64,000 nt of DNA. Source: Rhodoplanes sp. (lineage in GTDB: Bacteria; Pseudomonadota; Alphaproteobacteria; Rhizobiales; Xanthobacteraceae). The notes beneath the pieces were generated by a model, which was not told where the DNA came from, did not search any database, and saw only the letters and a list, made by a program, of their open reading frames with translations. The stretch lies in contig NZ_JACAAX010000027.1 in NCBI RefSeq assembly GCF_013377085.1, positions 1 to 64,000 of the forward strand, read 5' to 3'. Made by a program: the position numbers and the translations under genes. Each line of letters begins with the position of its first letter. Position 1 is the first letter of the stretch. Positions 1 through 64,000 of the stretch are shown here, in pieces.

Positions 1-79
1 CTGCTTCGCAACAGTCTCGGAATCCTCCGAGTCAATCACCCGGAAACCGTATCATTCCCGTCTTCAGAAGCTCCGACTC

Positions 80-170
80 GTCATGCGCGGGCTCGACCCG
101 CGCATCCATCGCTCAAAAGAAGAGTTCCTTTCGAAGCTCGATGGATTGCCGGGTCAAGCCAGGCAATGAC
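80..170 (+). repeat. Dispersed palindromic repeat, family A, copy 1
   Basis: The unit begins GTCATGCGCGGGCTCGACCC and ends in AGGCAATGAC, and its two halves are imperfect inverted copies (CGCGCATCCATCG against CGATGGATTGCCGGG). Closely related units lie at 56561-56649 and, on the other strand, at 61950-62036. All three are intergenic. The rest of 1-198 shows no credible gene; the short frame across 182-403 has no family signal. Confidence 0.7.
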
Positions 171-198
171 GATGAAGGTCGATGACACCGGAGACTGG

Positions 199-250
199 TA
201 TTAGAGCGGCTTTTTATCGCGGCGGGCCGAACGGAAAAGCCGCTCTAATA
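199..250. terminator. 16-bp inverted repeat overlapping the stop codon of the caspase-like gene
   Basis: The arms 199-214 and 235-250 are perfect 16-bp complements (TATTAGAGCGGCTTTT) around a 20-base loop. The TAG stop codon of the leftward caspase-like gene (245-247) lies inside the right arm. A strong stem with T-rich edges at a gene end fits a terminator. The TAGAGC edge also resembles the repeats at 41522 and 52891, so it may be a repeat that now serves as terminator. Confidence 0.6.
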
Positions 251-1672
251 GAAATTCCAGGGTTGAGTGGGGTATTCGTCGCAGTAGCCCCACTCTCCGG
301 TCATCGCGGCTGTTCCGACATTTCTGAAGACGAAGCGCCCCCAAGCAAGACTCCCGTTACGGCGCTCTGCGCAGGGACGATCGCTTCGGGGCTGTATCCA
401 TAGTCCACTGGCCGTACCGTCCGGGCCGATCCGTCCGTTCGTCGTCCCGCTCTGCTTCGGATAATGTCCGATCAGATAGCGGCCGGGCGTGATCCCGTAG
501 GTGAAGGGCCCGCAGCATCGCGTGTTCACGGTGAACTCACGCCGTTTCGCGGTCGCCTCCTCGGGCGGGATGTAGCCGAGGTCGGTCGTCCTCATCAAAT
601 CCGTGTTGCGGCCGGCATCGGTGGCGGCGGTGGGAGCCGGCGCAGTCGCGGCATTGGCGGGCACCAGGATCACGTCGCCCACCAGCGACGAGTGGTCCCA
701 AGGAATTTGCTTGTCGCGGGTCGCCGCGAGAACGTCGGCACGAACGCGACGCATGACCGTACCGATGTCGACCCCGGGTGTCGGGATGTGCCGGAGCAAG
801 GCCGTCGTGAACGGGCTGTTCCGCCCCTCGCCGTCCAGCGCCACATTGTTGGGTTGGGTCGCGTAGGCGATCATGGTGCCGACCCCGCTCTGGACCGACG
901 CGAGACCGGCGCCCACGGTGCCGGAGCGGGTGCCGAGCGAGCGCGACAGGCTGCGGGCGAGCGGGTTGTCGCGGCACGCGTCGAGGAACACGAGGTTGAC
1001 CCGCTTCTCGGCCTCCATCTGGGCCAGCACGACATCGATGTCGACCGCGTCGAGGGCGAGGTCGCCGGGACGCTCCAGCTTGGCGTCGATCGGCACCAGA
1101 TAGTTCTTGCCGGCGACCTGCAGCCCGTGCCCCGCATAGAAGAACAACGCGAGGTCGGCGCGGTCGAGCTTCTTGCCGAACGCCCGCAGGGTGTCGTCCA
1201 TCGCGCGTCGGTCGAGATTGATCCCTTCCACCACGTCGAAGCCGAGCCGCCGCAGGGCGCTTGCGACGTCGGCCGCGTCGTTGGGGGGATTGGGCAGCGG
1301 CGGCGCCTGCTGATAGGTGCCGTTGCCGATGACGAGCGCGATCCGTCGGGAGGGGGCGGACGGCGGCGCCGCCGTCGACGACGGCGCGGGAGACGCGGCG
1401 CCGGCCGCAGACGCTTCGCCCACCGACAAGATCCGTTCGAGCAGCGACAGGCGGATGCCGTCACGATCCCGCGGGGCGACCGGCTCCGACACCGGCAGCA
1501 GGTCTATGGCGGCTCCGCGGTCCGCCCTGGCCGCGGCCTGCAGGCCCTTCTTCTGCAGCACCCGGGCGTGGGCGAGGGCAACCTCGGCGTCAGCGGGGGC
1601 GATCCGGACCTCCGGGAAAGCCGCGCTGACGCTCAGGAGCATCGACAGCCCGGCGAGGACGATCCTGATCAT
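245..1672 (-). CDS. Secreted caspase-like (peptidase C14) protein
   Basis: 475 residues from the ATG at 1672. An N-terminal signal peptide (about residues 1-19) and an Ala/Pro-rich linker precede a caspase p20-like domain at about 110-337. The catalytic dyad is visible: His182 in YYAGHG-like FFYAGHGLQ and Cys233 in LDACRDNP. The conserved start of the fold, RIALVIGNGTY, is at 110-120. The last 100 residues (about 375-475) are a separate module with five cysteines, many aromatic and glycine residues, and no match I recognise. Bacterial members are Arg/Lys-specific or orphan proteases, often secreted or periplasmic. A CAP-domain gene lies just upstream on the same strand. A second caspase-like gene with a different tail is at 56860. 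Target unknown. Confidence 0.85.
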   Translation of the reverse strand: MIRIVLAGLSMLLSVSAAFPEVRIAPADAEVALAHARVLQKKGLQAAARADRGAAIDLLPVSEPVAPRDRDGIRLSLLERILSVGEASAAGAASPAPSSTAAPPSAPSRRIALVIGNGTYQQAPPLPNPPNDAADVASALRRLGFDVVEGINLDRRAMDDTLRAFGKKLDRADLALFFYAGHGLQVAGKNYLVPIDAKLERPGDLALDAVDIDVVLAQMEAEKRVNLVFLDACRDNPLARSLSRSLGTRSGTVGAGLASVQSGVGTMIAYATQPNNVALDGEGRNSPFTTALLRHIPTPGVDIGTVMRRVRADVLAATRDKQIPWDHSSLVGDVILVPANAATAPAPTAATDAGRNTDLMRTTDLGYIPPEEATAKRREFTVNTRCCGPFTYGITPGRYLIGHYPKQSGTTNGRIGPDGTASGLWIQPRSDRPCAERRNGSLAWGRFVFRNVGTAAMTGEWGYCDEYPTQPWNFY

Positions 1673-1833
1673 GGCTTGTTCCGAAATTCCGCACGGGATT
1701 TCAATTGTCCGGGATTTTGAACGAAGCGCGGATTTCGACAAGAAATTTCGGGGCGAGACCTGCTCGGCGCCGGATCGCGACGCCTGGCGCGGGGCCGGCA
1801 GGTCAGTCGCCTGCCGGCTCGGACGTCCGACGA

Positions 1834-2379
1834 TCAGCAAAAGATCTTGCAGACGACATTCTTCACCGTGGTGACCGCATCGTCGGAGCCCCAGACGACC
1901 CCGGCTCGGCCCCGGATTCCGTGGTCGATCCCAGGCTTGCCGCCCTTCGGTTTCGGGGCCTTGTCGGCGATCACCATGGCCCAATAGGTCTTGTACGCGG
2001 TCTGCTCGTTGCGAGCGACCGCGACGCCGACGCTGTCGGCGCGCGACATCAGCAAATTCGCATTGTGGCCGCGCGAGCTCTGCCAGGCGCGAAACGTCTC
2101 GGCCCAGGTCTTGGTGCCGGCCGCGATGTTTTCTGCCGCCATGCCGGACTGCGCGCCGGATATGCGGGAGGAGAACGACCCGGCGACGCCATGGTCCATC
2201 ACCCCTGCCGCGGCCATCGCTTTCGCCTGTCGTTCGGCGATGGCCGTGAGCTGCGGGTCGGTCTTCACCGACGACAACCCATGCGCCTGGCGGTACTTGG
2301 AAATCATCGTCGCCATGTCGTCCGCCCGCGCGGCCGTGGTGCCGACCGCCAAGGCCACGGCAAGCCAGAGTCTTTTCAT
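1834..2379 (-). CDS. Secreted CAP-domain (SCP/PR1-like) protein
   Basis: 181 residues. The ATG at 2379 follows a GGGGAG ribosome site; an in-frame start 69 bases upstream would destroy the signal peptide. The signal sequence MKRLWLAVALAVGTTAARA is followed by a compact CAP fold with the usual cavity residues: His63 (MDHG), Glu83 (AAENIA) and His105 (GHNANLL). Bacterial CAP proteins are extracytoplasmic and mostly of unknown activity. It lies 160 bases upstream of the caspase-like gene on the same strand, so the two may be co-transcribed and co-secreted. Confidence 0.85.
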   Translation of the reverse strand: MKRLWLAVALAVGTTAARADDMATMISKYRQAHGLSSVKTDPQLTAIAERQAKAMAAAGVMDHGVAGSFSSRISGAQSGMAAENIAAGTKTWAETFRAWQSSRGHNANLLMSRADSVGVAVARNEQTAYKTYWAMVIADKAPKPKGGKPGIDHGIRGRAGVVWGSDDAVTTVKNVVCKIFC

Positions 2380-2573
2380 CGATCCGCTCCCCGGTCGTCG
2401 CCAATCCCGACATCCACATCGCAGCCGGATCGGACGGATGTGAGGCACATGGCCCGCGAGAGTCCCCTTCGCCGGGTCCCTGAGGATGACGGTGTCGGGT
2501 CAAGTCGAACGGACATCGCTCCAGCGGCGACCGGACCTTCACCTCTCCCCGCAAGCGGGGGAGAGGAAACAGC

Positions 2574-3281
2574 TCACGCTGCCGCGGACGGCGGCCGCAA
2601 GAGCCCTTTGCCGTCGGCGAGCGAGACGAGGTAGCGCGACGCCTCCTCGATGTCGGCGACGATCTCGGCCTCGGCCGTGGAGGGATCGCCCCGCGACAGC
2701 GCGGCGAGGGCGGCCGCGTGGTGGTCGCTGCCCTTGCGCAGCAGCACGTAGTCGGGAACCACGAAGGACAGCACCGGCCCGCAACGCAGCCACAGGTTCT
2801 CGATCATCTCCTGCAGGATCGGGATTTTCGCCAAGGCGTAGATGCCGAAGTGGAACGCCCGGTGGACGTCCAGATAGGTGTCGAGCTGGCGCCGGGCGAT
2901 CAGGTCCCGCATGGTGGCGAGTTGGCGATCGAGCCGCGCCAGCGCGGCAGCGTCGGGCCGTGCCGCCGCCTCGCGGGCGGCCCGCCCCTCCAGCTCGCAG
3001 CGCACCAGCGTGAGGTGCCGCAGCTCTTCGACCGTCAGATGCGGCACCACGGCCGAGTTGCGCGGACCCTGCTGCAGAATCCCCTGGGCGACCAGCCGGG
3101 TGACGGCATCGCGCACCGGGGTGATCGAGATGCCGAAGGTCTGGGCGAGATCGCGCAGCGGCAGGGCGCGGCCGGGTGCGAAATGGCCGGCCAGCAGCGC
3201 GTCGCGCAACTGGACATGCGCCAGGTCCCACAGCGGCTCGCGCTCGATCTTCTTCAATTTCGCTGCCGCTGTTCTGCTCAT
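2574..3281 (-). CDS. GntR-family regulator, FCD (FadR) type
   Basis: 235 residues from ATG 3281 (the upstream in-frame ATG at 3320 adds 13 unlike residues). A winged helix (about 20-75, LRDLAQTFGISITPVRDAVTRL) is followed by an all-helical FCD ligand domain containing the metal-type D..H pattern (DVHRAFHFGIYA). It is divergent from the Bug receptor/enolase operon, and the shared 170-base region holds a perfect 18-bp palindrome at 3414-3431, so it most likely represses that operon in response to an acid substrate. Ligand not determinable. Confidence 0.88.
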   Translation of the reverse strand: MSRTAAAKLKKIEREPLWDLAHVQLRDALLAGHFAPGRALPLRDLAQTFGISITPVRDAVTRLVAQGILQQGPRNSAVVPHLTVEELRHLTLVRCELEGRAAREAAARPDAAALARLDRQLATMRDLIARRQLDTYLDVHRAFHFGIYALAKIPILQEMIENLWLRCGPVLSFVVPDYVLLRKGSDHHAAALAALSRGDPSTAEAEIVADIEEASRYLVSLADGKGLLRPPSAAA

Positions 3282-3392
3282 CGATCCGTCTCTCGGCCGT
3301 GTCGGGCCGGCGTGTTGCAAGTTTCGCTCCGATCCGATCTTACGCCACGGCGTTGCTGCAGCGCAAAAATCACGACACCCGTATTTCTCCGA

Positions 3393-3431
3393 TTGACAGC
3401 ACTCGACGTCCGATGTTTGTTATAACAAACA
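3393..3431 (+). promoter_or_regulatory. Promoter and 18-bp palindromic operator upstream of the Bug/enolase operon
   Basis: A consensus -35 box TTGACA is at 3393-3398. Centred 25-30 bases downstream is TGTTTGTTATAACAAACA (3414-3431), a perfect 18-bp palindrome covering the expected -10 position. It is AT-rich inside a very GC-rich genome. The site lies 20 bases before the receptor start codon and 133 bases from the divergent GntR gene, the usual position for a GntR operator. The link to this regulator is inferred. Confidence 0.75.
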
Positions 3432-3451
3432 ACAGACCGGATGGATAGTCC

Positions 3452-4435
3452 ATGGCCAAGATTTCTTTTGCACTGGCGGCCCTTTGTGCCCTGGCGGTGT
3501 CGGCTCCGGCCGGGCCGGCCGACGCTCAGGCGTTCCCGAGCCGCGACATCACCTTCATCGTCCCGTGGAACCCCGGCGGTTCCAACGACGTGATGGCGCG
3601 CCAGCTCCAGCCCCTCCTCAAGGAGCAGGGCATCAGCATCATCATCGAGAACATCGTCGGCGCGAACGGCGGCATCGGGCTGCGCCGGGTCGCCGGCTCC
3701 GATCCCGACGGCTACACGCTCGGCATGGGCACCAGCTCGACGCTGGCCTCCATCGCCCAGGGCAAGGCCCAGCTCAAGAACGAGCAGTTCACCCATCTGA
3801 TCCGCGTATCGAGCGACCCGCTGCTGCTCGAGGTGCCGGGCAAGAGCCCGCACCAGCCGCTCGACGCCTTCATCGCCAACATGAAGAAGAACCCCGGCAA
3901 GGTGACGATTGGCACCCCCGGAACCTACAACGTCAACCACATCTTCGCCGCCATGACGGCGCGCGCCGCCGGCGTCGGCTATGCCGGCTACGTCAATGTG
4001 CCCTACACGGGCGGCTCCAAGGTGATCGCCGACCTGCTCGGCGGTCATCTCGATGCCGGCGTGCTGAAGCCGTCGGAGAGCATCGGCCAGATCCAGGAAG
4101 GGCTCGTGAAGCCGATCGGCGTGTTCGCCGACAAGCGGCTCGAGCAATTCCCCGACGTGCCGACCTTCAAGGAGAAGGGCTTCGACATCTTCCCATACGG
4201 GCCGGTGGTGCAGATGGCCTATGTGGTCGCTCCCCCCAACCTGCCGCCGGCGATCCGCGACCGCCTGACCACGGCGTTCCGCAAGGCGATCCAGGATCCG
4301 CGTTTCAAGACCTTCGCCAACGACAACTCGTTCCTGGTCGATGATCTCACCGGGGACGCACTGACCAAGGAGGTCGAGGCCGTCACCGTGTCGCTGCGCG
4401 AGGTCGCCACCCAGGTCTTCAAAGACCAGCCGTAG
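3452..4435 (+). CDS. Bug-family (TctC-like) extracytoplasmic solute receptor
   Basis: 327 residues. The signal peptide is cleaved near ADAQA (about 26). The mature protein opens with FPSRDITFIVPWNPGGSND, the hallmark of tripartite tricarboxylate receptors, and follows the usual two-domain layout (IENIVGANGG, YTLGMG, YVVAPPNLPP). Such proteins bind carboxylates and often work with TctAB permeases, which are absent here; orphan Bug proteins are common in this group of bacteria. As first gene after the GntR operator, it probably binds the acid degraded by the enzymes that follow. Confidence 0.93.
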   Translation: MAKISFALAALCALAVSAPAGPADAQAFPSRDITFIVPWNPGGSNDVMARQLQPLLKEQGISIIIENIVGANGGIGLRRVAGSDPDGYTLGMGTSSTLASIAQGKAQLKNEQFTHLIRVSSDPLLLEVPGKSPHQPLDAFIANMKKNPGKVTIGTPGTYNVNHIFAAMTARAAGVGYAGYVNVPYTGGSKVIADLLGGHLDAGVLKPSESIGQIQEGLVKPIGVFADKRLEQFPDVPTFKEKGFDIFPYGPVVQMAYVVAPPNLPPAIRDRLTTAFRKAIQDPRFKTFANDNSFLVDDLTGDALTKEVEAVTVSLREVATQVFKDQP

Positions 4436-4468
4436 GTCGGAGGCGCCGACCAGCCAAAGAAGCAAGAG

Positions 4469-4592
4469 CCCCCACCCCCGCCCCCTCCCCGCCATTCGCT
4501 GACGCGAATGGGGGGAGGGGAGAAGACACCGCTTCGGCTCCCCTCCCCCCGCGAGCGAAGCGCGCGGCGGGGAGGGGTCGGGGGTGGGGGGC
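4469..4592. repeat. G/C-tract inverted repeat between the receptor and the first enolase gene
   Basis: A C-rich arm at about 4469-4493 (CCCCCACCCCCGCCCCCTCC) is the near-perfect complement of a G-rich arm at about 4567-4592. Smaller palindromes between them (CCATTCGCTGACGCGAATGG; CTCCCCTCCCCCCGCGAGCG) fold as internal hairpins. It resembles the C-tract repeats frequent in Hyphomicrobiales intergenic DNA. It may lower read-through from the receptor gene to the enzymes. Confidence 0.65.
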
Positions 4593-4658
4593 AGCCACAC
4601 GGCACAGCCGACCCGAATTCAGACGTCACTTCCCCCTCTCCATCGAGGCCCCATCCCC

Positions 4659-5801
4659 GTGAGCAAGATCAAATCCGTCACCACCCATGTCGTCAGCGCC
4701 CCGGTGGAAAAGCCGTTCACGTCGTCGCGCGGCTGGCTCTACAAGGTGCGCGGCACCTGCCTGGTCGAGATCGAGACCGACGACGGCGTCGTCGGCTGGG
4801 GCGAGTGCTACGGCCCGTCCGCGGTGGCCAAGGCCTTCATCGACACCCAGCTCGCCGCCCATGTGATCGGCCGCGATCCGTTCGACGTCGAGGTGATCTG
4901 GGAATACCTCTACAACCGCATCAAGGACTACGGCCAGACCGGCATGGCGATCGCCGCGATCAGCGGCATCGACATCGCGCTGTGGGACCTGATCGGAAAA
5001 ATCTGCGGCCGCCCGGTTCACAAGCTGATCGGCGGCGCCTTCCGGTCCGAGGTCCAGGCCTATGCGACCGGCCTCTACTTCATCGACATGAACCGCCTGG
5101 TCGAGGAGGCCGTCGAGGAGGCCGAAGGCTTTTGCGCGCGCGGCTTCCGGGCCATCAAGATGAAGATCGGGCTCGGCGACACGGCGCGCGACGTCGCCCG
5201 CATCGCCGCCGTGCGTGCCGCCATCGGTCCGGACGTGCGGCTGATGGTCGACGCCAACCACTGCCTGACGGTACCGAATGCGATCCGGCTGGGACGAAAG
5301 CTCGAAGAGCTCGACATCGAGTGGTTCGAGGAGCCGATCTCGCCCGAGGACATCGACGGCTACATCGAGGTGACGCGCGCACTCGACATCGCGGTGGCGG
5401 GTGGCGAGAACGATTTCACCCGCTGGGGTTTTCGCGACAAGATCGTCCGCAAGGCGATGGACATCGTGCAGCCCGACGTCTGCGCCGCCGGCGGCATCAC
5501 CGAATGCAAGAAGATCGCCGCGATGGCGACGGCGCACGGGGTCGAATGCGTGCCGCATGCCTGGGGCTCGGCCGTCGGGCTCGCCGCCACGCTGCAGTTC
5601 CTGGCCGCGATTCCCGACCAGCCGCCCTGCCTGTTCCCACGCCCGCCGCTCCTGGAGTTCGAGCAGGAGGAGAATCCCTTCCGGGATCATCTCGCGAAAG
5701 AGCCGATCGTCCAGCACGGCGGCATCGTCAAGATCCCGACCGGTCCGGGCCTCGGCATCGAGGTCGACCGCGCCGTGATCGAAAAGTACCGCAAGGCGTG
5801 A
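4659..5801 (+). CDS. Enolase-superfamily (mandelate racemase/muconate lactonizing type) dehydratase, copy 1
   Basis: 380 residues from GTG 4659, chosen because the in-frame ATG at 4584 lies inside the upstream G-tract repeat. N-terminal capping domain (1-125) and TIM barrel. The mandelate-racemase catalytic set is complete: K167-x-K169 (second strand), metal ligands Asp198 (VDAN), Glu224 (FEEP) and Glu250 (GGEN), and the His300/Asp273 dyad (VQPD, VPHAW). Members abstract a proton alpha to a carboxylate, usually dehydrating acid sugars. The product would be a 2-keto-3-deoxy acid, a fit with the FAH-like hydrolase next door. Substrate not predictable from the sequence alone. Confidence 0.9.
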   Translation: MSKIKSVTTHVVSAPVEKPFTSSRGWLYKVRGTCLVEIETDDGVVGWGECYGPSAVAKAFIDTQLAAHVIGRDPFDVEVIWEYLYNRIKDYGQTGMAIAAISGIDIALWDLIGKICGRPVHKLIGGAFRSEVQAYATGLYFIDMNRLVEEAVEEAEGFCARGFRAIKMKIGLGDTARDVARIAAVRAAIGPDVRLMVDANHCLTVPNAIRLGRKLEELDIEWFEEPISPEDIDGYIEVTRALDIAVAGGENDFTRWGFRDKIVRKAMDIVQPDVCAAGGITECKKIAAMATAHGVECVPHAWGSAVGLAATLQFLAAIPDQPPCLFPRPPLLEFEQEENPFRDHLAKEPIVQHGGIVKIPTGPGLGIEVDRAVIEKYRKA

Positions 5802-5811
5802 GGAGACGACA

Positions 5812-6732
5812 TTGCGGTTCGTGACCTTCGAACACGGCGGAGCAGCACGCGCGGGCGTGCTCGAAGCCGGCCGCCCGGGCGACGACGAGACCGTCGTCGA
5901 TCTCGGCCATGCGGCGTTGCGCGACATCGTCGGGCCGGACCCGTCGATGCTCGCCCTGATCACGGCGGGCCTGGACCGGATCGAGGCGCGGCTCGCCGGC
6001 GCCGCGGTGCCGGCGGCTGCGCGCCTGCCGCGCGCCGACGTCCGGCTGCTGGCGCCGCTGCCGCGGCCGGGACGCATCGTCGGCGTCGCGCACAACTACC
6101 GCGACGCCATCGCCGAGCGGAAGATCCCGGCGCCCGAGACGCCGGTCGTCTTCATCAAGGAGTCCGCCACAGTCATCGGGCCCGACGACGCCGTGGTGCT
6201 CCCGGCCGGCATAGGCGGCGTCACCTACGAGGGGGAGCTCGCGGCCGTGATCGGCCGTCGGGCCGTGGCGGTCGCAACGGATGCGGCGCTCTCCCACGTC
6301 GCCGGTTACTGCACCTGCAACGACATCAGCGCGTCGGCGGTGATCCGCGCCGACGGCCACTTCCGCCGCGGCAAGAACTTTCCCACCTTCTTCCCGCTCG
6401 GGCCCGTGCTGGTCTCCGCCTCGGACATCCCCGATCCGCAGCGCCTGCGCATCACGCTGACGATGGACGACGCGACCCTGCAGAACGGGTCGACGGCCGA
6501 CATGCTGTTCTCGGTCGCCGAGTTGATCGCCATCCTGTCGGCCGAGCAGCCGCTCGAGCCGGGCGACATCATCGCCACCGGAACGCCGGCCGGCGTCGCG
6601 CCGATGCGGACGCCACCGACCTGGCTGCGCCCTGGCGCGGTCCTGACGACCGAGGTGGAAGGCCTCGGGCGTCTCGTCAATCCGATCACCGAAAAAGATC
6701 TTGCCGATCACCGAGAAAGACCTCGCCGATGA
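5812..6732 (+). CDS. Fumarylacetoacetase-family hydrolase
   Basis: 306 residues from TTG 5812. The AGGAGA ribosome site overlaps the stop codon of the preceding gene and fixes this start. The FAH C-terminal domain carries the metal set Glu140, Glu142 (VTYEGELAAVIG) and Asp171 (CNDISA), with the usual HNYRDA motif at 94-99. Family members hydrolyse, decarboxylate or hydrate 2-keto/acylpyruvate acids. Located between a dehydratase and a dehydrogenase, it would act on the 2-keto acid product. Its last 10 residues are produced by a 22-bp tandem duplication (6684-6727), and its stop overlaps the next start (ATGA). Confidence 0.9.
   Translation: MRFVTFEHGGAARAGVLEAGRPGDDETVVDLGHAALRDIVGPDPSMLALITAGLDRIEARLAGAAVPAAARLPRADVRLLAPLPRPGRIVGVAHNYRDAIAERKIPAPETPVVFIKESATVIGPDDAVVLPAGIGGVTYEGELAAVIGRRAVAVATDAALSHVAGYCTCNDISASAVIRADGHFRRGKNFPTFFPLGPVLVSASDIPDPQRLRITLTMDDATLQNGSTADMLFSVAELIAILSAEQPLEPGDIIATGTPAGVAPMRTPPTWLRPGAVLTTEVEGLGRLVNPITEKDLADHRERPRR
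6684..6727 (+). repeat. 22-bp imperfect tandem duplication at a gene junction
   Basis: Units 6684-6705 and 6706-6727 differ at 3 of 22 positions. Both begin GATCACCGA and end GCC. The unit length is not a multiple of three, so the second copy is read in another frame, replacing the FAH-like protein's end with HRERPRR and placing its stop over the next gene's ATG. Confidence 0.85.
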
Positions 6733-7685
6733 CCGATAAGCCCACCGTGCTGGTGACCAATCCGATGCATTCCGACGGCGACGCGATGCTGGCGCCGCAT
6801 GCCCGCATCGTCGTCGCGCCCGACGCCGCGCCCGACACGCTGCGGCGGCTGGCGCGCGACGTCGACGGCATCATCGTGCGGGCCATGATGCCGGAGGACA
6901 TCTGCGACCACGCGCCGAAGCTCAAGGGCATGGTCCGCCACGGCGTCGGGCTCGACTTCATTCCCGTTGAGGCCGCGACCCGGCACGGCGTGATGGTCGC
7001 CAACCTGCCGGGCTGCAACACCCAGGCCGTCACCGAGTACTTTTTCGCTGCGCTGTTCCGGCTGCGCCGGCCGCTCGGCGACATCGAGGCAGTGATGCGC
7101 CGCGACGGCTGGAACACGGCGCGACCGATGGCGGACACCACCCGCGAGGTCGCCGGCGACACGCTCGGCGTCATCGGGGTCGGCGCCATCGGCAGCCGCA
7201 TCGCCCGCATCGCCCGCGAGGGCTTCGGCATGACCGTCATCGGCGTCAACAAGGGGCCGTTCCCGGAAGGCGTGACCGAGGTGTCGCTCGACGAGCTGTT
7301 CTCTCGCAGCGATGCGATCGCCGTCACATGCGCCTTGACCGACGAGACCCGCGGCCTGGTGAACCGCCGGCTGATCGGCCTGATGAAACCCGACGCCGTG
7401 CTGATCAACACGTCGCGCGGCCCTGTGGTCGAGACCGCGGCCCTCGTCGATGCCCTCACCAAGGGCGCCATTGCGGGGGCGGCCGTCGACGTCTACGACA
7501 GTCAGCCGGTGCCGGCCGACAGCCCGCTGTTCGGCTGCCCGCACCTCCTGATGACGCCCCACGTCGCCGCCATCACGTCGACCAGCATGCGGGCGATGAG
7601 CCTCGGCGCCGTCGGCGAGATGCTCCGCATGTTGCGCGGCGAACGCCCGCTCAACCTCGTCAATCCCACCACCTTTGCTGCTTGA
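6729..7685 (+). CDS. D-isomer-specific 2-hydroxyacid dehydrogenase
   Basis: 318 residues; ATG overlaps the previous stop by ATGA. Rossmann motif GVGAIG at about 149-154, Arg230 in NTSRGPVV, and His278 in TPHVA are all present. The residue normally Glu in the catalytic triad is Gln259 (DVYDSQP), as in formate dehydrogenases, so the charge relay differs from standard lactate/glycerate enzymes. It would reduce or oxidise a 2-keto/2-hydroxy acid with NAD(P)H in the pathway of this operon. Exact substrate unknown. Confidence 0.9.
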   Translation: MTDKPTVLVTNPMHSDGDAMLAPHARIVVAPDAAPDTLRRLARDVDGIIVRAMMPEDICDHAPKLKGMVRHGVGLDFIPVEAATRHGVMVANLPGCNTQAVTEYFFAALFRLRRPLGDIEAVMRRDGWNTARPMADTTREVAGDTLGVIGVGAIGSRIARIAREGFGMTVIGVNKGPFPEGVTEVSLDELFSRSDAIAVTCALTDETRGLVNRRLIGLMKPDAVLINTSRGPVVETAALVDALTKGAIAGAAVDVYDSQPVPADSPLFGCPHLLMTPHVAAITSTSMRAMSLGAVGEMLRMLRGERPLNLVNPTTFAA

Positions 7686-7692
7686 GGACGCC

Positions 7693-8832
7693 ATGCGCAT
7701 CCGCTCCGTCACCGCCGTTCCGATCTCCTTCCGGGTCCCGCAGGGCCAGAACGTCACGCTCGGCATCGGCCGCGCCGTCAAGCGCGACGCCGTGCTGGTG
7801 AAGATCGAGACCGACGAAGGGGTGACGGGCTGGGGCGAGTCCCATCACGGCCGCTGCCCGGGCGCCATCGCCAAGCTGGTCGACACGACGATCTCCGAGC
7901 TGGTGGTCGGGCTCGACGCGCTCGACGTGGTCGGCGTGTGGAGCCGCGTCCACCGCATGCAACTCGCCAGCCACGGCATGGGGGCCGCCGCCGCGATGGC
8001 GCTCTCCGGCATCGACCTCGCTTTGTGGGACATCCGCGGAAAAGTCGCGGGCTGGCCGCTCTACCGCATGCTCGGCGGCTCGTCCAAACCGATCAAGGCC
8101 TATGCCGGCGGCATCTCGCTCGGCTGGCAGGCGCCGGAGTCGCTCGCCGACGAGGCGCAGAGCTATGTCGAGGCCGGCTGGCGGGCGCTCAAGCTGCGCT
8201 GCGGCGACGTCGTGGCGCGCGACCTCGCCCGCGTGCGGGCGGTCCGCGAGCGTCTCGGCGACGAGATCGACATCCTGGTCGACGCCAACACCAATTACAG
8301 CCTCGACGACGCCCGCCGCGCCATCCCGGTGTTCGACGAGCTCGGCGTCGGCTGGCTGGAGGAGCCGTTCTCGCCGCTCGACGACCGCGCCTACGAGACC
8401 GCGACCAGCTACGGCACCGTGCCGCTCGCCGCCGGCGAGAACCACTTCACCCGGTTCGACTTCACCCGGCTGATCGACGGCGGCGCCGTGACGGTGCTGC
8501 AGCCCGACCTGTCCAAGACCGGCGGCATCACCGAGACGATGCGGATCGCCGCCATCGGCTCGGCCTGGAAGCTGACCATCAACCCGCACACCTCGGCGAC
8601 CGGCGTCAACATGGCTGCGACCCTCAATCTGCTCGCCGCGATCGACAACCCCGGCTATTTCGAGGGCGACCTCGCCAAGCACAATCCCTTCCGCGACGAG
8701 GTCGGCGGCATCCCGTACCGGCTCGACGCCGACGGCTGCGTGCGCCCCTCCGAAAAGCCCGGCATCGGGCTGGAGGTCGACGAGGCCTTCATCAAGGCGC
8801 ATCCGCTGATCGACGGCCCCTGCTACGTGTGA
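7693..8832 (+). CDS. Enolase-superfamily (mandelate racemase/muconate lactonizing type) dehydratase, copy 2
   Basis: 379 residues from ATG 7693, preceded by GAGGA; the frame extends 18 bases upstream into the previous gene. Fold and motifs as in the copy at 4659: Asp197 (VDAN), Glu223 (LEEP), Glu249 (AGEN), Asp272 (LQPD) and His299 (NPHT). The second-strand catalytic pair is K167-x-R169 in place of K-x-K. The two enzymes are diverged paralogues, not recent duplicates. They may act on different epimers, or one may racemise and the other dehydrate. Confidence 0.9.
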   Translation: MRIRSVTAVPISFRVPQGQNVTLGIGRAVKRDAVLVKIETDEGVTGWGESHHGRCPGAIAKLVDTTISELVVGLDALDVVGVWSRVHRMQLASHGMGAAAAMALSGIDLALWDIRGKVAGWPLYRMLGGSSKPIKAYAGGISLGWQAPESLADEAQSYVEAGWRALKLRCGDVVARDLARVRAVRERLGDEIDILVDANTNYSLDDARRAIPVFDELGVGWLEEPFSPLDDRAYETATSYGTVPLAAGENHFTRFDFTRLIDGGAVTVLQPDLSKTGGITETMRIAAIGSAWKLTINPHTSATGVNMAATLNLLAAIDNPGYFEGDLAKHNPFRDEVGGIPYRLDADGCVRPSEKPGIGLEVDEAFIKAHPLIDGPCYV

Positions 8833-8848
8833 GGCGACCCCCACCCTC

Positions 8849-8955
8849 GGTCATTCCGGGACGCCGCGCAGCGGCGGGCCCGGAATCCATACACACAGAC
8901 CGGGCTTATGGACTCCGGGGCTCGCGGGTCTGCAGCCCGCGCCCCGGAATGACGG
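8849..8955. repeat. Dispersed palindromic repeat, family B, copy 1
   Basis: About 105 bases bounded by GGTCATTCCGGG and CCCCGGAATGAC, with an internal CCCGGAATCCATA / TATGGACTCCGGGG pair. A second copy is at 46600-46704. The 560-base gap 8833-9393 holds this repeat, then about 430 bases with no convincing gene, an AT-rich palindrome at 9128, and the leader of the hydroxylase operon. Confidence 0.75.
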
Positions 8956-9127
8956 CCGATCCGGCGGCGCGACACTCCCGCCTGATCACGTTGTTTGCCG
9001 CGCTGCAGCATCAACGGCCGGACACGATGCTGCAACGCAATGTAAACGCTGACGAATTTGCTGCGTGCGGCGGCACATCATTTGATCCGCGCCGTCATCA
9101 ATCGCGACGCATACTGGAACGCTTCTG

Positions 9128-9141
9128 AAATATCGATATTT
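9128..9141. promoter_or_regulatory. 14-bp AT-rich palindrome upstream of the molybdenum hydroxylase genes
   Basis: AAATATCGATATTT is a perfect palindrome followed by a T run, standing out in GC-rich DNA. It lies about 250 bases before the first hydroxylase gene. It could be an operator or part of a promoter; there is no direct evidence of which. Confidence 0.4.
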
Positions 9142-9393
9142 TTTGGCGCGCCGCGCCGGGATGCCGCGTCAGTCCTGCAGCCTGCGACGATGAGGCCCGT
9201 GTTTCCCGGGCTTGTCGATCTGCCGGGAAGCATGCACGTTCTGAAGGTCATTCAGCCGGCTCTCGAATCTGCTCGATGTCGCGCACCTCCCTTTCGGACC
9301 CGAACTGACCACGGCTTCGACCGAACGCCGCCGGAGTTCCGAACCTTCCGCCCGACACGGCAGCCCGACCGGCCCACCGCCGAGGCTTGCAAC

Positions 9394-10281
9394 ATGAAAC
9401 CGTTCGGATACGTGGCGGCGAAGGATTCGGAGCACGCGGTGGCGTTGCTGGCCGAGTACGGCCAAGGCGCCAAGGTCCTGGCCGGCGGCACCGACCTTCT
9501 CGCCGATATGAAGTTCACGCCCCATCCGCCGCCCGAGGTCGTCGTCGACATCTCGCGCGCCGCCGACCTCAAGGGCATCGCGCTCACCGACGCCGGCCTG
9601 CGCATCGGGGCGCTCACCACCCACAGCGAGATCGTGCACTCCGCCGTCGTTCACCAGGTGGCGCCGGCCCTCGCCGATGCGGCCGTGGTGATCGGCGCCG
9701 TGCAGACCCGCAATCTCGGCACCATCGGCGGCAACCTGATGACCTGCGTGCCGTCGATGGACTCCGGCCCGACGCTGCTGGCCTTCGAGGCGCTGGTGAC
9801 GATCGCCGGCCCGTCCGGCCGCCGCACCATCCCGCTGTCGGACTTGTTCGTGGCGCCGCGCAAAACCAGCCTCGCGGTCGGCGAGCTTCTGGTCGAGGTG
9901 ATCGTCCCGAAGGCGAACCTCTACAAGCCGACCGCCTTCCAGAAGTTCGGGTTGCGCAAGGGCCAGGCGCTGGCGCTGGTCAATGCCGCGGCGAGCTTCT
10001 GGACCTCCGAGGGCCTCTTCTCCGAGCCGCGGATCGCGCTCGGCGCGGTCGCGCCGACCGTCATCCGGGCACCCAAGGCCGAGGCCTATCTGTCCGGCCG
10101 GCCCGTCTCCGAGGAGGCGATGGCCGAGGCCGGACGCATCGCCGCCACCGAAGCCAAGCCGATCACCGATTTCCGGGCCAGCGCGGACTACCGTCGCGAC
10201 CTCGTCGCCGTTCTGGTGAAGCGCGCCCTCGCCGGCGCCTGGGACCGGGCGACCCCGAACCAGAAGGAGCTCGCATCATGA
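9394..10281 (+). CDS. Molybdenum hydroxylase FAD-binding (medium) subunit, CoxM/CutM type
   Basis: 295 residues from ATG 9394; the frame is open 336 bases further upstream but without family similarity. FAD motifs AGGTD (30-34) and TIGGN (110-114) are characteristic of the xanthine dehydrogenase/CO dehydrogenase medium subunit. It passes electrons from the 2Fe-2S subunit to FAD and an acceptor. The stop overlaps the next ATG (ATGA), indicating translational coupling. First gene of a four-gene set (FAD, FeS, two Mo parts). Confidence 0.93.
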   Translation: MKPFGYVAAKDSEHAVALLAEYGQGAKVLAGGTDLLADMKFTPHPPPEVVVDISRAADLKGIALTDAGLRIGALTTHSEIVHSAVVHQVAPALADAAVVIGAVQTRNLGTIGGNLMTCVPSMDSGPTLLAFEALVTIAGPSGRRTIPLSDLFVAPRKTSLAVGELLVEVIVPKANLYKPTAFQKFGLRKGQALALVNAAASFWTSEGLFSEPRIALGAVAPTVIRAPKAEAYLSGRPVSEEAMAEAGRIAATEAKPITDFRASADYRRDLVAVLVKRALAGAWDRATPNQKELAS

Positions 10282-10775
10282 ACGTGACCCTCACCGTCAA
10301 CGGCGAGATCCGCTCGGCCTCGGTGCCGCCCGAGACGACGCTCCTGGTCTTCCTGCGCGAGCACCTGTTGCTGACCGGGGCCAAGACCGGCTGCGACATC
10401 GGCGATTGCGGCGCCTGCACCGTGATCGTCGACGGCAAGGCCGTGAACGCCTGCCTGATGCTGGCCGCCCAGGCCGACGGCCGTGCCGTCACCACCATCG
10501 AGGGCCTCGCCACCCGCGAGGGTCTGCATCCGCTGCAGAAGGTGTTCGAGGAGACCGGCGCGCTCCAATGCGGCTTCTGCGGTCCGGGCGTGATCCTGAC
10601 CTCGAAGGCGCTGCTCGACGAGAATCCGGACCCGACCACCGAAGAGATCCGCACCGCGCTGGCCGGCAATCTGTGCCGCTGCACGGGCTATGTGAAGATG
10701 ATCGACGGCATCCACGAAGCCGCCAAGATGATGCAGTCGGCGACCCCCGCGCTTCCGGCGCCCGAGCAACGGTGA
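10278..10775 (+). CDS. Molybdenum hydroxylase 2Fe-2S subunit, CoxS type
   Basis: 165 residues. The plant-type 2Fe-2S cluster is bound by Cys39, Cys44, Cys47 and Cys59 (GCDIGDCGACTV), and the second, helical-domain cluster by Cys98, Cys101, Cys133 and Cys135 (CGFCGPG, LCRCTGY). All eight ligands are present. It carries electrons from the Mo site to the FAD subunit. The start overlaps the preceding stop, and the next gene starts 8 bases after this one. Confidence 0.95.
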   Translation: MNVTLTVNGEIRSASVPPETTLLVFLREHLLLTGAKTGCDIGDCGACTVIVDGKAVNACLMLAAQADGRAVTTIEGLATREGLHPLQKVFEETGALQCGFCGPGVILTSKALLDENPDPTTEEIRTALAGNLCRCTGYVKMIDGIHEAAKMMQSATPALPAPEQR

Positions 10776-10783
10776 GGAGCAGC

Positions 10784-12184
10784 ATGGCCGAAGACCTGGA
10801 CGTCCTCGACAAGACCCGCATCGCGCCCGTCGACTCGCTTCGACGTGCCGACGAAGACCTCCGCCTTCCGGTGGTCGCCCGGCCGTCGACGCTGCCGCTG
10901 GAACCGCCGCTGGTCCCGCAGGTCGGCGAGCAGACCCATGCGGTGGGCCTGCGGGCGCAGCGGCCCGACAGCCGCGATCACGGCCTCGGCCTGACCCGCT
11001 ACATCGACGACATCGCCCTGCCGGGCATGCTCTACGCCAGGATCAAGCGGGCCGGCGTCGCGTCGGCCCGGATCAAGAGCATCGACATCAGCGCGGCCGA
11101 AGCCATGCCGGGCGTGATGGCGGTGCTGCTCGGCCGCGAGATCCCGACCAACTTGTTCGGCACCAGCATCGTCGACCAGCCGCTGCTGGCCGACCCGATC
11201 GTCCGCCAGGCCGGCGACGGCGTCGCCGCGGTCGCGGCCGTCACCGAGCAGATCGCCCAGGCGGCGTGCGACGCCATCAAGGTCGAGTACGAGCCGCTGC
11301 CGGGCGTCTACGATGCGATCGAGGCGTTGAAGCCGGAGTCCCACAAGGTCCACGGCGGCGACACCAACGTGTACGCCAAGAAGGTGATCCGCCAGGGCGA
11401 CGTCGAGAGGGGCTTCGCCGAGTCCTACCGGATCTACGAGGACGAGTATTACACGCCCGGCATCGAACACGCGCCGATGGAGCCGTTCACCTCCATCGCC
11501 GACTGGGACTCCAACGGGCGCCTCACGGTCTACGCCTCGATCGGCCGCATCACGCTGGCGCGCGTCGACCTGTCGAAGACGCTGCACGTCCCGATCAGCC
11601 GCATCCGAGTGATCGGCACCATCGTCGGCGGCAACTTCGGCGGCAAGAACGAGATCCGCCACGAGCCGGTGCTGGCGCTGCTCGCCAAGAAGGCCGGGCG
11701 GCCCGTGAAGGGACGCTTCACCCGCGTCGAGGAGTTCGTCGCGAGCACCATCCGGCACGCCTTCTTCATGAAGTACAAGACCGGCGTCAGCAAGGACGGC
11801 AAGATCCTCGCCCGCCAGATCCGCATGATACTGGACGGCGGCGCCTACTGCTCGTTCAGCGAGACGACGCTCGGCAAGGCCTGCATCCTGTCGACCGGCC
11901 CGTACCACGTCCCCAACTCCTTCATCGAGGGATACGTGGTCTACACCAACAAGACGACGGCGGGCTCGATGCGAGGCTTCGGTGCCCCGCAGGTGTGCTT
12001 CGCCTACGAATCGCAGATGGACGACATCGCCCGCGATCTGAAGATCGACCCGCTCGAGCTGCGCATGAAGAATTTCTTCCGCGACGGCTCGATGACGGCG
12101 ACCGGCCAGGTGCTGCACAGCGTCAAGGTGATCGAGTCGATGCAGAACGCGGTGAAGAAGTTCGGCTGGGAGACGCAGTCATGA
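10784..12184 (+). CDS. Molybdenum hydroxylase Mo-binding subunit, N-terminal part
   Basis: 466 residues; ATG 10784 follows GAGGAG. It corresponds to the first part of the xanthine-dehydrogenase large subunit: the a/b hammerhead domain (about 60-170), then the first Mo-pterin segment with VGGNFGGKNE, the LDGGAYCSFSETT stretch and GSMRGFGAPQ. It ends just after the second-segment connection and overlaps the next gene by ATGA. A single large subunit is about 770-800 residues; here it is divided as in the four-subunit nicotinate dehydrogenase of Eubacterium barkeri (NdhL + NdhM). The intact motifs argue against a frameshift relic. Confidence 0.9.
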   Translation: MAEDLDVLDKTRIAPVDSLRRADEDLRLPVVARPSTLPLEPPLVPQVGEQTHAVGLRAQRPDSRDHGLGLTRYIDDIALPGMLYARIKRAGVASARIKSIDISAAEAMPGVMAVLLGREIPTNLFGTSIVDQPLLADPIVRQAGDGVAAVAAVTEQIAQAACDAIKVEYEPLPGVYDAIEALKPESHKVHGGDTNVYAKKVIRQGDVERGFAESYRIYEDEYYTPGIEHAPMEPFTSIADWDSNGRLTVYASIGRITLARVDLSKTLHVPISRIRVIGTIVGGNFGGKNEIRHEPVLALLAKKAGRPVKGRFTRVEEFVASTIRHAFFMKYKTGVSKDGKILARQIRMILDGGAYCSFSETTLGKACILSTGPYHVPNSFIEGYVVYTNKTTAGSMRGFGAPQVCFAYESQMDDIARDLKIDPLELRMKNFFRDGSMTATGQVLHSVKVIESMQNAVKKFGWETQS

Positions 12185-13197
12185 AGCATCGCGGACGTGG
12201 CCTGGCGAGCATGTGGTATCCGGTCGGGTTCACCGGCTACGCGAACCCGAGCGGTGCGGTCGTCAAGGTGAACGAGGACGGCACCGCCGTCGTCCTCACC
12301 GGCACGGTGGAGACCGGCCAGGGCTCGCTCGGCGTGCTCGGCCAGATCGCCGCCGAGGCGCTCGGCCTCGCCCCGAACGACATCCACATCATCTCGGGCG
12401 ACACCGACACCTGCCCGATGGACACCGGCGCCATCGCCAGCCGCACCACCTACATCACCGGCAACGCCGTGCGGATCGCCGCCGAGAAGGCGCGCGACAT
12501 CCTGTTCGAGGTGGCGGCCGAGATGCTCGGCGTGAAGCCGAACATGCTGGAGGCGAAGGACCACAAGATCCAGGTGCAGAGCTTCCCGTCCCGCAACGTC
12601 GCCATCGCCGACGTCTCCTCGCGGGCCCACAACGGCATCGGCACGCCGCCGATCGGCAGCGCCACCTGGAACCCGCCGATGGTGCCGATGGATCCGGAGA
12701 CCGGACAGGGCAAGCCGTTCGGCACCTATGTCTACGCCACCCAGATCGCCGAGGTCGACGTCGACGACGAGACCGGCGAGGTCGAGGTGCTGCGCGTCAC
12801 CGCGTCGCACGACTGCGGCACGGCGATCAATCCGATGCTGGTCGAAGGCCAGATCGACGGCGGCGTCTACATGGGCCTCGGCTTCGCGCTGTACGAGGAG
12901 ATCCTGTTCGACAAGGCGGGCAAGCAGATCAACTGCAACCTCACCAACTACATCATGCCGACCACGCTCGACATGCCGGCGATCGACGAGGACATCGTCG
13001 AGAACTACGACCACACCGGCCCGTTCGGCGCCAAGGCGGTCGGCGAGCCGAGCCTGGTGCCGACCGCTCCGGCGATCACCAACGCGATCTACGACGCCGT
13101 CGGCGTGCGCATCACCGCGCTGCCGGCGACCGCCGAGCGCGTGCTCGCCGCCATCAAGGCGAAGCGTGCCCGCGAGCAGAAGCAGATCCCGGCCTGA
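12181..13197 (+). CDS. Molybdenum hydroxylase Mo-binding subunit, C-terminal part
   Basis: 338 residues, coupled to the previous gene by ATGA. It contains the rest of the large subunit: the VETGQG pterin-binding motif (43-48), SHDCGTAINP, and the catalytic glutamate Glu289 in AVGEPSLVPTAPAITNAI. That glutamate activates Mo-bound water in hydroxylases such as xanthine dehydrogenase. With the three preceding genes it forms a complete hydroxylase of the NdhLMFS layout. Substrate unknown; N-heteroaromatic or related ring hydroxylation is plausible. Confidence 0.9.
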   Translation: MKHRGRGLASMWYPVGFTGYANPSGAVVKVNEDGTAVVLTGTVETGQGSLGVLGQIAAEALGLAPNDIHIISGDTDTCPMDTGAIASRTTYITGNAVRIAAEKARDILFEVAAEMLGVKPNMLEAKDHKIQVQSFPSRNVAIADVSSRAHNGIGTPPIGSATWNPPMVPMDPETGQGKPFGTYVYATQIAEVDVDDETGEVEVLRVTASHDCGTAINPMLVEGQIDGGVYMGLGFALYEEILFDKAGKQINCNLTNYIMPTTLDMPAIDEDIVENYDHTGPFGAKAVGEPSLVPTAPAITNAIYDAVGVRITALPATAERVLAAIKAKRAREQKQIPA

Positions 13198-13244
13198 CCT
13201 CGCCCCCTTTTGCGGCCGCGGAAGACGGCCGCCTCGACCCCCTG

Positions 13245-13272
13245 ACGGCGCCGCGAGGCGCCGTTTCTTTTT
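13245..13272 (+). terminator. Rho-independent terminator of the hydroxylase operon
   Basis: An 8-bp perfect stem ACGGCGCC / GGCGCCGT with GCGA loop is followed by TTCTTTTT. It lies 48 bases after the last hydroxylase stop codon. Confidence 0.88.
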
Positions 13273-13306
13273 GTCGGTCGCGCTTCTCGTCGGTGGCGAT
13301 TTTCGA

Positions 13307-14038
13307 TCAGCCGACCGACGCCCGTGCGGACCCGCGCGCCAGCCGCGCGATGATCGCCTCGCGCTCCCGGCGCGACGGGGCGGCGCGGGCCTTGGCGGCG
13401 GCGAGAACGGCGGCCGGTGCCGTATCCGGGGTGCCGGACCGGAACGGCGGCTGCGGGGCGTATTCGAGCGCGAGCTGGATCTCCTCGGCTCGCTCACGGC
13501 CGACCACCGCGCCGACCACCGCCAGCGCCAGGTCGATCCCCGAGGTGACGCCGGCCGCCGTGAACAGATTGCCGTCGCGCACCACCCGTTCGTCGACCGG
13601 CACGGCCCCGAAAGCGGGGAGGAAATCGTGCGAGTTCCAGTGCGTCGTGGCGCGCCGACCTTTCAACAGGCCGGCGGCACCGAGCAGCAGCGCGCCGGTG
13701 CACACGCTGCACAGCCAGGGCGTCCGCGCCGCCGTCACGCGCAGGAAGTCCAGCACCTCGGCGTCCGTGAGCAGGCGGTTGACGCCGATTCCGCCGGGCA
13801 CGCAGAGCACGTCGAGCGGCGAGCCCTCGGCGAATGTCGCGGTCGGCGCGAACGGCAGACGTCCGGACGACATCACCGGAGCGCAGTCCTTCCACAAGAG
13901 GCTCACGACCGCGTCCGGCACGGCACCGAACACCTCGTAGGGCCCGGTCAGATCGAGCACCTGGATTCCAGGAAAGACGAGCAGGCCGATCCGGAGCGGA
14001 CTGGCGTCGCGGGGGGTGGGATCGTCGGTCATCGGCAT
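13307..14038 (-). CDS. DJ-1/PfpI-family protein (isonitrile hydratase-like)
   Basis: 243 residues from ATG 14038, which has CCAGGA upstream. Single class-I glutamine amidotransferase-like domain starting LRIGLLVFPGIQVLDLTGPYEVF. The nucleophile-elbow cysteine is in SVCTGALLLGAAGLLKGRRATTHW, which matches isonitrile hydratases and the N-terminal domain of GlxA regulators. No DNA-binding domain. Divergent from a GlxA-type regulator with only 73 bases between, so probably controlled by it. Activity could be small-molecule hydration or ligand sensing. Confidence 0.85.
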   Translation of the reverse strand: MPMTDDPTPRDASPLRIGLLVFPGIQVLDLTGPYEVFGAVPDAVVSLLWKDCAPVMSSGRLPFAPTATFAEGSPLDVLCVPGGIGVNRLLTDAEVLDFLRVTAARTPWLCSVCTGALLLGAAGLLKGRRATTHWNSHDFLPAFGAVPVDERVVRDGNLFTAAGVTSGIDLALAVVGAVVGRERAEEIQLALEYAPQPPFRSGTPDTAPAAVLAAAKARAAPSRREREAIIARLARGSARASVG

Positions 14039-14100
14039 GTCCTGGTTTGGCGCCGCTGGCGGCGCGATCGGCATTGACAAACGGACCCTAACCGGGGAGC

Positions 14101-14120
14101 CTTTGGCGCAAATGCCAAAG
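14101..14120. promoter_or_regulatory. 7-bp inverted repeat overlapping the GlxA start codon
   Basis: CTTTGGC (14101-14107), a six-base spacer and GCCAAAG (14114-14120) form a perfect inverted repeat that includes the ATG at 14112. Its position between two divergent regulatory-type genes suggests an autoregulatory operator. Confidence 0.5.
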
Positions 14121-15149
14121 ACCCCTCGAAATACGCCATCCTTACCGCGCCGGATCGAGTTCCTGGCGTTTCCGCGCGTGCAGCTTCTCGACCTCGCCGG
14201 GCCCCTGCAGGTATTCGCCACCGCGAACGACTGGTTGGACGAGCACGGGCGCGCCCGTGCCTACGACCCCGTCGTAGTGGCCGAGGCGCCGCAGGTGGTG
14301 TCCTCGGCCGGTCTCGGTCTCGCGGCGCAGCCGCTGCCGGCGGCCGACAAACCGGTCGACACCCTGATCGTCGCCGGCGGTTTCGGGGTCGGTGCCGCCT
14401 GCGAGGGCGCACTCCCGGACTGGATTCTTGCGCGCGCCGGAAGTGCGCGCCGCATCGCCTCGGTGTGCAGCGGGGCCTTCCTGCTGGCGACGGCCGGACT
14501 TCTGGACGGGCGGCGCGCCGTGACCCACTGGAACCGCTGCGCCGAGTTCGCCGAAAGTTTTCCGCAGGTGCGGCTCGAGCCCGACCCGATCTTCATCCAG
14601 GATGGGCCGATCTGGACCTCGGCCGGCATCACGGCCGGCATCGATCTGGCGCTGGCGCTGGTCGAGGCCGATCTCGGGCCCGAGGTGGCGCTCGCCGCCG
14701 CGCGCCAGCTCGTCGTGTTCCTCAAGCGCCCCGGCGGGCAGAGCCAGTTCTCGACCGCGCTGGCGCTGCAGCACCGTGGCGACGGGCGCTTCGCCGAGCT
14801 TCACGCCTGGATATCGGACCACCTGACCGCGGACCTGTCGGTCGTGGCGCTCGCGGCCGCCGCGGCGATGAGCGAGCGCAGCTTCGTGCGCCACTATCAC
14901 GCCGTCACCGGGGAGACGCCGGCCCGCGCGGTCGAGCGGATCCGCGTCGAAGCGGCCCGCCGGCTGCTGGAGACCGGGCTCGCCGTGAAGCAGGCCGCCC
15001 ATCGCTGCGGTTTCGGCTCCGAGGAGACCATGCGACGCGCGTTTCTGCGCAACCTCGGCGCCTCGCCGCAGGAGTATCGCGAGCGCTTTTCGCACACACG
15101 CGACCAGGCGCGGCCCCGGGCGCCGTCCGCCCGCGTCACTGTTGCATGA
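14112..15149 (+). CDS. GlxA-family AraC-type transcriptional regulator
   Basis: 345 residues from ATG 14112; longer in-frame starts would overlap the divergent gene. The N-terminal DJ-1/PfpI domain (about 12-190) has SVCSGAFLLATAGLLDGRRAVTHW, aligned with the neighbour's cysteine elbow. The C-terminal AraC DNA-binding domain has two helix-turn-helices (SVVALAAAAAMSERSFVRHY; VKQAAHRCGFGSEETMRRAF). Family members activate genes for amine, betaine or arginine use or respond to unknown ligands. It shares a regulatory region with the divergent DJ-1-like gene. Confidence 0.92.
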   Translation: MPKTPRNTPSLPRRIEFLAFPRVQLLDLAGPLQVFATANDWLDEHGRARAYDPVVVAEAPQVVSSAGLGLAAQPLPAADKPVDTLIVAGGFGVGAACEGALPDWILARAGSARRIASVCSGAFLLATAGLLDGRRAVTHWNRCAEFAESFPQVRLEPDPIFIQDGPIWTSAGITAGIDLALALVEADLGPEVALAAARQLVVFLKRPGGQSQFSTALALQHRGDGRFAELHAWISDHLTADLSVVALAAAAAMSERSFVRHYHAVTGETPARAVERIRVEAARRLLETGLAVKQAAHRCGFGSEETMRRAFLRNLGASPQEYRERFSHTRDQARPRAPSARVTVA

Positions 15150-15161
15150 CCGGGGTCGCCC

Positions 15162-15683
15162 TCAGCAATCGGCCGCGGTGTCGCTCTCTCCCTCGTCCAT
15201 GCCTGCCAGCGTCTCGGCGAGCTGGCGATTGACGCGCGCCAGCAGATTGGCAAGTGCGGCGCGGTCGGCCTCCTCCCAGCTCGCGAACAGGGCGGCGATG
15301 CGGGCGAGCCGCAGGTTGCGCATGCCCTGGGCGCGGGCCGAGCCCTCCGGGGTCGGCTCGATCAGGGCACTGCGGCGGTCGGCCGGGTTGGTGTGGCGCT
15401 TGACCAGGCCGGCCTTCTCCATGGCGGCGACTTGGCGCGTGACGGTGGAATCGTCGAGCGCCAAGCCGGTCGCCAGGCTGCCGATGCTGCGCGGACCGTC
15501 GGCGAGGCGCAGCAGCAGCAGGTAATGGGCCCGCTCGAGCGGGTAGGCGCGCTTGCGGTTGATCGCCTCCATGGACCTGGCCAAAAAGGCGAATTCCTGC
15601 TCCAGCCGCGCCGTCACAGCGCCCTGCTCTGTGGACCCCTGGTCTGACCGATGGTCGGCCACCGCTGCCCCCTCCGGCCGCAC
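15162..15683 (-). CDS. MarR-family transcriptional regulator
   Basis: 173 residues from GTG 15683; a GTG at 15662 is an alternative. Winged helix-turn-helix with IGSLATGLALDDSTVTRQVAAMEKAGLVKR and the wing NPADRRSALIEPTPEG. Divergent from an MFS exporter, the classic MarR arrangement, with twin 12-bp repeats bracketing the exporter promoter. Likely represses the exporter until a toxic or phenolic ligand binds. Confidence 0.92.
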   Translation of the reverse strand: MRPEGAAVADHRSDQGSTEQGAVTARLEQEFAFLARSMEAINRKRAYPLERAHYLLLLRLADGPRSIGSLATGLALDDSTVTRQVAAMEKAGLVKRHTNPADRRSALIEPTPEGSARAQGMRNLRLARIAALFASWEEADRAALANLLARVNRQLAETLAGMDEGESDTAADC

Positions 15684-15719
15684 CTGCCCGCCTTGGCGGC
15701 ACCAGCACGGCGATTTTGA

Positions 15720-15775
15720 TGCATCATACAGCTTGTTTCTGGCGGGCGCCGCCGCTATTTATCTGCATCGTACAG
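15720..15775 (+). promoter_or_regulatory. MFS promoter bracketed by two 12-bp repeats
   Basis: TGCATCATACAG (15720-15731) and TGCATCGTACAG (15764-15775) differ by one base and start 44 bases apart, about four helical turns. Between them is a promoter: TTGTTT (15733-15738), a 17-base spacer, and TATTTA (15756-15761). One repeat abuts the -35 box and the other sits at the expected start of transcription, ideal for repression by the divergent MarR protein. Confidence 0.75.
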
Positions 15776-15825
15776 ATTTCATCGTTCCACCCCCCTTACC
15801 CCCGCCCTTGCCAGGTAAAGCAGCC

Positions 15826-17520
15826 ATGTCGGCCGATCTCGGTCTTTCCCTCTTCCGCAATCAGCCCAAGGCCGTGTGGGCGACCGCCTTCGCCTGCGTG
15901 GTCGGCTTCATGTCGATCGGCCTGGTCGACCCGATCCTGACCTCGATCGCGGCCGGGCTGAACGCCAGCCCGAGCCAGGTGTCGCTGTTGTTCACCAGCT
16001 ACTTCTTCGTCACCTCGGCCATGATGCTGGTCACCGGCTTCGTGTCCAGCCGGCTCGGCGGCCGCAAGACGCTGCTGCTCGGCGCCGCCCTGATCGTGGT
16101 GTTCGCGGCGCTCGCCGGGACGTCGAACTCGGTCGCGGCGCTGGTCAGCTATCGGGCCGGCTGGGGACTGGGCAACGCCTTCTTCGTCGTCACGGCGCTG
16201 TCCGTGATCGTCGCCACCTCGCGCGGCGGCACGGCAGCCGCGATCCTGCTCTACGAAGCGGCGCTCGGGCTCGGCATCTCGGCCGGGCCGCTGCTCGGCG
16301 CCGCGCTCGGCGACCTCTCCTGGCGCTACCCGTTCTTCGGCACGGCCGCCCTGATGGCGGTCTGCTTCGTCGCCATCGCGGTGTTCCTCCCCGAGCAGCC
16401 GAAGCCCAAGCAGACCATCTCGCTCTCCGCGCCGATCCGGGCGCTGGCCCATGCCGGCCTCGCCACCACGGCAGTCGGGGCGATGCTGTACTACTACGCC
16501 TTCTTCACCGTGCTGGCCTTCGCCCCCTTCGTGCTGCAGATGTCGGCGCATGCGGTCGGGCTGATCTTCTTCGGCTGGGGCGTGCTGCTGGCGATCTTCT
16601 CCGTCATGGTGGCGCCGCGCCTGCAGGCGCGCTTCAGCGCGCTCGCTCTGCTCGGCGGTTGCCTGGTGCTGTTCGCGTTGCTGCTCGCCGGCATGAGCGT
16701 CGCGCCGCCGCTGGCGGTCGCCGCCGGCGTCGTCGTCAGCGGCGCTCTGATGGGCGTATGCAACACGGTGTTCACCGAGATGGCGCTGGAGGTGTCGCCG
16801 GTGGCGCGGCCGGTCGCCTCGGCGGCCTACAACTGCGTGCGCTGGTTCGCCGGCGTGGTGGCGCCGTTCGCGGCGCCGACGCTCGCCGAGCATTTCGGCG
16901 CCGGCTCGGCCTTTGCGGTCGCCGCCGCGGCCGCGGTCGGCGCACCGCTGTTCCTGCTGGTGCGACGCCGCACCCTCGGCCGCTACGCGGCGGCGCCGGA
17001 CCGTATCGCCGCACCCGCCGAGGCCGTCTCCCCGGCGGCGTCCTTCGTGCTCGCCGCCGTCGACGGCACGGCCGCGGATGTCGACGTGGTGGCACACGCC
17101 GCCGCCCTCGCCCGCAGCCACGGCCTTGCGGTCGCGGTCGAGCATGTCCGCATGGAGGAAGTGCTGGACGGCGACGCCGTCGACGCCGAGACCGAGGCCG
17201 AGGCGGCCGGCGTGGTCGAGCGGGCCCTGGCCCGCCTGCGCCTCGCCGGCATCTCGGCCCGTGGCGAGGTGGTGCGCGCCGGCGCCGCCCATGCGGCCGA
17301 CGCGCTGCTGGCGTGTGCCCGCGCCCTGCCGGCCACGATCGTGGTGCTCGGCGCCCCGCACCGCCACGATCTCACCGACCTGGTGCACGGCAGCGTGGCC
17401 GATACGCTGCGCCGCCGCGCCGGTGCCGACATCGCGGTCGTCACGGTGCCTGAAGCCGACGACGCCTTCGGACGCGAAACGGCCGGGCACGAGGCCCGGC
17501 CGCTCGCGGATCCGCAATGA
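15826..17520 (+). CDS. MFS transporter with C-terminal universal-stress-protein domain
   Basis: 564 residues from ATG 15826, after AGGTAAAG. Residues about 10-395 form a 12-helix major facilitator of the drug-exporter type (VDPILTSIAAGLNASPSQVSL; RLGGRKTLL loop motif). Residues about 405-548 are a cytoplasmic UspA-like domain ending in VVLGAPHRHDLTDLVHGSVA, close to the ATP motif G-x2-G-x9-G-S but with His for the second Gly. The fusion could gate export by nucleotide or stress state. Under a MarR-type promoter. Confidence 0.9.
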   Translation: MSADLGLSLFRNQPKAVWATAFACVVGFMSIGLVDPILTSIAAGLNASPSQVSLLFTSYFFVTSAMMLVTGFVSSRLGGRKTLLLGAALIVVFAALAGTSNSVAALVSYRAGWGLGNAFFVVTALSVIVATSRGGTAAAILLYEAALGLGISAGPLLGAALGDLSWRYPFFGTAALMAVCFVAIAVFLPEQPKPKQTISLSAPIRALAHAGLATTAVGAMLYYYAFFTVLAFAPFVLQMSAHAVGLIFFGWGVLLAIFSVMVAPRLQARFSALALLGGCLVLFALLLAGMSVAPPLAVAAGVVVSGALMGVCNTVFTEMALEVSPVARPVASAAYNCVRWFAGVVAPFAAPTLAEHFGAGSAFAVAAAAAVGAPLFLLVRRRTLGRYAAAPDRIAAPAEAVSPAASFVLAAVDGTAADVDVVAHAAALARSHGLAVAVEHVRMEEVLDGDAVDAETEAEAAGVVERALARLRLAGISARGEVVRAGAAHAADALLACARALPATIVVLGAPHRHDLTDLVHGSVADTLRRRAGADIAVVTVPEADDAFGRETAGHEARPLADPQ

Positions 17521-17529
17521 GGCCTACTG

Positions 17530-18402
17530 TCAGCGCTTCATCATCGTGCTGCCGTAGAGGCCGGTCGGCTTGACCAGCAGGATCAGCAGCATGATGGCGA
17601 ACGGCGCCATCTGGGCGAGCGGCGCGTAGATCAGCGAGCCGATCGACACCACCTGGCCGACCAGGAAGGCCGAGATGAACGTGCCCTTGATGCTGCCCAG
17701 CCCGCCGATGATCACCACCATGAACACGAAGGCCAGGATTTCCAGGCCCATGTTGGGATCGACCATGATCAGCGGCGCATTGAGCCCGCCGGCCAGACCC
17801 GACATCGCACCGGCGATGACGAACGTCACGGTGAACAGCCGGTAGACATTGATGCCGAGTCCCTCGACGTGCTCCACATCCTCGATGCCGGCCCGGATCG
17901 CCTTGCCGATGATGGTCTTGTTGAGGAACAGCCAAATCCCCCCGTAGACCATCAGCGCGATGACGATCACCACCAGGCGGTAGATCGGGATCTCGGTGCC
18001 GAAGATATCGAGCTGCGCCTCGATCGGCACCGGGACGGGCCGCGGCACCAGGCCCCAGATCGCCTTGATGACGCCGATGCCGCCGATCAGGATGCCGAAC
18101 GAGGTGATCATGCTGAAGGTGATGTCCCGCGCATAGATGCGCAGGAACACGAAGCGCTCGATCAGGTACGCCGTCAGCCCGGAGACCAGCACGCCGGCCA
18201 GCACCCCGATCCACACGTTCCCGACCAGCAGGCTGACCGTGTAGGTCAGATAGGCGCCGATCGCGTAATAGAGGAGCTGGTCGAGGCTGATGATGCGCAT
18301 CAGGCCGAAGCAGAGCGACAGGCCGATCGCCATGAGGAAGAAGATGCTCCCCATGCTGAGGCCGAAGATGACGCCCGACAGGAGCAGTTGAGGATCGATC
18401 AT
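17530..18402 (-). CDS. livH: Branched-chain amino acid-type ABC transporter permease LivH
   Basis: 290 residues, starting 4 bases inside the end of livM (ATGA) with AGGAGTG upstream. About eight hydrophobic segments; LivH signature around LGINVYRLFTVTFVIAGAMSGLAGGL. Forms the inner-membrane channel with LivM. Last gene of the livK-G-F-M-H run. Because the cluster travels with an M24 hydrolase, the true substrate may be an amino-acid derivative or another amide/carboxylate. Confidence 0.92.
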   Translation of the reverse strand: MIDPQLLLSGVIFGLSMGSIFFLMAIGLSLCFGLMRIISLDQLLYYAIGAYLTYTVSLLVGNVWIGVLAGVLVSGLTAYLIERFVFLRIYARDITFSMITSFGILIGGIGVIKAIWGLVPRPVPVPIEAQLDIFGTEIPIYRLVVIVIALMVYGGIWLFLNKTIIGKAIRAGIEDVEHVEGLGINVYRLFTVTFVIAGAMSGLAGGLNAPLIMVDPNMGLEILAFVFMVVIIGGLGSIKGTFISAFLVGQVVSIGSLIYAPLAQMAPFAIMLLILLVKPTGLYGSTMMKR

Positions 18403-19388
18403 CGGCTTTTCACTCCTGCATCGGCGGCGGCGGGCTTCTCCGCCTCGCGCTGACGGAACACCCAACGCTTGATGAGCGGCTCGAGCGAGCCCCAGATACC
18501 CTTCTCGCCGGCCAGCATGATGAAGACCAGCAGGATGCCGATCACCAGCTCCCAGTTGCCGAAATACTTGCTGATCAGATCCTTCATGCCAGTGTAGGCG
18601 ACCGACCCGACGATCGGCCCGAACAGGGTGCCGACGCCGCCCAGGATGGTCACCACCACCGGGTCGGCGGTGCGGGCCGGGCTCGTCATCTCGGGGCTGA
18701 CGAAGCCGAGATAGACGGCATAGAGCGACCCGGCCAGCGCCGTAGTGGTGTTGGCGATCACGAAGGCGGCGAGGCGGATGTGGAAGTTGTTGTAGCCGAG
18801 GAACCGCACCTTGTCGTCGTTCATCTTGGTGGCGAGACAGCAGGCCCCGAAGATCGAGTCGTCGAGATACTTGTAGAAGGCCCACACGGCGAAAGCGGCC
18901 AGGAAGGCGAAGATGTAGAACTGGTCGGGCCGGGTGAGGTCGAGAATCGGCGTCGAGTCGACGTTGGTCAGGAACCACAGGCCGTTGTCGCCGAACGTGA
19001 TGTCGGCCAGCACTTTCTGCATCAGGAAGAAGATGATGACGGCGAGCGCCATGTTGACGAGCGCGAAGTAGTCGCTGCGCAGCCGCACGAACAGCGGCCC
19101 TACGATCAGCGACACCACGATCCCGGAGAGGATCCCGATCAGGATTCCGACATAGGGATTGGTGCCGAAGTAGTAGAGGTAGAATGCCGTCCCGTAGGCG
19201 CCGACCGCCAGATAGGCGGGCTGGCCGAACGAGATGAAGCCGACGCGGCCGAGCAGGAAGTTGCAGCCGATCACGTAGACCGAGAAGATGATGATCTCGT
19301 TGTTGAAGGGCAGCGGCAGGAAGATGCGGAGCAGGATGAGCAGCGCGAAGGCCACCAGAAGCCCCGACCACCATCTCAGGACGTTCAT
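18399..19388 (-). CDS. livM: Branched-chain amino acid-type ABC transporter permease LivM
   Basis: 329 residues from ATG 19388 (GAGAGGGA upstream). The frame runs 153 bases further but those residues are not membrane-like. LivM features include LLGRVGFISFGQPAYLAVGAYG near the start and TILGGVGTLFGPIVGS near the end. Partner of LivH in the membrane. The 196-base gap to livF shows no gene. Confidence 0.92.
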   Translation of the reverse strand: MNVLRWWSGLLVAFALLILLRIFLPLPFNNEIIIFSVYVIGCNFLLGRVGFISFGQPAYLAVGAYGTAFYLYYFGTNPYVGILIGILSGIVVSLIVGPLFVRLRSDYFALVNMALAVIIFFLMQKVLADITFGDNGLWFLTNVDSTPILDLTRPDQFYIFAFLAAFAVWAFYKYLDDSIFGACCLATKMNDDKVRFLGYNNFHIRLAAFVIANTTTALAGSLYAVYLGFVSPEMTSPARTADPVVVTILGGVGTLFGPIVGSVAYTGMKDLISKYFGNWELVIGILLVFIMLAGEKGIWGSLEPLIKRWVFRQREAEKPAAADAGVKSR

Positions 19389-19584
19389 CGCAGGATCCCT
19401 CTCTCGATCGCGCCCCTGCGACGGCGGACACCGTCGCACAGCCGATCTCTCGGAGCGGCGGCACGCGTCCGCTCCCTCGCCTTTTGGAACCGTCCGAACC
19501 GTCTCGAAGGCTTGCCCGGCGAGCCGATCCGACAGCGGCACGTTCTGTTCCCACGGACCATCGAGGTCCGCGGGCCGTCTCGGA

Positions 19585-20274
19585 CTAGAGGTACGGCTCG
19601 CAGAACTCCGGCGTGATCTTGTCGCGCTCGGTGATCTCGGCCATCAGCCGACCCTCGTTGAGGGCATAAATCTTGTCGGAGATCGCACAGATCATCGGCA
19701 GGTTCTGCTCGACGATGACGAGCGCCGCACTCTTGCTCAGCTCGCGGAACACGTCCTTGAGATGCGAGACGATGCTGGGCGCCAGACCCTCGGTCGGCTC
19801 GTCGATCAGCAGGAGCTTGGGCTTGCCCAGGATGGCGCGGCCGATCATCAGCATCTGCCGCTCGCCGCCCGAAAGATAGCCCGCCTTGCGGTCGATCAGG
19901 ACCTTGAGCTTGGGGAAGAACTCGAGCACCGGTTCCCAGTTGTAGTCGCCGGAGGCGTAGCTGCCGAGCTCGAGATTCTCGCGCACCGTGAGGTCGGAGA
20001 ACACCTTCTTGTCCTGGGGGATGTATTTGATCCCCATCCCGGCGATCCCGAAGGCGGTGCGACCGACCAGGTCGACGCCGTCGGAGCTGATGGTGCCGGA
20101 GCGCGGCCGCAGGAAACCGGCGATGCTCTTCAGCAGCGTCGACTTGCCGGCGCCGTTGCGGCCGACGCAGCCGACGACCTGCTTGTCGAGGACGTTGATG
20201 CTGATGTCGAACAGGACCCTGGATTCGCCGTAGGACGCGTTGAGCCCCTCGACGTTGAGAACTTGGCTGCTCAT
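19585..20274 (-). CDS. livF: ABC transporter ATPase LivF
   Basis: 229 residues. Walker A GRNGAGKST (about 38-46), signature LSGGERQMLMIGRA, Walker B LLLIDEP, and the H-loop region replaced by VEQN as usual in LivF. One of the two ATPases powering the importer. ATG overlaps the stop of livG by 4 bases. Confidence 0.95.
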   Translation of the reverse strand: MSSQVLNVEGLNASYGESRVLFDISINVLDKQVVGCVGRNGAGKSTLLKSIAGFLRPRSGTISSDGVDLVGRTAFGIAGMGIKYIPQDKKVFSDLTVRENLELGSYASGDYNWEPVLEFFPKLKVLIDRKAGYLSGGERQMLMIGRAILGKPKLLLIDEPTEGLAPSIVSHLKDVFRELSKSAALVIVEQNLPMICAISDKIYALNEGRLMAEITERDKITPEFCEPYL

Positions 20275-21068
20275 GACACGGCCACCCCGGTCTCTTCGGC
20301 AGGCGTCGATATCTGCCAGTAGCTCCGCCGCACTTCGGGGTGCCGCAGGCACTCCTGCACGGGTCCCTCGGCGATCACCCGCCCTTCGTGCATGACGGTG
20401 AGGCGCTGCAGGAAGTCCTGGACGTGCGACAGCTTGTGCTCGACGATGAGGATCGTTTGCCGGCCGACGCGCGCCTTGAGCACGTCGAGCAGCATCTTGA
20501 TCTCGGATTCCGCCAACCCGGCCAGCGGCTCGTCGAGCAGCAGCAGCGAGGGATCCGCCAGGATCGACATCGCGATCTCGAGCCGGCGCTTTTCGCCGAG
20601 GCTGAGGTTCTTCACGATGCGGTCGCGGATGTCGCCGAGATTGAAGGTATCGAGGATCTCGAGGATCTTCGGGTCGTTGCGGTGGCCCTTGCAGGTGTTG
20701 AAGAACAACGCCAGCAGCGACGGCTTCTTGTGCGCCCGGAAGAACGACAGGACGAGATTGTCCACCACGCTCAGGCTGTCGAACGTCGCCGTGAGCTGGA
20801 ACGTGCGCATCATGCCGAGGTCGACCCGCCCCTCCGGCGGCATCCGGGTGACGTCCCGGCCTCGAAAGAAAACCTTGCCCTCTTCGGGCGGGTAGTAGCC
20901 GGTGAGGAGATTGAAGAAGGTGGTCTTGCCGGCGCCGTTCGAGCCGATGATGCCGGCAACGTCGAACTCTCGCAGGACGAAGTTCACGTTGTTGACGGCG
21001 ACCAGCCCGTGGAACCGTTTGGTGACGCCTTCCGCCCTGATGATCTCGGCGCGCGGATCGGTGCTCAC
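20271..21068 (-). CDS. livG: ABC transporter ATPase LivG
   Basis: 265 residues from GTG 21068 with GGGGAA upstream. Walker A GSNGAGKTT, Walker B LLLLDEP and H-loop VEHK are standard. The signature is NLSLGEKRRLEIA in place of LSGGQ, and the usual LivG insert is present. The ribosome reaches livF through an ATGA overlap. Second ATPase of the importer. Confidence 0.93.
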   Translation of the reverse strand: MSTDPRAEIIRAEGVTKRFHGLVAVNNVNFVLREFDVAGIIGSNGAGKTTFFNLLTGYYPPEEGKVFFRGRDVTRMPPEGRVDLGMMRTFQLTATFDSLSVVDNLVLSFFRAHKKPSLLALFFNTCKGHRNDPKILEILDTFNLGDIRDRIVKNLSLGEKRRLEIAMSILADPSLLLLDEPLAGLAESEIKMLLDVLKARVGRQTILIVEHKLSHVQDFLQRLTVMHEGRVIAEGPVQECLRHPEVRRSYWQISTPAEETGVAVS

Positions 21069-21133
21069 AATGTTCCCCGTTTCTGATCATCTCCGGCGGC
21101 GAGGACGCCCGCGAACCGGAGAGAGGTGGGATC

Positions 21134-21160
21134 GGAGGCCGGCCGTACCGGTCGGCCTCC
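21134..21160 (-). terminator. Hairpin between livK and livG
   Basis: A 27-base stem-loop starting GGAGGCCGGCC has 12 pairs with one G-U and no T run, 18 bases past the livK stop. Such stems usually stabilise the abundant binding-protein message and reduce, without stopping, transcription into the ATPase genes. Confidence 0.6.
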
Positions 21161-21177
21161 GCCGCGGAGAGGAGAGA

Positions 21178-22416
21178 TCAGTAGCCGAGAGACTTCAGCG
21201 GCGGCAGGATCGCGTCGCCGCCCATGGAGCCCTGCACGGCGAACAGGTCCCACTCGTTCTTCTGCTCGCCGGGGCCTTTGCCCTTGACCAGGAAGGCGCC
21301 GTACTTGAATGCCGCCTGATGGTCCTCACGCCAGATCGCCGGCCCCTTGACGGAGTCGAACTTGCCGCCGTCGGCCGTGATGGCTTCAGTGACCTTGGTC
21401 GCGTCGAACGACTTGGACTGCTCGAAGCCGCGGAACATCTCCATATAGGCGATATAGGCGATCGCCGCGTAGGCGTCCGGCGGATAGCCGTACTTCTCTC
21501 GGAACAGCGCGGTGAAGTCCGCGGCCGACTTGGCCACGGCCTGGTCCTCGAAGCCGGCGAGGTCGTAGTAGAAGTAATGCATCGCGTAGACGCCCTGCAG
21601 GGCCTCGGGCGGCAGGCCCTTCGCCACCACATTGGTGATGAAGGCGTTGAAGATGGTCATCTCCTTGTTGAGGCCCATCTGGTGGGCCTGCTTGAGGAGC
21701 GCGACCGAGTCGGCGGCGAACTGCGCGGCGATGAACACGTCCGGCTTCGCGGCCCGCACCTTCTGCAGGATGGTGGTGAAGTCGCTGGTGCCGAGCGAGG
21801 CCTCGTCGTAGCCGACGATCTCGGCGCCGTGCTCCTTGGCGGCCGCATAGACGCCGTCACGAATGTCCCAGCCCCACGAGTCCGAGCGGGCCAGGAAGAA
21901 GATCTTCTTCTTGCCGAGCGTCTTCACGGCCTGGGTGCCGGCCATGTAGCCGACCGTCCACGGGCTGTAGGCGGCCGCAAAGGTCGATTTCGCGATCTTG
22001 CCCTTGGTGAACGCTTCCTTGGCCTGGACGCAGACCGGGAAGTAGGGCATCGGCTCGCGCGACACGATGGCGTTGATCGCATAGGCGAGCGGGGCCCAGG
22101 TCTGGCCGCCGACGCCCTTGACGCCTTCCGACACCATGTAGCGATAGCGGCGCACGCCGACGTCGAGCTTCGACTCGTCGTCGTCGACCATGCCCTCGAG
22201 CATGACCTTGCCGCCCGGCATGTCCAAGCCGCCCCGCTTGTTGATCACGTCGACGGCGAGGAGCGCGCCTTGTTTCTGGGTCTCGGCGACGGCAGCGAAC
22301 GGCCCGGTGAGGGGAAGCAGGATGCCGACCTTGACCTTGCTCTGCGCCGCCGCAAGCCCCGGCGCGAGCACGCTACACAGGGCGGAGACGGCGACCAGAC
22401 CCAATAGTCTTTTCAT
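21178..22416 (-). CDS. livK: Branched-chain amino acid-type ABC substrate-binding protein LivK
   Basis: 412 residues; GAGAGGAAG precedes ATG 22416. Signal peptide cleaved near LAAAQS (about 25). Periplasmic type-I binding fold with VKVGILLPLTGPFAAVAE and the long C-terminal lobe typical of the family. It is longer than E. coli LivK (about 370), as in the amide/urea/aromatic-acid binding subgroups. Determines the specificity of the importer encoded downstream. Confidence 0.92.
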   Translation of the reverse strand: MKRLLGLVAVSALCSVLAPGLAAAQSKVKVGILLPLTGPFAAVAETQKQGALLAVDVINKRGGLDMPGGKVMLEGMVDDDESKLDVGVRRYRYMVSEGVKGVGGQTWAPLAYAINAIVSREPMPYFPVCVQAKEAFTKGKIAKSTFAAAYSPWTVGYMAGTQAVKTLGKKKIFFLARSDSWGWDIRDGVYAAAKEHGAEIVGYDEASLGTSDFTTILQKVRAAKPDVFIAAQFAADSVALLKQAHQMGLNKEMTIFNAFITNVVAKGLPPEALQGVYAMHYFYYDLAGFEDQAVAKSAADFTALFREKYGYPPDAYAAIAYIAYMEMFRGFEQSKSFDATKVTEAITADGGKFDSVKGPAIWREDHQAAFKYGAFLVKGKGPGEQKNEWDLFAVQGSMGGDAILPPLKSLGY

Positions 22417-22636
22417 TTCGGTCTTCCTCTCTATCTAGCGATGGGTTTTATTGGAATAGGCAAGTACAACGCGGCTTTTCTTGTAGTTTTCAGCCTGCAA
22501 CACTCCCGAAGGGCCCGCAATGCGGTAAAGTGCGGCACACGCGCTCGTGCACGATCGGTGCCTCGTCTCCTCTGCTCGGACCTCCCCGGACGAGACCGCA
22601 CCCGGACGCCGCGACGTCGACGGAGGCGGATGAGAA

Positions 22637-22661
22637 AGGGGCGCGGCCGCGCCGCGCCCCT
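22637..22661 (-). terminator. Terminator between the M24 hydrolase gene and livK
   Basis: Perfect 11-bp arms AGGGGCGCGGC / GCCGCGCCCCT around CGC, 13 bases past the hydrolase stop codon, followed on the minus strand by TTCTC. The 258-base gap that follows suggests livK has its own promoter. Confidence 0.75.
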
Positions 22662-22674
22662 CCAGTGTCGATGG

Positions 22675-24099
22675 TCACTTCTCGAGCGAGGGGTGGTTGA
22701 CGCCGCCCGGACGCACGTGGTCGCCGACGGCCTCTTCCATATGCTCCATCAGCGTGAAGATGATCGGGCCGTTCGGACCGACCAGCACGTTCTCCTCGAG
22801 GCGCGTGGTCTGCTCGAGCAGCGGGTGCCCCGCGAAGGTCTCGATCGCGAAGTACATGTTCTCCTTGATCTCGGCCGGCTGGCTCAGCGAGTAGGCGCGG
22901 GAGATCCACATGCCTTCGTAGAGCGTGATGCCGATCGAGTGGGCGAACTGCTGCAGCGTCACGGTGCCGTAGGTGTCGTCGTCGTATTCGGGGAACTTGG
23001 AGGCGACGTCGGCCGTCGAGTTGCCGGGCTTGAGCATCTCGATGCCGGCATACATGGAATCGTAGGTCTGTTTGTAGAGGTCGATTTCCTTCTGGGTCAT
23101 CTTCGCCGCACACTTGAAGCAGCGCACGTAGTCGATGAACATCCCGGACGGGCCGACCGCGTTGATGTCGACGATGACGAGATCGCCCTGGCGAATGATC
23201 TTGTCGGTCGCCCACCGGCGATACGGGCTGGTGTTGCCGCCCGAGGCGACGATGATGTCGTAGATGATCTCGCAGCCGAGCCGCAGCATCAGCTCGTGCA
23301 CCTTGGCCTCGATCTGGCGCTCGGTGATGCCCGGCTTCAGCCATTCGTGCTTGATGTGCCACATGGCGGCGTCGCCGATGGTCGACGACTGCTTCAGGAG
23401 CTCGATCTCGTCGATCGTCTTGACGACGCGGGCCGCCGACATGGCCGGCCAGCCGTTGACGATGTTGATCTTGAACTTCTGGAACGCGTCGAGCGACGGC
23501 ATGTCGAGATTGTCAATGCCGATCTTCTCTTTCTCGACGCCGTGCTCCTTGAGCACCTCGTAGATCGAGGCGACCATGCGCTCGGCCATGTAGGGCACGG
23601 CCGACTCGGCCCACTGCCAGGTCATGGCGGGGCGGATGTTGTCGCGCATCATCAGGCCCGGATCGGTCAACGGATCGATCTTGTGCTCCTTGGCGCCGGC
23701 CGCGATGGAGGCGGAGCCCTTCAGTCCTTCGGCGATGTTGCTGCCGCGGGTCTTGTGCAGCCACGGAAGGTCGATGCGGGCGCACTGCATGTCGGAGCCG
23801 GCGGTCTCGAACAGGACCGGGTCGCCCCCGCGCGGCAGCACCGCATAGCGGATGTTGATGTTGTACTTCCAGTTGCCCTGATACGAACCGGTGATGTAGC
23901 GAATGTTTGCGCCCGCATAGAGCACCAGCGCGCCGAGATCGTGGATCTCCATCTGCTCGCGGGCCTTCGCCAGCCGCTCCTTGCGGAGGCGCTCGTAATC
24001 GACGCGATACTGCCAATCGCAGCCTTGGGCCGCATACACCCGGCGCGGCAGCTGGTGATGCGGCTTGCCGAGAAATGCATGGTCAAGTTCATAGCTCAT
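22675..24099 (-). CDS. M24-family metallo-hydrolase (Xaa-Pro dipeptidase/creatinase-like)
   Basis: 474 residues; GAGGAGC precedes ATG 24099. N-terminal creatinase-like domain (NIRYITGSYQGNW) and C-terminal pita-bread fold with the dimetal ligands visible: Asp in VIVDINAVG, Asp in MFIDYVRCF, His in FAHSIG, Glu in ETFAGH and Glu in RLEENVLVG. Family activities include prolidase, creatinase and the DMSP lyase DddP. Being next to a Liv-type importer and a divergent GntR regulator suggests it cleaves the imported compound in the cytoplasm. Confidence 0.85.
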   Translation of the reverse strand: MSYELDHAFLGKPHHQLPRRVYAAQGCDWQYRVDYERLRKERLAKAREQMEIHDLGALVLYAGANIRYITGSYQGNWKYNINIRYAVLPRGGDPVLFETAGSDMQCARIDLPWLHKTRGSNIAEGLKGSASIAAGAKEHKIDPLTDPGLMMRDNIRPAMTWQWAESAVPYMAERMVASIYEVLKEHGVEKEKIGIDNLDMPSLDAFQKFKINIVNGWPAMSAARVVKTIDEIELLKQSSTIGDAAMWHIKHEWLKPGITERQIEAKVHELMLRLGCEIIYDIIVASGGNTSPYRRWATDKIIRQGDLVIVDINAVGPSGMFIDYVRCFKCAAKMTQKEIDLYKQTYDSMYAGIEMLKPGNSTADVASKFPEYDDDTYGTVTLQQFAHSIGITLYEGMWISRAYSLSQPAEIKENMYFAIETFAGHPLLEQTTRLEENVLVGPNGPIIFTLMEHMEEAVGDHVRPGGVNHPSLEK

Positions 24100-24138
24100 G
24101 GAGCGCTCCTCGTTGGACCGACTTCGAGGTTAGGAATG

Positions 24139-24186
24139 TGGGAGCCCGTGTTGCGGGACGGTTGGGAACCCGTGTTGCGGGGAGGT
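24139..24186. repeat. Two-copy 24-bp tandem repeat in the M24/GntR intergenic region
   Basis: Units 24139-24162 and 24163-24186 differ at three positions and share CCCGTGTTGCGGG, itself an imperfect palindrome. They lie 40-90 bases upstream of the M24 start codon, where a regulator could bind. The remainder of the 518-base gap 24100-24617 has no gene I can support; GTATAC at about 24560 is the only other palindrome close to the GntR gene. Confidence 0.6.
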
Positions 24187-24617
24187 GCGAAGAAAGCCCG
24201 AACGCAAGTGATCCGAGCAGCCGGGATTATAACGGTCGCGGACCGGGAGGGAAGCGAACGGCGATGTGGTTCCTACGGTGCTGCCTTGCAAATTTGGACG
24301 GCGACGACGACGCTGGAACCGCCCCGGACGCAGCGTGTTGACCGTCGTCCGAGCATGCGCGCCGGAGCATCTGCCGGTGTGATTCGCACCGATCCGGTTT
24401 TCGCCGATTGCAGCGGAAACCGCCGCGCTGCGCAAAACGCGGTGGTGCGCCGCGTCCGGCGCGCGGCTGTCGCACTGCGTCACCCCGGTCCGCTGGCGTC
24501 GAGCCCCGAACAGCTTTAGGATTTGGGCGGCGCGACAGGAGGTCGCGGGGGCCTGCTGCCGTATACCGCGGCGCAACATGACATGGCCCGTCTGGCTCGA
24601 AACGGCAGGGCGTCCCC

Positions 24618-25415
24618 ATGGCACAGGCTCGGAGCGAACGTAGCGCACGGCCGAAGCGCAAGAACGGCGAGACGGAGGCCTCACCGCGCCCGCCCAAGGC
24701 GTCGTCGATGTCCGACCGGGCGTATCAGCAGATCAAGGAGCTGATCCTCACGCTGTTCTTCCTGCCCGGACAGTACCTGAACGAGGCGGCGATCTGCGAT
24801 CTCCTGAAGCTCGGCCGCACGCCCGTGCATCAGGCCCTGCAGCTCCTGCAGGTCGAGGGCCTGGTGGAGGTGGTGCCACGCAAGGGCGTGATCGTCCGCC
24901 CCGATTCGATCGGTGAGGTGATCGAGATCCTCGACGCGCGGATCCTGGTCGAGGTCGAGCTGGTGCGACGCGCCGTCGCCAACGGCACGCGCGAGGACCT
25001 GCGCGAGCTCGCCGCCATCCTGGACAAGACCAACCGCCGCCACGGCGGCGGCTCGATGGACGCCTTCGTCGAGTCCGACCGCGCCTTCCACGTCAAGGTC
25101 GCGGCGATGTCGGGCAACGCCATCCTGGCCGACTTCGTCCGCCTGATGCACGAGCGCTCGACCCGCTTCTGGTATCTTCACCTGTGGCAGACGATCGACC
25201 TCTACGGGGCGTCGCGCCAGCATCGCACCATTCTCGAGGCCATCGAGGCGCACGATCCCGAGCGGGCCGCGCGGGCGATGCGCAAGCACATCGACAGCCT
25301 GCGCGAGCGGCTCCAGCACATCCTGCACAACGCGCCCTCGCGCGGCGGCCGCCCGAGCGCAGTGCCGCAGGCGCGCACGCGGCGGATCGGCGCCGGCGGC
25401 GCGTCCCGGACCTGA
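24618..25415 (+). CDS. GntR-family regulator, FCD type
   Basis: 265 residues. A basic, disordered N-terminus (1-30) precedes a winged helix (MSDRAYQQIKELILTLFFLPG...LLKLGRTPVHQALQLLQVEGLV) and an FCD domain (about 105-240) with ESDRAFHVKVA. Divergent from the M24 hydrolase and Liv-type genes, so probably their regulator. The first 30 residues could be trimmed if translation starts at the internal ATG of MSDRAYQ. Confidence 0.9.
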   Translation: MAQARSERSARPKRKNGETEASPRPPKASSMSDRAYQQIKELILTLFFLPGQYLNEAAICDLLKLGRTPVHQALQLLQVEGLVEVVPRKGVIVRPDSIGEVIEILDARILVEVELVRRAVANGTREDLRELAAILDKTNRRHGGGSMDAFVESDRAFHVKVAAMSGNAILADFVRLMHERSTRFWYLHLWQTIDLYGASRQHRTILEAIEAHDPERAARAMRKHIDSLRERLQHILHNAPSRGGRPSAVPQARTRRIGAGGASRT

Positions 25416-25628
25416 GCGTATCGGCCCGGCGGACGCTCGGGACGCGCGCCGCGCACGCTTTACATGACAAGTTCGACGCCCGCACCGGCGCGCAGCGCCG
25501 GTCCCGCGGCCGGGTGGCGCGGCGCGGCACCGCTTGATGCGGCGGTGCAAAGCTGATTGATAGCGGCACCCCCCGCGCCGCGGCCGCCGATCCCTGCGAT
25601 CGCCGAGCCGCCTGGAGCCGCACCGCGC

Positions 25629-26171
25629 ATGCAGGACGTCCCGTTCGATCAGGCCCGTTTCCGCCAGGCCCTGGGCCGATTCGCGACCGGGGTCGCCGTG
25701 GTGACGGGGCTCGCCCCAGACGGCACCCGGCTCGGCATCACGGTGAGCTCGTTCAACTCGGTCTCGCTCGTCCCGCCCCTGATCCTGTTCAGCATCGCGT
25801 GCCGGGCCAACAGCTTCCCGGCCTGGCAGGCGGCGCAGCACTATGCCGTCAACATCCTGTCCGAGGCGCAGGAGGCCCTGTCGGACCGCTTCGCCCGCCC
25901 CCTCCCCGACAAGTGGGACGGCGTCGAGACCATCGCGGGCCGGCGCGGCCTGCCCATCCTGCAGGGGGCGCTCGCCGTGCTCGAATGCGAGGCGCATGCC
26001 CGCCACGACGGCGGCGACCACGAGATTTTCGTCGGCCGGGTGGAGGAGCTGCTGATCGGCGGCGCCCCGGGCCGGCCCCTGGTATTCTTCTCGGGGCGCT
26101 ACCGGCGGCTCACGGCCGATGGCGAGGCCCATGTGGCCCCATCTGATTCACTGTTTCCGCGAATCTGGTGA
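25629..26171 (+). CDS. Flavin reductase-like FMN-binding protein
   Basis: 180 residues from ATG 25629 (the frame opens with TTG 25557, adding a Pro-rich stretch). Flavin-reductase split barrel: FRQALGRFATGVAVVTGLAPDG, LGITVSSFNSVSLVPPLILFSI, then YAVNILSEAQEALSDRFA. Such proteins supply reduced FMN to a partner monooxygenase or are stand-alone NAD(P)H:FMN reductases. No monooxygenase is adjacent, so the partner is unknown. Confidence 0.9.
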   Translation: MQDVPFDQARFRQALGRFATGVAVVTGLAPDGTRLGITVSSFNSVSLVPPLILFSIACRANSFPAWQAAQHYAVNILSEAQEALSDRFARPLPDKWDGVETIAGRRGLPILQGALAVLECEAHARHDGGDHEIFVGRVEELLIGGAPGRPLVFFSGRYRRLTADGEAHVAPSDSLFPRIW

Positions 26172-26289
26172 ACGGCGGTTCACTTTGTGGATTCGTTGTG
26201 CATGCCTGCTTTCGCGGCAGGCCCCGATCTTGACTTCGCGGACCGTTGACGGCATCGATTGAAGACCTTGGATCAAGGAGGTTTCGCGT

Positions 26290-26462
26290 ACTCTCGACGG
26301 GAGAGACCGGCTCTGCCGGCGCCGAAGGAGCAACCGCCCCGGAAACTCTCAGGCAAAAGGACCGTCGCGAGGAGTGAATCTGGAAAGTGATCCGTCGCGT
26401 CACTATGCGAGCGGGTCCGCCGACGGGATAACACTCTCAGGCACAGAAGACAGATGGGGCGC
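26290..26462 (+). ncRNA. Tandem glycine riboswitch
   Basis: Two aptamers in series. The first (about 26293-26372) has GGGAGAGACC, CCGAAGGAGCAA and AAACTCTCAGGCAAAAGGAC. The second (about 26378-26460) opens TCTGGAAAGTG and ends ACACTCTCAGGCACAGAAGAC. These are the family's conserved blocks, joined by a short linker. It precedes gcvP by about 230 bases. GGGCGCC (26457-26463) can pair with GGCGCCC (26487-26493), a possible expression platform. Glycine would turn on the glycine cleavage enzyme. Confidence 0.93.
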
Positions 26463-26689
26463 CGAGGCGAGCTGAGCTTGTCGGAGGGCGCCCATGTCGT
26501 GCCGTGGCACACAGGCCCATCACCGTCCGTTCGGCTTGCGTTCGTTCCGCGGTGACGCGCGACGACGCATCGCCCTGGCACCTGTATCCGGCCCGTTCCG
26601 CGCGCCGGCGCCCGTCCGTGTCCGACGGAGGGCTCCGGCGATCGTCACGGGGACCGCATCGTCGTCAGGCCCGACCCGAGGACCGCAGC

Positions 26690-29575
<2,886 letters not shown>

Positions 29576-29589
29576 CGGAGCACAGCATC

Positions 29590-29665
29590 GTAGGGTGCAA
29601 TGAGCGAAAGCGAATTGCACCGCCGGCGCCGGCGGTGCAATTCGCTTTCGCTCATTGCGCCCTAC
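29590..29665. repeat. 76-bp near-perfect palindrome between convergent genes
   Basis: Arms 29590-29627 and 29628-29665 are complementary at 37 of 38 positions (the exception is a T/G pair), centred in GCCGGCGCCGGC with no loop. The outer edge is GTAGGGTGCAATGAGCG. It follows gcvP by 14 bases and contains the TAG stop of the convergent tauE gene (29662-29664). It can act as bidirectional terminator. The shape matches mobile palindromic repeats found in proteobacterial intergenic DNA. Confidence 0.9.
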
Positions 29666-30444
29666 GGCCGAAGGATCCCGTCGAACAGCGGCAGGCTGAA
29701 CAAGCCGGTGGCGGCGATCAGGCCGTAGGCGACGGCACGGAACACGCGGGCGTCGGTGAGGCCGAACATGCGGGTGCCGATGTAAAGGCCGAAGCCGTAG
29801 ACCGGCCCGATCAGCAGCGCGAGGCCGAACACCGCCTTGGTGAACATGCCGACGGTGAGATAGGCCGTGATCGACAACAGCGTCGACAGCGCGAAGTAGA
29901 AGACCAGATTGGCGCGCATATGCGCGTGGTGGCCGCTGCCGCCGAGCCAGTAGAGGACCACGGGCGGCCCGCCCGTCTGCGACATGCCGCTGAAGAAGCC
30001 GGCCATCGCCCCGACCGCGACGGTCAGCGGCCGCCGCGGCTTGCCCTGGAAGCGCCAGCCCGACATCACCACGGCGAGCATCGCCAACACCAGCACGGCG
30101 ACGGCCCAGCGGATCGACACCGGGCTCGCATGCACCAGCACGAAGGTGCCGAGCGGCAGGCCGACCACCGTTCCGGTCAGCATGGTCAGCACCTCACGCT
30201 TGTCGGCGAGGCGCGCCGCATTGGGGATCATGCCGGCCGACATCACCACGTCGACCACCACCAGCAGCGGCGCCACCAAGCTGGGCGCGATCATGGTCGA
30301 GGCGAGCGGCACGAAGATCAGGGCCGAGCCGAAACCGGAGAAGCCGCGCGCCAGGCCGGCGATGAAGGCGGCCACCGCGACAAACGCGATGGCGCCGGTC
30401 GTGTAATCGCTGATGCCGAGCGCGAGCGCGAGCTCGCGCATCAT
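29662..30444 (-). CDS. TauE/SafE-family sulfite/anion exporter
   Basis: 260 residues; ATG 30444 overlaps the pheT stop (ATGA). About eight membrane helices in two repeats, with [26 protein letters not shown] near the start and [23 protein letters not shown] as the second repeat motif. Family members export sulfite, sulfoacetate or related anions. Coupling to pheT puts it at the end of the translation operon, probably by chance of insertion. Confidence 0.9.
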
Positions 30445-32858
30445 GCCCTCAGCACCCCGCCGGTGCGCTTGCCGACCTCGCCGACGATCTTGCCCGCCAC
30501 CGCCTCGATCTCCTCGTCGGTGAGAGTCTTCTCGCGCGGCTGCAGCATGACGGCCACGGCGATCGACTTCTTGCCGGGATCGATGCCCTTGCCCTCGTAG
30601 ACGTCGAACACCGTGACGCCGGCGATCAGCTTGCGGTCGACGCTCTGGGCCGCCCGCACGATGTCGGCCGCCTTGACGGCGTGGTCGACGATGAAGGCGA
30701 AGTCGCGCGACACCGGCTGGAAGGCCGCGAGATCGAGCGGCGGCTTCGCCCGCGTGGTGCGCGCCTTCGGCTCGGGAATGCGGTCGAGGATGAGCTCGAA
30801 GGCGACCAGCGGCCCGGCGACATCGAGCGCCTCGAGGAGCCTGGGGTGCAACTCGCCGAAATGGCCGAACACCAGCTTCGGCCCCATCTGCAGCGTGCCG
30901 GAGCGGCCGGGATGCAGCCAGGCGGGACCGCCCGGCTGGATCTGGACGCTCTGCACGGGCGCGCCGGCCGCCGCCAGCACGGCGAGCGCATCGCCCTCGA
31001 TGTCGAAGGCGTCGGCCGGCTGCGCACCGGTCCGCCATTGCCGGCCGATGCCGTTCGGCCGGGCGAGCCCGCGCCGCAGACCGGCGGCCGCGATGAACTG
31101 ATCCTCCGGCCGGTCGCCGCGGAAAATCTGGCCGACCTCGAAGAGTGCGACATCGGGAAAGCCGCGGTCGGCATTGCGCTGCGCCGAGGCGATCAGGCCC
31201 GGCAGCAGGCTCGGCCGCATGTCGGAGAGCTCAGCCGCGATCGGATTGGCGAGCGCCAGCTCCGGCTGGCCGCCGCCGAACAGCTCGGCCTCTTTCTTCG
31301 AGATGAACGACCAGGTCACGGCCTCGGTGAGGCCGCGCGCGGCGAGCGCCCGCTTGGCGCGACGGGTGCGGCTCTGGATCGGCGTGAGCACCGGCTTGCG
31401 GCCGCGATCCTCGCGCTCGAACGGAGTCAGCGGCACGCGATCGACGCCGACGATGCGCACCACCTCCTCGACCAGGTCGGCGACGCCGTCGACATCGGGA
31501 CGCCACGACGGCACCGCCACCTTCAGTTGCTTGGCCTGGCCGGCGACGAAGAAGCCGAGCCGGGTCAGCACGCGCTTGGTCTCGGCGAGGCCGACATCGA
31601 GGCCAGCGAGGCGCGGCAGCGCGTCGAGCGGAAAGTCGATCACCTTGTCGGGGATCGGCGGGGTGCCTGCGACCACCAGGTCGGACGGCGTGCCGCCGCA
31701 CAGCTCCATCACCAGGTGCGTCGCGAGGTCGAGCCCGGGCAACATGAAGGCCGGATCGACGCCGCGCTCGAAGCGGTAGCGCGCGTCCGAGGTGATGCCG
31801 AGCCGGCGGCCCGTGCGGGCGATGGCGATCTCGTCCCACAGGGCCGACTCGATCAGCACGTCGGTCGTACCCTCGTCGCAGCCCGAGGCCTCGCCGCCCA
31901 TGATGCCGGCGAGCGATTCGACGCCGGTCTCGTCGGCGATCACGCACATGCTCTCGTCGAGCGCATAGGTCTTGCCGTCGAGGGCGAGTAGTTCTTCGCC
32001 GGCGCGGCCGCGCCGCACCGTCAGGTTCCCGTGCACCTTGGCGGCGTCGAACACGTGCAGCGGCCGGGCGCGGTCGAAGGTGAGGAAGTTGGTGATGTCG
32101 ACCAGGGCGTTGATCGGGCGCAACCCGATCGCCAGCAGGCGGCGCTGCATCCATTCGGGCGACGGGCCGTTCTTGACGCCGCGCACCAGCCGCAGGCCGA
32201 ACGCCGGGCACAGCGACGGCGTGTCGCCGAAGTCGAGCGTCACCGACACCGGACACGGGAACGCGCCCTTCACCGGATGGATCGGCTTGCTCAGCAGCGT
32301 GCCGACATCGGCGGCGGCGAGGTCGCGGGCGATGCCCGACACGCCCGTGCAGTCGGAGCGGTTGGGCGTGAGATTGATGTCGATCACCGGATCGTCGAGC
32401 TTCGCCCAGGCGGCGTAGGGCGCGCCGACCGGCGCGTCGGCGGGCAGCTCGATGATGCCGTCGTGATCGTCGGAGATGCCGAGCTCGTCGCCCGAGCACA
32501 GCATGCCGTGGCTCTCGACGCCCCGGATGGTGCCGACCGAGAGCGTGATCTTCTTGCCCGGAATGAACGTGCCGGCCGGCGCGAACACGCCTTTCAGGCC
32601 GGTGCGCGCATTGGGCGCCCCGCACACGACCTGCACGGGCGCGCCGGTGCCGGTGTCGACCATGCAGACGCGCAGCCGGTCGGCGTTCGGGTGCTGCACG
32701 GCCGAGACCACATGGGCGACGACGAAGGGCGCCAGCAGCTTGCCCTTGTCCTCCACCTCCTCGACCTCGAGCCCGATCATGGTGAGCTTGTCGACGATCG
32801 CCTCGAGCGAGGCGTCGGTGTCGAGGTGATCTTTGAGCCAGGAGAGGGTGAATTTCAT
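30441..32858 (-). CDS. pheT: Phenylalanine-tRNA ligase beta subunit
   Basis: 805 residues, the usual bacterial length. tRNA-binding OB domain (about 40-150, [21 protein letters not shown]), B3/B4 editing region, B5, catalytic-like core and FDX-ACB anticodon-binding end ([13 protein letters not shown]...). Pairs with PheS to charge tRNA-Phe. Its ATG overlaps the stop of the inserted DUF559 gene instead of following pheS directly. Confidence 0.97.
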
Positions 32859-33364
32859 GTCGAGCGCTCACCAAGCCGACCGCGCTCTCCTCCATCGCCG
32901 GACGCGGAGGAGACCAGGGAGCGTTCATCGCTCTGTACGGTCGCAGTTTGAGGGTTCCCTCCCCCCTTGTGGGGGAGGGACAGGGAGGGGGGTGCGCCCC
33001 GCATTGCAGCCTCGGCCGTCTCTCTGATAGCCGCGACGACGCCTTCGAGATTTCGGAGGACCTGATCGTTGGTGAACCGCACGACGCGGTAGCCCTGCGA
33101 CCCGAACCAGGCATCACGCGTCCGATCGCGACCGTGTCGCGATTCGAAATCGTGACTCTCACCATCCAGCTCGACGACGAGCTTGGCGGAATGGCAGACG
33201 AAGTCGGCGACATAGACGCCCATCGGCACTTGGCGACGAAAGCCCAGCCCCTCGATCCGGTGCGCCTTGATGTAGCGCCACAGCAGCGTCTCGGCCCGCG
33301 TCATCGTCTGACGGAGCTGTTTCGCGCGCTCACGTTGCCTGTCGTCGACCCTCGTATGCGGCAT
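32855..33364 (-). CDS. DUF559 (Vsr-like) endonuclease-domain protein inserted between pheS and pheT
   Basis: 169 residues from ATG 33364. Residues about 10-120 form a DUF559 domain of the PD-(D/E)xK/Vsr superfamily: Glu25 ([11 protein letters not shown]), Asp54 (YVADFVC), Glu65-x-Asp67 (VELDGESHD) and [18 protein letters not shown]. Residues 124-137 ([12 protein letters not shown]) are simply the translated 40-bp inverted repeat, so the last 45 residues are probably acquired. The stop overlaps the pheT ATG, restoring coupling. DUF559 activity is not established; homologues are often inserted singly among housekeeping genes. Confidence 0.88.
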
Positions 33365-33411
33365 CTGCCCGACCCCCCTCCCTAGCCCTCCCCCACAAGG
33401 GGGGAGGGAAC
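32954..33411 (-). mobile_element. Candidate 458-bp cassette: DUF559 gene bounded by 40-bp inverted repeats
   Basis: GTTCCCTCCCCCCTTGTGGG begins both ends, read inward from the left (32954-32993) and from the right on the other strand (33372-33411). The 40-bp arms match at 38 positions. The DUF559 start codon is 7 bases inside the right arm, and the catalytic domain ends just before the left arm. AGG flanks both ends, a possible 3-bp target duplication. The arms also belong to a repeat style common in these genomes, so two independent repeat insertions remain possible. Confidence 0.5.
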
Positions 33412-33537
33412 AGGGCGGAATGCGCGGCACGCTCGTGCCCAAATCACCAACCGTCGTCTTCACGTCCATCGCGCTGTTCACGCCCCCCCCCGCACGCGGG
33501 GGAGGGAGCGCACGCACTCGCCTCCACGACCGGGATG

Positions 33538-34620
33538 TCACCCGCTCAATCCGCCCGCCAGCGTCGGGAAATCGAGCGGGCGGAAGCCGTAGTGATCGAG
33601 CCAGCGGACGTCGGCCTCGAAGAAGGCGCGCAGATCCGGCATGCCGTATTTCAGCATGGCGATGCGGTCGATGCCCATGCCCCAGGCGAAGCCCTGGTAG
33701 ACGTCGGGATCGATGCCGCAGTTGCGCAGCACGTTGGGGTGCACCATCCCGCAGCCGAGGATCTCCAGCCAATCCTCGCCCTCGCCGAAGCGGATCTCGC
33801 CTTTGTCGCGCCGGCACTGGATGTCGACTTCCAGCGACGGCTCGGTGAACGGGAAGAACGACGGCCGGAACCGCATCTTCACCTGATCGACCTCGAAGAA
33901 GGCCTTGCAGAACTCGGCGAGGATCCATTTCAGGTGGCCGAGATGCGAGCCCTTGTCGATCACCAAGCCCTCGACCTGATGGAACATCGGCGTGTGGGTC
34001 TGGTCGCTGTCGCACCGATAGGTGCGGCCCGGGCAGATGACGCGGATCGGCGGCGCCTTCGACAGCATGGTGCGCACCTGCACGGGCGAGGTGTGGGTGC
34101 GCAGCAGCCGGCGCGAGCCGTCCGGCTTCGGCGGGAAGAAGAACGTGTCGTGCATGTCCCGGGCGGGATGGCCCTCCGGGAAGTTCAGCTTGGTGAAGTT
34201 GTAGTCGTCGGTCTCGATGTCGGGGCCTTCGGCGACCTCGAAGCCCATGTCGGCGAAGATCGCGGTCAGCTCGTCGACCACCTGGCTGATCGGATGGATC
34301 CGGCCGCGGTCGAGCGCGCTGTCCGGCAGCGGCAGCGTGACGTCGACCGTCTCGGTGGCGAGCCGCTGGTCGAGGGCCACATCGCGCAGCGCCTGGCGGC
34401 GGGCGACGAGCGCCTCGCCGAGCCGGTCCTTGAGGCCGTTGATCAGCGGGCCCTGAGCCTTGCGCTCCTCCGGCGACATCTTGCCGAGCGTGGCGAGCAA
34501 GGCCGAGACGGCGCCCTTCTTGCCCAGCGCGGCGACCCGCACGGCCTCCAGGGCCGGCTCGTCGGCGCTCGCCGCGACGTCGGCGAGGAGACGGGCTTCG
34601 AGCTCGGAAATCTCGGACAT
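33538..34620 (-). CDS. pheS: Phenylalanine-tRNA ligase alpha subunit
   Basis: 360 residues. N-terminal coiled coil (1-90), then a class II core with [13 protein letters not shown], motif 2 ([27 protein letters not shown]) and motif 3 ([22 protein letters not shown]). Catalytic subunit of the (alpha-beta)2 enzyme. Fourth gene of the infC operon order, 106 bases downstream of rplT. Confidence 0.97.
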
Positions 34621-34726
34621 GGCTCAACCCAATGCATCGGGGCCGTCCGCTCGCGCGAACGACCCTGCAACACGACCGCAGCAGATCACGGCCTCGGACC
34701 CGGTCGAAATCCCGGACCGCCAGGCG

Positions 34727-35086
34727 TCAGGCCGGCAGCGCGGCCTTGGCCTTCTCGACGATCGCCTGGAACGCCGCCGGCTCGCGGATCGCGAGGTCGG
34801 ACAGCACCTTGCGGTCGACCGTGATGCCGGCCCGGGCGAGGCCGTCGATGAAGCGGCTGTAGTTGAGCTCGAACGGACGGACGGCGGCGTTGAGCCGCTG
34901 GATCCACAGCGCCCGGAAGGTGCGCTTCTTCCGCTTGCGGTCGCGAAAAGCGTACTGGTTGGCCTTCTCGACGGCCTGCTTGGCAACCCGGATGGTGTTC
35001 TTGCGGCGGCCGTAATAGCCCTTGGCGGCCTTGAGGATTTTCTTGTGCTTGGCGTGCGCAGTGACGCCACGTTTGACGCGGGCCAT
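34727..35086 (-). CDS. rplT: 50S ribosomal protein L20
   Basis: 119 residues beginning [19 protein letters not shown], the full bacterial L20 including the 23S-binding basic N-terminus and the globular end. Assembly protein of the large subunit. In other bacteria L20 represses the infC-rpmI-rplT message; no clear binding site is visible here. Confidence 0.98.
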
Positions 35087-35158
35087 GGCTGATCTCCTGA
35101 CAAAGACGGTTCGGAAAAAGCGGTCGGGTGAGCCGCGCGCGTGGCGCGGCGTCGGCGA

Positions 35159-35359
35159 TCAGCCGTTGGGCATCCAGTACTTGATGACCCTGTCGCCGTC
35201 GGTCTTGAACATGACCGCCGTGCCCCGGTGCTCGCGGATCTGCTTGGTCGACCGCTTGATCATGCCGTGACGTTTGCCGGACTGCTGGAACTTGACCTTC
35301 CCGGTGCCGGTGATCTTGAAGCGCTTCTTGGCGCCCGATTTCGTCTTCATCTTGGGCAT
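35159..35359 (-). CDS. rpmI: 50S ribosomal protein L35
   Basis: 66 residues from ATG 35359 ([15 protein letters not shown]), the standard L35 start and length; the frame is open a further 138 bases upstream without similarity. The conserved end is [12 protein letters not shown]. Second gene of the infC operon. Confidence 0.97.
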
Positions 35360-35625
35360 TTGGCTCGTCTCCTGGCCAGCCATGACCCGCGCCGAGCCAC
35401 GAGGCTCGCGGGGTCCGCCGGACCGTCTGGTTGAATAGAGCGCACCCGCAAACGGGCACGGTGCCCAAAAGGGCACGACACCGCCACGGCAGCCCATTTT
35501 CAGCCGGGCGGCGGGAAGGCGCGGTTATGGCAGAGGCGCCGGAAAATGGCAACTCCGGCCGCGGCACCAATGGCCTGCGGCCGGATGAGCCCTCCCGGAC
35601 AGACGCGGCGGGCCGGCGGCGCGCC

Positions 35626-36165
35626 TCAGCGCGGCGCCAGCACCATCACCATCTGGCGGCCTTCCATCTTGGGGTCCTGCTCGACCTTGGCGAGCTTCGA
35701 GGTGTCGTCCTTGACTCGGTTGAGGAGTTGGAACCCGAGCTCCTGGTGGGCCATCTCGCGGCCGCGGAACCGCAAGGTGACCTTCACCTTGTCGCCCTCC
35801 TCGAAGAAGCGGTGCATGGCGCGCATCTTCACGTCATAGTCGTGATCGTCGATCATCGGGCGGAACTTGATCTCCTTGACCTCGACGATCTTCTGCTTCT
35901 TGCGCGCCTCGGCGGCCTTCTTCTGCTCCTGGTACTTGAACTTGCCGTAATCGAGCAGCTTGCATACGGGGGGCTCCGCATTGGGCGCGATCTCGACCAG
36001 GTCGAGCCCCGCTTCCTGGGCCAGCCGCAAGGCCTCCGCAATGAGAACGGTGCCTTTGTTGGCCCCGTCCTTGTCGATCAGATGAACCTCTCGGACACGA
36101 ATTTCGTCGTTGACGCGCGGACCGTCCTTTTGGACCGGTGGCGGCGCTCTCATGGGGCGGCGAAT
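35626..36165 (-). CDS. infC: Translation initiation factor IF-3, AUU start
   Basis: 179 residues when started at ATT 36165: the sequence then opens (I/M)[19 protein letters not shown], matching the family. GAGGAG sits 9 bases upstream of the ATT but 21 bases from the downstream ATG at 36153, so the ATT is the real start. IF-3 rejects non-canonical initiation codons, and its AUU start gives negative feedback. N-domain ([14 protein letters not shown]), linker helix and C-domain ([17 protein letters not shown]) are complete. Confidence 0.95.
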
Positions 36166-36321
36166 GGCTTTGAACTCCTCTGCCGTTGAACCTGGGTCGT
36201 CTCAGTGACGTGCCGTCTCTCGAAAATGACTGCTAGCTCCGTCGCGGGCCGACCATTCGGGGGGCGGCAGGGCCGCATCGGCACAAGGCCGGCGGCCGCG
36301 CCGGACGGGGCGCGCGAGGGA

Positions 36322-36350
36322 TCAATAGAATTGGGACATTCGGGTTTCAA
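36322..36350 (-). promoter_or_regulatory. Promoter of the infC operon
   Basis: On the minus strand TTGAAA (36345-36350) and TATTGA (36322-36327) are separated by exactly 17 bases. They lie just past the stop codon of the glycosyltransferase gene, about 155 bases upstream of the infC start, leaving a long 5' leader that may carry regulation. Confidence 0.7.
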
Positions 36351-36351
36351 G

Positions 36352-37713
36352 TCAACGTTGCTGCGACTCGACCGCGGCGCCATCGGAACGGGGCACCGGT
36401 GCCACGGTAGCGAGGGGCGCGCACAGCTCGGCATAGATCGCGAGAATCCGGGCGGCCGCGTCGTCCGGGTCGAACTCGGACAGCACCCAGGCCCGGGCCC
36501 GCTGGCCCATCGCCTGCCGCAGCGCCTCGGGATAGGCCAACATGCGGACCAGCGCCGCGGCGAGCGCCGAGTCGTCGCCGGCCGGAACCCGCAAGCCGGT
36601 CATCCGGTCCTCGCCGACGGCGGGAGGCGCCAGCACTGCCTCGGGGCCGGCGGCGAGATCCGAGGCGATCACGGGCCGCGCCATGGCCATGCCCTCGAGC
36701 AACCCGCGCGGCAGGCCTTCGAGCTGGACGGCGGCGCTGACCACCACGCTCGCGGCGGCGCAATAGGCGGCCGGATCCGGGCTCGGCCCGCCGAGGCGAA
36801 CCACGTCGGCCGTGCCCGACGCGAGCACCTGATCCCACAGCTCGCCGCTGTAGCGCGAGCGGCCTCCGTCCTCGCCGGCGAACACGAACAGGAAGTCACG
36901 CAGCCCCTTCTCCTTGAGGCGCCAGGCCGCCTGCACGGCGACATGGTGGCCGCGGCGGCGGATGATGCGGCCCGGGAACAGCACCACGCGGGTCTCGGGC
37001 GTGACACCCCAGGCCTTGCGGACCGCCGTGATGCGGTCGGGCGCGATGCCGCACGGATCGAAGCCGGCGAGATCGAGGCCCGGATGCACCACGACGAGCC
37101 GCCTCCACGGCACCCGGTGGCGCTCCACCATGAGGTCGCCGATCGGCTCGCTGACGGCGATCACCCGGTCGCCCCGGGCCATCACGCCATTGTACCAGTG
37201 CTTGAGCCGGTTCTGCTCGCGGAACCCGGTGTAGCAGGTGGTGAGGAACGGGCGTCCGGTGGCGCGCGCGGCTGCCCAGGCGCTCCAGGCGGAGGCGCGA
37301 CCATGGGCGTGCACCGCGTCACAGCCATACAACCGGATCAGCCGGCGCAGACGGCCGGCATTGGCGGCGATCACCAAGGGATTGTGGCTCGCCGCGTCGA
37401 GCCTGACGAGCTCACCGCCGAGCCGGGCGACCTCATCCTCGAAGCGACCGCCCTGCGAGACCACGATGCTGCGGTGCCCGGCGGCCGAGAGCGTGCGGAC
37501 GAGATCGAGGGCGCCCTCGTCGGCCGCCCCGACATCGAGGGTCGGAACCGTCATCAGCACGGTCAGGCGCCGCGACACGGATCGGCCGGAGCGCGGCTGG
37601 TCGCCCGTCGGGTCGCCGACCCCGTTCGCATCCGAGCGTACTCCGGGGATCGACGATCCCCCCGAGATCTCGTTTGCGCACGGACCGTGCGACGCGCCCA
37701 GAGCTGCCGGCAA
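36352..37713 (-). CDS. GT4-family glycosyltransferase
   Basis: 453 residues from TTG 37713; AGGAGGG 6 bases upstream supports this unusual start, although the first 48 residues are unlike the family. GT-B fold: TVLMTVPTLDVGAADEGALDLVRTL, AVHAHGRASAWSAWAAARATGRP, donor site VVLFPGRIIRRRGHH and QLEGLPRGLLEGMAMARPVIAS with the E-x7-E pattern. Probably transfers a sugar to lipopolysaccharide or an exopolysaccharide. Not in an obvious polysaccharide cluster. Confidence 0.88.
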   Translation of the reverse strand: MPAALGASHGPCANEISGGSSIPGVRSDANGVGDPTGDQPRSGRSVSRRLTVLMTVPTLDVGAADEGALDLVRTLSAAGHRSIVVSQGGRFEDEVARLGGELVRLDAASHNPLVIAANAGRLRRLIRLYGCDAVHAHGRASAWSAWAAARATGRPFLTTCYTGFREQNRLKHWYNGVMARGDRVIAVSEPIGDLMVERHRVPWRRLVVVHPGLDLAGFDPCGIAPDRITAVRKAWGVTPETRVVLFPGRIIRRRGHHVAVQAAWRLKEKGLRDFLFVFAGEDGGRSRYSGELWDQVLASGTADVVRLGGPSPDPAAYCAAASVVVSAAVQLEGLPRGLLEGMAMARPVIASDLAAGPEAVLAPPAVGEDRMTGLRVPAGDDSALAAALVRMLAYPEALRQAMGQRARAWVLSEFDPDDAAARILAIYAELCAPLATVAPVPRSDGAAVESQQR

Positions 37714-37902
37714 TCACAACCCTCCTGGCACGCGACGCGACGGCGTGCGCGCAGTGCGGGCGTCGAGCCCGGCGTGCTGGTATAGACCGCGCGCCGGGGG
37801 GCGGCAATATTCGCAGCATCACGACCCCGACAGGTCAGCGCCCGCGCCGACACGACGCCGAGCAGGCGCGAGACGCACACTGCAAGGATCCGGAGTGCCC
37901 GC

Positions 37903-38694
37903 ATGGAAAGCAATGTCGTCCATCTGACGGTCGGCGAGGGCGGCACAGCCCGGCGAATCGCGGTGCGGACACGCGCCGGCGCTTCGCCCGGCCTGGTCTG
38001 GCTCGGCGGCTTCATGTCGGACATGAAAGGCACCAAGGCCCAGGCGCTCGACGCCTTCGCGGCGGAGCACGGCCGCGCCCTCGTCCGGTTCGACTATTCG
38101 GGCCACGGCGAATCGGAGGGCGCGTTCGCGGACGGCACCATCGGGGCGTGGCTGGAGGAGGCGGTCGCCGTGTTCACGGCGGTCTGCCGCGGCCCGCAGA
38201 TCCTGGTCGGCTCGTCGATGGGCGGCTGGATGGCGCTGCTGCTGGTGCGCGAGCTCGCCCGCCGCGCCGCACCGGCCGATGCCACGGTCGCCGGCATGCT
38301 GCTGATCGCGCCGGCCGTCGACTTCACCGAGGAGCTGATGTGGAAGCGGTTCCCTCCGGAGGTGCGCCGGACGCTCGAGACCACCGGCCGCTGGCTGCGC
38401 CCGACCGACTACGACACCGGCCCGCATGTGATCACACGGCGGCTCATCGAGGAGGGCCGTAACCATCTGCTGCTCGGCGGCCTGATCGAGACCGGCTGCC
38501 CGGTCCGCATCCTGCAGGGCGTGCAGGACCCCGACGTGCCGTGGCAGCACGCCATGGCGCTGGTCTCGCGGCTCGCTTGCGACGACGTGGTGCTGACCCT
38601 TATCAAGGACGGCGACCACCGGCTGTCGCGCCCCGAGGACATCGCCCGGATTCTTCGCGCGGTCGCCGAGATGGACGTGGCCGGATCATCGTAG
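37903..38694 (+). CDS. Alpha/beta hydrolase (ABHD10-like serine esterase)
   Basis: 263 residues. Nucleophile Ser105 in GSSMGG, acid at Asp209 or Asp211 (QGVQDPDVPWQHA), and His239 (DGDHRLS). Start of the fold: GLVWLGGFMSDMKGTKA, and FDYSGHGES as oxyanion-side loop. The layout is like the mitochondrial thioesterase/palmitoyl-esterase ABHD10 and bacterial homologues. Cytoplasmic; substrate unknown. Next gene is 59 bases downstream. Confidence 0.9.
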   Translation: MESNVVHLTVGEGGTARRIAVRTRAGASPGLVWLGGFMSDMKGTKAQALDAFAAEHGRALVRFDYSGHGESEGAFADGTIGAWLEEAVAVFTAVCRGPQILVGSSMGGWMALLLVRELARRAAPADATVAGMLLIAPAVDFTEELMWKRFPPEVRRTLETTGRWLRPTDYDTGPHVITRRLIEEGRNHLLLGGLIETGCPVRILQGVQDPDVPWQHAMALVSRLACDDVVLTLIKDGDHRLSRPEDIARILRAVAEMDVAGSS

Positions 38695-38753
38695 GCCGGC
38701 AACAATCCGGTGCGACGATCGCCGCGACCCTCCCCTCCCGAGAAGGACCTCGC

Positions 38754-39725
38754 ATGCTCCGCCTGCTCGTCTTCGCTGCCGCTTTCGCCCTGTCGCTGCT
38801 GCCGGCCACAGCCGCCGAGCCGGTCGGCGGCGAGCGCGCCTTCTCGTTCGTGGCGCTCGGCGACATGCCCTACACGGTCCCGGCCGACTACGCGCGCTTC
38901 GACCGGCTGATCGCCGCCGTCAACCGGCTGAAGCCGGCCTTCTCGATTCATGTCGGCGACACCAAGAGCGGCACCACGGCCTGCACGGACGAGGCCTTCA
39001 AAAAGGTGCTCGATCAGTTTCAAAGCTTCGACCAGCCGCTCGTCTATGCGATCGGCGACAACGAGTGGACCGACTGCCACCGCACCGGCTCCGATCCGCG
39101 CGAGCGCCTGGCGCGCGTGCGAAGCATGTTCTTCGCGCCGCCGGACCGCAGCCTCGGCCGCACGAGCATGCCGCTGGAGAGCCAGGCGACGGTGCTGCCC
39201 GGCTTCTCGACCTATGTCGAGAACGCCCGCTTCGCCAAGAACGACGTGCTGTTCGTCACCCTGCATGTGGTCGGCTCCAACAACGGCTTCGAGACCTTCG
39301 ATCCCGCCGCCGCGACAGAGTATTTCGAGCGCAACCGCGCCAATCTGGCCTGGCTCGCCGCGAGCTTCGCCAAGGCCCGCGAGACCGATGCGCGCGCCGT
39401 CGTCGTCGCGTTCCAGGCCAATCTGTGGGACATCCGCGACTCGGTCGGCACCATCCCGCCGGCCTCGGGCTTTCGCGACACCATCGCGGCGATCGAGCGC
39501 GAGGCGCGCGCCTATGGAAAGCCCGTGCTGGTGATCCAGGGCGACTTCCACACGCTCGAGGTCACCGGCTTTCGCGATACCCGCATGCGTCTGGTGCCCG
39601 GCGTGCAGCGCCTGCAGGTGATGGGCGAGACCGAAGTGCAGGCCGTGCGCGTGATCGTCGATCCCGACATGCCCGGCGTCTTCGGCTTCGTGCCGCTGAT
39701 CGTCCCGGAGAATGTGTCGCGGTGA
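38754..39725 (+). CDS. Secreted metallophosphoesterase-like protein
   Basis: 323 residues with a signal peptide (about 1-20, ATAAEP). Calcineurin-like metal motifs: ALGDMPY (Asp37), HVGDTKSG (Asp69) and AIGDNEW (Asp102-Asn103-Glu104), followed by VIQGDFHT near the C-terminus. The canonical GDNH/GNHE is GDNE here, as in a group of bacterial extracytoplasmic phosphoesterases of unknown substrate. Possibly co-transcribed with the upstream esterase. Confidence 0.75.
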
Positions 39726-39744
39726 GGCGCAACACCTCGAACCG

Positions 39745-39826
39745 CTCGTCCCCGCGAAGGCGGGGATCCAGGAGCCTCACGGCAAAACGCATCGAAGACT
39801 GGATTCCCGCTTGCGCGGGAATGAGC
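39745..39826. repeat. Palindromic repeat, family C, between convergent genes
   Basis: CTCGTCCCCGCGAAGGCGGG and its inverted partner TTCCCGCTTGCGCGGGAATGAG flank about 40 bases. The unit fills the space between a phosphoesterase gene and the convergent purH, where it can terminate both. Confidence 0.7.
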
Positions 39827-39866
39827 GGAGCTCGGGTCCAGGCTCGACCCGGACCGCCGCCCCCGC

Positions 39867-41459
39867 TCAATGCCGGAAGTGGCGGAGCCCGGTGAGCACC
39901 ATGGCGACGCCGTGGTCGTCGGCCGCCTTGATGACCTCCTCGTCGCGGATCGAGCCGCCCGGCTGGATCACCGCGGTGGCGCCGGCCCGGATCGACACCA
40001 GCAGCGCATCGGAGAACGGATAGAACGCGTCGGAAGCGACCACCGAGCCCTTGGTGAGCGGCGCCGGCAGCTCGGCGAAGCGCGCCGCGGCTTCCGCCTT
40101 GCGCACCGCGATGGCGGCGGAGTCGAGCCGGCTCATCTGCCCGGCGCCGACGCCGACCGTCATGCGGTCCTTGGCGTAGACCACGGCATTCGACTTGACG
40201 TGCTTGGCGACCCGGAAGGCAAAGCGCAGGTCGGCGAGCTCGGCCTCGGTCGGCGCGCGTTTGGTCACCACCTTCAGCTCGACGTCGTCCACCACGGCGT
40301 TGTCGCGCGACTGCACCAGGAAGCCGCCCGACACCGAGCGCATGGTGAGGCCGCGGCCGCGCGGATCCGGCAGGCCGCCGGCCAGCATCAGCCGCAGGTT
40401 CTTCTTCGACCGGACGATGGCGATCGCCTCCTCGGTCGCGTCGGGCGCGATGATCACCTCGGTGAAGATGCCGGTGATCAGCCGCGCCGCCTCGACGTCG
40501 AGGGTGCGGTTGACGGCGACGATGCCGCCGAAGGCGGAGTCCTGGTCGCACAGCAGCGCCTTGCGATAGGCCTCGCCGAGCGTCTCGCCCTCGGCGACGC
40601 CGCACGGATTGGCGTGCTTGATGATGGCGCAGGCCGCGGTGCGCTTCGGGTCGAACTCGGCGACGCATTCGTAGGCCGCGTCGGTGTCGTTGATGTTGTT
40701 GTAGGAGAGCTGCTTGCCCTGCACCTGGCGGGCCGTGGCGACGCCGAAGCGGACCTCCGGGGTGCGGTAGAAGGCGGCGACCTGGTGCGGGTTCTCGCCG
40801 TAACGCATGGTCTGGATCAGCCGGCCGCCGAGCGCCCGGTAGTCCGGCGCGTTCTCCTCCAGCGTCTCGGCGAACCAGCCCGAGATCGCCGCGTCGTAGG
40901 CAGCCGTGCGGCCATAGGCCTTGGCGGCGAGCTTGCGTCGCAGCGCCAGCGTCGTGGCGCCGCCGTTGGCCGTCATCTCGGCCAGCACCGCGGCGTAGTC
41001 CGAGGCCTCGACCACCACGGTGACGTCGGCATGGTTCTTGGCGGCGGCGCGCACCATGGCGGGGCCGCCGATGTCGATGTTCTCGATGCAGTCGGCGAAG
41101 CCGGCCCCCTTCGCGACGGTCGCCTCGAACGGGTAGAGATTGACGACGAGCAGATCGATCGGCGCGATGCCGTGCGCCTGCATGGCGCCGACATGCGCGG
41201 CGTCGTCGCGGATCGCGAGCAGGCCGCCGTGCACCTTCGGGTGCAGGGTCTTGAGTCGCCCGTCCATCATCTCGGGAAAGCCGGTGAGGTCGGCGACGTC
41301 GCGCACGGCGAGACCGGCCTCGGCGAGCGCGGCCCTTGTGCCACCCGTGGAGACGAGCTCGACGCCCTGGCGGGCGAGCTCGCGGGCGAAATCGATCAGG
41401 CCGGATTTGTCGGAAACAGACAGAAGTGCGCGGTGAATGCGACGCGGTTGCTCGGTCAT
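39867..41459 (-). CDS. purH: Bifunctional AICAR transformylase/IMP cyclohydrolase
   Basis: 530 residues. N-terminal IMP cyclohydrolase (MGS-like) domain to about 150 with [16 protein letters not shown] and [17 protein letters not shown]-terminal transformylase with [20 protein letters not shown] and the end [22 protein letters not shown]. Last two steps to IMP. Downstream of rsmB and the heparinase-like gene, an order widely kept in Hyphomicrobiales. Confidence 0.98.
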
Positions 41460-41521
41460 CGAAGCATATCAATCTGGTTGATTTCGTTCGGCGGCATCAT
41501 GGGCCGCAGGGCTTGGCTTGG

Positions 41522-41636
41522 CTAGAGCATTTTCCGGCGAAGTGGATCCCGGCTCGCCGTCAAAATGCGATCAGGGGATAACCCGACAGCATGGTCCGAC
41601 GGGACCTCGCGCGAGAGCATTTTCCCCGTCGGGGGC
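41522..41636. repeat. TAGAGC-type intergenic repeat
   Basis: Starts CTAGAGCATTTTCCGGCGAA, with a second GAGAGCATTTTCC at about 41612. The pattern (AGAGCATTTT, GAAGTGGATCCCGG, AAAATGCGATC) is a recognisable repeat type of Hyphomicrobiales. The gap 41460-41708 upstream of purH holds nothing else. Confidence 0.6.
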
Positions 41637-41708
41637 GCTCGTTCACGGCCGAAATCGCCGCGCGCCGCGGCTCTGCCCGCGTCGCCCGAGGCCCCGCGTG
41701 CCGGGAGA

Positions 41709-43475
41709 TCAGAACGGCAGTTCGGGCGCCTGCTCGCGGCCCCGCCGCGCACTCGCTGCGGCGGGCTGCGGCTCGCCCGCGAACGCGAAGGTCCACTCCA
41801 CCCGCGGCGCCCGGCGGGCGTGTCCGTGGATGACGAGCTGGGTGGTTCGCCGCGGCCCGGTGCGGCCCCCCAGATAGACGCTCTCGGCGATCTCGACCTG
41901 GTCCTCGTGCGCCAGGAAGGTCCACACGTCCTTGTTGGGCAGGCTGAGCATGACGCCGTGCCCGTCATGGATCCGCGTCGCCCGGATGGCGGGATTGAGG
42001 TGGAAGCGGACCGCGAACTCGTCGGGCGCCTTGGCGGGCAACGCCTCGCCGCGGGCCGGCAGGAAGATGTCCTCGCCCTCCAGCCGGGTGCCGTCGGCGG
42101 CGAGCGTCAGGGTGCGCTGATGGATGACGCCGAAGCGCTCGGCATAGCCGTCGTGACTGACCCGGACCTGCTCGGCATGGTCGTCGGCGTCGCGCGCGAT
42201 CACCACCCGGCGCGGACCGGCCGCGATCAGCGTGCCGAACACCCGCCGCAGCAGGCGCGTGTCGTAGAACTCGCAGGACGAGGTCTGGTTGAACGTCACG
42301 GTGGAATGCGCCGCCGTCGCCCGGGCGAGATGGCGCCAGTTGCCCTTGCCGGTGGCGGGCAGGCCGCAATTCACCACGATGCGCTGCTGGCGCGACGACA
42401 ATTCGAAGCTGAGACAGCCGGCATGGGCGTCGGCCGACAGCGCCAGCGGCGGCGGCGAGCCGGTGTCCATCAGGACCACGGTCTGGCGCGTCTCGATGCG
42501 CTGATAGCCCGAATGGGTCGCATTGGCGACCGGCGCACCGCGGGCGTCGTCATAGGCCAGGATGGTGGAGAGCAGATCCTGACCCGTCGGCCCCATGCCG
42601 TTGAACAGCGCGAAGGTCTTGTCGCTGTGCCGGAAGAACCGCAGCATCGGCATCATCCGGTCGATCGCGTGCAGGAGCGCGGGCGGCGGCGCGACATTGC
42701 GGGCCGTGAAGGCCTGGGCGAGCGGCAACAGGTCGGCGAGCAGCTCGATCAGGGCGCCCGGATTGCGGCTGACATGGCCGCCGTCGGCGAGGATCTGGCG
42801 GTCGATCTCGGCCGACAGCCGCCTTGTGGCGCCGCGCAGAGAGCGGAGCTGGCCCGTCATGCACAGCGCCGCATAGGTCAACGCGATATAGGCCTGCAGG
42901 CGGGGCACGCCGTCCTGCGCGTCGGCCGCCGTCCAGCGCAGGAAGCGCACCTGGCGCGACAGGCTGCGCAGGAAACGGCGATAGAAGCGCACGTCGGCGT
43001 CGGCGAGGATCAGGCTCGCCTGGGCCAGCCAGGCGACGACGCGTCGCGAGAGGATCTCGGGCCGCCAGGCGACCGGGTGCCAGCCGCCCTGCAGGCTGAT
43101 CCACTCGTCGACCAGCGCGCGCGCATTGGCGCGAGAGGCGGCGGATTCGGCGGCGCGCAGATGGCGCAGCCAGTTGAAGCCGAGCAATGCTGCGGCCCAG
43201 TCGGCCGAGGGCGGTTCCATCTCGAAGGGCGAGCGGCCGTCGCACACGACGATCTTGCCGGCGAGCGCGAAGCGGCCCGCATAGATCTCGCTCGCCCGGG
43301 TCGGATCGGCGGTGCGCAAGCTCTGCGGCGCGATCGCGATCCGATCGCCCCGGCTGAACCAGCGGAAGAGCTGCAGGACGCGCAGCACCGCGAGCCGGCC
43401 CGCCGCGTGAGCGAGGCCGCGCCGCAGCGCGAACCAGATCAGTTTGCCGCGGTCCGCGACCGATACGCCGGACAT
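41709..43475 (-). CDS. Heparinase II/III-family protein
   Basis: 588 residues from ATG 43475 (GGAGGGG upstream). N-terminal all-helical region typical of the family (WISLQGGWHPVAWRPEILSRRVVAWLAQA), then the C-terminal beta-sandwich from about 355 (YQRIETRQTVVLMDTGSPPPLALSADAHAGCLSFELS). The nearby HisSerThr (RATAAHSTVTFNQTSSCEF) is conserved. Family enzymes are polysaccharide lyases, but the homologues beside rsmB/purH in this order are uncharacterised. No signal peptide is obvious. Confidence 0.88.
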   Translation of the reverse strand: MSGVSVADRGKLIWFALRRGLAHAAGRLAVLRVLQLFRWFSRGDRIAIAPQSLRTADPTRASEIYAGRFALAGKIVVCDGRSPFEMEPPSADWAAALLGFNWLRHLRAAESAASRANARALVDEWISLQGGWHPVAWRPEILSRRVVAWLAQASLILADADVRFYRRFLRSLSRQVRFLRWTAADAQDGVPRLQAYIALTYAALCMTGQLRSLRGATRRLSAEIDRQILADGGHVSRNPGALIELLADLLPLAQAFTARNVAPPPALLHAIDRMMPMLRFFRHSDKTFALFNGMGPTGQDLLSTILAYDDARGAPVANATHSGYQRIETRQTVVLMDTGSPPPLALSADAHAGCLSFELSSRQQRIVVNCGLPATGKGNWRHLARATAAHSTVTFNQTSSCEFYDTRLLRRVFGTLIAAGPRRVVIARDADDHAEQVRVSHDGYAERFGVIHQRTLTLAADGTRLEGEDIFLPARGEALPAKAPDEFAVRFHLNPAIRATRIHDGHGVMLSLPNKDVWTFLAHEDQVEIAESVYLGGRTGPRRTTQLVIHGHARRAPRVEWTFAFAGEPQPAAASARRGREQAPELPF

Positions 43476-43582
43476 CGAACCAAAGCCCCTCCGCTCACGC
43501 GCCCCGTCCCGACGCGCGGCGGTCCACCATAACGAACGGAAATCCCAGGGCAACACTCCCGACTGGGCGGCGGGCACCCGGG

Positions 43583-44923
43583 TCAGCGACGCACCAGGCG
43601 CGCCGCATAGAAGCCGTCGAGACCGCCCATCCGCGGCTCCGGATCCGGCCACAGCGACGGCAGCGTGCGCAGGTCGCCGGCGGCCGTCACCATGCCGTCG
43701 AGGCCGGGAAGCTCGTCCACCGCGAGCGGCTTGCGCATCACCCGGTCGTCGCGGGCGAGCAGCGCCGCGATCTGGGTCTCGCCCTCCTCGGGCTCGAGCG
43801 AGCAGGTGCAGTAGACGAGGACGCCACCCGGGCGCGTCAGGGTGACGGCGCGGTCGAGCAGGCTCGCCTGGAGGCCGGCAAGGGCAACGATGTCGCCCGC
43901 GGTCTTGCGCCAGGGGATGTCGGGATGGCGCCGGACCGTGCCGGTGGACGAGCACGGCGCGTCGAGCAGCACGGCGTCGAACGGCCCGGCCTCGAACGCG
44001 GTCACGTCGGCCGCCACCGTCTCGGCGTGAAGCTCGGTCCGCCGCAGGTTTTCACGCAACCTGGCGAGCCTGGGCTCGGACCGGTCGACGGCCGTCACCC
44101 GGGCGCCGGCGGCGGCGAGCTGCAGGGTTTTTCCACCCGGCGCCGCGCACAGGTCGGCGACCGATAGGCCCTCGACCGGCCCGAGCAGGCGCGCCGGCAG
44201 CGCGGCTGCCGCGTCCTGCACCCACCAGCCGCCCTCGGCATAGCCGGGCAGGCCGGAGACGGCGCCGTGCGGCACCAGCCGCACCGAGCCGGTCGGCAGC
44301 ACTTTTCCACGCAACCGCGTCGCCCAGCCCTCCGGGTCGGTCTTGACCGTGAGGTCGAGGGCAGGCTCCGACGCATGGGCGGCCGCGACGGCGTGGCCGG
44401 CCTCCGGCCCGTAGCTGCTCATCCATCGATCGAGCAGCCAGGCCGGCGTGTCGAGCGCGACCGGGTCGCGTTCCGCCATCATCTCCTTGCCGCTCCGCGC
44501 GATCCGCCGCAGCACCGCATTGACGAGGCCGGCATAGCGGGCCGAGCGGCGGTCGGCCTGCACCAGCCGCACCGACAGGTCGACGGCGGCGTGGTCGGGG
44601 ATGTCGAGCACGTGGATCTGGGCCGCCCCGACCAAAAGGGCGCTCTCCAGCCGGGAGGCGTCGGCCGGCAGGCCGCGATCGAGGCAGTTGGCGATCAGGT
44701 GGCGCAGGGTGCCGAGCCGCCGCAGCGTGGTGCCGACGATGCGGCGGACCAGCGCGCGGTCGCGGTCGGCCAGGAAAGCGAGCCCCGGATGGGCGGTCGG
44801 CCCGTCGAGCTGCTCGTCGAGGGAGCGGCCACGGTGGAGCACGCCCTCGACGATCTCGGCAGCGGCCCGGCGAGCCGCGAAGCCGGGCGCCTGGGACGGG
44901 GGCGAGAATGCAGGACGTGCCAT
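43583..44923 (-). CDS. rsmB: RsmB/NOP-family 16S rRNA (cytosine-C5) methyltransferase
   Basis: 446 residues from ATG 44923; the frame extends 90 bases upstream. NusB-like N-terminal RNA-binding domain (1-150) and Rossmann methyltransferase with SAM motif DLCAAPGGKTLQLA (257-270), Cys324 in DAPCSSTG and Cys374 in YCTCSLEPEE. The two cysteines serve in methyl transfer to cytosine C5 and product release. First gene of the rsmB-heparinase-purH run. Confidence 0.93.
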   Translation of the reverse strand: MARPAFSPPSQAPGFAARRAAAEIVEGVLHRGRSLDEQLDGPTAHPGLAFLADRDRALVRRIVGTTLRRLGTLRHLIANCLDRGLPADASRLESALLVGAAQIHVLDIPDHAAVDLSVRLVQADRRSARYAGLVNAVLRRIARSGKEMMAERDPVALDTPAWLLDRWMSSYGPEAGHAVAAAHASEPALDLTVKTDPEGWATRLRGKVLPTGSVRLVPHGAVSGLPGYAEGGWWVQDAAAALPARLLGPVEGLSVADLCAAPGGKTLQLAAAGARVTAVDRSEPRLARLRENLRRTELHAETVAADVTAFEAGPFDAVLLDAPCSSTGTVRRHPDIPWRKTAGDIVALAGLQASLLDRAVTLTRPGGVLVYCTCSLEPEEGETQIAALLARDDRVMRKPLAVDELPGLDGMVTAAGDLRTLPSLWPDPEPRMGGLDGFYAARLVRR

Positions 44924-45129
44924 CGATTCGGGGCTCCGACCGGACGAGACGAGCGCGGCGCCCGCCCTCTTGGGAAGCGCCGGGGTGCCCCGGAATTGCC
45001 GACATGGACACACCGGCTCGGCGACCGGCGCAGGACCCTAATAACAGATTGCGGGCAGCGGAGGGCAAGACGCCGCCGGCTGCCCGGCAATTCGGTATTT
45101 GCGAACCAGCCGCGAGGCTGCCGCGTGCT

Positions 45130-46065
45130 TCAACCCCAGGGACCGCGGCGGGCCGAGCCGCTCCACGGGCCGGAGGCCGGCCGGCCGGCGGCACGGGCCG
45201 ATCCGAAGCTGGTGCCCATCTCGGCGGCAAGCCGCTGGAGCGCGGCGATGCGGTTCTCGGTCGCCGGATGGGTGGTGAACAGGTTGTCCATCCGGGCCCC
45301 CGACAGGGGGTTGATGATGAACAGGTGCGCGGTCGCCGGATTGCGCTCGGCCGCTTCGCTGGGGATCTGGTGCGCGGCATTGTCGATCTTGGCGAGCGCC
45401 GAGGCGAGCCGGTCGGGCCGGCCGGAGATCTCCGCGCCCATGCGGTCGGCGGCGTATTCGCGCGTGCGGCTGATCGCCATCTGCACCAGCATGGCGGCGA
45501 TCGGCGCCAGGATCACCATCGCCAGCGTGCCGACGATGCCGAGCCCGCCGCCATTGTTGTCGCGATGGCCGCCGCCGAAGAACAGGCCGAATTGCGCCAG
45601 CATGGAGATCGCGCCCGCGATGGTCGCCGTCACGGTCATGATCAGGGTGTCGCGGTTCTTCACATGGGCGAGCTCGTGCGCCATCACGCCGGCGATTTCT
45701 TCGCGCGAGAGCATGTTCAGGAGGCCCGTGGTCGCCGCGACCGCGGCGTTCTCGGGATTGCGGCCGGTGGCGAAGGCGTTGGGCTGCGGGTCGTCGACCA
45801 GGTAGACGCGCGGCATCGGCAGACCGGCACGACGGGCGAGGTCCTGCACCAGGGCGACGAACTCGGGCGCCGTGCGCGCATCGACCTCGTGCGCGCCCGT
45901 CATCGACAGCACCAGGCGGTCGGCGTTCCAGTAGCTGAACAGGTTCATGGCGGCGGCCACCAGGAACGCGATGGTGGCACCGGCCTGGCCGCCGATCAGA
46001 TAGCCCACGCCCATGAACAGGGCCGTGAGCCCGGCCAGGAGGATCGCGGTCTTCAGATAGTTCAT
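45130..46065 (-). CDS. htpX: Membrane zinc metalloprotease HtpX
   Basis: 311 residues from ATG 46065, chosen because GAGGA lies just upstream and homologues begin [10 protein letters not shown]; another ATG is 15 bases upstream. Two N-terminal transmembrane segments, zinc motif HELAH (His130, Glu131, His134) with a third ligand Glu in REYAADRMG, and two further hydrophobic helices. Cleaves misfolded membrane proteins; a heat-shock/envelope quality-control enzyme. Confidence 0.96.
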
Positions 46066-46312
46066 CGGGGTCCTCGTCATGCACCGCTATTCGGCGGCAA
46101 ATCGGTCCTCGACGGTCGATATGGGAGGAACCGGCAACCCCGACAAGCGCGAGCGGACGCGGCCGAGCGTCGCGCTATCTGCCCCCTCGCCTGCCCCCTC
46201 GCCTGCCCCCGCACCCGCTCTCGACCGCGCTTTTCCCCCAGCCGGGCCGCGTCCGGCCGGGCTGCGCCCGGCAGGGGTTGACGGACCGGCGCCGGGGTCG
46301 TCTCTAGGCCGC

Positions 46313-46573
46313 ATGACGAAGCCCTCCTTCATGCCCGATTCCGCCGCGATCACGACTGCCGCTCCGACCGCGGCCGCCACGGAGGCGCCGGCGCCCGCGC
46401 CGGCCAAGATGCTGAGCCCGGCCGCCCAGCGGGCGCTCGCCGAGGCCGCCGCGCGGCGGGCCGAGATCGACCGCAAGACCACCGAGCGTCCGCCCGAACG
46501 GAACGGCCGCGGCGGGCTCGAGCCGGCCCGCTACGGCGACTGGGAGATCAAGGGCATCGCCAGCGATTTCTGA
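46313..46573 (+). CDS. DUF1674 protein (SdhAF4-like succinate dehydrogenase assembly factor)
   Basis: 86 residues from ATG 46313; a longer frame from 46079 is low-complexity Pro/Ala. The C-terminus RNGRGGLEPARYGDWEIKGIASDF is the DUF1674 signature. Mitochondrial SDHAF4/Sdh8 with this motif helps assemble flavinylated SdhA. The middle is Ala/Pro-rich. Divergent from htpX, as usual in this order. Confidence 0.85.
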   Translation: MTKPSFMPDSAAITTAAPTAAATEAPAPAPAKMLSPAAQRALAEAAARRAEIDRKTTERPPERNGRGGLEPARYGDWEIKGIASDF

Positions 46574-46599
46574 CCAGGCTCGCCTGGACCCGACATCTG

Positions 46600-46704
46600 G
46601 TCATTCCGGGGCGCGGGCCGCAGGCCCGCGAGCCCGGAATCCAGCGACGAGCAGCGACGTCGTGGCTGGAGTCCGGATTTGAGCCCGCAGCGTCCCGGAA
46701 TGAC
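46600..46704. repeat. Dispersed palindromic repeat, family B, copy 2
   Basis: Bounded by GTCATTCCGGGGCGCGGGCC and CGTCCCGGAATGAC, with an internal CCCGGAATCCAGC / GCTGGAGTCCGG pair. The same architecture and length as 8849-8955. Confidence 0.75.
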
Positions 46705-46754
46705 GCCGCGAAGGGCTGGTTGTCGGTCCGACTGCGAATCGGTATGATAGGAAT

Positions 46755-47291
46755 ATGGTCCGAGTTCATCGGAACTATTCCTTCCGGCCCCGCTCACGCG
46801 GCAGCTCGGTGCTGGTCAGCCTGCTGGTGGCGCTGGCGCTTCTCGGCGTCGCGGCGCTGAAGTCATGGTGGGACGGCGTGCCGGCCTCCCGCCCGGCACC
46901 GCCCTCGCATGCGGATCTGCGCGGCGCCCCCTCCCGCATGGATGTCGACGTGCTTTACGTGGTCGACGGCGACACCTTCGACGCCCGCATCCATGTCGGC
47001 GGCGAGCGCATCGTCACCGGCCGGGTGCGGCTGCGCGGCATCGACGCGCCCGAGCTGCACGCCCAGTGCGAGGCCGAGCGCGTCAAGGCCGAGGCCGCCC
47101 GCGACCTGCTGCGCCGGCTGCTGGCGGAGGGGGGGGTGGCGATCTCGTCGCCCGGCGAGGAGAAGTACGGTCGGGTGCTGGCCGACGTCGCCACCCGCAA
47201 GACCACCAATGTGTCGGCCGCCCTGATCGCCGCCGGGGTTGCGCGCCCCTATGACGGCGGCCACCGCTTCGGCTGGTGCGGCCGCGGCTGA
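46755..47291 (+). CDS. Membrane-anchored thermonuclease (SNase-like) family protein
   Basis: 178 residues. One N-terminal membrane segment (about 19-37) then an SNase domain with VVDGDTFDARI (69-79). The catalytic set of staphylococcal nuclease is kept: Arg92, Asp97, Glu100 (RLRGIDAPE) and Arg140 (KYGR). Likely an extracytoplasmic Ca-dependent nuclease. The neighbouring repeat lies upstream. Confidence 0.9.
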   Translation: MVRVHRNYSFRPRSRGSSVLVSLLVALALLGVAALKSWWDGVPASRPAPPSHADLRGAPSRMDVDVLYVVDGDTFDARIHVGGERIVTGRVRLRGIDAPELHAQCEAERVKAEAARDLLRRLLAEGGVAISSPGEEKYGRVLADVATRKTTNVSAALIAAGVARPYDGGHRFGWCGRG

Positions 47292-47526
47292 GCCTGCAAC
47301 GCGCAGCCCCTGCCGCGATCCACAGCAACTGTAAAGAGATACCTGACAGTTGGTGTCAGGATACTGGCGCGAATGTGGCGGCGCCGCAACGGGACGTTGC
47401 CCTCGCGCACCCATCCCGTGTCAAAACGGTAGCGGACTGCCGTACGATTGGGTACGCGTGATTACCCCCGGTTGAAGCCTAATTCGTCTTACTAATTCCG
47501 ATTCACGCATGCAGATGGGGGAATAC

Positions 47527-48276
47527 ATGCGCCTTCGAACAACCGCATTCTGGCTCGCCACCGCCGCCGCTGCGGCGCTGTCGATATCCTCGGCCTCCGC
47601 GGCCGACCTTCCGGCGGCCTACAAGGCCCCGGTGGTCGTCGACACCCCCTGGACGGGTGGCTGGCAGGTGCGAGCGCGCGCCGTCGCCGTGATGCCGCAG
47701 GACAAGGTCGACCTCACCGTCCCGGCCCTCGGCGCCCTCGGGGCGCTGCCGAACACCGGCAAGGTGACCACCACGGTCATTCCCGAGATCGACATCAGCT
47801 ACTACTTCACGCCGAACATCGCGTTGGAGCTGATCCTCGGCGTGACGCCGCACAAGATCACCGGCAAGGGTCAGCTCGACGGGCTGCAGGTCGGTGAGAC
47901 CTGGCTGCTGCCGCCGACCCTGACCCTGCAGTACCACTTCACCAATTTCGGCGCCTTCCAGCCCTACATCGGCGCCGGCGTCAACTACACGTTCTTCTTC
48001 AACACCTCGGCCGCCAACACGACGACCGTGGTGCCGCTGCTGCCTAACGGCCCGGCCGTCGCCGTGACCAGCCTCGGCCTGAAGAACAACTGGGCGCCGG
48101 CCGTCCAGGTCGGCTTCGACTACATGCTGAACAAGCACGTCGGTCTCAACTTCGACGTCAAGTATCTGTGGCTGAGCTCCGACGTGACCGCGACCCTGAA
48201 CAACGCGCTCGCGGTGACCGGCAAGACGAATCTCGATCCGCTGCTGATCGGCGGCGGCGTGACGTATCGGTTCTGA
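47527..48276 (+). CDS. OmpW-family outer membrane protein
   Basis: 249 residues from ATG 47527, with GGGGGAA upstream (an ATG 18 bases earlier is in frame but lacks a site). Signal peptide ends ASAADLP. Eight-stranded barrel features: IPEIDISYYFTPNIALELILG, FQPYIGAGVNYTFFF, VGLNFDVKYLWLSSD, terminal GGGVTYRF with the outer-membrane C-terminal Phe. OmpW forms a narrow hydrophobic channel. Followed by an Omp25-like barrel 16 bases downstream. Confidence 0.92.
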   Translation: MRLRTTAFWLATAAAAALSISSASAADLPAAYKAPVVVDTPWTGGWQVRARAVAVMPQDKVDLTVPALGALGALPNTGKVTTTVIPEIDISYYFTPNIALELILGVTPHKITGKGQLDGLQVGETWLLPPTLTLQYHFTNFGAFQPYIGAGVNYTFFFNTSAANTTTVVPLLPNGPAVAVTSLGLKNNWAPAVQVGFDYMLNKHVGLNFDVKYLWLSSDVTATLNNALAVTGKTNLDPLLIGGGVTYRF

Positions 48277-48292
48277 CCAATAGGGGGATGAC

Positions 48293-48970
48293 ATGAAGAC
48301 GCTTCTTCTCTCGACCTGCGCCGCCCTGTCGGTCGTCTGCGCCGGTGCCGCCGTGGCGGCCGATCTGCCGGTCAAGGCGCCGCCGCCCGTCGTCGTCGCC
48401 GCGGCCCCGTGGACCGGCTGCGGCCTCGGCTTCAATGTCGGCGGCGCGTATGGCGATTCGTGGTGGTCCAATACGACCACTGCGTATGCCGGATCGTATT
48501 CGCTGTCCGGCGCGGTTGCCGGCGCGCAGCTCTACTGCGACTACCAGACGGGTCCGCTCGTCATCGGCCTCGAAGGCAATTATGCTTGGTCGAGCCTCGA
48601 CGGAAACGGCACGACGCCGAACGCCGTCGTACACCAGACCACCATCAACTCGATCGGAGGAGCCGGCGGCCGCGTCGGCCTCGCCGTCGACAAGTCGCTG
48701 ATCTACGTCCGCGCTCAGGCCGTGTGGGCCCAGATCGACCATACCCAGGTCCTGGGATTCACCAACACGGTGTCCGACACGCGGGTCGGCTGGGGCATCG
48801 GCGCCGGCATCGAGTACATGATCGCGCCGGTCCTGACCGCCCGGATCGAGTACAATTACGACGACTTCGGCAGCAAGAATTACACTTACACCAACCTGCC
48901 GACACTCCCCTACACCGAGCAGACCCGCTTCCACGTCATGAAGCTCGGGCTGAACTACAAGTTCTGGTGA
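48293..48970 (+). CDS. Omp25/Omp31-like outer membrane beta-barrel protein
   Basis: 225 residues. Signal peptide cleaved at VAADLPVKAPP, the hallmark of Hyphomicrobiales porin-like proteins. Alternating strands with LGFNVGGAYGDSWW, VIGLEGNYAWSSLDG, GWGIGAGIEYMIAPVLTARIEYNYDDFG and the C-terminal LGLNYKFW. Surface structural protein. Probably co-transcribed with ompW; a strong terminator follows. Confidence 0.9.
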   Translation: MKTLLLSTCAALSVVCAGAAVAADLPVKAPPPVVVAAAPWTGCGLGFNVGGAYGDSWWSNTTTAYAGSYSLSGAVAGAQLYCDYQTGPLVIGLEGNYAWSSLDGNGTTPNAVVHQTTINSIGGAGGRVGLAVDKSLIYVRAQAVWAQIDHTQVLGFTNTVSDTRVGWGIGAGIEYMIAPVLTARIEYNYDDFGSKNYTYTNLPTLPYTEQTRFHVMKLGLNYKFW

Positions 48971-49009
48971 GTCGCCTCTCGACGCCCCTCCACGGAGAGT
49001 CGCAACCTT

Positions 49010-49037
49010 CAAAGCCCCGGTTCGCCGGGGCTTTTTT
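49010..49037 (+). terminator. Rho-independent terminator after the barrel genes
   Basis: AAAGCCCCGG, loop TTCG, CCGGGGCTTT then TTTTTTC: a perfect 10-bp stem with long T run, 39 bases after the Omp25-like stop. Confidence 0.95.
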
Positions 49038-49207
49038 TCTGGGCGTCCTGGCGTCAGGGCTTTTGTTTGTCCCGCAGAAACCGGCTGATCAGTTCGCTGA
49101 TGCGGCGCAGCGCGGTCCTGACATCCCTTTCCACTCCCGCTTTGCGGGGAGAGGCGGGACGCCACGCCGATCATCCGGCTCCCAGTCACCTCGGCCCTGA
49201 AAGCACA

Positions 49208-49229
49208 ACGGGCGCCCGCAGGCGCCCGT
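49208..49229 (-). terminator. Terminator of the L,D-transpeptidase gene
   Basis: Perfect 9-bp stem ACGGGCGCC / GGCGCCCGT with CGCA loop, 31 bases past the leftward stop, followed on that strand by TGTGCTTT. Modest T content. Confidence 0.65.
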
Positions 49230-49260
49230 CCGAGATCGACAGGGCTTCGTCAGGAGCGCC

Positions 49261-49785
49261 TCAGCGGGTCACCACCACGGTGGTGCCGACGCTGACGCGG
49301 CTGTACAGATCCGTGATGTCCTCGTTGAACATGCGGATGCAGCCGTAGGACACGAAACCGCCGATCGAGCGCGGCACGTTGGTGCCGTGGATGGCGTATT
49401 CGCCGCCCGACAGGGTCATGGCCGCGACGCCCATCGGGTTCTGCGGCGTGCCGCCCTTGATCAGGTTGGGGATGCTCGGCTTGTCGCGCTTCACCTCGGC
49501 GGGCGGCGCCCAGTCGGGCTTCACGTACTTGCCGGTGATGCGGGACGTCCCGGTCCATTGCTTGCCGGCCTTGCCGACGCCGACCGGATACCGCACCGCG
49601 GTGCCGTCGCCGAGCACCAGATAGAGCCGCCGCTCGCCGGTCTTCACCACGATGGTGCCGGCCGCATAGCTGGCGTCCCTGAACGCGACCTGCTCGCGCG
49701 CCGTGGCGGCCTGCGGCGCCGCGACCGCGACGATGATGCCGGCCGCCACGGCGACGGCGGCCATCCGTGATCCGAAATGTGCCAT
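49261..49785 (-). CDS. Periplasmic L,D-transpeptidase (ErfK/YbiS type)
   Basis: 174 residues from ATG 49785 with AAGGGGGG upstream. Signal peptide (1-29, ATAREQ). YkuD domain with catalytic His133 (AIHGTN) and Cys149 (SYGCIRM). Makes 3-3 peptidoglycan crosslinks or anchors outer-membrane proteins to peptidoglycan. Near OMP genes and the secreted Trp-rich pair, supporting an envelope role. Confidence 0.95.
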   Translation of the reverse strand: MAHFGSRMAAVAVAAGIIVAVAAPQAATAREQVAFRDASYAAGTIVVKTGERRLYLVLGDGTAVRYPVGVGKAGKQWTGTSRITGKYVKPDWAPPAEVKRDKPSIPNLIKGGTPQNPMGVAAMTLSGGEYAIHGTNVPRSIGGFVSYGCIRMFNEDITDLYSRVSVGTTVVVTR

Positions 49786-50323
49786 GGTCCCCCCTTGCGA
49801 ATGCTCACGGTCCGCGCCCGTGGCGCGTCGGTCCCGCATCAGACGCCGCCACCATTTGAGATTCTGTGTGCCGAGGGCAACCCCTTCCGACGGTTTTTGG
49901 TCGAAGTAAACGGCAGGTGAAGCAGCGAGGCCACACTTGGCCATCGCGCCGCTCGCGCGGTCCGTCCGTCGCAAACGACGACGTGGCCCCGGGCTCGAGC
50001 CGCCAAGAGACGGTCTCGGCGTGCGTCGCGCGTCCTAATCTGAACGTGCGCTCATCTTTGATCACAATTCCTCGTGCGAACGCCTTCCCGCGGATTTCAC
50101 CCGAACGCGGCAGTACCATGGTCCCACGAATGGACATCAGCGCCGTCAGCCCGATGCAGGCGACGTGGGGCGGCAGGAAAGCCGCGCGCCCCGAACCGGC
50201 GAAACGCATCGCCGACGATCTGACAAGACGCATGCCGGCGATCCGATCGCGCCCTCGAGCGTGTTTTCAGTGCCCGTGAAGTCCTTCGAGCAATCAACCC
50301 GGATTCGGAACAGGAGTCCCCCA
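49786..50323. other. Intergenic region without a supported gene
   Basis: 538 bases between the divergent transpeptidase and the Trp-rich gene at 50324. Open frames exist but have no family signal and shift with composition. CAGGAG precedes the ATG at 50324. No clear promoter pair or repeat was found. Confidence 0.5.
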
Positions 50324-51157
50324 ATGACCTTCGCAATACGACGTTGCGCCCCGTCGCGACCGCGGTGGTGCACCGCGACTCTGCCGATTCTCGCCTTGGG
50401 GGCGGTGCTCGTGTCGCTCACCCCCGGCCCGGCGAGCGCCCAGGCGGTCGGCCCTCAGCAAACGCAGGGCACCGCAGGCCAGACAGAGGTCGTGCACAGC
50501 GATGTCCGCGCCGTGCTGTCGCAGTATGGCGCCTTCACGCAGCACGGCGATTACGGCGAGGTGTGGGTCCCGACCTCGCTGCCGCAGGGCTGGCATCCCT
50601 ATCCGCCCTGTCACTGGGTGAACACCAAGCAATACGGCTGGTACTTCGACGATCGCACCGCGTGGGGCCAGATCGTCCATCACTACGGCCGTTGGGTGCT
50701 GGACGGCCGGATGGGCTGGATCTGGGTGCCCGGCAACGAGTTCAGCCCGGGCTGGGTGGCGTGGCGGACCAGCGAGCAGTGGATCGGCTGGGCCCCCTTG
50801 CCGCCGGACCAGAAATTCCAGGCCGTCTCCGCGAACCAGTCCAACGACAGCGACGAATGGCTGTTCATGGAGGTCGAGAAGTTCGGCAAGAGCTGCACCG
50901 GAACCGTGACGGCGGCCCCCGATCGGGTGCCCACGCTGCTGCATCAGACCAAGTACATCACCCAGCTCGAATATGTCGACGGCATCGCGGTCTTCGTGCT
51001 GCCGCCCTACATCGTCGGGCCGTTCGTCGTCATCGACGTCGGCTTCGATCCGTGGTCGGCGTGGTTCCTGGCGCAGATGATCATCAACTGGAATTGGCTG
51101 TGGAACAACACGTTGATCTGGAACGTGTCGTTCGTCTGCGCGCCGCAGAGCCCGTGA
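50324..51157 (+). CDS. Secreted Trp-rich protein of unknown function, paralogue 1
   Basis: 277 residues from ATG 50324 (CAGGAG upstream). Signal peptide to about 40 (ASAQA). The mature part has a block of Trp/Tyr/His/Pro: YGEVWVP, GWHPYPPCHWVN, YGWYFDD, IVHHYGRWV, GWIWVPGNEFSPGWVAW and QWIGWAPLP (about 75-160), resembling the DUF6600/WxxYxPY-type surface modules. A second block has VFVLPPYIVGP and WFLAQMIINWNWLWNN. Exported or surface-attached; function unknown. A paralogue follows 12 bases downstream, so the two form an operon. Confidence 0.75.
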   Translation: MTFAIRRCAPSRPRWCTATLPILALGAVLVSLTPGPASAQAVGPQQTQGTAGQTEVVHSDVRAVLSQYGAFTQHGDYGEVWVPTSLPQGWHPYPPCHWVNTKQYGWYFDDRTAWGQIVHHYGRWVLDGRMGWIWVPGNEFSPGWVAWRTSEQWIGWAPLPPDQKFQAVSANQSNDSDEWLFMEVEKFGKSCTGTVTAAPDRVPTLLHQTKYITQLEYVDGIAVFVLPPYIVGPFVVIDVGFDPWSAWFLAQMIINWNWLWNNTLIWNVSFVCAPQSP

Positions 51158-51169
51158 GGAGGTCGTGTC

Positions 51170-52786
51170 ATGTCGATCCTGACCAGACTGTCGCGCCGCA
51201 CGCGTCCGCTTCTGTGCGCATCCGCGCTCGCCCTGCTCGGTCTCGCCGGCGCCTGCGGCATCCCGGCCTTGTCCTCGCCGGCCGCCGCCCAGCAGCCCCA
51301 GGCTGCTCCGGCCACGGTTCAGGACGAGGTCCGCTCCGTGCTGACCCAGTACGGGCAATTCGTTCAGCACCCGCGCTACGGCGAGATCTGGGTGCCGAGC
51401 GTGACGCCGCCGAACTGGCATCCCTACCCGGCCTGCCACTGGGTCAACACCAAGCAGTACGGCTGGTACTTCGACGACCAGACGCCGTGGGGGAAGATCG
51501 TCCACCATTACGGGCGCTGGACCCACGACGCCCAGACCGGATGGTTCTGGGTGCCGGGCGCGGAGTTCAGCCCCGGCTGGGTGGTGTGGCGCACCAGCCC
51601 GCAATGGATCGGCTGGGCACCGACGCTGCCGGACGAGGACGTGCAGTCGATCAGCAAGGACGACTTCAACAATGGCGGCTTCTGGACGTTCATGGAAACC
51701 GCCAAGTTCGCCCGTAACTGCTCCGACGAGGCGATCCAGCCGGCCCAGCAGACGCCGACGCTGCTGACGCAGACGCAGTTCGTCACCAACATCCAGGTCG
51801 TGAGTGGCATCAGCATCTTCGTGCTGCCGCCCTACATCGTCGGGCCGATCATCGACATCAGCATCACGTTCCCGCCGTGGCCGTCCTGGTTCTTCGCCCA
51901 ATGGCTGATCGACCTGAACTGGGTCTGGAACAATCTCGGCGTGCCGCCCGTGGTCGTCTGGGTGGATTGTCCGCCCATGCCGGCCCCGGTGATACAACCG
52001 GCCGCCGCGCCTCCGCCGCCCCCACCCGGGCCGGCAGGCGGTCCCCCGCCCCGGCCCATCGCCGGAGGTCCTCCGCCGGCGCCGCTACCGGTGCCGGTGC
52101 CGCTGCCGTCGACCTGCCCGTTCGGCTCGTTCCGGGTCGGCGACCGGTGCGTCATTGCCGACACCTGCCCGCCCGGCAAGGTGCACGGTCCGTCCGGCGC
52201 CTGCGTCGACCGCATCGTCGGCCGTTGCGACGGACTGGTCGGCCCCGCCCTGCAGCGCTGCCTCGGCGGCGGCGGTCCTTTGACCCACTGCGAAGGCCTG
52301 ACCGGACCGGCGCTCCAGCGCTGTCTCGGCGAACCGACGGGCGGCCAGACCGGTCCGGGTGGCCAGACCAGCGGCCGCTGCGCCAACCTGTCCGGCGAGG
52401 CGTTCCGGCAATGCCTGACCGGGGTGGTCGGCCGCATCGACCCGGACACCCGACCGCCGGTGGTCCGGCCGCCGATCGACCATCCGCCGATCGGGCTCGG
52501 CGGCCATACCGGCCCGGGCGCCGGACCGCCCGTGATCACCCATCCGGTGTACCAGCCGGGCGGCGGCCCGACCGTGCAGCCGAACCCCGTCGGGCGGTTG
52601 CCGCGCATCGGCGGAGACGCCGTGCGGAAGAACCCGAACCCGGTCGTGTTGCAGGCGGGCGGCGGCGGCCACAACACGTTCGGCGGCCACGCCACCAATG
52701 CGCCGGCTCGCCTGAGCAAGCCGGCGATCACCCATCCGCTGCCGCTCAAGCTGCCGCAGGGCGCTGCCAGCGAGCGTCCGCGTTGA
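51170..52786 (+). CDS. Secreted Trp-rich protein, paralogue 2, with Cys-repeat and Pro/His tail
   Basis: 538 residues. Signal peptide to about 40. Residues 55-270 repeat the architecture of the upstream paralogue (YGEIWVP, NWHPYPACHWVN, YGWYFDD, FSPGWVVWRTS, FVLPPYIVGP, NWVWNN). Then come a Pro-rich linker (275-315), a Cys pair region (316-345), three C-x10-C repeats (Cys353/364, Cys374/385, Cys404/415; CxGLxGPALQRCLG), and a Pro/Gly/His-rich tail. The tail could be a wall- or surface-attachment region. I know no described function for this combination. Confidence 0.75.
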   Translation: MSILTRLSRRTRPLLCASALALLGLAGACGIPALSSPAAAQQPQAAPATVQDEVRSVLTQYGQFVQHPRYGEIWVPSVTPPNWHPYPACHWVNTKQYGWYFDDQTPWGKIVHHYGRWTHDAQTGWFWVPGAEFSPGWVVWRTSPQWIGWAPTLPDEDVQSISKDDFNNGGFWTFMETAKFARNCSDEAIQPAQQTPTLLTQTQFVTNIQVVSGISIFVLPPYIVGPIIDISITFPPWPSWFFAQWLIDLNWVWNNLGVPPVVVWVDCPPMPAPVIQPAAAPPPPPPGPAGGPPPRPIAGGPPPAPLPVPVPLPSTCPFGSFRVGDRCVIADTCPPGKVHGPSGACVDRIVGRCDGLVGPALQRCLGGGGPLTHCEGLTGPALQRCLGEPTGGQTGPGGQTSGRCANLSGEAFRQCLTGVVGRIDPDTRPPVVRPPIDHPPIGLGGHTGPGAGPPVITHPVYQPGGGPTVQPNPVGRLPRIGGDAVRKNPNPVVLQAGGGGHNTFGGHATNAPARLSKPAITHPLPLKLPQGAASERPR

Positions 52787-52838
52787 CGCCGTCGGGGGCC
52801 GAGCCCGCCTCGGCTCCCGACGACCGCGCCAATGACGA

Positions 52839-52868
52839 AACGGGGGCGTCCGACCGGACGCCCCCGTT
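52839..52868. terminator. Hairpin after the Trp-rich operon
   Basis: Perfect 13-bp arms AACGGGGGCGTCC / GGACGCCCCCGTT, 52 bases after the stop. No long T run on the plus strand. Confidence 0.7.
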
Positions 52869-52890
52869 GCTCGTCGGCAAGGCTCGTCGG

Positions 52891-52993
52891 CTAGAGCGAG
52901 ATGACGTTTCTTCGAATCATCATCCCGCTCTGGCCCTTTGCTTTGCGCATGATCCTTCCCGAAAACCGGTTCCCGCTGTTCGGGATCATGCTC
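52891..52993. repeat. TAGAGC-type intergenic repeat next to acs
   Basis: Begins CTAGAGCGAGATGACGTTTC and contains CGCATGATCC and GGGATCATGC, an inverted pair around CCGAAAACCGGTTCCCG. This is a repeat type frequent in Hyphomicrobiales genomes. It lies between the convergent Trp-rich operon and acs. Confidence 0.75.
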
Positions 52994-53000
52994 CGGCCGC

Positions 53001-54953
<1,953 letters not shown>

Positions 54954-55392
54954 CTGTTGCTCCCTCCACGCGGCGGACATTCATTGCGGGGCAACCCCCG
55001 GCCGCGCCGTCCGTTTCCTCGTCTTTCAATAGGCTCGGCGAGGGGGCCGCCACAAGACGGCCGATCCTCACACTTTGGTCGCGGTCCGCGCCTCCTCCCC
55101 GGTCTCGGCGGCGGAAGCCGCGGACGACCGTCCCTTCATCGAGAAGCGCCGGCGCGGCGCCGCGGCGGTCGTCGGTATCCTTCAGAGCCTCCCCTAATCC
55201 CGGCGACTTGGCAACGGGCGCGGCACAGTGCCACGGCCGCCGCCGGTGTGCGCGCAGTCATCGCTACAAATCCTCGTCATTTGAAAAATCCGCGCCTGGT
55301 CGCGACGTCATGCTGGCGGGCCGGCTGCGTCCGTATAGCATTCGCCCGGGACCACCACGCCGACACCAGAACCGAGATCCCGGGAGGACGAC
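54954..55392. other. Divergent intergenic region between acs and the NHL-repeat gene
   Basis: 439 bases. No gene with family support. TTTGAAAAAT near 55280 is the most AT-rich spot, but I cannot assign a full promoter. GGGAGGACGAC precedes the NHL gene ATG. Confidence 0.45.
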
Positions 55393-56535
55393 ATGACGCT
55401 GACGACATGGACGCTGGCCGCCGCCGGCGCGTTGGTGCTCTGCGGCACCGCGCTGGCGCAGCAGCCCACCCCTGCTCCCACTCCGGCCCCGATGGGTACG
55501 CCCGCAGCGGCGCCGGGCGTGCCGACATTCCGGGCCGAGCCGCTCTGGCCGAAGCCGCTGCCCGGCAACTGGATCCTCGGCCAGGTCGCCGGCATCGCCG
55601 TGTCGCCCGACAACCACGTCTGGATCGTCCATCGTCCGCTGACGCTGCTCGACGACGAGAAGGGCGCGACCAAGTCGCCGCCGGAGACCAAGTGCTGCAC
55701 TGCAGCGCCGGCCGTCATGGAGTTCGACACCGACGGCAATCTTCTGCGCCACTGGGGTGGCGCCGGCGCCGGCTTCGAGTGGCCGAAGAACGAGCACGGC
55801 ATCATGGTCGACCGGGACGGCAATGTCTGGGTCGGCGGCAACGACGACATCGACCATCATCTGCTGAAGTTCACGCCGGATGGAAAATTCCTCCAGCAGG
55901 TCGGCAGGCAGGGCTCGACCGGCGGCTCCAACAGCACCACCCAGCTCGGCCGACCGGCCCATATGCAGATCGACGAGGCGGCCGGCGAGCTCTACGTCGC
56001 CGACGGCTACAAGAACCGACGCATCATCGTGTTCGACGCCAAGACCGGCGCCTACAAGCGGCACTGGGGCGCCTACGGCAAGCCGCCGAGCGACGACAAG
56101 ATGCCGCCCTACAGCCCGACCGGCCCGCTCTCCGAGCAGTTCTCCAACCCGGTCCACTGCGTGCGGCTGGCCAACGACGGCCTGGTCTATGTCTGCGATC
56201 GCGCCAACGACCGCATCCAGGTGTTCCGCAAGGACGGCACCTTCGTGAAGGAGTTCCGGGTCGAGCCGCAGACCCTGCAGAACGGCTCGGTGTGGGACCT
56301 GGTCCTGTCCACCGATCCGCAGCAGAAGTTCATCTTCATCGCCGACGGCGCCAACGGCCAGATCCACACGCTCGACCGCGACACCGGCACGTTGCTGACC
56401 CAGTGGGGCCGGCACGGGCGCCAGCCCGGCCAGTTCAAGTGGGTGCACAACATCGCCATCGACCAGGCCGGCAATCTCTACACGGCCGAGGTCGGCTTCG
56501 GCCGCCGGGTACAGAAGTTCCGGCGAACGGAGTGA
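55393..56535 (+). CDS. Secreted NHL-repeat (six-bladed propeller) protein
   Basis: 380 residues. Signal peptide ends near ALAQQ (23), followed by a Pro-rich segment. NHL/beta-propeller repeats: AGIAVSPDNHVWIVHRP, HGIMVDRDGNVWVGGND, AHMQIDEAAGELYVADGYKNRRIIVFD, GLVYVCDRANDRIQVF, FIFIADGANGQIHTLD, HNIAIDQAGNLYTAEVGFGRRVQKF. The last blade resembles peptidyl-alpha-hydroxyglycine lyases, but the key residues cannot be confirmed. Periplasmic; role unknown. Confidence 0.88.
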   Translation: MTLTTWTLAAAGALVLCGTALAQQPTPAPTPAPMGTPAAAPGVPTFRAEPLWPKPLPGNWILGQVAGIAVSPDNHVWIVHRPLTLLDDEKGATKSPPETKCCTAAPAVMEFDTDGNLLRHWGGAGAGFEWPKNEHGIMVDRDGNVWVGGNDDIDHHLLKFTPDGKFLQQVGRQGSTGGSNSTTQLGRPAHMQIDEAAGELYVADGYKNRRIIVFDAKTGAYKRHWGAYGKPPSDDKMPPYSPTGPLSEQFSNPVHCVRLANDGLVYVCDRANDRIQVFRKDGTFVKEFRVEPQTLQNGSVWDLVLSTDPQQKFIFIADGANGQIHTLDRDTGTLLTQWGRHGRQPGQFKWVHNIAIDQAGNLYTAEVGFGRRVQKFRRTE

Positions 56536-56560
56536 CCCGAGCGAACCTTCACTCGGACTC

Positions 56561-56649
56561 GTCATGCCCGGCCTTGTGCCGGGCATCCACGTCTTTCCCA
56601 CCTCGCAGCGACGAAGCGCGTGGATGGCCGGGACAAGCCCGGCCATGAC
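56561..56649 (+). repeat. Dispersed palindromic repeat, family A, copy 2
   Basis: GTCATGCCCGGCCTTGTGCC at one end and GGACAAGCCCGGCCATGAC at the other are inverted. Same family as 80-170. The remaining 210 bases up to 56859 show no feature beyond GGGGAG before the next start. Confidence 0.75.
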
Positions 56650-56859
56650 GACGTCAGCGCTCGTCGACGCACGCTCGCGCTTCACGCCCTCGTGAGAACG
56701 CCCCACCTGTGTGAGCGCCCTCACATCGGACTCACCGCCGCAGCCGCCATCGTCGCCCTCACGAGAACCGTGGGCTTTCAGACGGACCCAACCGCTGGAG
56801 CAGCACGACGTCTGCCGGCCGGCTCCGCCGCGCCGCCGGACACTTCGGGGAGAACGACG

Positions 56860-58461
56860 ATGTCACGAGGTGCGGTCATGTCCTATCGATCCTGGTTGTT
56901 CGCAGGCGCCGTGGCGCTGGCGTCCGTCGCGGGTCTCGGGAGTGCTTTCGCGGAGAGCCGGGTCGCGCTGGTGATCGGCAACTCGTCCTACCAGTCGGTG
57001 CCGGCGCTGCCGAACCCGGCGAACGATTCGAAGGCGATGGCCGATCTGCTGCGCTCCGCCGACTTCGAGGTGATCACGGCGCGCGACCTCGGCCAGAGCG
57101 AGATGCGCCGCGCCTTCGGCGACTTCGCCCGCACGATCGCCGGCAAGGGCTCCGACACGGTCGCGCTCGTCTACTACGCCGGCCACGGCGTTCAGGTCGA
57201 CGGCGACAATTATCTGGTCCCGATCGACGCCCAGATCCGCCAGGAGGCCGACGTGCCGCTGCAGACCGTGCGGCTCGCCGATCTCATGAACGCCCTCGCC
57301 GCCGTGAAGGTGAAGACCCGCATCGTGATGCTCGACGCCTGCCGCAACAACCCGTTCTCCGAGATCGGCAAGAGCGGCGGCCGCGGCCTCGCCATCGTCG
57401 ACGCGCCGGCCGGCTCGATCGTGTCCTACGCGACGGCGCCCGGCTCCGAGGCCGAGGACGGCGAAGGCCGCAACAGCCCGTACACGGCGGCGTTCCTCAC
57501 CGTCGCGCGGGAGCCCGGCCTGCCGATCGAGCAGGCCTTCAAGAAGGTCCGCTATTCGGTCCACCAGGCGACCGACGGCCGCCAGATCCCGTGGGAAAGC
57601 TCGTCGCTCACCGGCGACTTCGCGTTCTTCGGCGGCGGCGCCCAGACGACCGGCGTCGCCACCACCGCCTCCGGCCCGGCTGTCGCGGGCACCCAGGTGG
57701 CCTCGCTCGGCGGCGGTCCGGTGACCCGCTCGACCGACGGCTGGCGCGGCGAGCTGCAGAGCAAGTCGGCCCGCGAGGCCTACGAGATCGTCATCCGCGA
57801 GGACCAGCCCGAGGCCTACCAGGCCTTCGTCGAGCTGTTCCCGGCCGAGACCTTCACGCCGCGGGTGCGCAGCCTGCTCGATCGCCGCCAGGAGCTGCTG
57901 GCCTGGCACGACGCCGTCACCATCAACACGGCCGCCGCCTATCGGGCGTTCCTGGCCGAGTTCCCCAACAGCGACTATGCCGGCACGGCGCAGCGGCTGG
58001 TCGAGCGCACCGGCCGGTCGCTCGGCGCCACCGACCGCGACCGCGCCTGCGGCACCCCGGTGATCCGCCGTCGCGCCGACCTGTCGGGCCCGACCCGCCA
58101 CGCCCTGATCGACCCGACCCCGTCGGTCACGGCCGTGGTGGCGCCCGTGGTGTCGGCTCCGGCCATCATCGCTCCGGCGATCATCGACCACGGGCCCTTC
58201 GGCCGGCATGGCGGGCTGCCCCCGATCATCGGCAAGCCCGACGGCAAGCCGCCCGTGATCGTCAAGCCGCCCGTCGTGGTGAAGCCGCTGCCGATCAAGC
58301 CGGTCGTGACCAAGCCGTTGATCGACAAGCCGAAGTTTGTCGCCCGCCCGATCGTCTCGAAGCCGCAATTCGTCGCCCGGCCGGTCACGACCGGCCCGCG
58401 GATGGTGATGGGCGGCGGCGGCGGCATGCGGTTCGGCGGTGGTGGGTTCGGTCGCCGCTGA
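56860..58461 (+). CDS. Secreted caspase-like (peptidase C14) protein with repetitive Pro/Lys tail
   Basis: 533 residues from ATG 56860 (GGGGAG upstream); ATG 56878 is an alternative. Signal peptide ends near AFAES (32). Caspase domain 33-257 with RVALVIGNSSYQ, His109 (YYAGHGVQ) and Cys161 (LDACRNNP). A helical region (about 285-400) follows, then a tail of repeating KPPVVVKPLPIKP-like motifs, ending in a Gly/Met-rich GGGGGMRFGGGGFGRR. The helical part and tail differ from the caspase-like protein at 245. Tail may anchor to the envelope. Confidence 0.88.
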   Translation: MSRGAVMSYRSWLFAGAVALASVAGLGSAFAESRVALVIGNSSYQSVPALPNPANDSKAMADLLRSADFEVITARDLGQSEMRRAFGDFARTIAGKGSDTVALVYYAGHGVQVDGDNYLVPIDAQIRQEADVPLQTVRLADLMNALAAVKVKTRIVMLDACRNNPFSEIGKSGGRGLAIVDAPAGSIVSYATAPGSEAEDGEGRNSPYTAAFLTVAREPGLPIEQAFKKVRYSVHQATDGRQIPWESSSLTGDFAFFGGGAQTTGVATTASGPAVAGTQVASLGGGPVTRSTDGWRGELQSKSAREAYEIVIREDQPEAYQAFVELFPAETFTPRVRSLLDRRQELLAWHDAVTINTAAAYRAFLAEFPNSDYAGTAQRLVERTGRSLGATDRDRACGTPVIRRRADLSGPTRHALIDPTPSVTAVVAPVVSAPAIIAPAIIDHGPFGRHGGLPPIIGKPDGKPPVIVKPPVVVKPLPIKPVVTKPLIDKPKFVARPIVSKPQFVARPVTTGPRMVMGGGGGMRFGGGGFGRR

Positions 58462-58488
58462 CCGGCCCGCAGCACCGAGCACAGACAA

Positions 58489-58514
58489 AACGGCCGGGCT
58501 CACGCCCGGCCGTT
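58489..58514. terminator. Bidirectional terminator between caspase-like and oxidoreductase genes
   Basis: Perfect 11-bp stem AACGGCCGGGC / GCCCGGCCGTT with TCAC loop; GCTTTTC follows on the plus strand and TTGTC on the minus strand, so it can end both convergent transcripts. Confidence 0.88.
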
Positions 58515-58548
58515 GCTTTTCACGACCAATCGAGCGAGTGGACCGTCG

Positions 58549-59619
58549 CTATCGCCTGTTCCACTCGGCGATACGGGCCAGCGCCTCGTTGTCGAGCGGC
58601 AGGCTGACCGGCTCGTTGCGCTCGGCCGAGAGGTCGGCGGCCGTGTAGGCCTCCATCACCATGCGGGCGTGCACCGGCTCGACCATCACGGGCCGGTCGA
58701 GCATGCAGCACTCCAGGAAGTGGATCGTCTCCGGACCCATCTGACCGGCGAAGACGTGATCGACCTGCTCGCCCGGCATGGTCGACATCGGATAACGGGT
58801 GCCGCCCTCGACCGTGTTGAGCCAGTTGTCGCGGTACGTTCCGTCCAGGGTGAGAGCGCCCTCTGTGCCCGTGATCTCGATCCAGGTGGTGGAATAGTTC
58901 GGGTAGCTGGGCGGCAGGTTCCAGCCGCCGCCGACCACCACGACGGACCCGTCGTCCATGGTCACGGTGTTCCACATGCAGTCGTAGGAGCCGTTGAGCG
59001 GCTTCATCACCCCGTAGGCGCCCTGCGAATAGACCCGGACGGGCTTGGCCGGCTCCAGCATCCAGAACACGAAGTCGAGGTCGTGGGTCGACTCCATCGC
59101 GGCCGGCGACAGCTTGGTGCGATTGGCGATCTTCTTGCCGAGGCTGCGCGACAGATGGCGGCTCACCATCACGGACACGACCTTGCCGAGCGTGCCGTCG
59201 ACGATCTTCTTCTTGGCGTAGGCGATCTTGGTGTTGAACCGTTGCGAGTAGCCGATCGTGAATTTGACGCCGTTGCGCCTGGCCAGCGTGATCAGCTCGT
59301 CGGCCTCCCAGAACTCCAGCGCGATCGGCTTCTCCAGCAGCACGTTCTTGCCGGCCTTCAGGCAGTCGCGGGCGATCGGGAAGTGGGTCGGCTCCGGCGT
59401 GGTGGAGATGTAGACCACCGAGATGTTCGGGTTCTTGATGATGTCCTGATAATCGAGGGTCGCGGTGGCGGCGTTGGTGAGCGCCTTCACCTCGGCCAGC
59501 CGGTCGGGACGGATCTCGCAAATGTGGAGCTTGTCGACCAGGGCTGAGCGGGAGAGCGTCTCGGCGCGGATACCGCCGCACCAGCCGGTGCCGATGACTG
59601 CGACTTCGACCTGCTTCAC
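58549..59619 (-). CDS. Gfo/Idh/MocA-family oxidoreductase
   Basis: 356 residues from GTG 59619, with GGGGAG about 9 bases upstream. Rossmann motif GTGWCGG (10-16), Lys97 in LLEKPIAL, and DLDFVFWML region with the catalytic His/Asp pair. A C-terminal alpha/beta domain carries substrate residues. The family oxidises or reduces sugars and inositols with NAD(P). No pathway neighbours; the adjacent AmpG-like permease is 164 bases upstream on the same strand. Confidence 0.92.
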   Translation of the reverse strand: MKQVEVAVIGTGWCGGIRAETLSRSALVDKLHICEIRPDRLAEVKALTNAATATLDYQDIIKNPNISVVYISTTPEPTHFPIARDCLKAGKNVLLEKPIALEFWEADELITLARRNGVKFTIGYSQRFNTKIAYAKKKIVDGTLGKVVSVMVSRHLSRSLGKKIANRTKLSPAAMESTHDLDFVFWMLEPAKPVRVYSQGAYGVMKPLNGSYDCMWNTVTMDDGSVVVVGGGWNLPPSYPNYSTTWIEITGTEGALTLDGTYRDNWLNTVEGGTRYPMSTMPGEQVDHVFAGQMGPETIHFLECCMLDRPVMVEPVHARMVMEAYTAADLSAERNEPVSLPLDNEALARIAEWNRR

Positions 59620-59783
59620 GGAACGATCTCCCCGGATTGTTTGCTGAATGGGCCGACGGCGCGCGACGAGCGCCGCCCCGGCGGGCGCCGGGCATGGGTG
59701 CCGCGCGTGGCACCTTCGGGTAAACCACGAACCGCGGGGGTTTGGAAAGACGGCAAGGGGGCGTGGACGCCCGCCGCAAACGC

Positions 59784-61160
59784 CTAGGTGTCCTGCGCAG
59801 AGCGCTTGGCGAGCGCGGCGAAATGATCGGTGCGCTGCAGCCAGGCGAGCAGCACGAAGCTCGGCACCGCGGCGACCGCGCTCAGCATGAAGAAGGTGAC
59901 CCAGCCGGACGCCTCCGCCACGTAGCCGGCCCCGGAGGAGAGATAGGTACGGCCGATGGCGGCGAGCGCAGTCAGCAGCGCGTATTGCGTCGCGGTATGC
60001 AATGGGCTGTTGCACAGGGCCGACAGGTAGGCGACGAACACCACGGTGCCGATCGCCCCGGTGAAGTTCTCGACGATGATGGTCAGGGTCAGGGCCCACA
60101 AATTCACCCCGACCATCGCCTGCCAGGCGAACACCAGGTTGGAGGCGGTCTGCAGCAGCGCGCCGATCCACAGCGCGGTCACCAGCGGATAGGCTCGCGC
60201 GAGTGTGCCGCCGACGAAGCCGCCGATCAGGGTCGCGGCGAGGCCGACGCCCTTGACGATGGTGGCGTAGTCGTTGCGCGAGAAGCCGAGGTCGATGACG
60301 AAGGGCGCCGTCATGGCCCCGGCGAAGGCGTCGCAGAACTTGAAGAAGATGACGAAGGCGAGCACCAGCACGGCGTTGTCGCGGGTGAGGAACTCGGAGA
60401 AGGCGCCGGTCGCGGCGACCATCACCCGGCGGGCCGGATTGTCGATGGTGTGGGACGGATCGCGCTGCGCGCGCTCGGAGGCGGCCGGCTCGGTCGCCAG
60501 CAGCGTGGTGACGATGCCGATGCCCACCAGGGCCGCCATGGTGATGTAGCCCCAGGTCCAGGCCGAGGCCTTGTCGAAGCCCATCACTTCGAAGCCGCTG
60601 ACCAGGAACAGCGCACCGGCCGTCGAGGCCAGCATGCCGATCCGGTAGGCCGCCACATAGGAGGCCATGCCGGCGGCCTGCTCGTTCTCGGGCAGGCTCT
60701 CGACCCGGAAGGCGTCGATGACGATGTCCTGGGTGGCCGAGGCGGTCGCGACCAGGAGGGCGCCGGCCGCCACCAGGGCGGGGGAGCGGGCCGGATCGCA
60801 GACGCTCAAGCCGACGATGGTGGCGATCAGCAGGATCTGGGTGAGGACCAGCCAGCCCCGCCGCCGGCCGAGCAGCCGCGACAGGATGGGCACGTCGAGG
60901 GCGTCGACGATCGGGGCCCAGGCGAATTTCAGCGTGTAGGGGGTGCCGACCAGGGCGAACAGGCCGATGGTGCCGAGATCGACCCCGGTCTCCCGCATCC
61001 ATACCAACAGGGTCGACCCCGACAGGGCGAGCGGCAGCCCGGCCGAGAAGCCCAGGAACATGACGATCAGCACGCGCGGCCGCAGATAGACCGTGACGGT
61101 CTCGGCGAAGGACGGGCGGGCCGCGGTCTCGGAGGTCGGGGTGATGTCGGTCGGGGTCAT
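59784..61160 (-). CDS. AmpG-like MFS permease
   Basis: 458 residues from ATG 61160 (an ATG 39 bases upstream is possible). Twelve membrane segments; AmpG-type motifs include LGFSAGLPLALSGSTLLVWMRETGVD, FAWAPIVDALDVP and SATQDIVIDAFRVESLP. AmpG imports anhydromuropeptides from peptidoglycan turnover, which fits the other envelope genes nearby, but general MFS sugar transport cannot be excluded. Confidence 0.88.
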   Translation of the reverse strand: MTPTDITPTSETAARPSFAETVTVYLRPRVLIVMFLGFSAGLPLALSGSTLLVWMRETGVDLGTIGLFALVGTPYTLKFAWAPIVDALDVPILSRLLGRRRGWLVLTQILLIATIVGLSVCDPARSPALVAAGALLVATASATQDIVIDAFRVESLPENEQAAGMASYVAAYRIGMLASTAGALFLVSGFEVMGFDKASAWTWGYITMAALVGIGIVTTLLATEPAASERAQRDPSHTIDNPARRVMVAATGAFSEFLTRDNAVLVLAFVIFFKFCDAFAGAMTAPFVIDLGFSRNDYATIVKGVGLAATLIGGFVGGTLARAYPLVTALWIGALLQTASNLVFAWQAMVGVNLWALTLTIIVENFTGAIGTVVFVAYLSALCNSPLHTATQYALLTALAAIGRTYLSSGAGYVAEASGWVTFFMLSAVAAVPSFVLLAWLQRTDHFAALAKRSAQDT

Positions 61161-61325
61161 GGCCACCGTATGGGAGAGGACGGGATTCGGCACAAGCATG
61201 CCGGCCGATTGGGTTGGCTTTTTGTTCGCCGCGGCGGAGAACCCGGAACAGCCGGGGGGCCGACCGCGACGGTCCGGTCATGGTCGTAACAGACCGGATT
61301 TGACGCCCCGCGCGTCTTTCCTTAC

Positions 61326-61853
61326 ATGGCCGCCATGGCCTTGCGAGACATCATCCTCCTCCCCGACAAGCGGCTCCGGCTGGTCTCCGAACCGGTCGCA
61401 GCCGTCGACGACGAGATCCGGACCCTGGTCGCCGACATGTTCGAGACCATGTACGACGCCCCCGGCATCGGGCTGGCCGCCATCCAGGTCGGTGTGCCGA
61501 AGCGCGTCGTCACCGTCGACACATCGCCCAAAAGCGAGGAGAAGCGGCCGCGGGTGTTCATCAACCCGCAAGTCGTGTGGTCGTCCGAGGAGACCAATGT
61601 CTACGAGGAGGGCTGCCTGTCGATCCCGGAGGTCCACGAGGACGTGGAGCGGCCCGAGCGGGTGCGGGTGCGCTGGATGGATCTCGACGGCAAGACCTGG
61701 GAGGAGACGGCGGACGGCCTGTTCGCCACCTGCATCCAGCACGAGATCGACCACCTCGACGGCGTCCTGTTCATCGACCACATCTCGCGGCTGAAGCGGC
61801 ACTTCATCACCAAGAAGTTCACCAAGCTGGCCGCCCGCCGCGCCGCCGAATGA
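61326..61853 (+). CDS. def: Peptide deformylase
   Basis: 175 residues. All three signature motifs: [10 protein letters not shown] (47-56), EGCLSIP with metal ligand Cys97, and HEIDHLDG with ligands His139, His143 and catalytic Glu140. Removes formyl from nascent proteins. Start could be the ATG at 61335. Divergent from the AmpG-like gene. Confidence 0.96.
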
Positions 61854-61949
61854 GGGCTGCCGCGAACGTCGGCGTCGCCTCTTCACCGTCTCTCGGCCAT
61901 CATGGCCGGGCCGACCCACCGGGTCCGGTCGGCGGCCGGCCCGATGGCA

Positions 61950-62036
61950 GGCTCCGGCCGTGACCCGGCCATCCATCGATTCGCGAAAAGTGCCGTCTGA
62001 AGAGGATGGATGCGCGGGTCTTCGCCCGCACATGAC
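61950..62036 (-). repeat. Dispersed palindromic repeat, family A, copy 3 (inverted)
   Basis: Read on the minus strand it starts GTCATGTGCGGGCGAAGACC then CGCGCATCCATCC, closely matching 80-170; the distal end is diverged. It lies between convergent def and the PNPOx-like gene. Confidence 0.65.
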
Positions 62037-62081
62037 GGGCGATGATGCTCGGCGCGCAGGTCCAAGCCCCCTCGCCCACCC

Positions 62082-62555
62082 CTAGCCGCGCGGCGCCGGC
62101 ACCAGCGTCTCCTTGTGGCCGAAGCCCCGGCTGTTGTCGATCAGCACCACCTCGTCCGGCACCAGCCGGTAGACGGCAACCCGCCCGGCCGCGGCACGCA
62201 GGGCCTCGGGGAGCGCGTCGAGACGCTGCAGGAACGGGTAGCGGGCCGCGAGCACGGCGCGCAACCGCGCCGCCTCGGCGAACGCATCCACCCGGGCAGC
62301 CCTGCCGTGAATCTGCACGCCCTGTACGGCAGTAAAATCGTCCGTGTCGGCCGCAATCGTGGCTGCTACGGTCGGATTCGCGCCAAGCTCGGCGGAATGA
62401 CGTGAGCGCTCCTCCGAGACCCAGACCAGATCGAGGCCGTCCCGCGCATAGAACAGATTCGCAGCATGCGGCCCCTGCGGCCCGCCGGTGGCGAGGGACA
62501 TCACGTGGTGGGCATCGAGGAACGCGGCGATACGGTCGCAAAGCAGAGCGGACAT
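62082..62555 (-). CDS. Pyridoxamine 5'-phosphate oxidase-like flavin-binding protein
   Basis: 157 residues from ATG 62555. Split-barrel fold: HHVMSLATGGPQGPHAANLFYARDGLDLVWVSEERSRHSAELGANPTVAATI and a C-terminal VAVYRLVPDEVVLIDNSRGFGHK. Probably binds FMN or F420-like/heme ligands; activity unproven. Divergent from the glutaryl-CoA dehydrogenase gene, with no obvious ribosome site. Confidence 0.85.
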   Translation of the reverse strand: MSALLCDRIAAFLDAHHVMSLATGGPQGPHAANLFYARDGLDLVWVSEERSRHSAELGANPTVAATIAADTDDFTAVQGVQIHGRAARVDAFAEAARLRAVLAARYPFLQRLDALPEALRAAAGRVAVYRLVPDEVVLIDNSRGFGHKETLVPAPRG

Positions 62556-62650
62556 GGGGTTTTCACTGTTCTGCCGAGTATACGGGTCCGTTATAGTCGA
62601 ACAGAACGCGGGATATGGGTTTCGGGCCGTCCGGACAAGGGGACGTTGCG

Positions 62651-63877
62651 ATGAGCAGTGCCGAGCAGGACCGCACACCGCAGCCCCTCGAGCCGCTGGG
62701 CGGCAATTTCCAGTGGGATGACCCCTTCCTGCTCGACGACCAGCTCGGCGACGACGAGCGGCTGATCCGCGACACCGCCCGCGCCTATGCCCAGGACCGG
62801 CTGATGCCGCGGGTCGCCCGCGATTATCTCGACGAGACCACCGACCGGGCGATTTTTCGCGAGATGGGCGAGATCGGCCTGCTCGGCGTCACCCTGCCGG
62901 AGGCCTATGGCGGCGCCGGGGCGAGCTATGTCGGCTACGGCCTGGTCTCACGCGAGCTCGACCGGGTCGATTCGGGCTTCCGCACCCTGATGAGCGTGCA
63001 GTCCTCGCTCGTCTCCTACCCGATCTTCCATTTCGGCAGCGACCGCCAGCGCGACGCCTGGCTGCCCAAGCTGGTGAGCGGCGAGGCGATCGGCTGCTTC
63101 GGCCTCACCGAGCCCGATGCCGGGTCCGACCCGGCCGGCATGAAGACGCGGGCCGACAAGGTGACGGGCGGCTTCCGGCTCACCGGCGCCAAGACCTGGA
63201 TCACCAATGCGCCGATCGCCGACATTTTCCTGGTGTGGGCGCGCTCGGCCGCGCATGGCGGCACGCTGCGCGCCTTCGTGCTCGACCGCGGCATGAGCGG
63301 GCTCTCCACCACCAAGATCTCCGGCAAGCTGGCGCTGTGCACCTCGGTCACGGGCGAGGTGGTGCTAGACGACGTCTTCGTCCCCGACGACGCCCTGCTT
63401 CCAGACGTGGCCGGCATGGCCGGCGCCTCGCGTTGCCTGGCGCCCGCCCGCTTCGGCATCGCCTTCGGCGTGATGGGCGCGGCCGAGGACTGCTGGTTCC
63501 GCGCCCGCGACTACACGCTCGACCGCAAGCAGTTCGGCCGGCCGCTCGCCGCCACCCAGCTCGTGCAGAAGAAGCTCGCCGACATGCAGACCGAGATCGC
63601 GCTCGGCCTGCAGGGCGCGCTGCGCCTCGGCCGCTTGATGGACGAGGGACGCGCCACGCTCGAGCTCGTCTCGCTGATGAAGCGCAACAATTGCGGCAAG
63701 GCGCTCGACATCGCGCGCACGGCCCGCGACCTGCACGGAGGGAACGGAATCCAAATCGAGTATCACGTCATGCGTCACGCCCAGAATCTCGAGGCCGTGA
63801 ACACCTACGAGGGGACGCACGACATCCACGCCCTGGTTCTCGGCCGGGCACAGACGGGCATCAAGGCCTTCGGCTGA
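62651..63877 (+). CDS. gcdH: Glutaryl-CoA dehydrogenase
   Basis: 408 residues from ATG 62651 (frame opens at 62615). Closely follows the GCDH layout: [56 protein letters not shown], and catalytic Glu387 in [24 protein letters not shown] enzyme that converts glutaryl-CoA to crotonyl-CoA (or glutaconyl-CoA) in lysine, tryptophan or benzoate degradation. The next gene appears to be a membrane decarboxylase subunit. Confidence 0.95.
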
Positions 63878-63917
63878 ACCGGGACGTCCGGGCCGCCACA
63901 CTCACGGGGAAAAGAGA

Positions 63918-64000
63918 ATGGACAAATTGACCTTCGGACTAACCATGATGGTGGTCGGCATAGGCGGGACGTTCCTCACCTTGTCGATCCTCATCTGGTC
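63918..64000 (+). CDS. OadG-like small membrane subunit of a Na+-pumping decarboxylase, partial
   Basis: Begins ATG 63918, 40 bases after gcdH, and runs off the window. The readable 27 residues MDKLTFGLTMMVVGIGGTFL... form a single hydrophobic helix typical of oxaloacetate/methylmalonyl decarboxylase gamma (OadG-related) subunits. In such loci the beta (channel) and biotin carrier genes follow. Assignment rests on a short stretch. Confidence 0.55.
   Translation, partial: MDKLTFGLTMMVVGIGGTFLTLSILIW

Follow-up and report, generated by a model that had tools for sequence, protein, structure and literature searches.

The locus lies in a 64,000-nucleotide stretch of a Rhodoplanes sp. contig (hereafter the window), in which a short gene separates pheS (positions 33538–34620, minus strand; upstream) from pheT (30441–32858, minus strand; downstream). 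Its open reading frame, a PF04480 match (E 6e-37) and a predicted fold identify this gene (32855–33364, minus strand) as a DUF559 (YcjD/Vsr-like PD-(D/E)XK) nuclease. Around it stand 40-bp inverted repeats, complementary at 38/40 positions (95%) and 378 nt apart, the longest inverted pair listed between 31500 and 36500. The left arm (32954–32993, plus strand; found by inverted-repeat listing, genome repeat search and a TM detector) is a BoxC/PIT/TM-type repeat formed by a C-block, a loop, a G-block, a further loop and a mirror G-block, with its G-rich tail facing inward. The right arm (33372–33411, minus strand; found by the same three routes) is an inverted copy whose tail also faces inward, and together they delimit a minimal arm-to-arm cassette of 458 bp (32954–33411, no strand given). 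The nuclease starts 7 bases inside the right arm (ATG at 33362–33364, minus strand) and its frame runs through the left arm to a stop (32855–32857) that shares bases with the start of pheT in an ATGA overlap; this is the presumed start of pheT, judged from its translation. The repeats, the start position, the pheT coupling and the DUF559 assignment had all been proposed by a first-pass annotation and stand as described. Between the arms only the DUF559 gene gave a match, and no known transposase was found there. A third, degenerate repeat palindrome (33484–33506, no strand given) lies beside the end of pheS without a gene.

The predicted nuclease model (pLDDT 87) has a DUF559 protein, 3hrl, as its top solved fold (Z 13.2), followed by the homing endonuclease I-Bth0305I (Z 10.6; weak sequence match, E 0.009), which is the best fold match outside DUF559, and by Vsr (Z 9.5). 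Vsr mismatch-repair enzymes nick T:G mismatches and are paired with a methyltransferase. Homing endonucleases of the Vsr-like class owe their mobility to cutting of alleles that lack them, into which they are then copied; unlike I-Bth0305I, the window nuclease is not housed in an intron or intein, and it has repeat ends. E25, D54, E65, D67 and H71 are invariant in 45 sequences, and these conserved acidic and histidine positions form a putative active site. The Pfam family, the closest solved chain and the Vsr fold all place the protein with the DUF559/YcjD/Vsr-like endonucleases, from which the cassette is set apart by its defined repeat ends. The Foldseek matches also include mitoribosomal and viral structures. 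The Caulobacter DUF559 protein VsrA has been interpreted as a mismatch-repair enzyme and linked to DNA damage (PMC12907096).

The arms are not private to the cassette. The arm repeat occurs across the genome with 57 forward and 58 reverse matches (at most one mismatch; reversed-pattern control 1 and 0), which rules out a cassette with ends of its own, and the core palindrome alone gives 9 strand matches in the window (at most three mismatches) against 0.85 expected from shuffles. Reversed-pattern controls gave 0–2 matches per genome, with the exception of G017 (29). The TM detector recovers the C-block/G-block/mirror-G-block design with short loops in both window arms; in many alphaproteobacterial arms the second loop contains a further hairpin. 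The copies that we read comprise 21 doublets and 6 singles; 19 of the 21 doublets, judged by eye, pair an X-like with a Y-like end, and outside the repeats the Rhodoplanes genome retains conserved extensions of ~12 bp. Spacers of the pairs look unrelated in sequence, which is odd if pairs are copies of one unit.

This design is that of the BoxC/PIT/TM repeats of Holder et al. 2015 (PMC4666352): the same block order, multicopy and often in inverted two-subtype pairs, A with B in E. coli and X with Y here. The E. coli motif forms an intrastrand triplex in vitro, and its copies are reported instability hotspots. The survey reports no mobility gene nearby and leaves the origin of the motif open (PMC4666352), whereas the pairs described here bracket a nuclease gene. 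A strictly intergenic position is a mark of this repeat class; gene context was read here for a few copies, and at the window locus the nuclease frame passes through one of the arms. The first-pass annotation had regarded an end-bounded DUF559 cassette as something not known as such; the bracketed layout does recur, but its ends belong to a known and very abundant repeat class. Because they do, the repeat is widespread without DUF559, which that annotation had named as an outcome against its cassette and which on a formal reading counts so; gene-free copies, paired and single, are also expected of a family with non-autonomous members.

Other DUF559 genes show the layout anticipated for them. 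Among relatives (73 fetched DUF559 places, a part of all matches; 4 of 56 short places dropped for short flanks), 48/52 short DUF559 genes are flanked by an inverted repeat scoring at least 15, a cut-off passed by 0/17 long-ORF DUF559 genes, by 24/2760 control windows, some of them the cassettes themselves, and by 3/840 shifted windows. Among named loci from several phyla (2 of 80 dropped for short flanks), 63/78 score at least 16, or 62 once L194, a run of N, is removed. The TM detector finds the motif on both sides in 33/52 relatives against 0/401 control windows, and in 55/77 named loci (L170, L194 and L238 excluded) against 0/1677. A less selected phylum sample (29 loci, L361–L389, part of all matches) gives 13/29 loci passing the inverted-repeat cut-off against 4/1160 controls, with TM on at least one side in 25/29. 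Where both sides carry the motif, the tails point inward in 30/33, 46/55 and 11/11 loci. Arms are lacking at 4/52 relatives and 15/78 named loci, and the E. coli, A. brasilense plasmid and Neisseria examples read have a bracketing repeat on no more than one side of the gene; for E. coli ycjD, the same detector places a TM ~165 bp downstream. The association of short DUF559 genes with the repeat is solid, and we are inclined to place the window cassette in a bacterial family of wide distribution, built on short, single-domain DUF559 genes, that occupies intergenic, often operon-internal sites.

Close relatives of the window nuclease, with arms of a single type, lie at the unrelated sites pheS–pheT, dnaK–dnaJ and ureB–ureC; dnaK, dnaJ, ureB, ureC and an HD-type gene are presumed identities, named from their translations. 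Cassette-free alleles, sought at pheS–pheT on the suggestion of the first-pass annotation, do exist: 8 of 30 pheS loci read, from 39 genomes with a PheS match, overlap pheT by 4 bp (ATGA in 6, GTGA in 2), and in G006 and G011 the junction holds repeat pairs without a gene. At the urease site, G067 and G123 have ureB and ureC separated by a cassette-free 49 bp, and one ureB spacer holds two different insertion points. These comparisons gave no base-exact junctions, the Rhodoplanes intergenic regions being too diverged and the ureB junctions being diverged and between species. At most of the Bradyrhizobium ureB sites that we read, a conserved leader of ~25–33 bp borders the left arm on its outer side; we reject an element of exactly arm-to-arm extent, and its true boundaries are probably to be placed some tens of bases beyond the arms. 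A short flank repeat had also been proposed, and AGG does border both window arms. Across 48 cassettes, the window cassette is the sole one with equal 3-bp flanks (1/48, against 0.79 expected from mismatched partners, with flanks taken at the arms and the true ends lying outside them); one other has a 4-bp match. AGG is not evidence of target duplication because the match is at chance level, and we reject that interpretation. A single origin of all pheS–pheT copies is likewise rejected, as the site label needs 5 changes on the tree, at least 2 of them forced by well-supported branches (108 columns; 22 of 52 branches open); within some lineages, inheritance of the pheS–pheT cassette may nevertheless be mainly vertical. 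Plasmid records yielded no cassette-free allele: the 7 Azospirillum records with coverage of 80% or more align right through the gene, and a Sinorhizobium plasmid query (40 of 152 records listed) mainly matched a neighbouring IS. Phage records gave one weak DUF559 match.

Repeat number and arm type are both linked to the nuclease. In 150 Pseudomonadota genomes (DUF559 taken at best E < 1e-25), a comparison that ignores ancestry and GC, the median is 22 repeats in the 38 with short DUF559 and 0 in the 112 without, and at least 5 copies are present in 32/38 versus 8/112; within one genus, G265 has 4 DUF559 genes and 144 repeats and G269 has 0 of either. Repeat-rich genomes without short DUF559 also occur (G003 with 99, G022 with 69, G229 with 65, G028 with 33 and G224 with 28). 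Protein similarity correlates with arm similarity (rho 0.26), a value reached in 0/2000 permutations and 0/2000 within-genome shuffles; by this comparison, arm family tracks nuclease phylogeny. One genome, G013, has 6 short copies (E < 1e-22 on fetched matches), among them divergent ones that differ in their arms. Dispersed repeats resemble their own genome's cassette arms above chance but not exclusively: among 23 genomes, using distinct strings only, the own genome has a mean rank of 1.8 in G000, 2.5 in G011 and 2.8 in G018 (chance 12; G011 and G018 being a hand-picked part of the listing), and in G000 it ranks first for 15/25 repeats, always tied.

The arrangement invites comparison with REPs and REPINs, in which a single small nuclease gene likewise lies between palindromic repeats and gene-free singles and inverted doublets are far commoner. 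The window enzyme is PD-(D/E)XK and Vsr-like, RAYT is HUH/Y1, and the repeat designs differ. The resemblance of the repeat pairs to REPINs could mean that RAYT-type (Y1) transposases spread them as REPs, with DUF559 incidental. Y1_Tnp, however, has no match in 28/40 genomes; of the 15 genomes that have at least 50 repeats, 9 lack one (among them G001 with 209, G006 with 164, G011 with 151 and G017 with 141). None of 16 Y1 loci in relatives carries TM by the TM detector (14 were also covered with a strict pattern; L124 is at a contig end with uncertain flanks), and 7/16 have other inverted repeats scoring at least 20, several of which bear the GTAG tag familiar from REPs. The Y1 genes found here are thus accompanied by repeats of another kind; the Y1-less repeat-rich genomes and TM-free Y1 loci largely refute RAYT as the driver and leave that explanation barely credible. 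Inverted ends and short gene-free derivatives also recall MITEs and insertion sequences, from which the cassette differs in having no known transposase and no detected target duplication at its arms. Chance or base composition would place GC-rich intergenic palindromes near any small gene, and gene and repeat may both favour GC-rich genomes; but long-ORF DUF559 genes and shifted windows from those genomes hardly ever show bracketing and the reversed-pattern controls, G017 excepted, stay near zero, making this highly improbable.

Two further explanations separate the nuclease from the spread of the repeat. The repeats could spread otherwise, by replication slippage or host repair, and DUF559 genes could enter, or persist in, existing inverted pairs that they do not mobilise. 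The genomes with repeats and no short DUF559, the gene-free pairs of G006 and G011 and the seemingly unrelated spacers all suit this account. It would not, however, lead one to expect arm families that follow nuclease lineages from genome to genome, a near absence of repeats from most genomes without short DUF559, or the contrast between G265 and G269; we consider it unlikely. Alternatively, DUF559 could be a structure-specific repair nuclease that resolves repeat hairpins or triplexes, is kept by repeat-rich genomes and hitch-hikes among their repeats, in keeping with its Vsr/PD-(D/E)XK fold, the E. coli hotspots and in vitro triplexes (PMC4666352) and the DNA-damage link of VsrA (PMC12907096). 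Such a role leaves unexplained why the gene itself is bracketed, with inward tails, and why a genome such as G013 should contain several divergent copies whose arms differ, and we judge it quite improbable.

We therefore favour, as moderately probable, a nuclease-plus-repeat mobile family that resembles RAYT/REPIN and uses an unrelated Vsr/homing-endonuclease-like enzyme. The self-contained element of the first-pass annotation survives here in modified form, as an end-bounded cassette and not a scattered single gene, with ends that are not private and a unit that exceeds the arms. In this family, the nuclease gene and its repeat ends would move as one unit, and repeat pairs and solo repeats would be non-autonomous derivatives or footprints. 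The nuclease would recognize the repeat, whether in hairpin, triplex or duplex form, and then nick or break DNA, whereupon host repair would copy the repeat-bounded segment; the scheme would parallel RAYT/REPIN, a homing-endonuclease-like enzyme replacing the Y1 transposase. The association is the observed part and mobilization is what we infer from it; the sequences compared contain no instance of transposition, repeat cutting or base-exact excision or insertion.

The DUF559 nuclease family is common and few of its roles have been tested; its bracketed genes point to a candidate spreader of these repeats. We tentatively suggest, as a possibility, that the DUF559/YcjD enzymes of bacteria, that of E. 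coli among them, are the missing mobilizers of BoxC/PIT/TM triplex repeats. They would then constitute a new minimal class of mobile element: a stand-alone nuclease of the Vsr-like type would recognize ends able to form triplexes or hairpins and would spread them, no transposase being involved. The link between nuclease and repeat can be put to a concrete, inexpensive test in alphaproteobacteria and, through ycjD, in E. coli K-12. Should it hold, it would account for the appearance of DUF559 genes as scattered singletons and would add a class of mobile element relying on a PD-(D/E)XK nuclease alone, running alongside RAYT/GTAG repeats within the same genomes.

In the window, pheS, a DUF559 gene (Pfam E 6e-37 for its product) and pheT run in the same direction. 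The first-pass annotation placed the nuclease gene inside 40-nt inverted repeats, and it does lie there: the left arm (32954–32993) and the right arm (33372–33411) are 95% complementary and 378 nt apart, the start codon sits 7 bases within the right arm, and the DUF559 stop and pheT start share an ATGA overlap, as proposed for the coupling to pheT. On the minus strand of 32855–33411 the ORF runs on through the repeat, an example of DUF559 ORFs that translate their arms into a protein tail; the nuclease of G020, a genome with the gene at another site, has a resembling tail, PPSLTLPRKGGG. Each arm consists of a C-block, a loop, a G-block, a loop and a mirror-image G-block, the same order of blocks as in the BoxC/PIT/TM intrastrand-triplex motif (TM) described in the available text of PMC4666352. 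A pattern scan for this design (TM detector) picks up both arms together with the E. coli copy downstream of ycjD.

The ends had been taken as private to a self-contained element; their inversion stands and their exclusivity falls, as matches to the core palindrome (at most one mismatch) number 57 forward and 58 reverse in the genome, against 1 and 0 for a reversed-pattern control. The copies read form 21 inverted doublets and six singles. G-rich tails point inward in 12 of the doublets, spaced 77–80 bp, and outward in nine, five of these at 104–105 bp. Judged by eye, 19/21 doublets pair one end type, which follows about GGCTCYTGCGTT, with a second that follows about GCCGCAGCCTGCT, and the spacers are apparently unrelated to each other. 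A repeat-like palindrome, CTCTCCCC..GGGGAGAG, also occurs at 2543–2565, away from any DUF559 match of this genome. For E. coli MG1655, the accessible part of PMC4666352 gives 23 TM copies, five inverted pairs that each combine type A with type B without exception, and no transposase or integrase nearby; CGTC-type REPs lack a dedicated transposase according to Di Nocera and colleagues (PMC3733652, in its available portion).

Bracketing of short DUF559 genes by inverted repeats is general. With a cut-off of a pair scoring at least 15 within 150 bp of the gene, 48 of 52 short genes with usable flanks are bracketed in 40 related genomes, against 0/17 of a weak, mostly long-ORF DUF559 group and 24/2760 (several being the cassettes themselves, others repeats of Y1, RAYT-type tyrosine transposase, genes) and 3/840 control windows. 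A scan of named genomes kept 80 loci of 555; an inverted pair is present in 63/78 (62 if one with a run of N is left out), and bracketed loci span alpha-, beta-, gamma- and deltaproteobacteria, Chloroflexi, Gastranaerophilales, Marinimicrobia and others. The TM detector finds the motif on both sides of 55/77 named loci (controls 0/1677) and 33/52 in the relatives (controls 0/401), with tails inward in 46 of the 55 and 30 of the 33. The effect is weaker in a less selected phylum sample, where 13/29 reach the inverted-repeat cut-off versus 4/1160 controls, and TM lies on both sides of 11, one side of 14 and neither side of four (controls: both sides 4/446, one side 23/446). Neisseria DUF559 has TM-like sequence on its upstream side only. 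Copies on Deinococcus proteolyticus and Pseudanabaena plasmids have strong inverted repeats on either side (scores 48.5 and 48); across 11 plasmid-record loci the TM detector gives both sides in two, one in four and none in five. Set for 8-base stems, it misses the cyanobacterial repeats: on Pseudanabaena (L393, 1300–1900) and Picosynechococcus (L392) plasmids DUF559 adjoins CCCCC..GGGGG..CTAGGGGG repeats whose loop differs, and in L393 the inverted-repeat score shows them on both sides. The cyanobacterial genes suggest that the association extends to another repeat family. In plasmids of two Deinococcus species (L353, L394), one and the same hpa gene cluster carries the DUF559 gene at different places.

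Gene and arms appear to behave as units. Between genomes, arm similarity tracks protein identity across 48 cassettes (rho 0.26, versus 0.16 for the best of 2000 permutations and 0.20 for the best of 2000 within-genome shuffles). One arm type is common to the window's nuclease clade (four members, support 99/98), sited at pheS–pheT in three genomes (the window's own, G000, plus G010 and G016) and at dnaK–dnaJ in G020; named relatives at 65–72% identity are pheS-adjacent in three loci, one being G010's own, and ureC-adjacent in eight. G000 has two more bracketed DUF559 cassettes (C41:16422–16742, L003, and 22347–22658, L002), whose arms belong to another repeat family of longer inner hairpin; two nuclease/repeat families thus coexist in this genome.

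DUF559 adjoins pheS in 8/39 genomes with a PheS match. Empty sites exist, with a 4-bp pheS–pheT overlap in 8/30 pheS loci read (ATGA six, GTGA two; no pheT start was found in six of the 30), but the predicted base-exact junction was seen neither here, nor at ureB–ureC, nor at a Rhodoplanes intergenic site where G000 and G003 have a doublet that G001, G002, G004 and G005 lack. At pheS–pheT, the congeners G003 and G004 hold another gene instead, G006 and G011 a repeat pair with no gene, and G013 one repeat. Wide occurrence of the repeat without DUF559, named beforehand as counting against a cassette, is real as to gene-free copies, namely the G006 and G011 pairs and the dispersed doublets and singles; a family with non-autonomous members would produce such copies as well.

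We searched ureB–ureC in 117 Bradyrhizobium genomes and matched 113. Many genomes have a gene that we take to be HD-type between ureB and ureC, and others lack it (L276–L284); nine fetched genomes have it alone behind a conserved leader, and others hold the full cassette. In G067 and G123, 49 bp separate the ureB stop from the ureC start and the repeat is absent. By the pattern used, G147, G127 and G155 carry a solo left repeat, and G086 and G118 two repeats with no recognised DUF559 core. A host stretch, AGGAACGAG...GTTGAGGCG, flanks the cassette on the left in G119 and on the right in G102, and in G068 it separates the repeats from the HD gene; the opposite sides would most simply indicate at least two insertion points. 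At 13 filled sites, a leader of about GTGATCYACAGTGAGGTGAGCAC before the left repeat is nearly whole in nine, partial in three and missing in one (L176). This leader appears to carry the element past the arms, which bracket the gene without marking the exact extent first assigned to the cassette.

Repeat number follows short DUF559 across genomes. In the 40 relatives the two counts correlate (Spearman 0.63), median repeats being 57.5 in 24 genomes with short DUF559 and 3.5 in 16 without (within the family, 19 versus 5 genomes, p 0.05); among 150 Pseudomonadota genomes the medians are 22 in 38 with and 0 in 112 without, all uncorrected for ancestry and GC. At least five repeats occur in 32/38 of the former versus 8/112 of the latter. 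Within one genus, G265 has four DUF559 genes and 144 repeats, and G269 zero of both. Exceptions include G229 (65 repeats), G224 (28), G308 (19) and G266 (31, with DUF559 broken by a stop). Gene and repeat copy numbers are not simply proportional: G013 has six short genes, yet the pattern used counts just 21 repeats there. A Y1 match is absent from 28 of the 40 relatives, including 9/15 with at least 50 repeats, and TM is found at 0/16 Y1 loci. Seven of these (L125, L126, L127, L128, L131, L132 and L134) have other inverted repeats scoring at least 20 within 250 bp, several of which begin with GTAG, a tag of known REPs; Y1 and DUF559 families thus carry different repeats, side by side in the same genomes.

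The E. coli DUF559 gene, ycjD, lies between sapF and fabI. A TM copy begins about 165 bp past its stop, its own 3′ end has only a degenerate copy, and no copy was seen upstream in the region read. At least 80% of this 5.3-kb region is present in 3363/5426 E. coli genomes; in two inspected among those without it, efflux genes adjoin sapF, corresponding to the eef operon in the available text of PMC12817139.

The modelled window nuclease (pLDDT 87) matches solved DUF559 3hrl (Z 13.2), the I-Bth0305I homing endonuclease domain (10.6), Vsr (9.5) and TnsA (7.4); mitoribosomal proteins match at similar Z, so fold alone proves no function. Residues E25, D54, E65, D67 and H71 are the same in all 45 sequences compared, and YcjD is placed beside Vsr within the PD-(D/E)XK group in the available text of PMC1189080. 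Among the full-text matches listed, which cover few subscription journals and preprints and were available in part, none links DUF559/YcjD to BoxC/PIT/TM repeats. We propose that the cassette works similarly to RAYT/REPIN systems, although it is no member of them because the Y1 enzyme is missing. Most likely, the nuclease would recognise its cognate repeat and nick or break DNA, and repair would then copy the repeat-bounded segment; the same process may carry gene-free repeats along.
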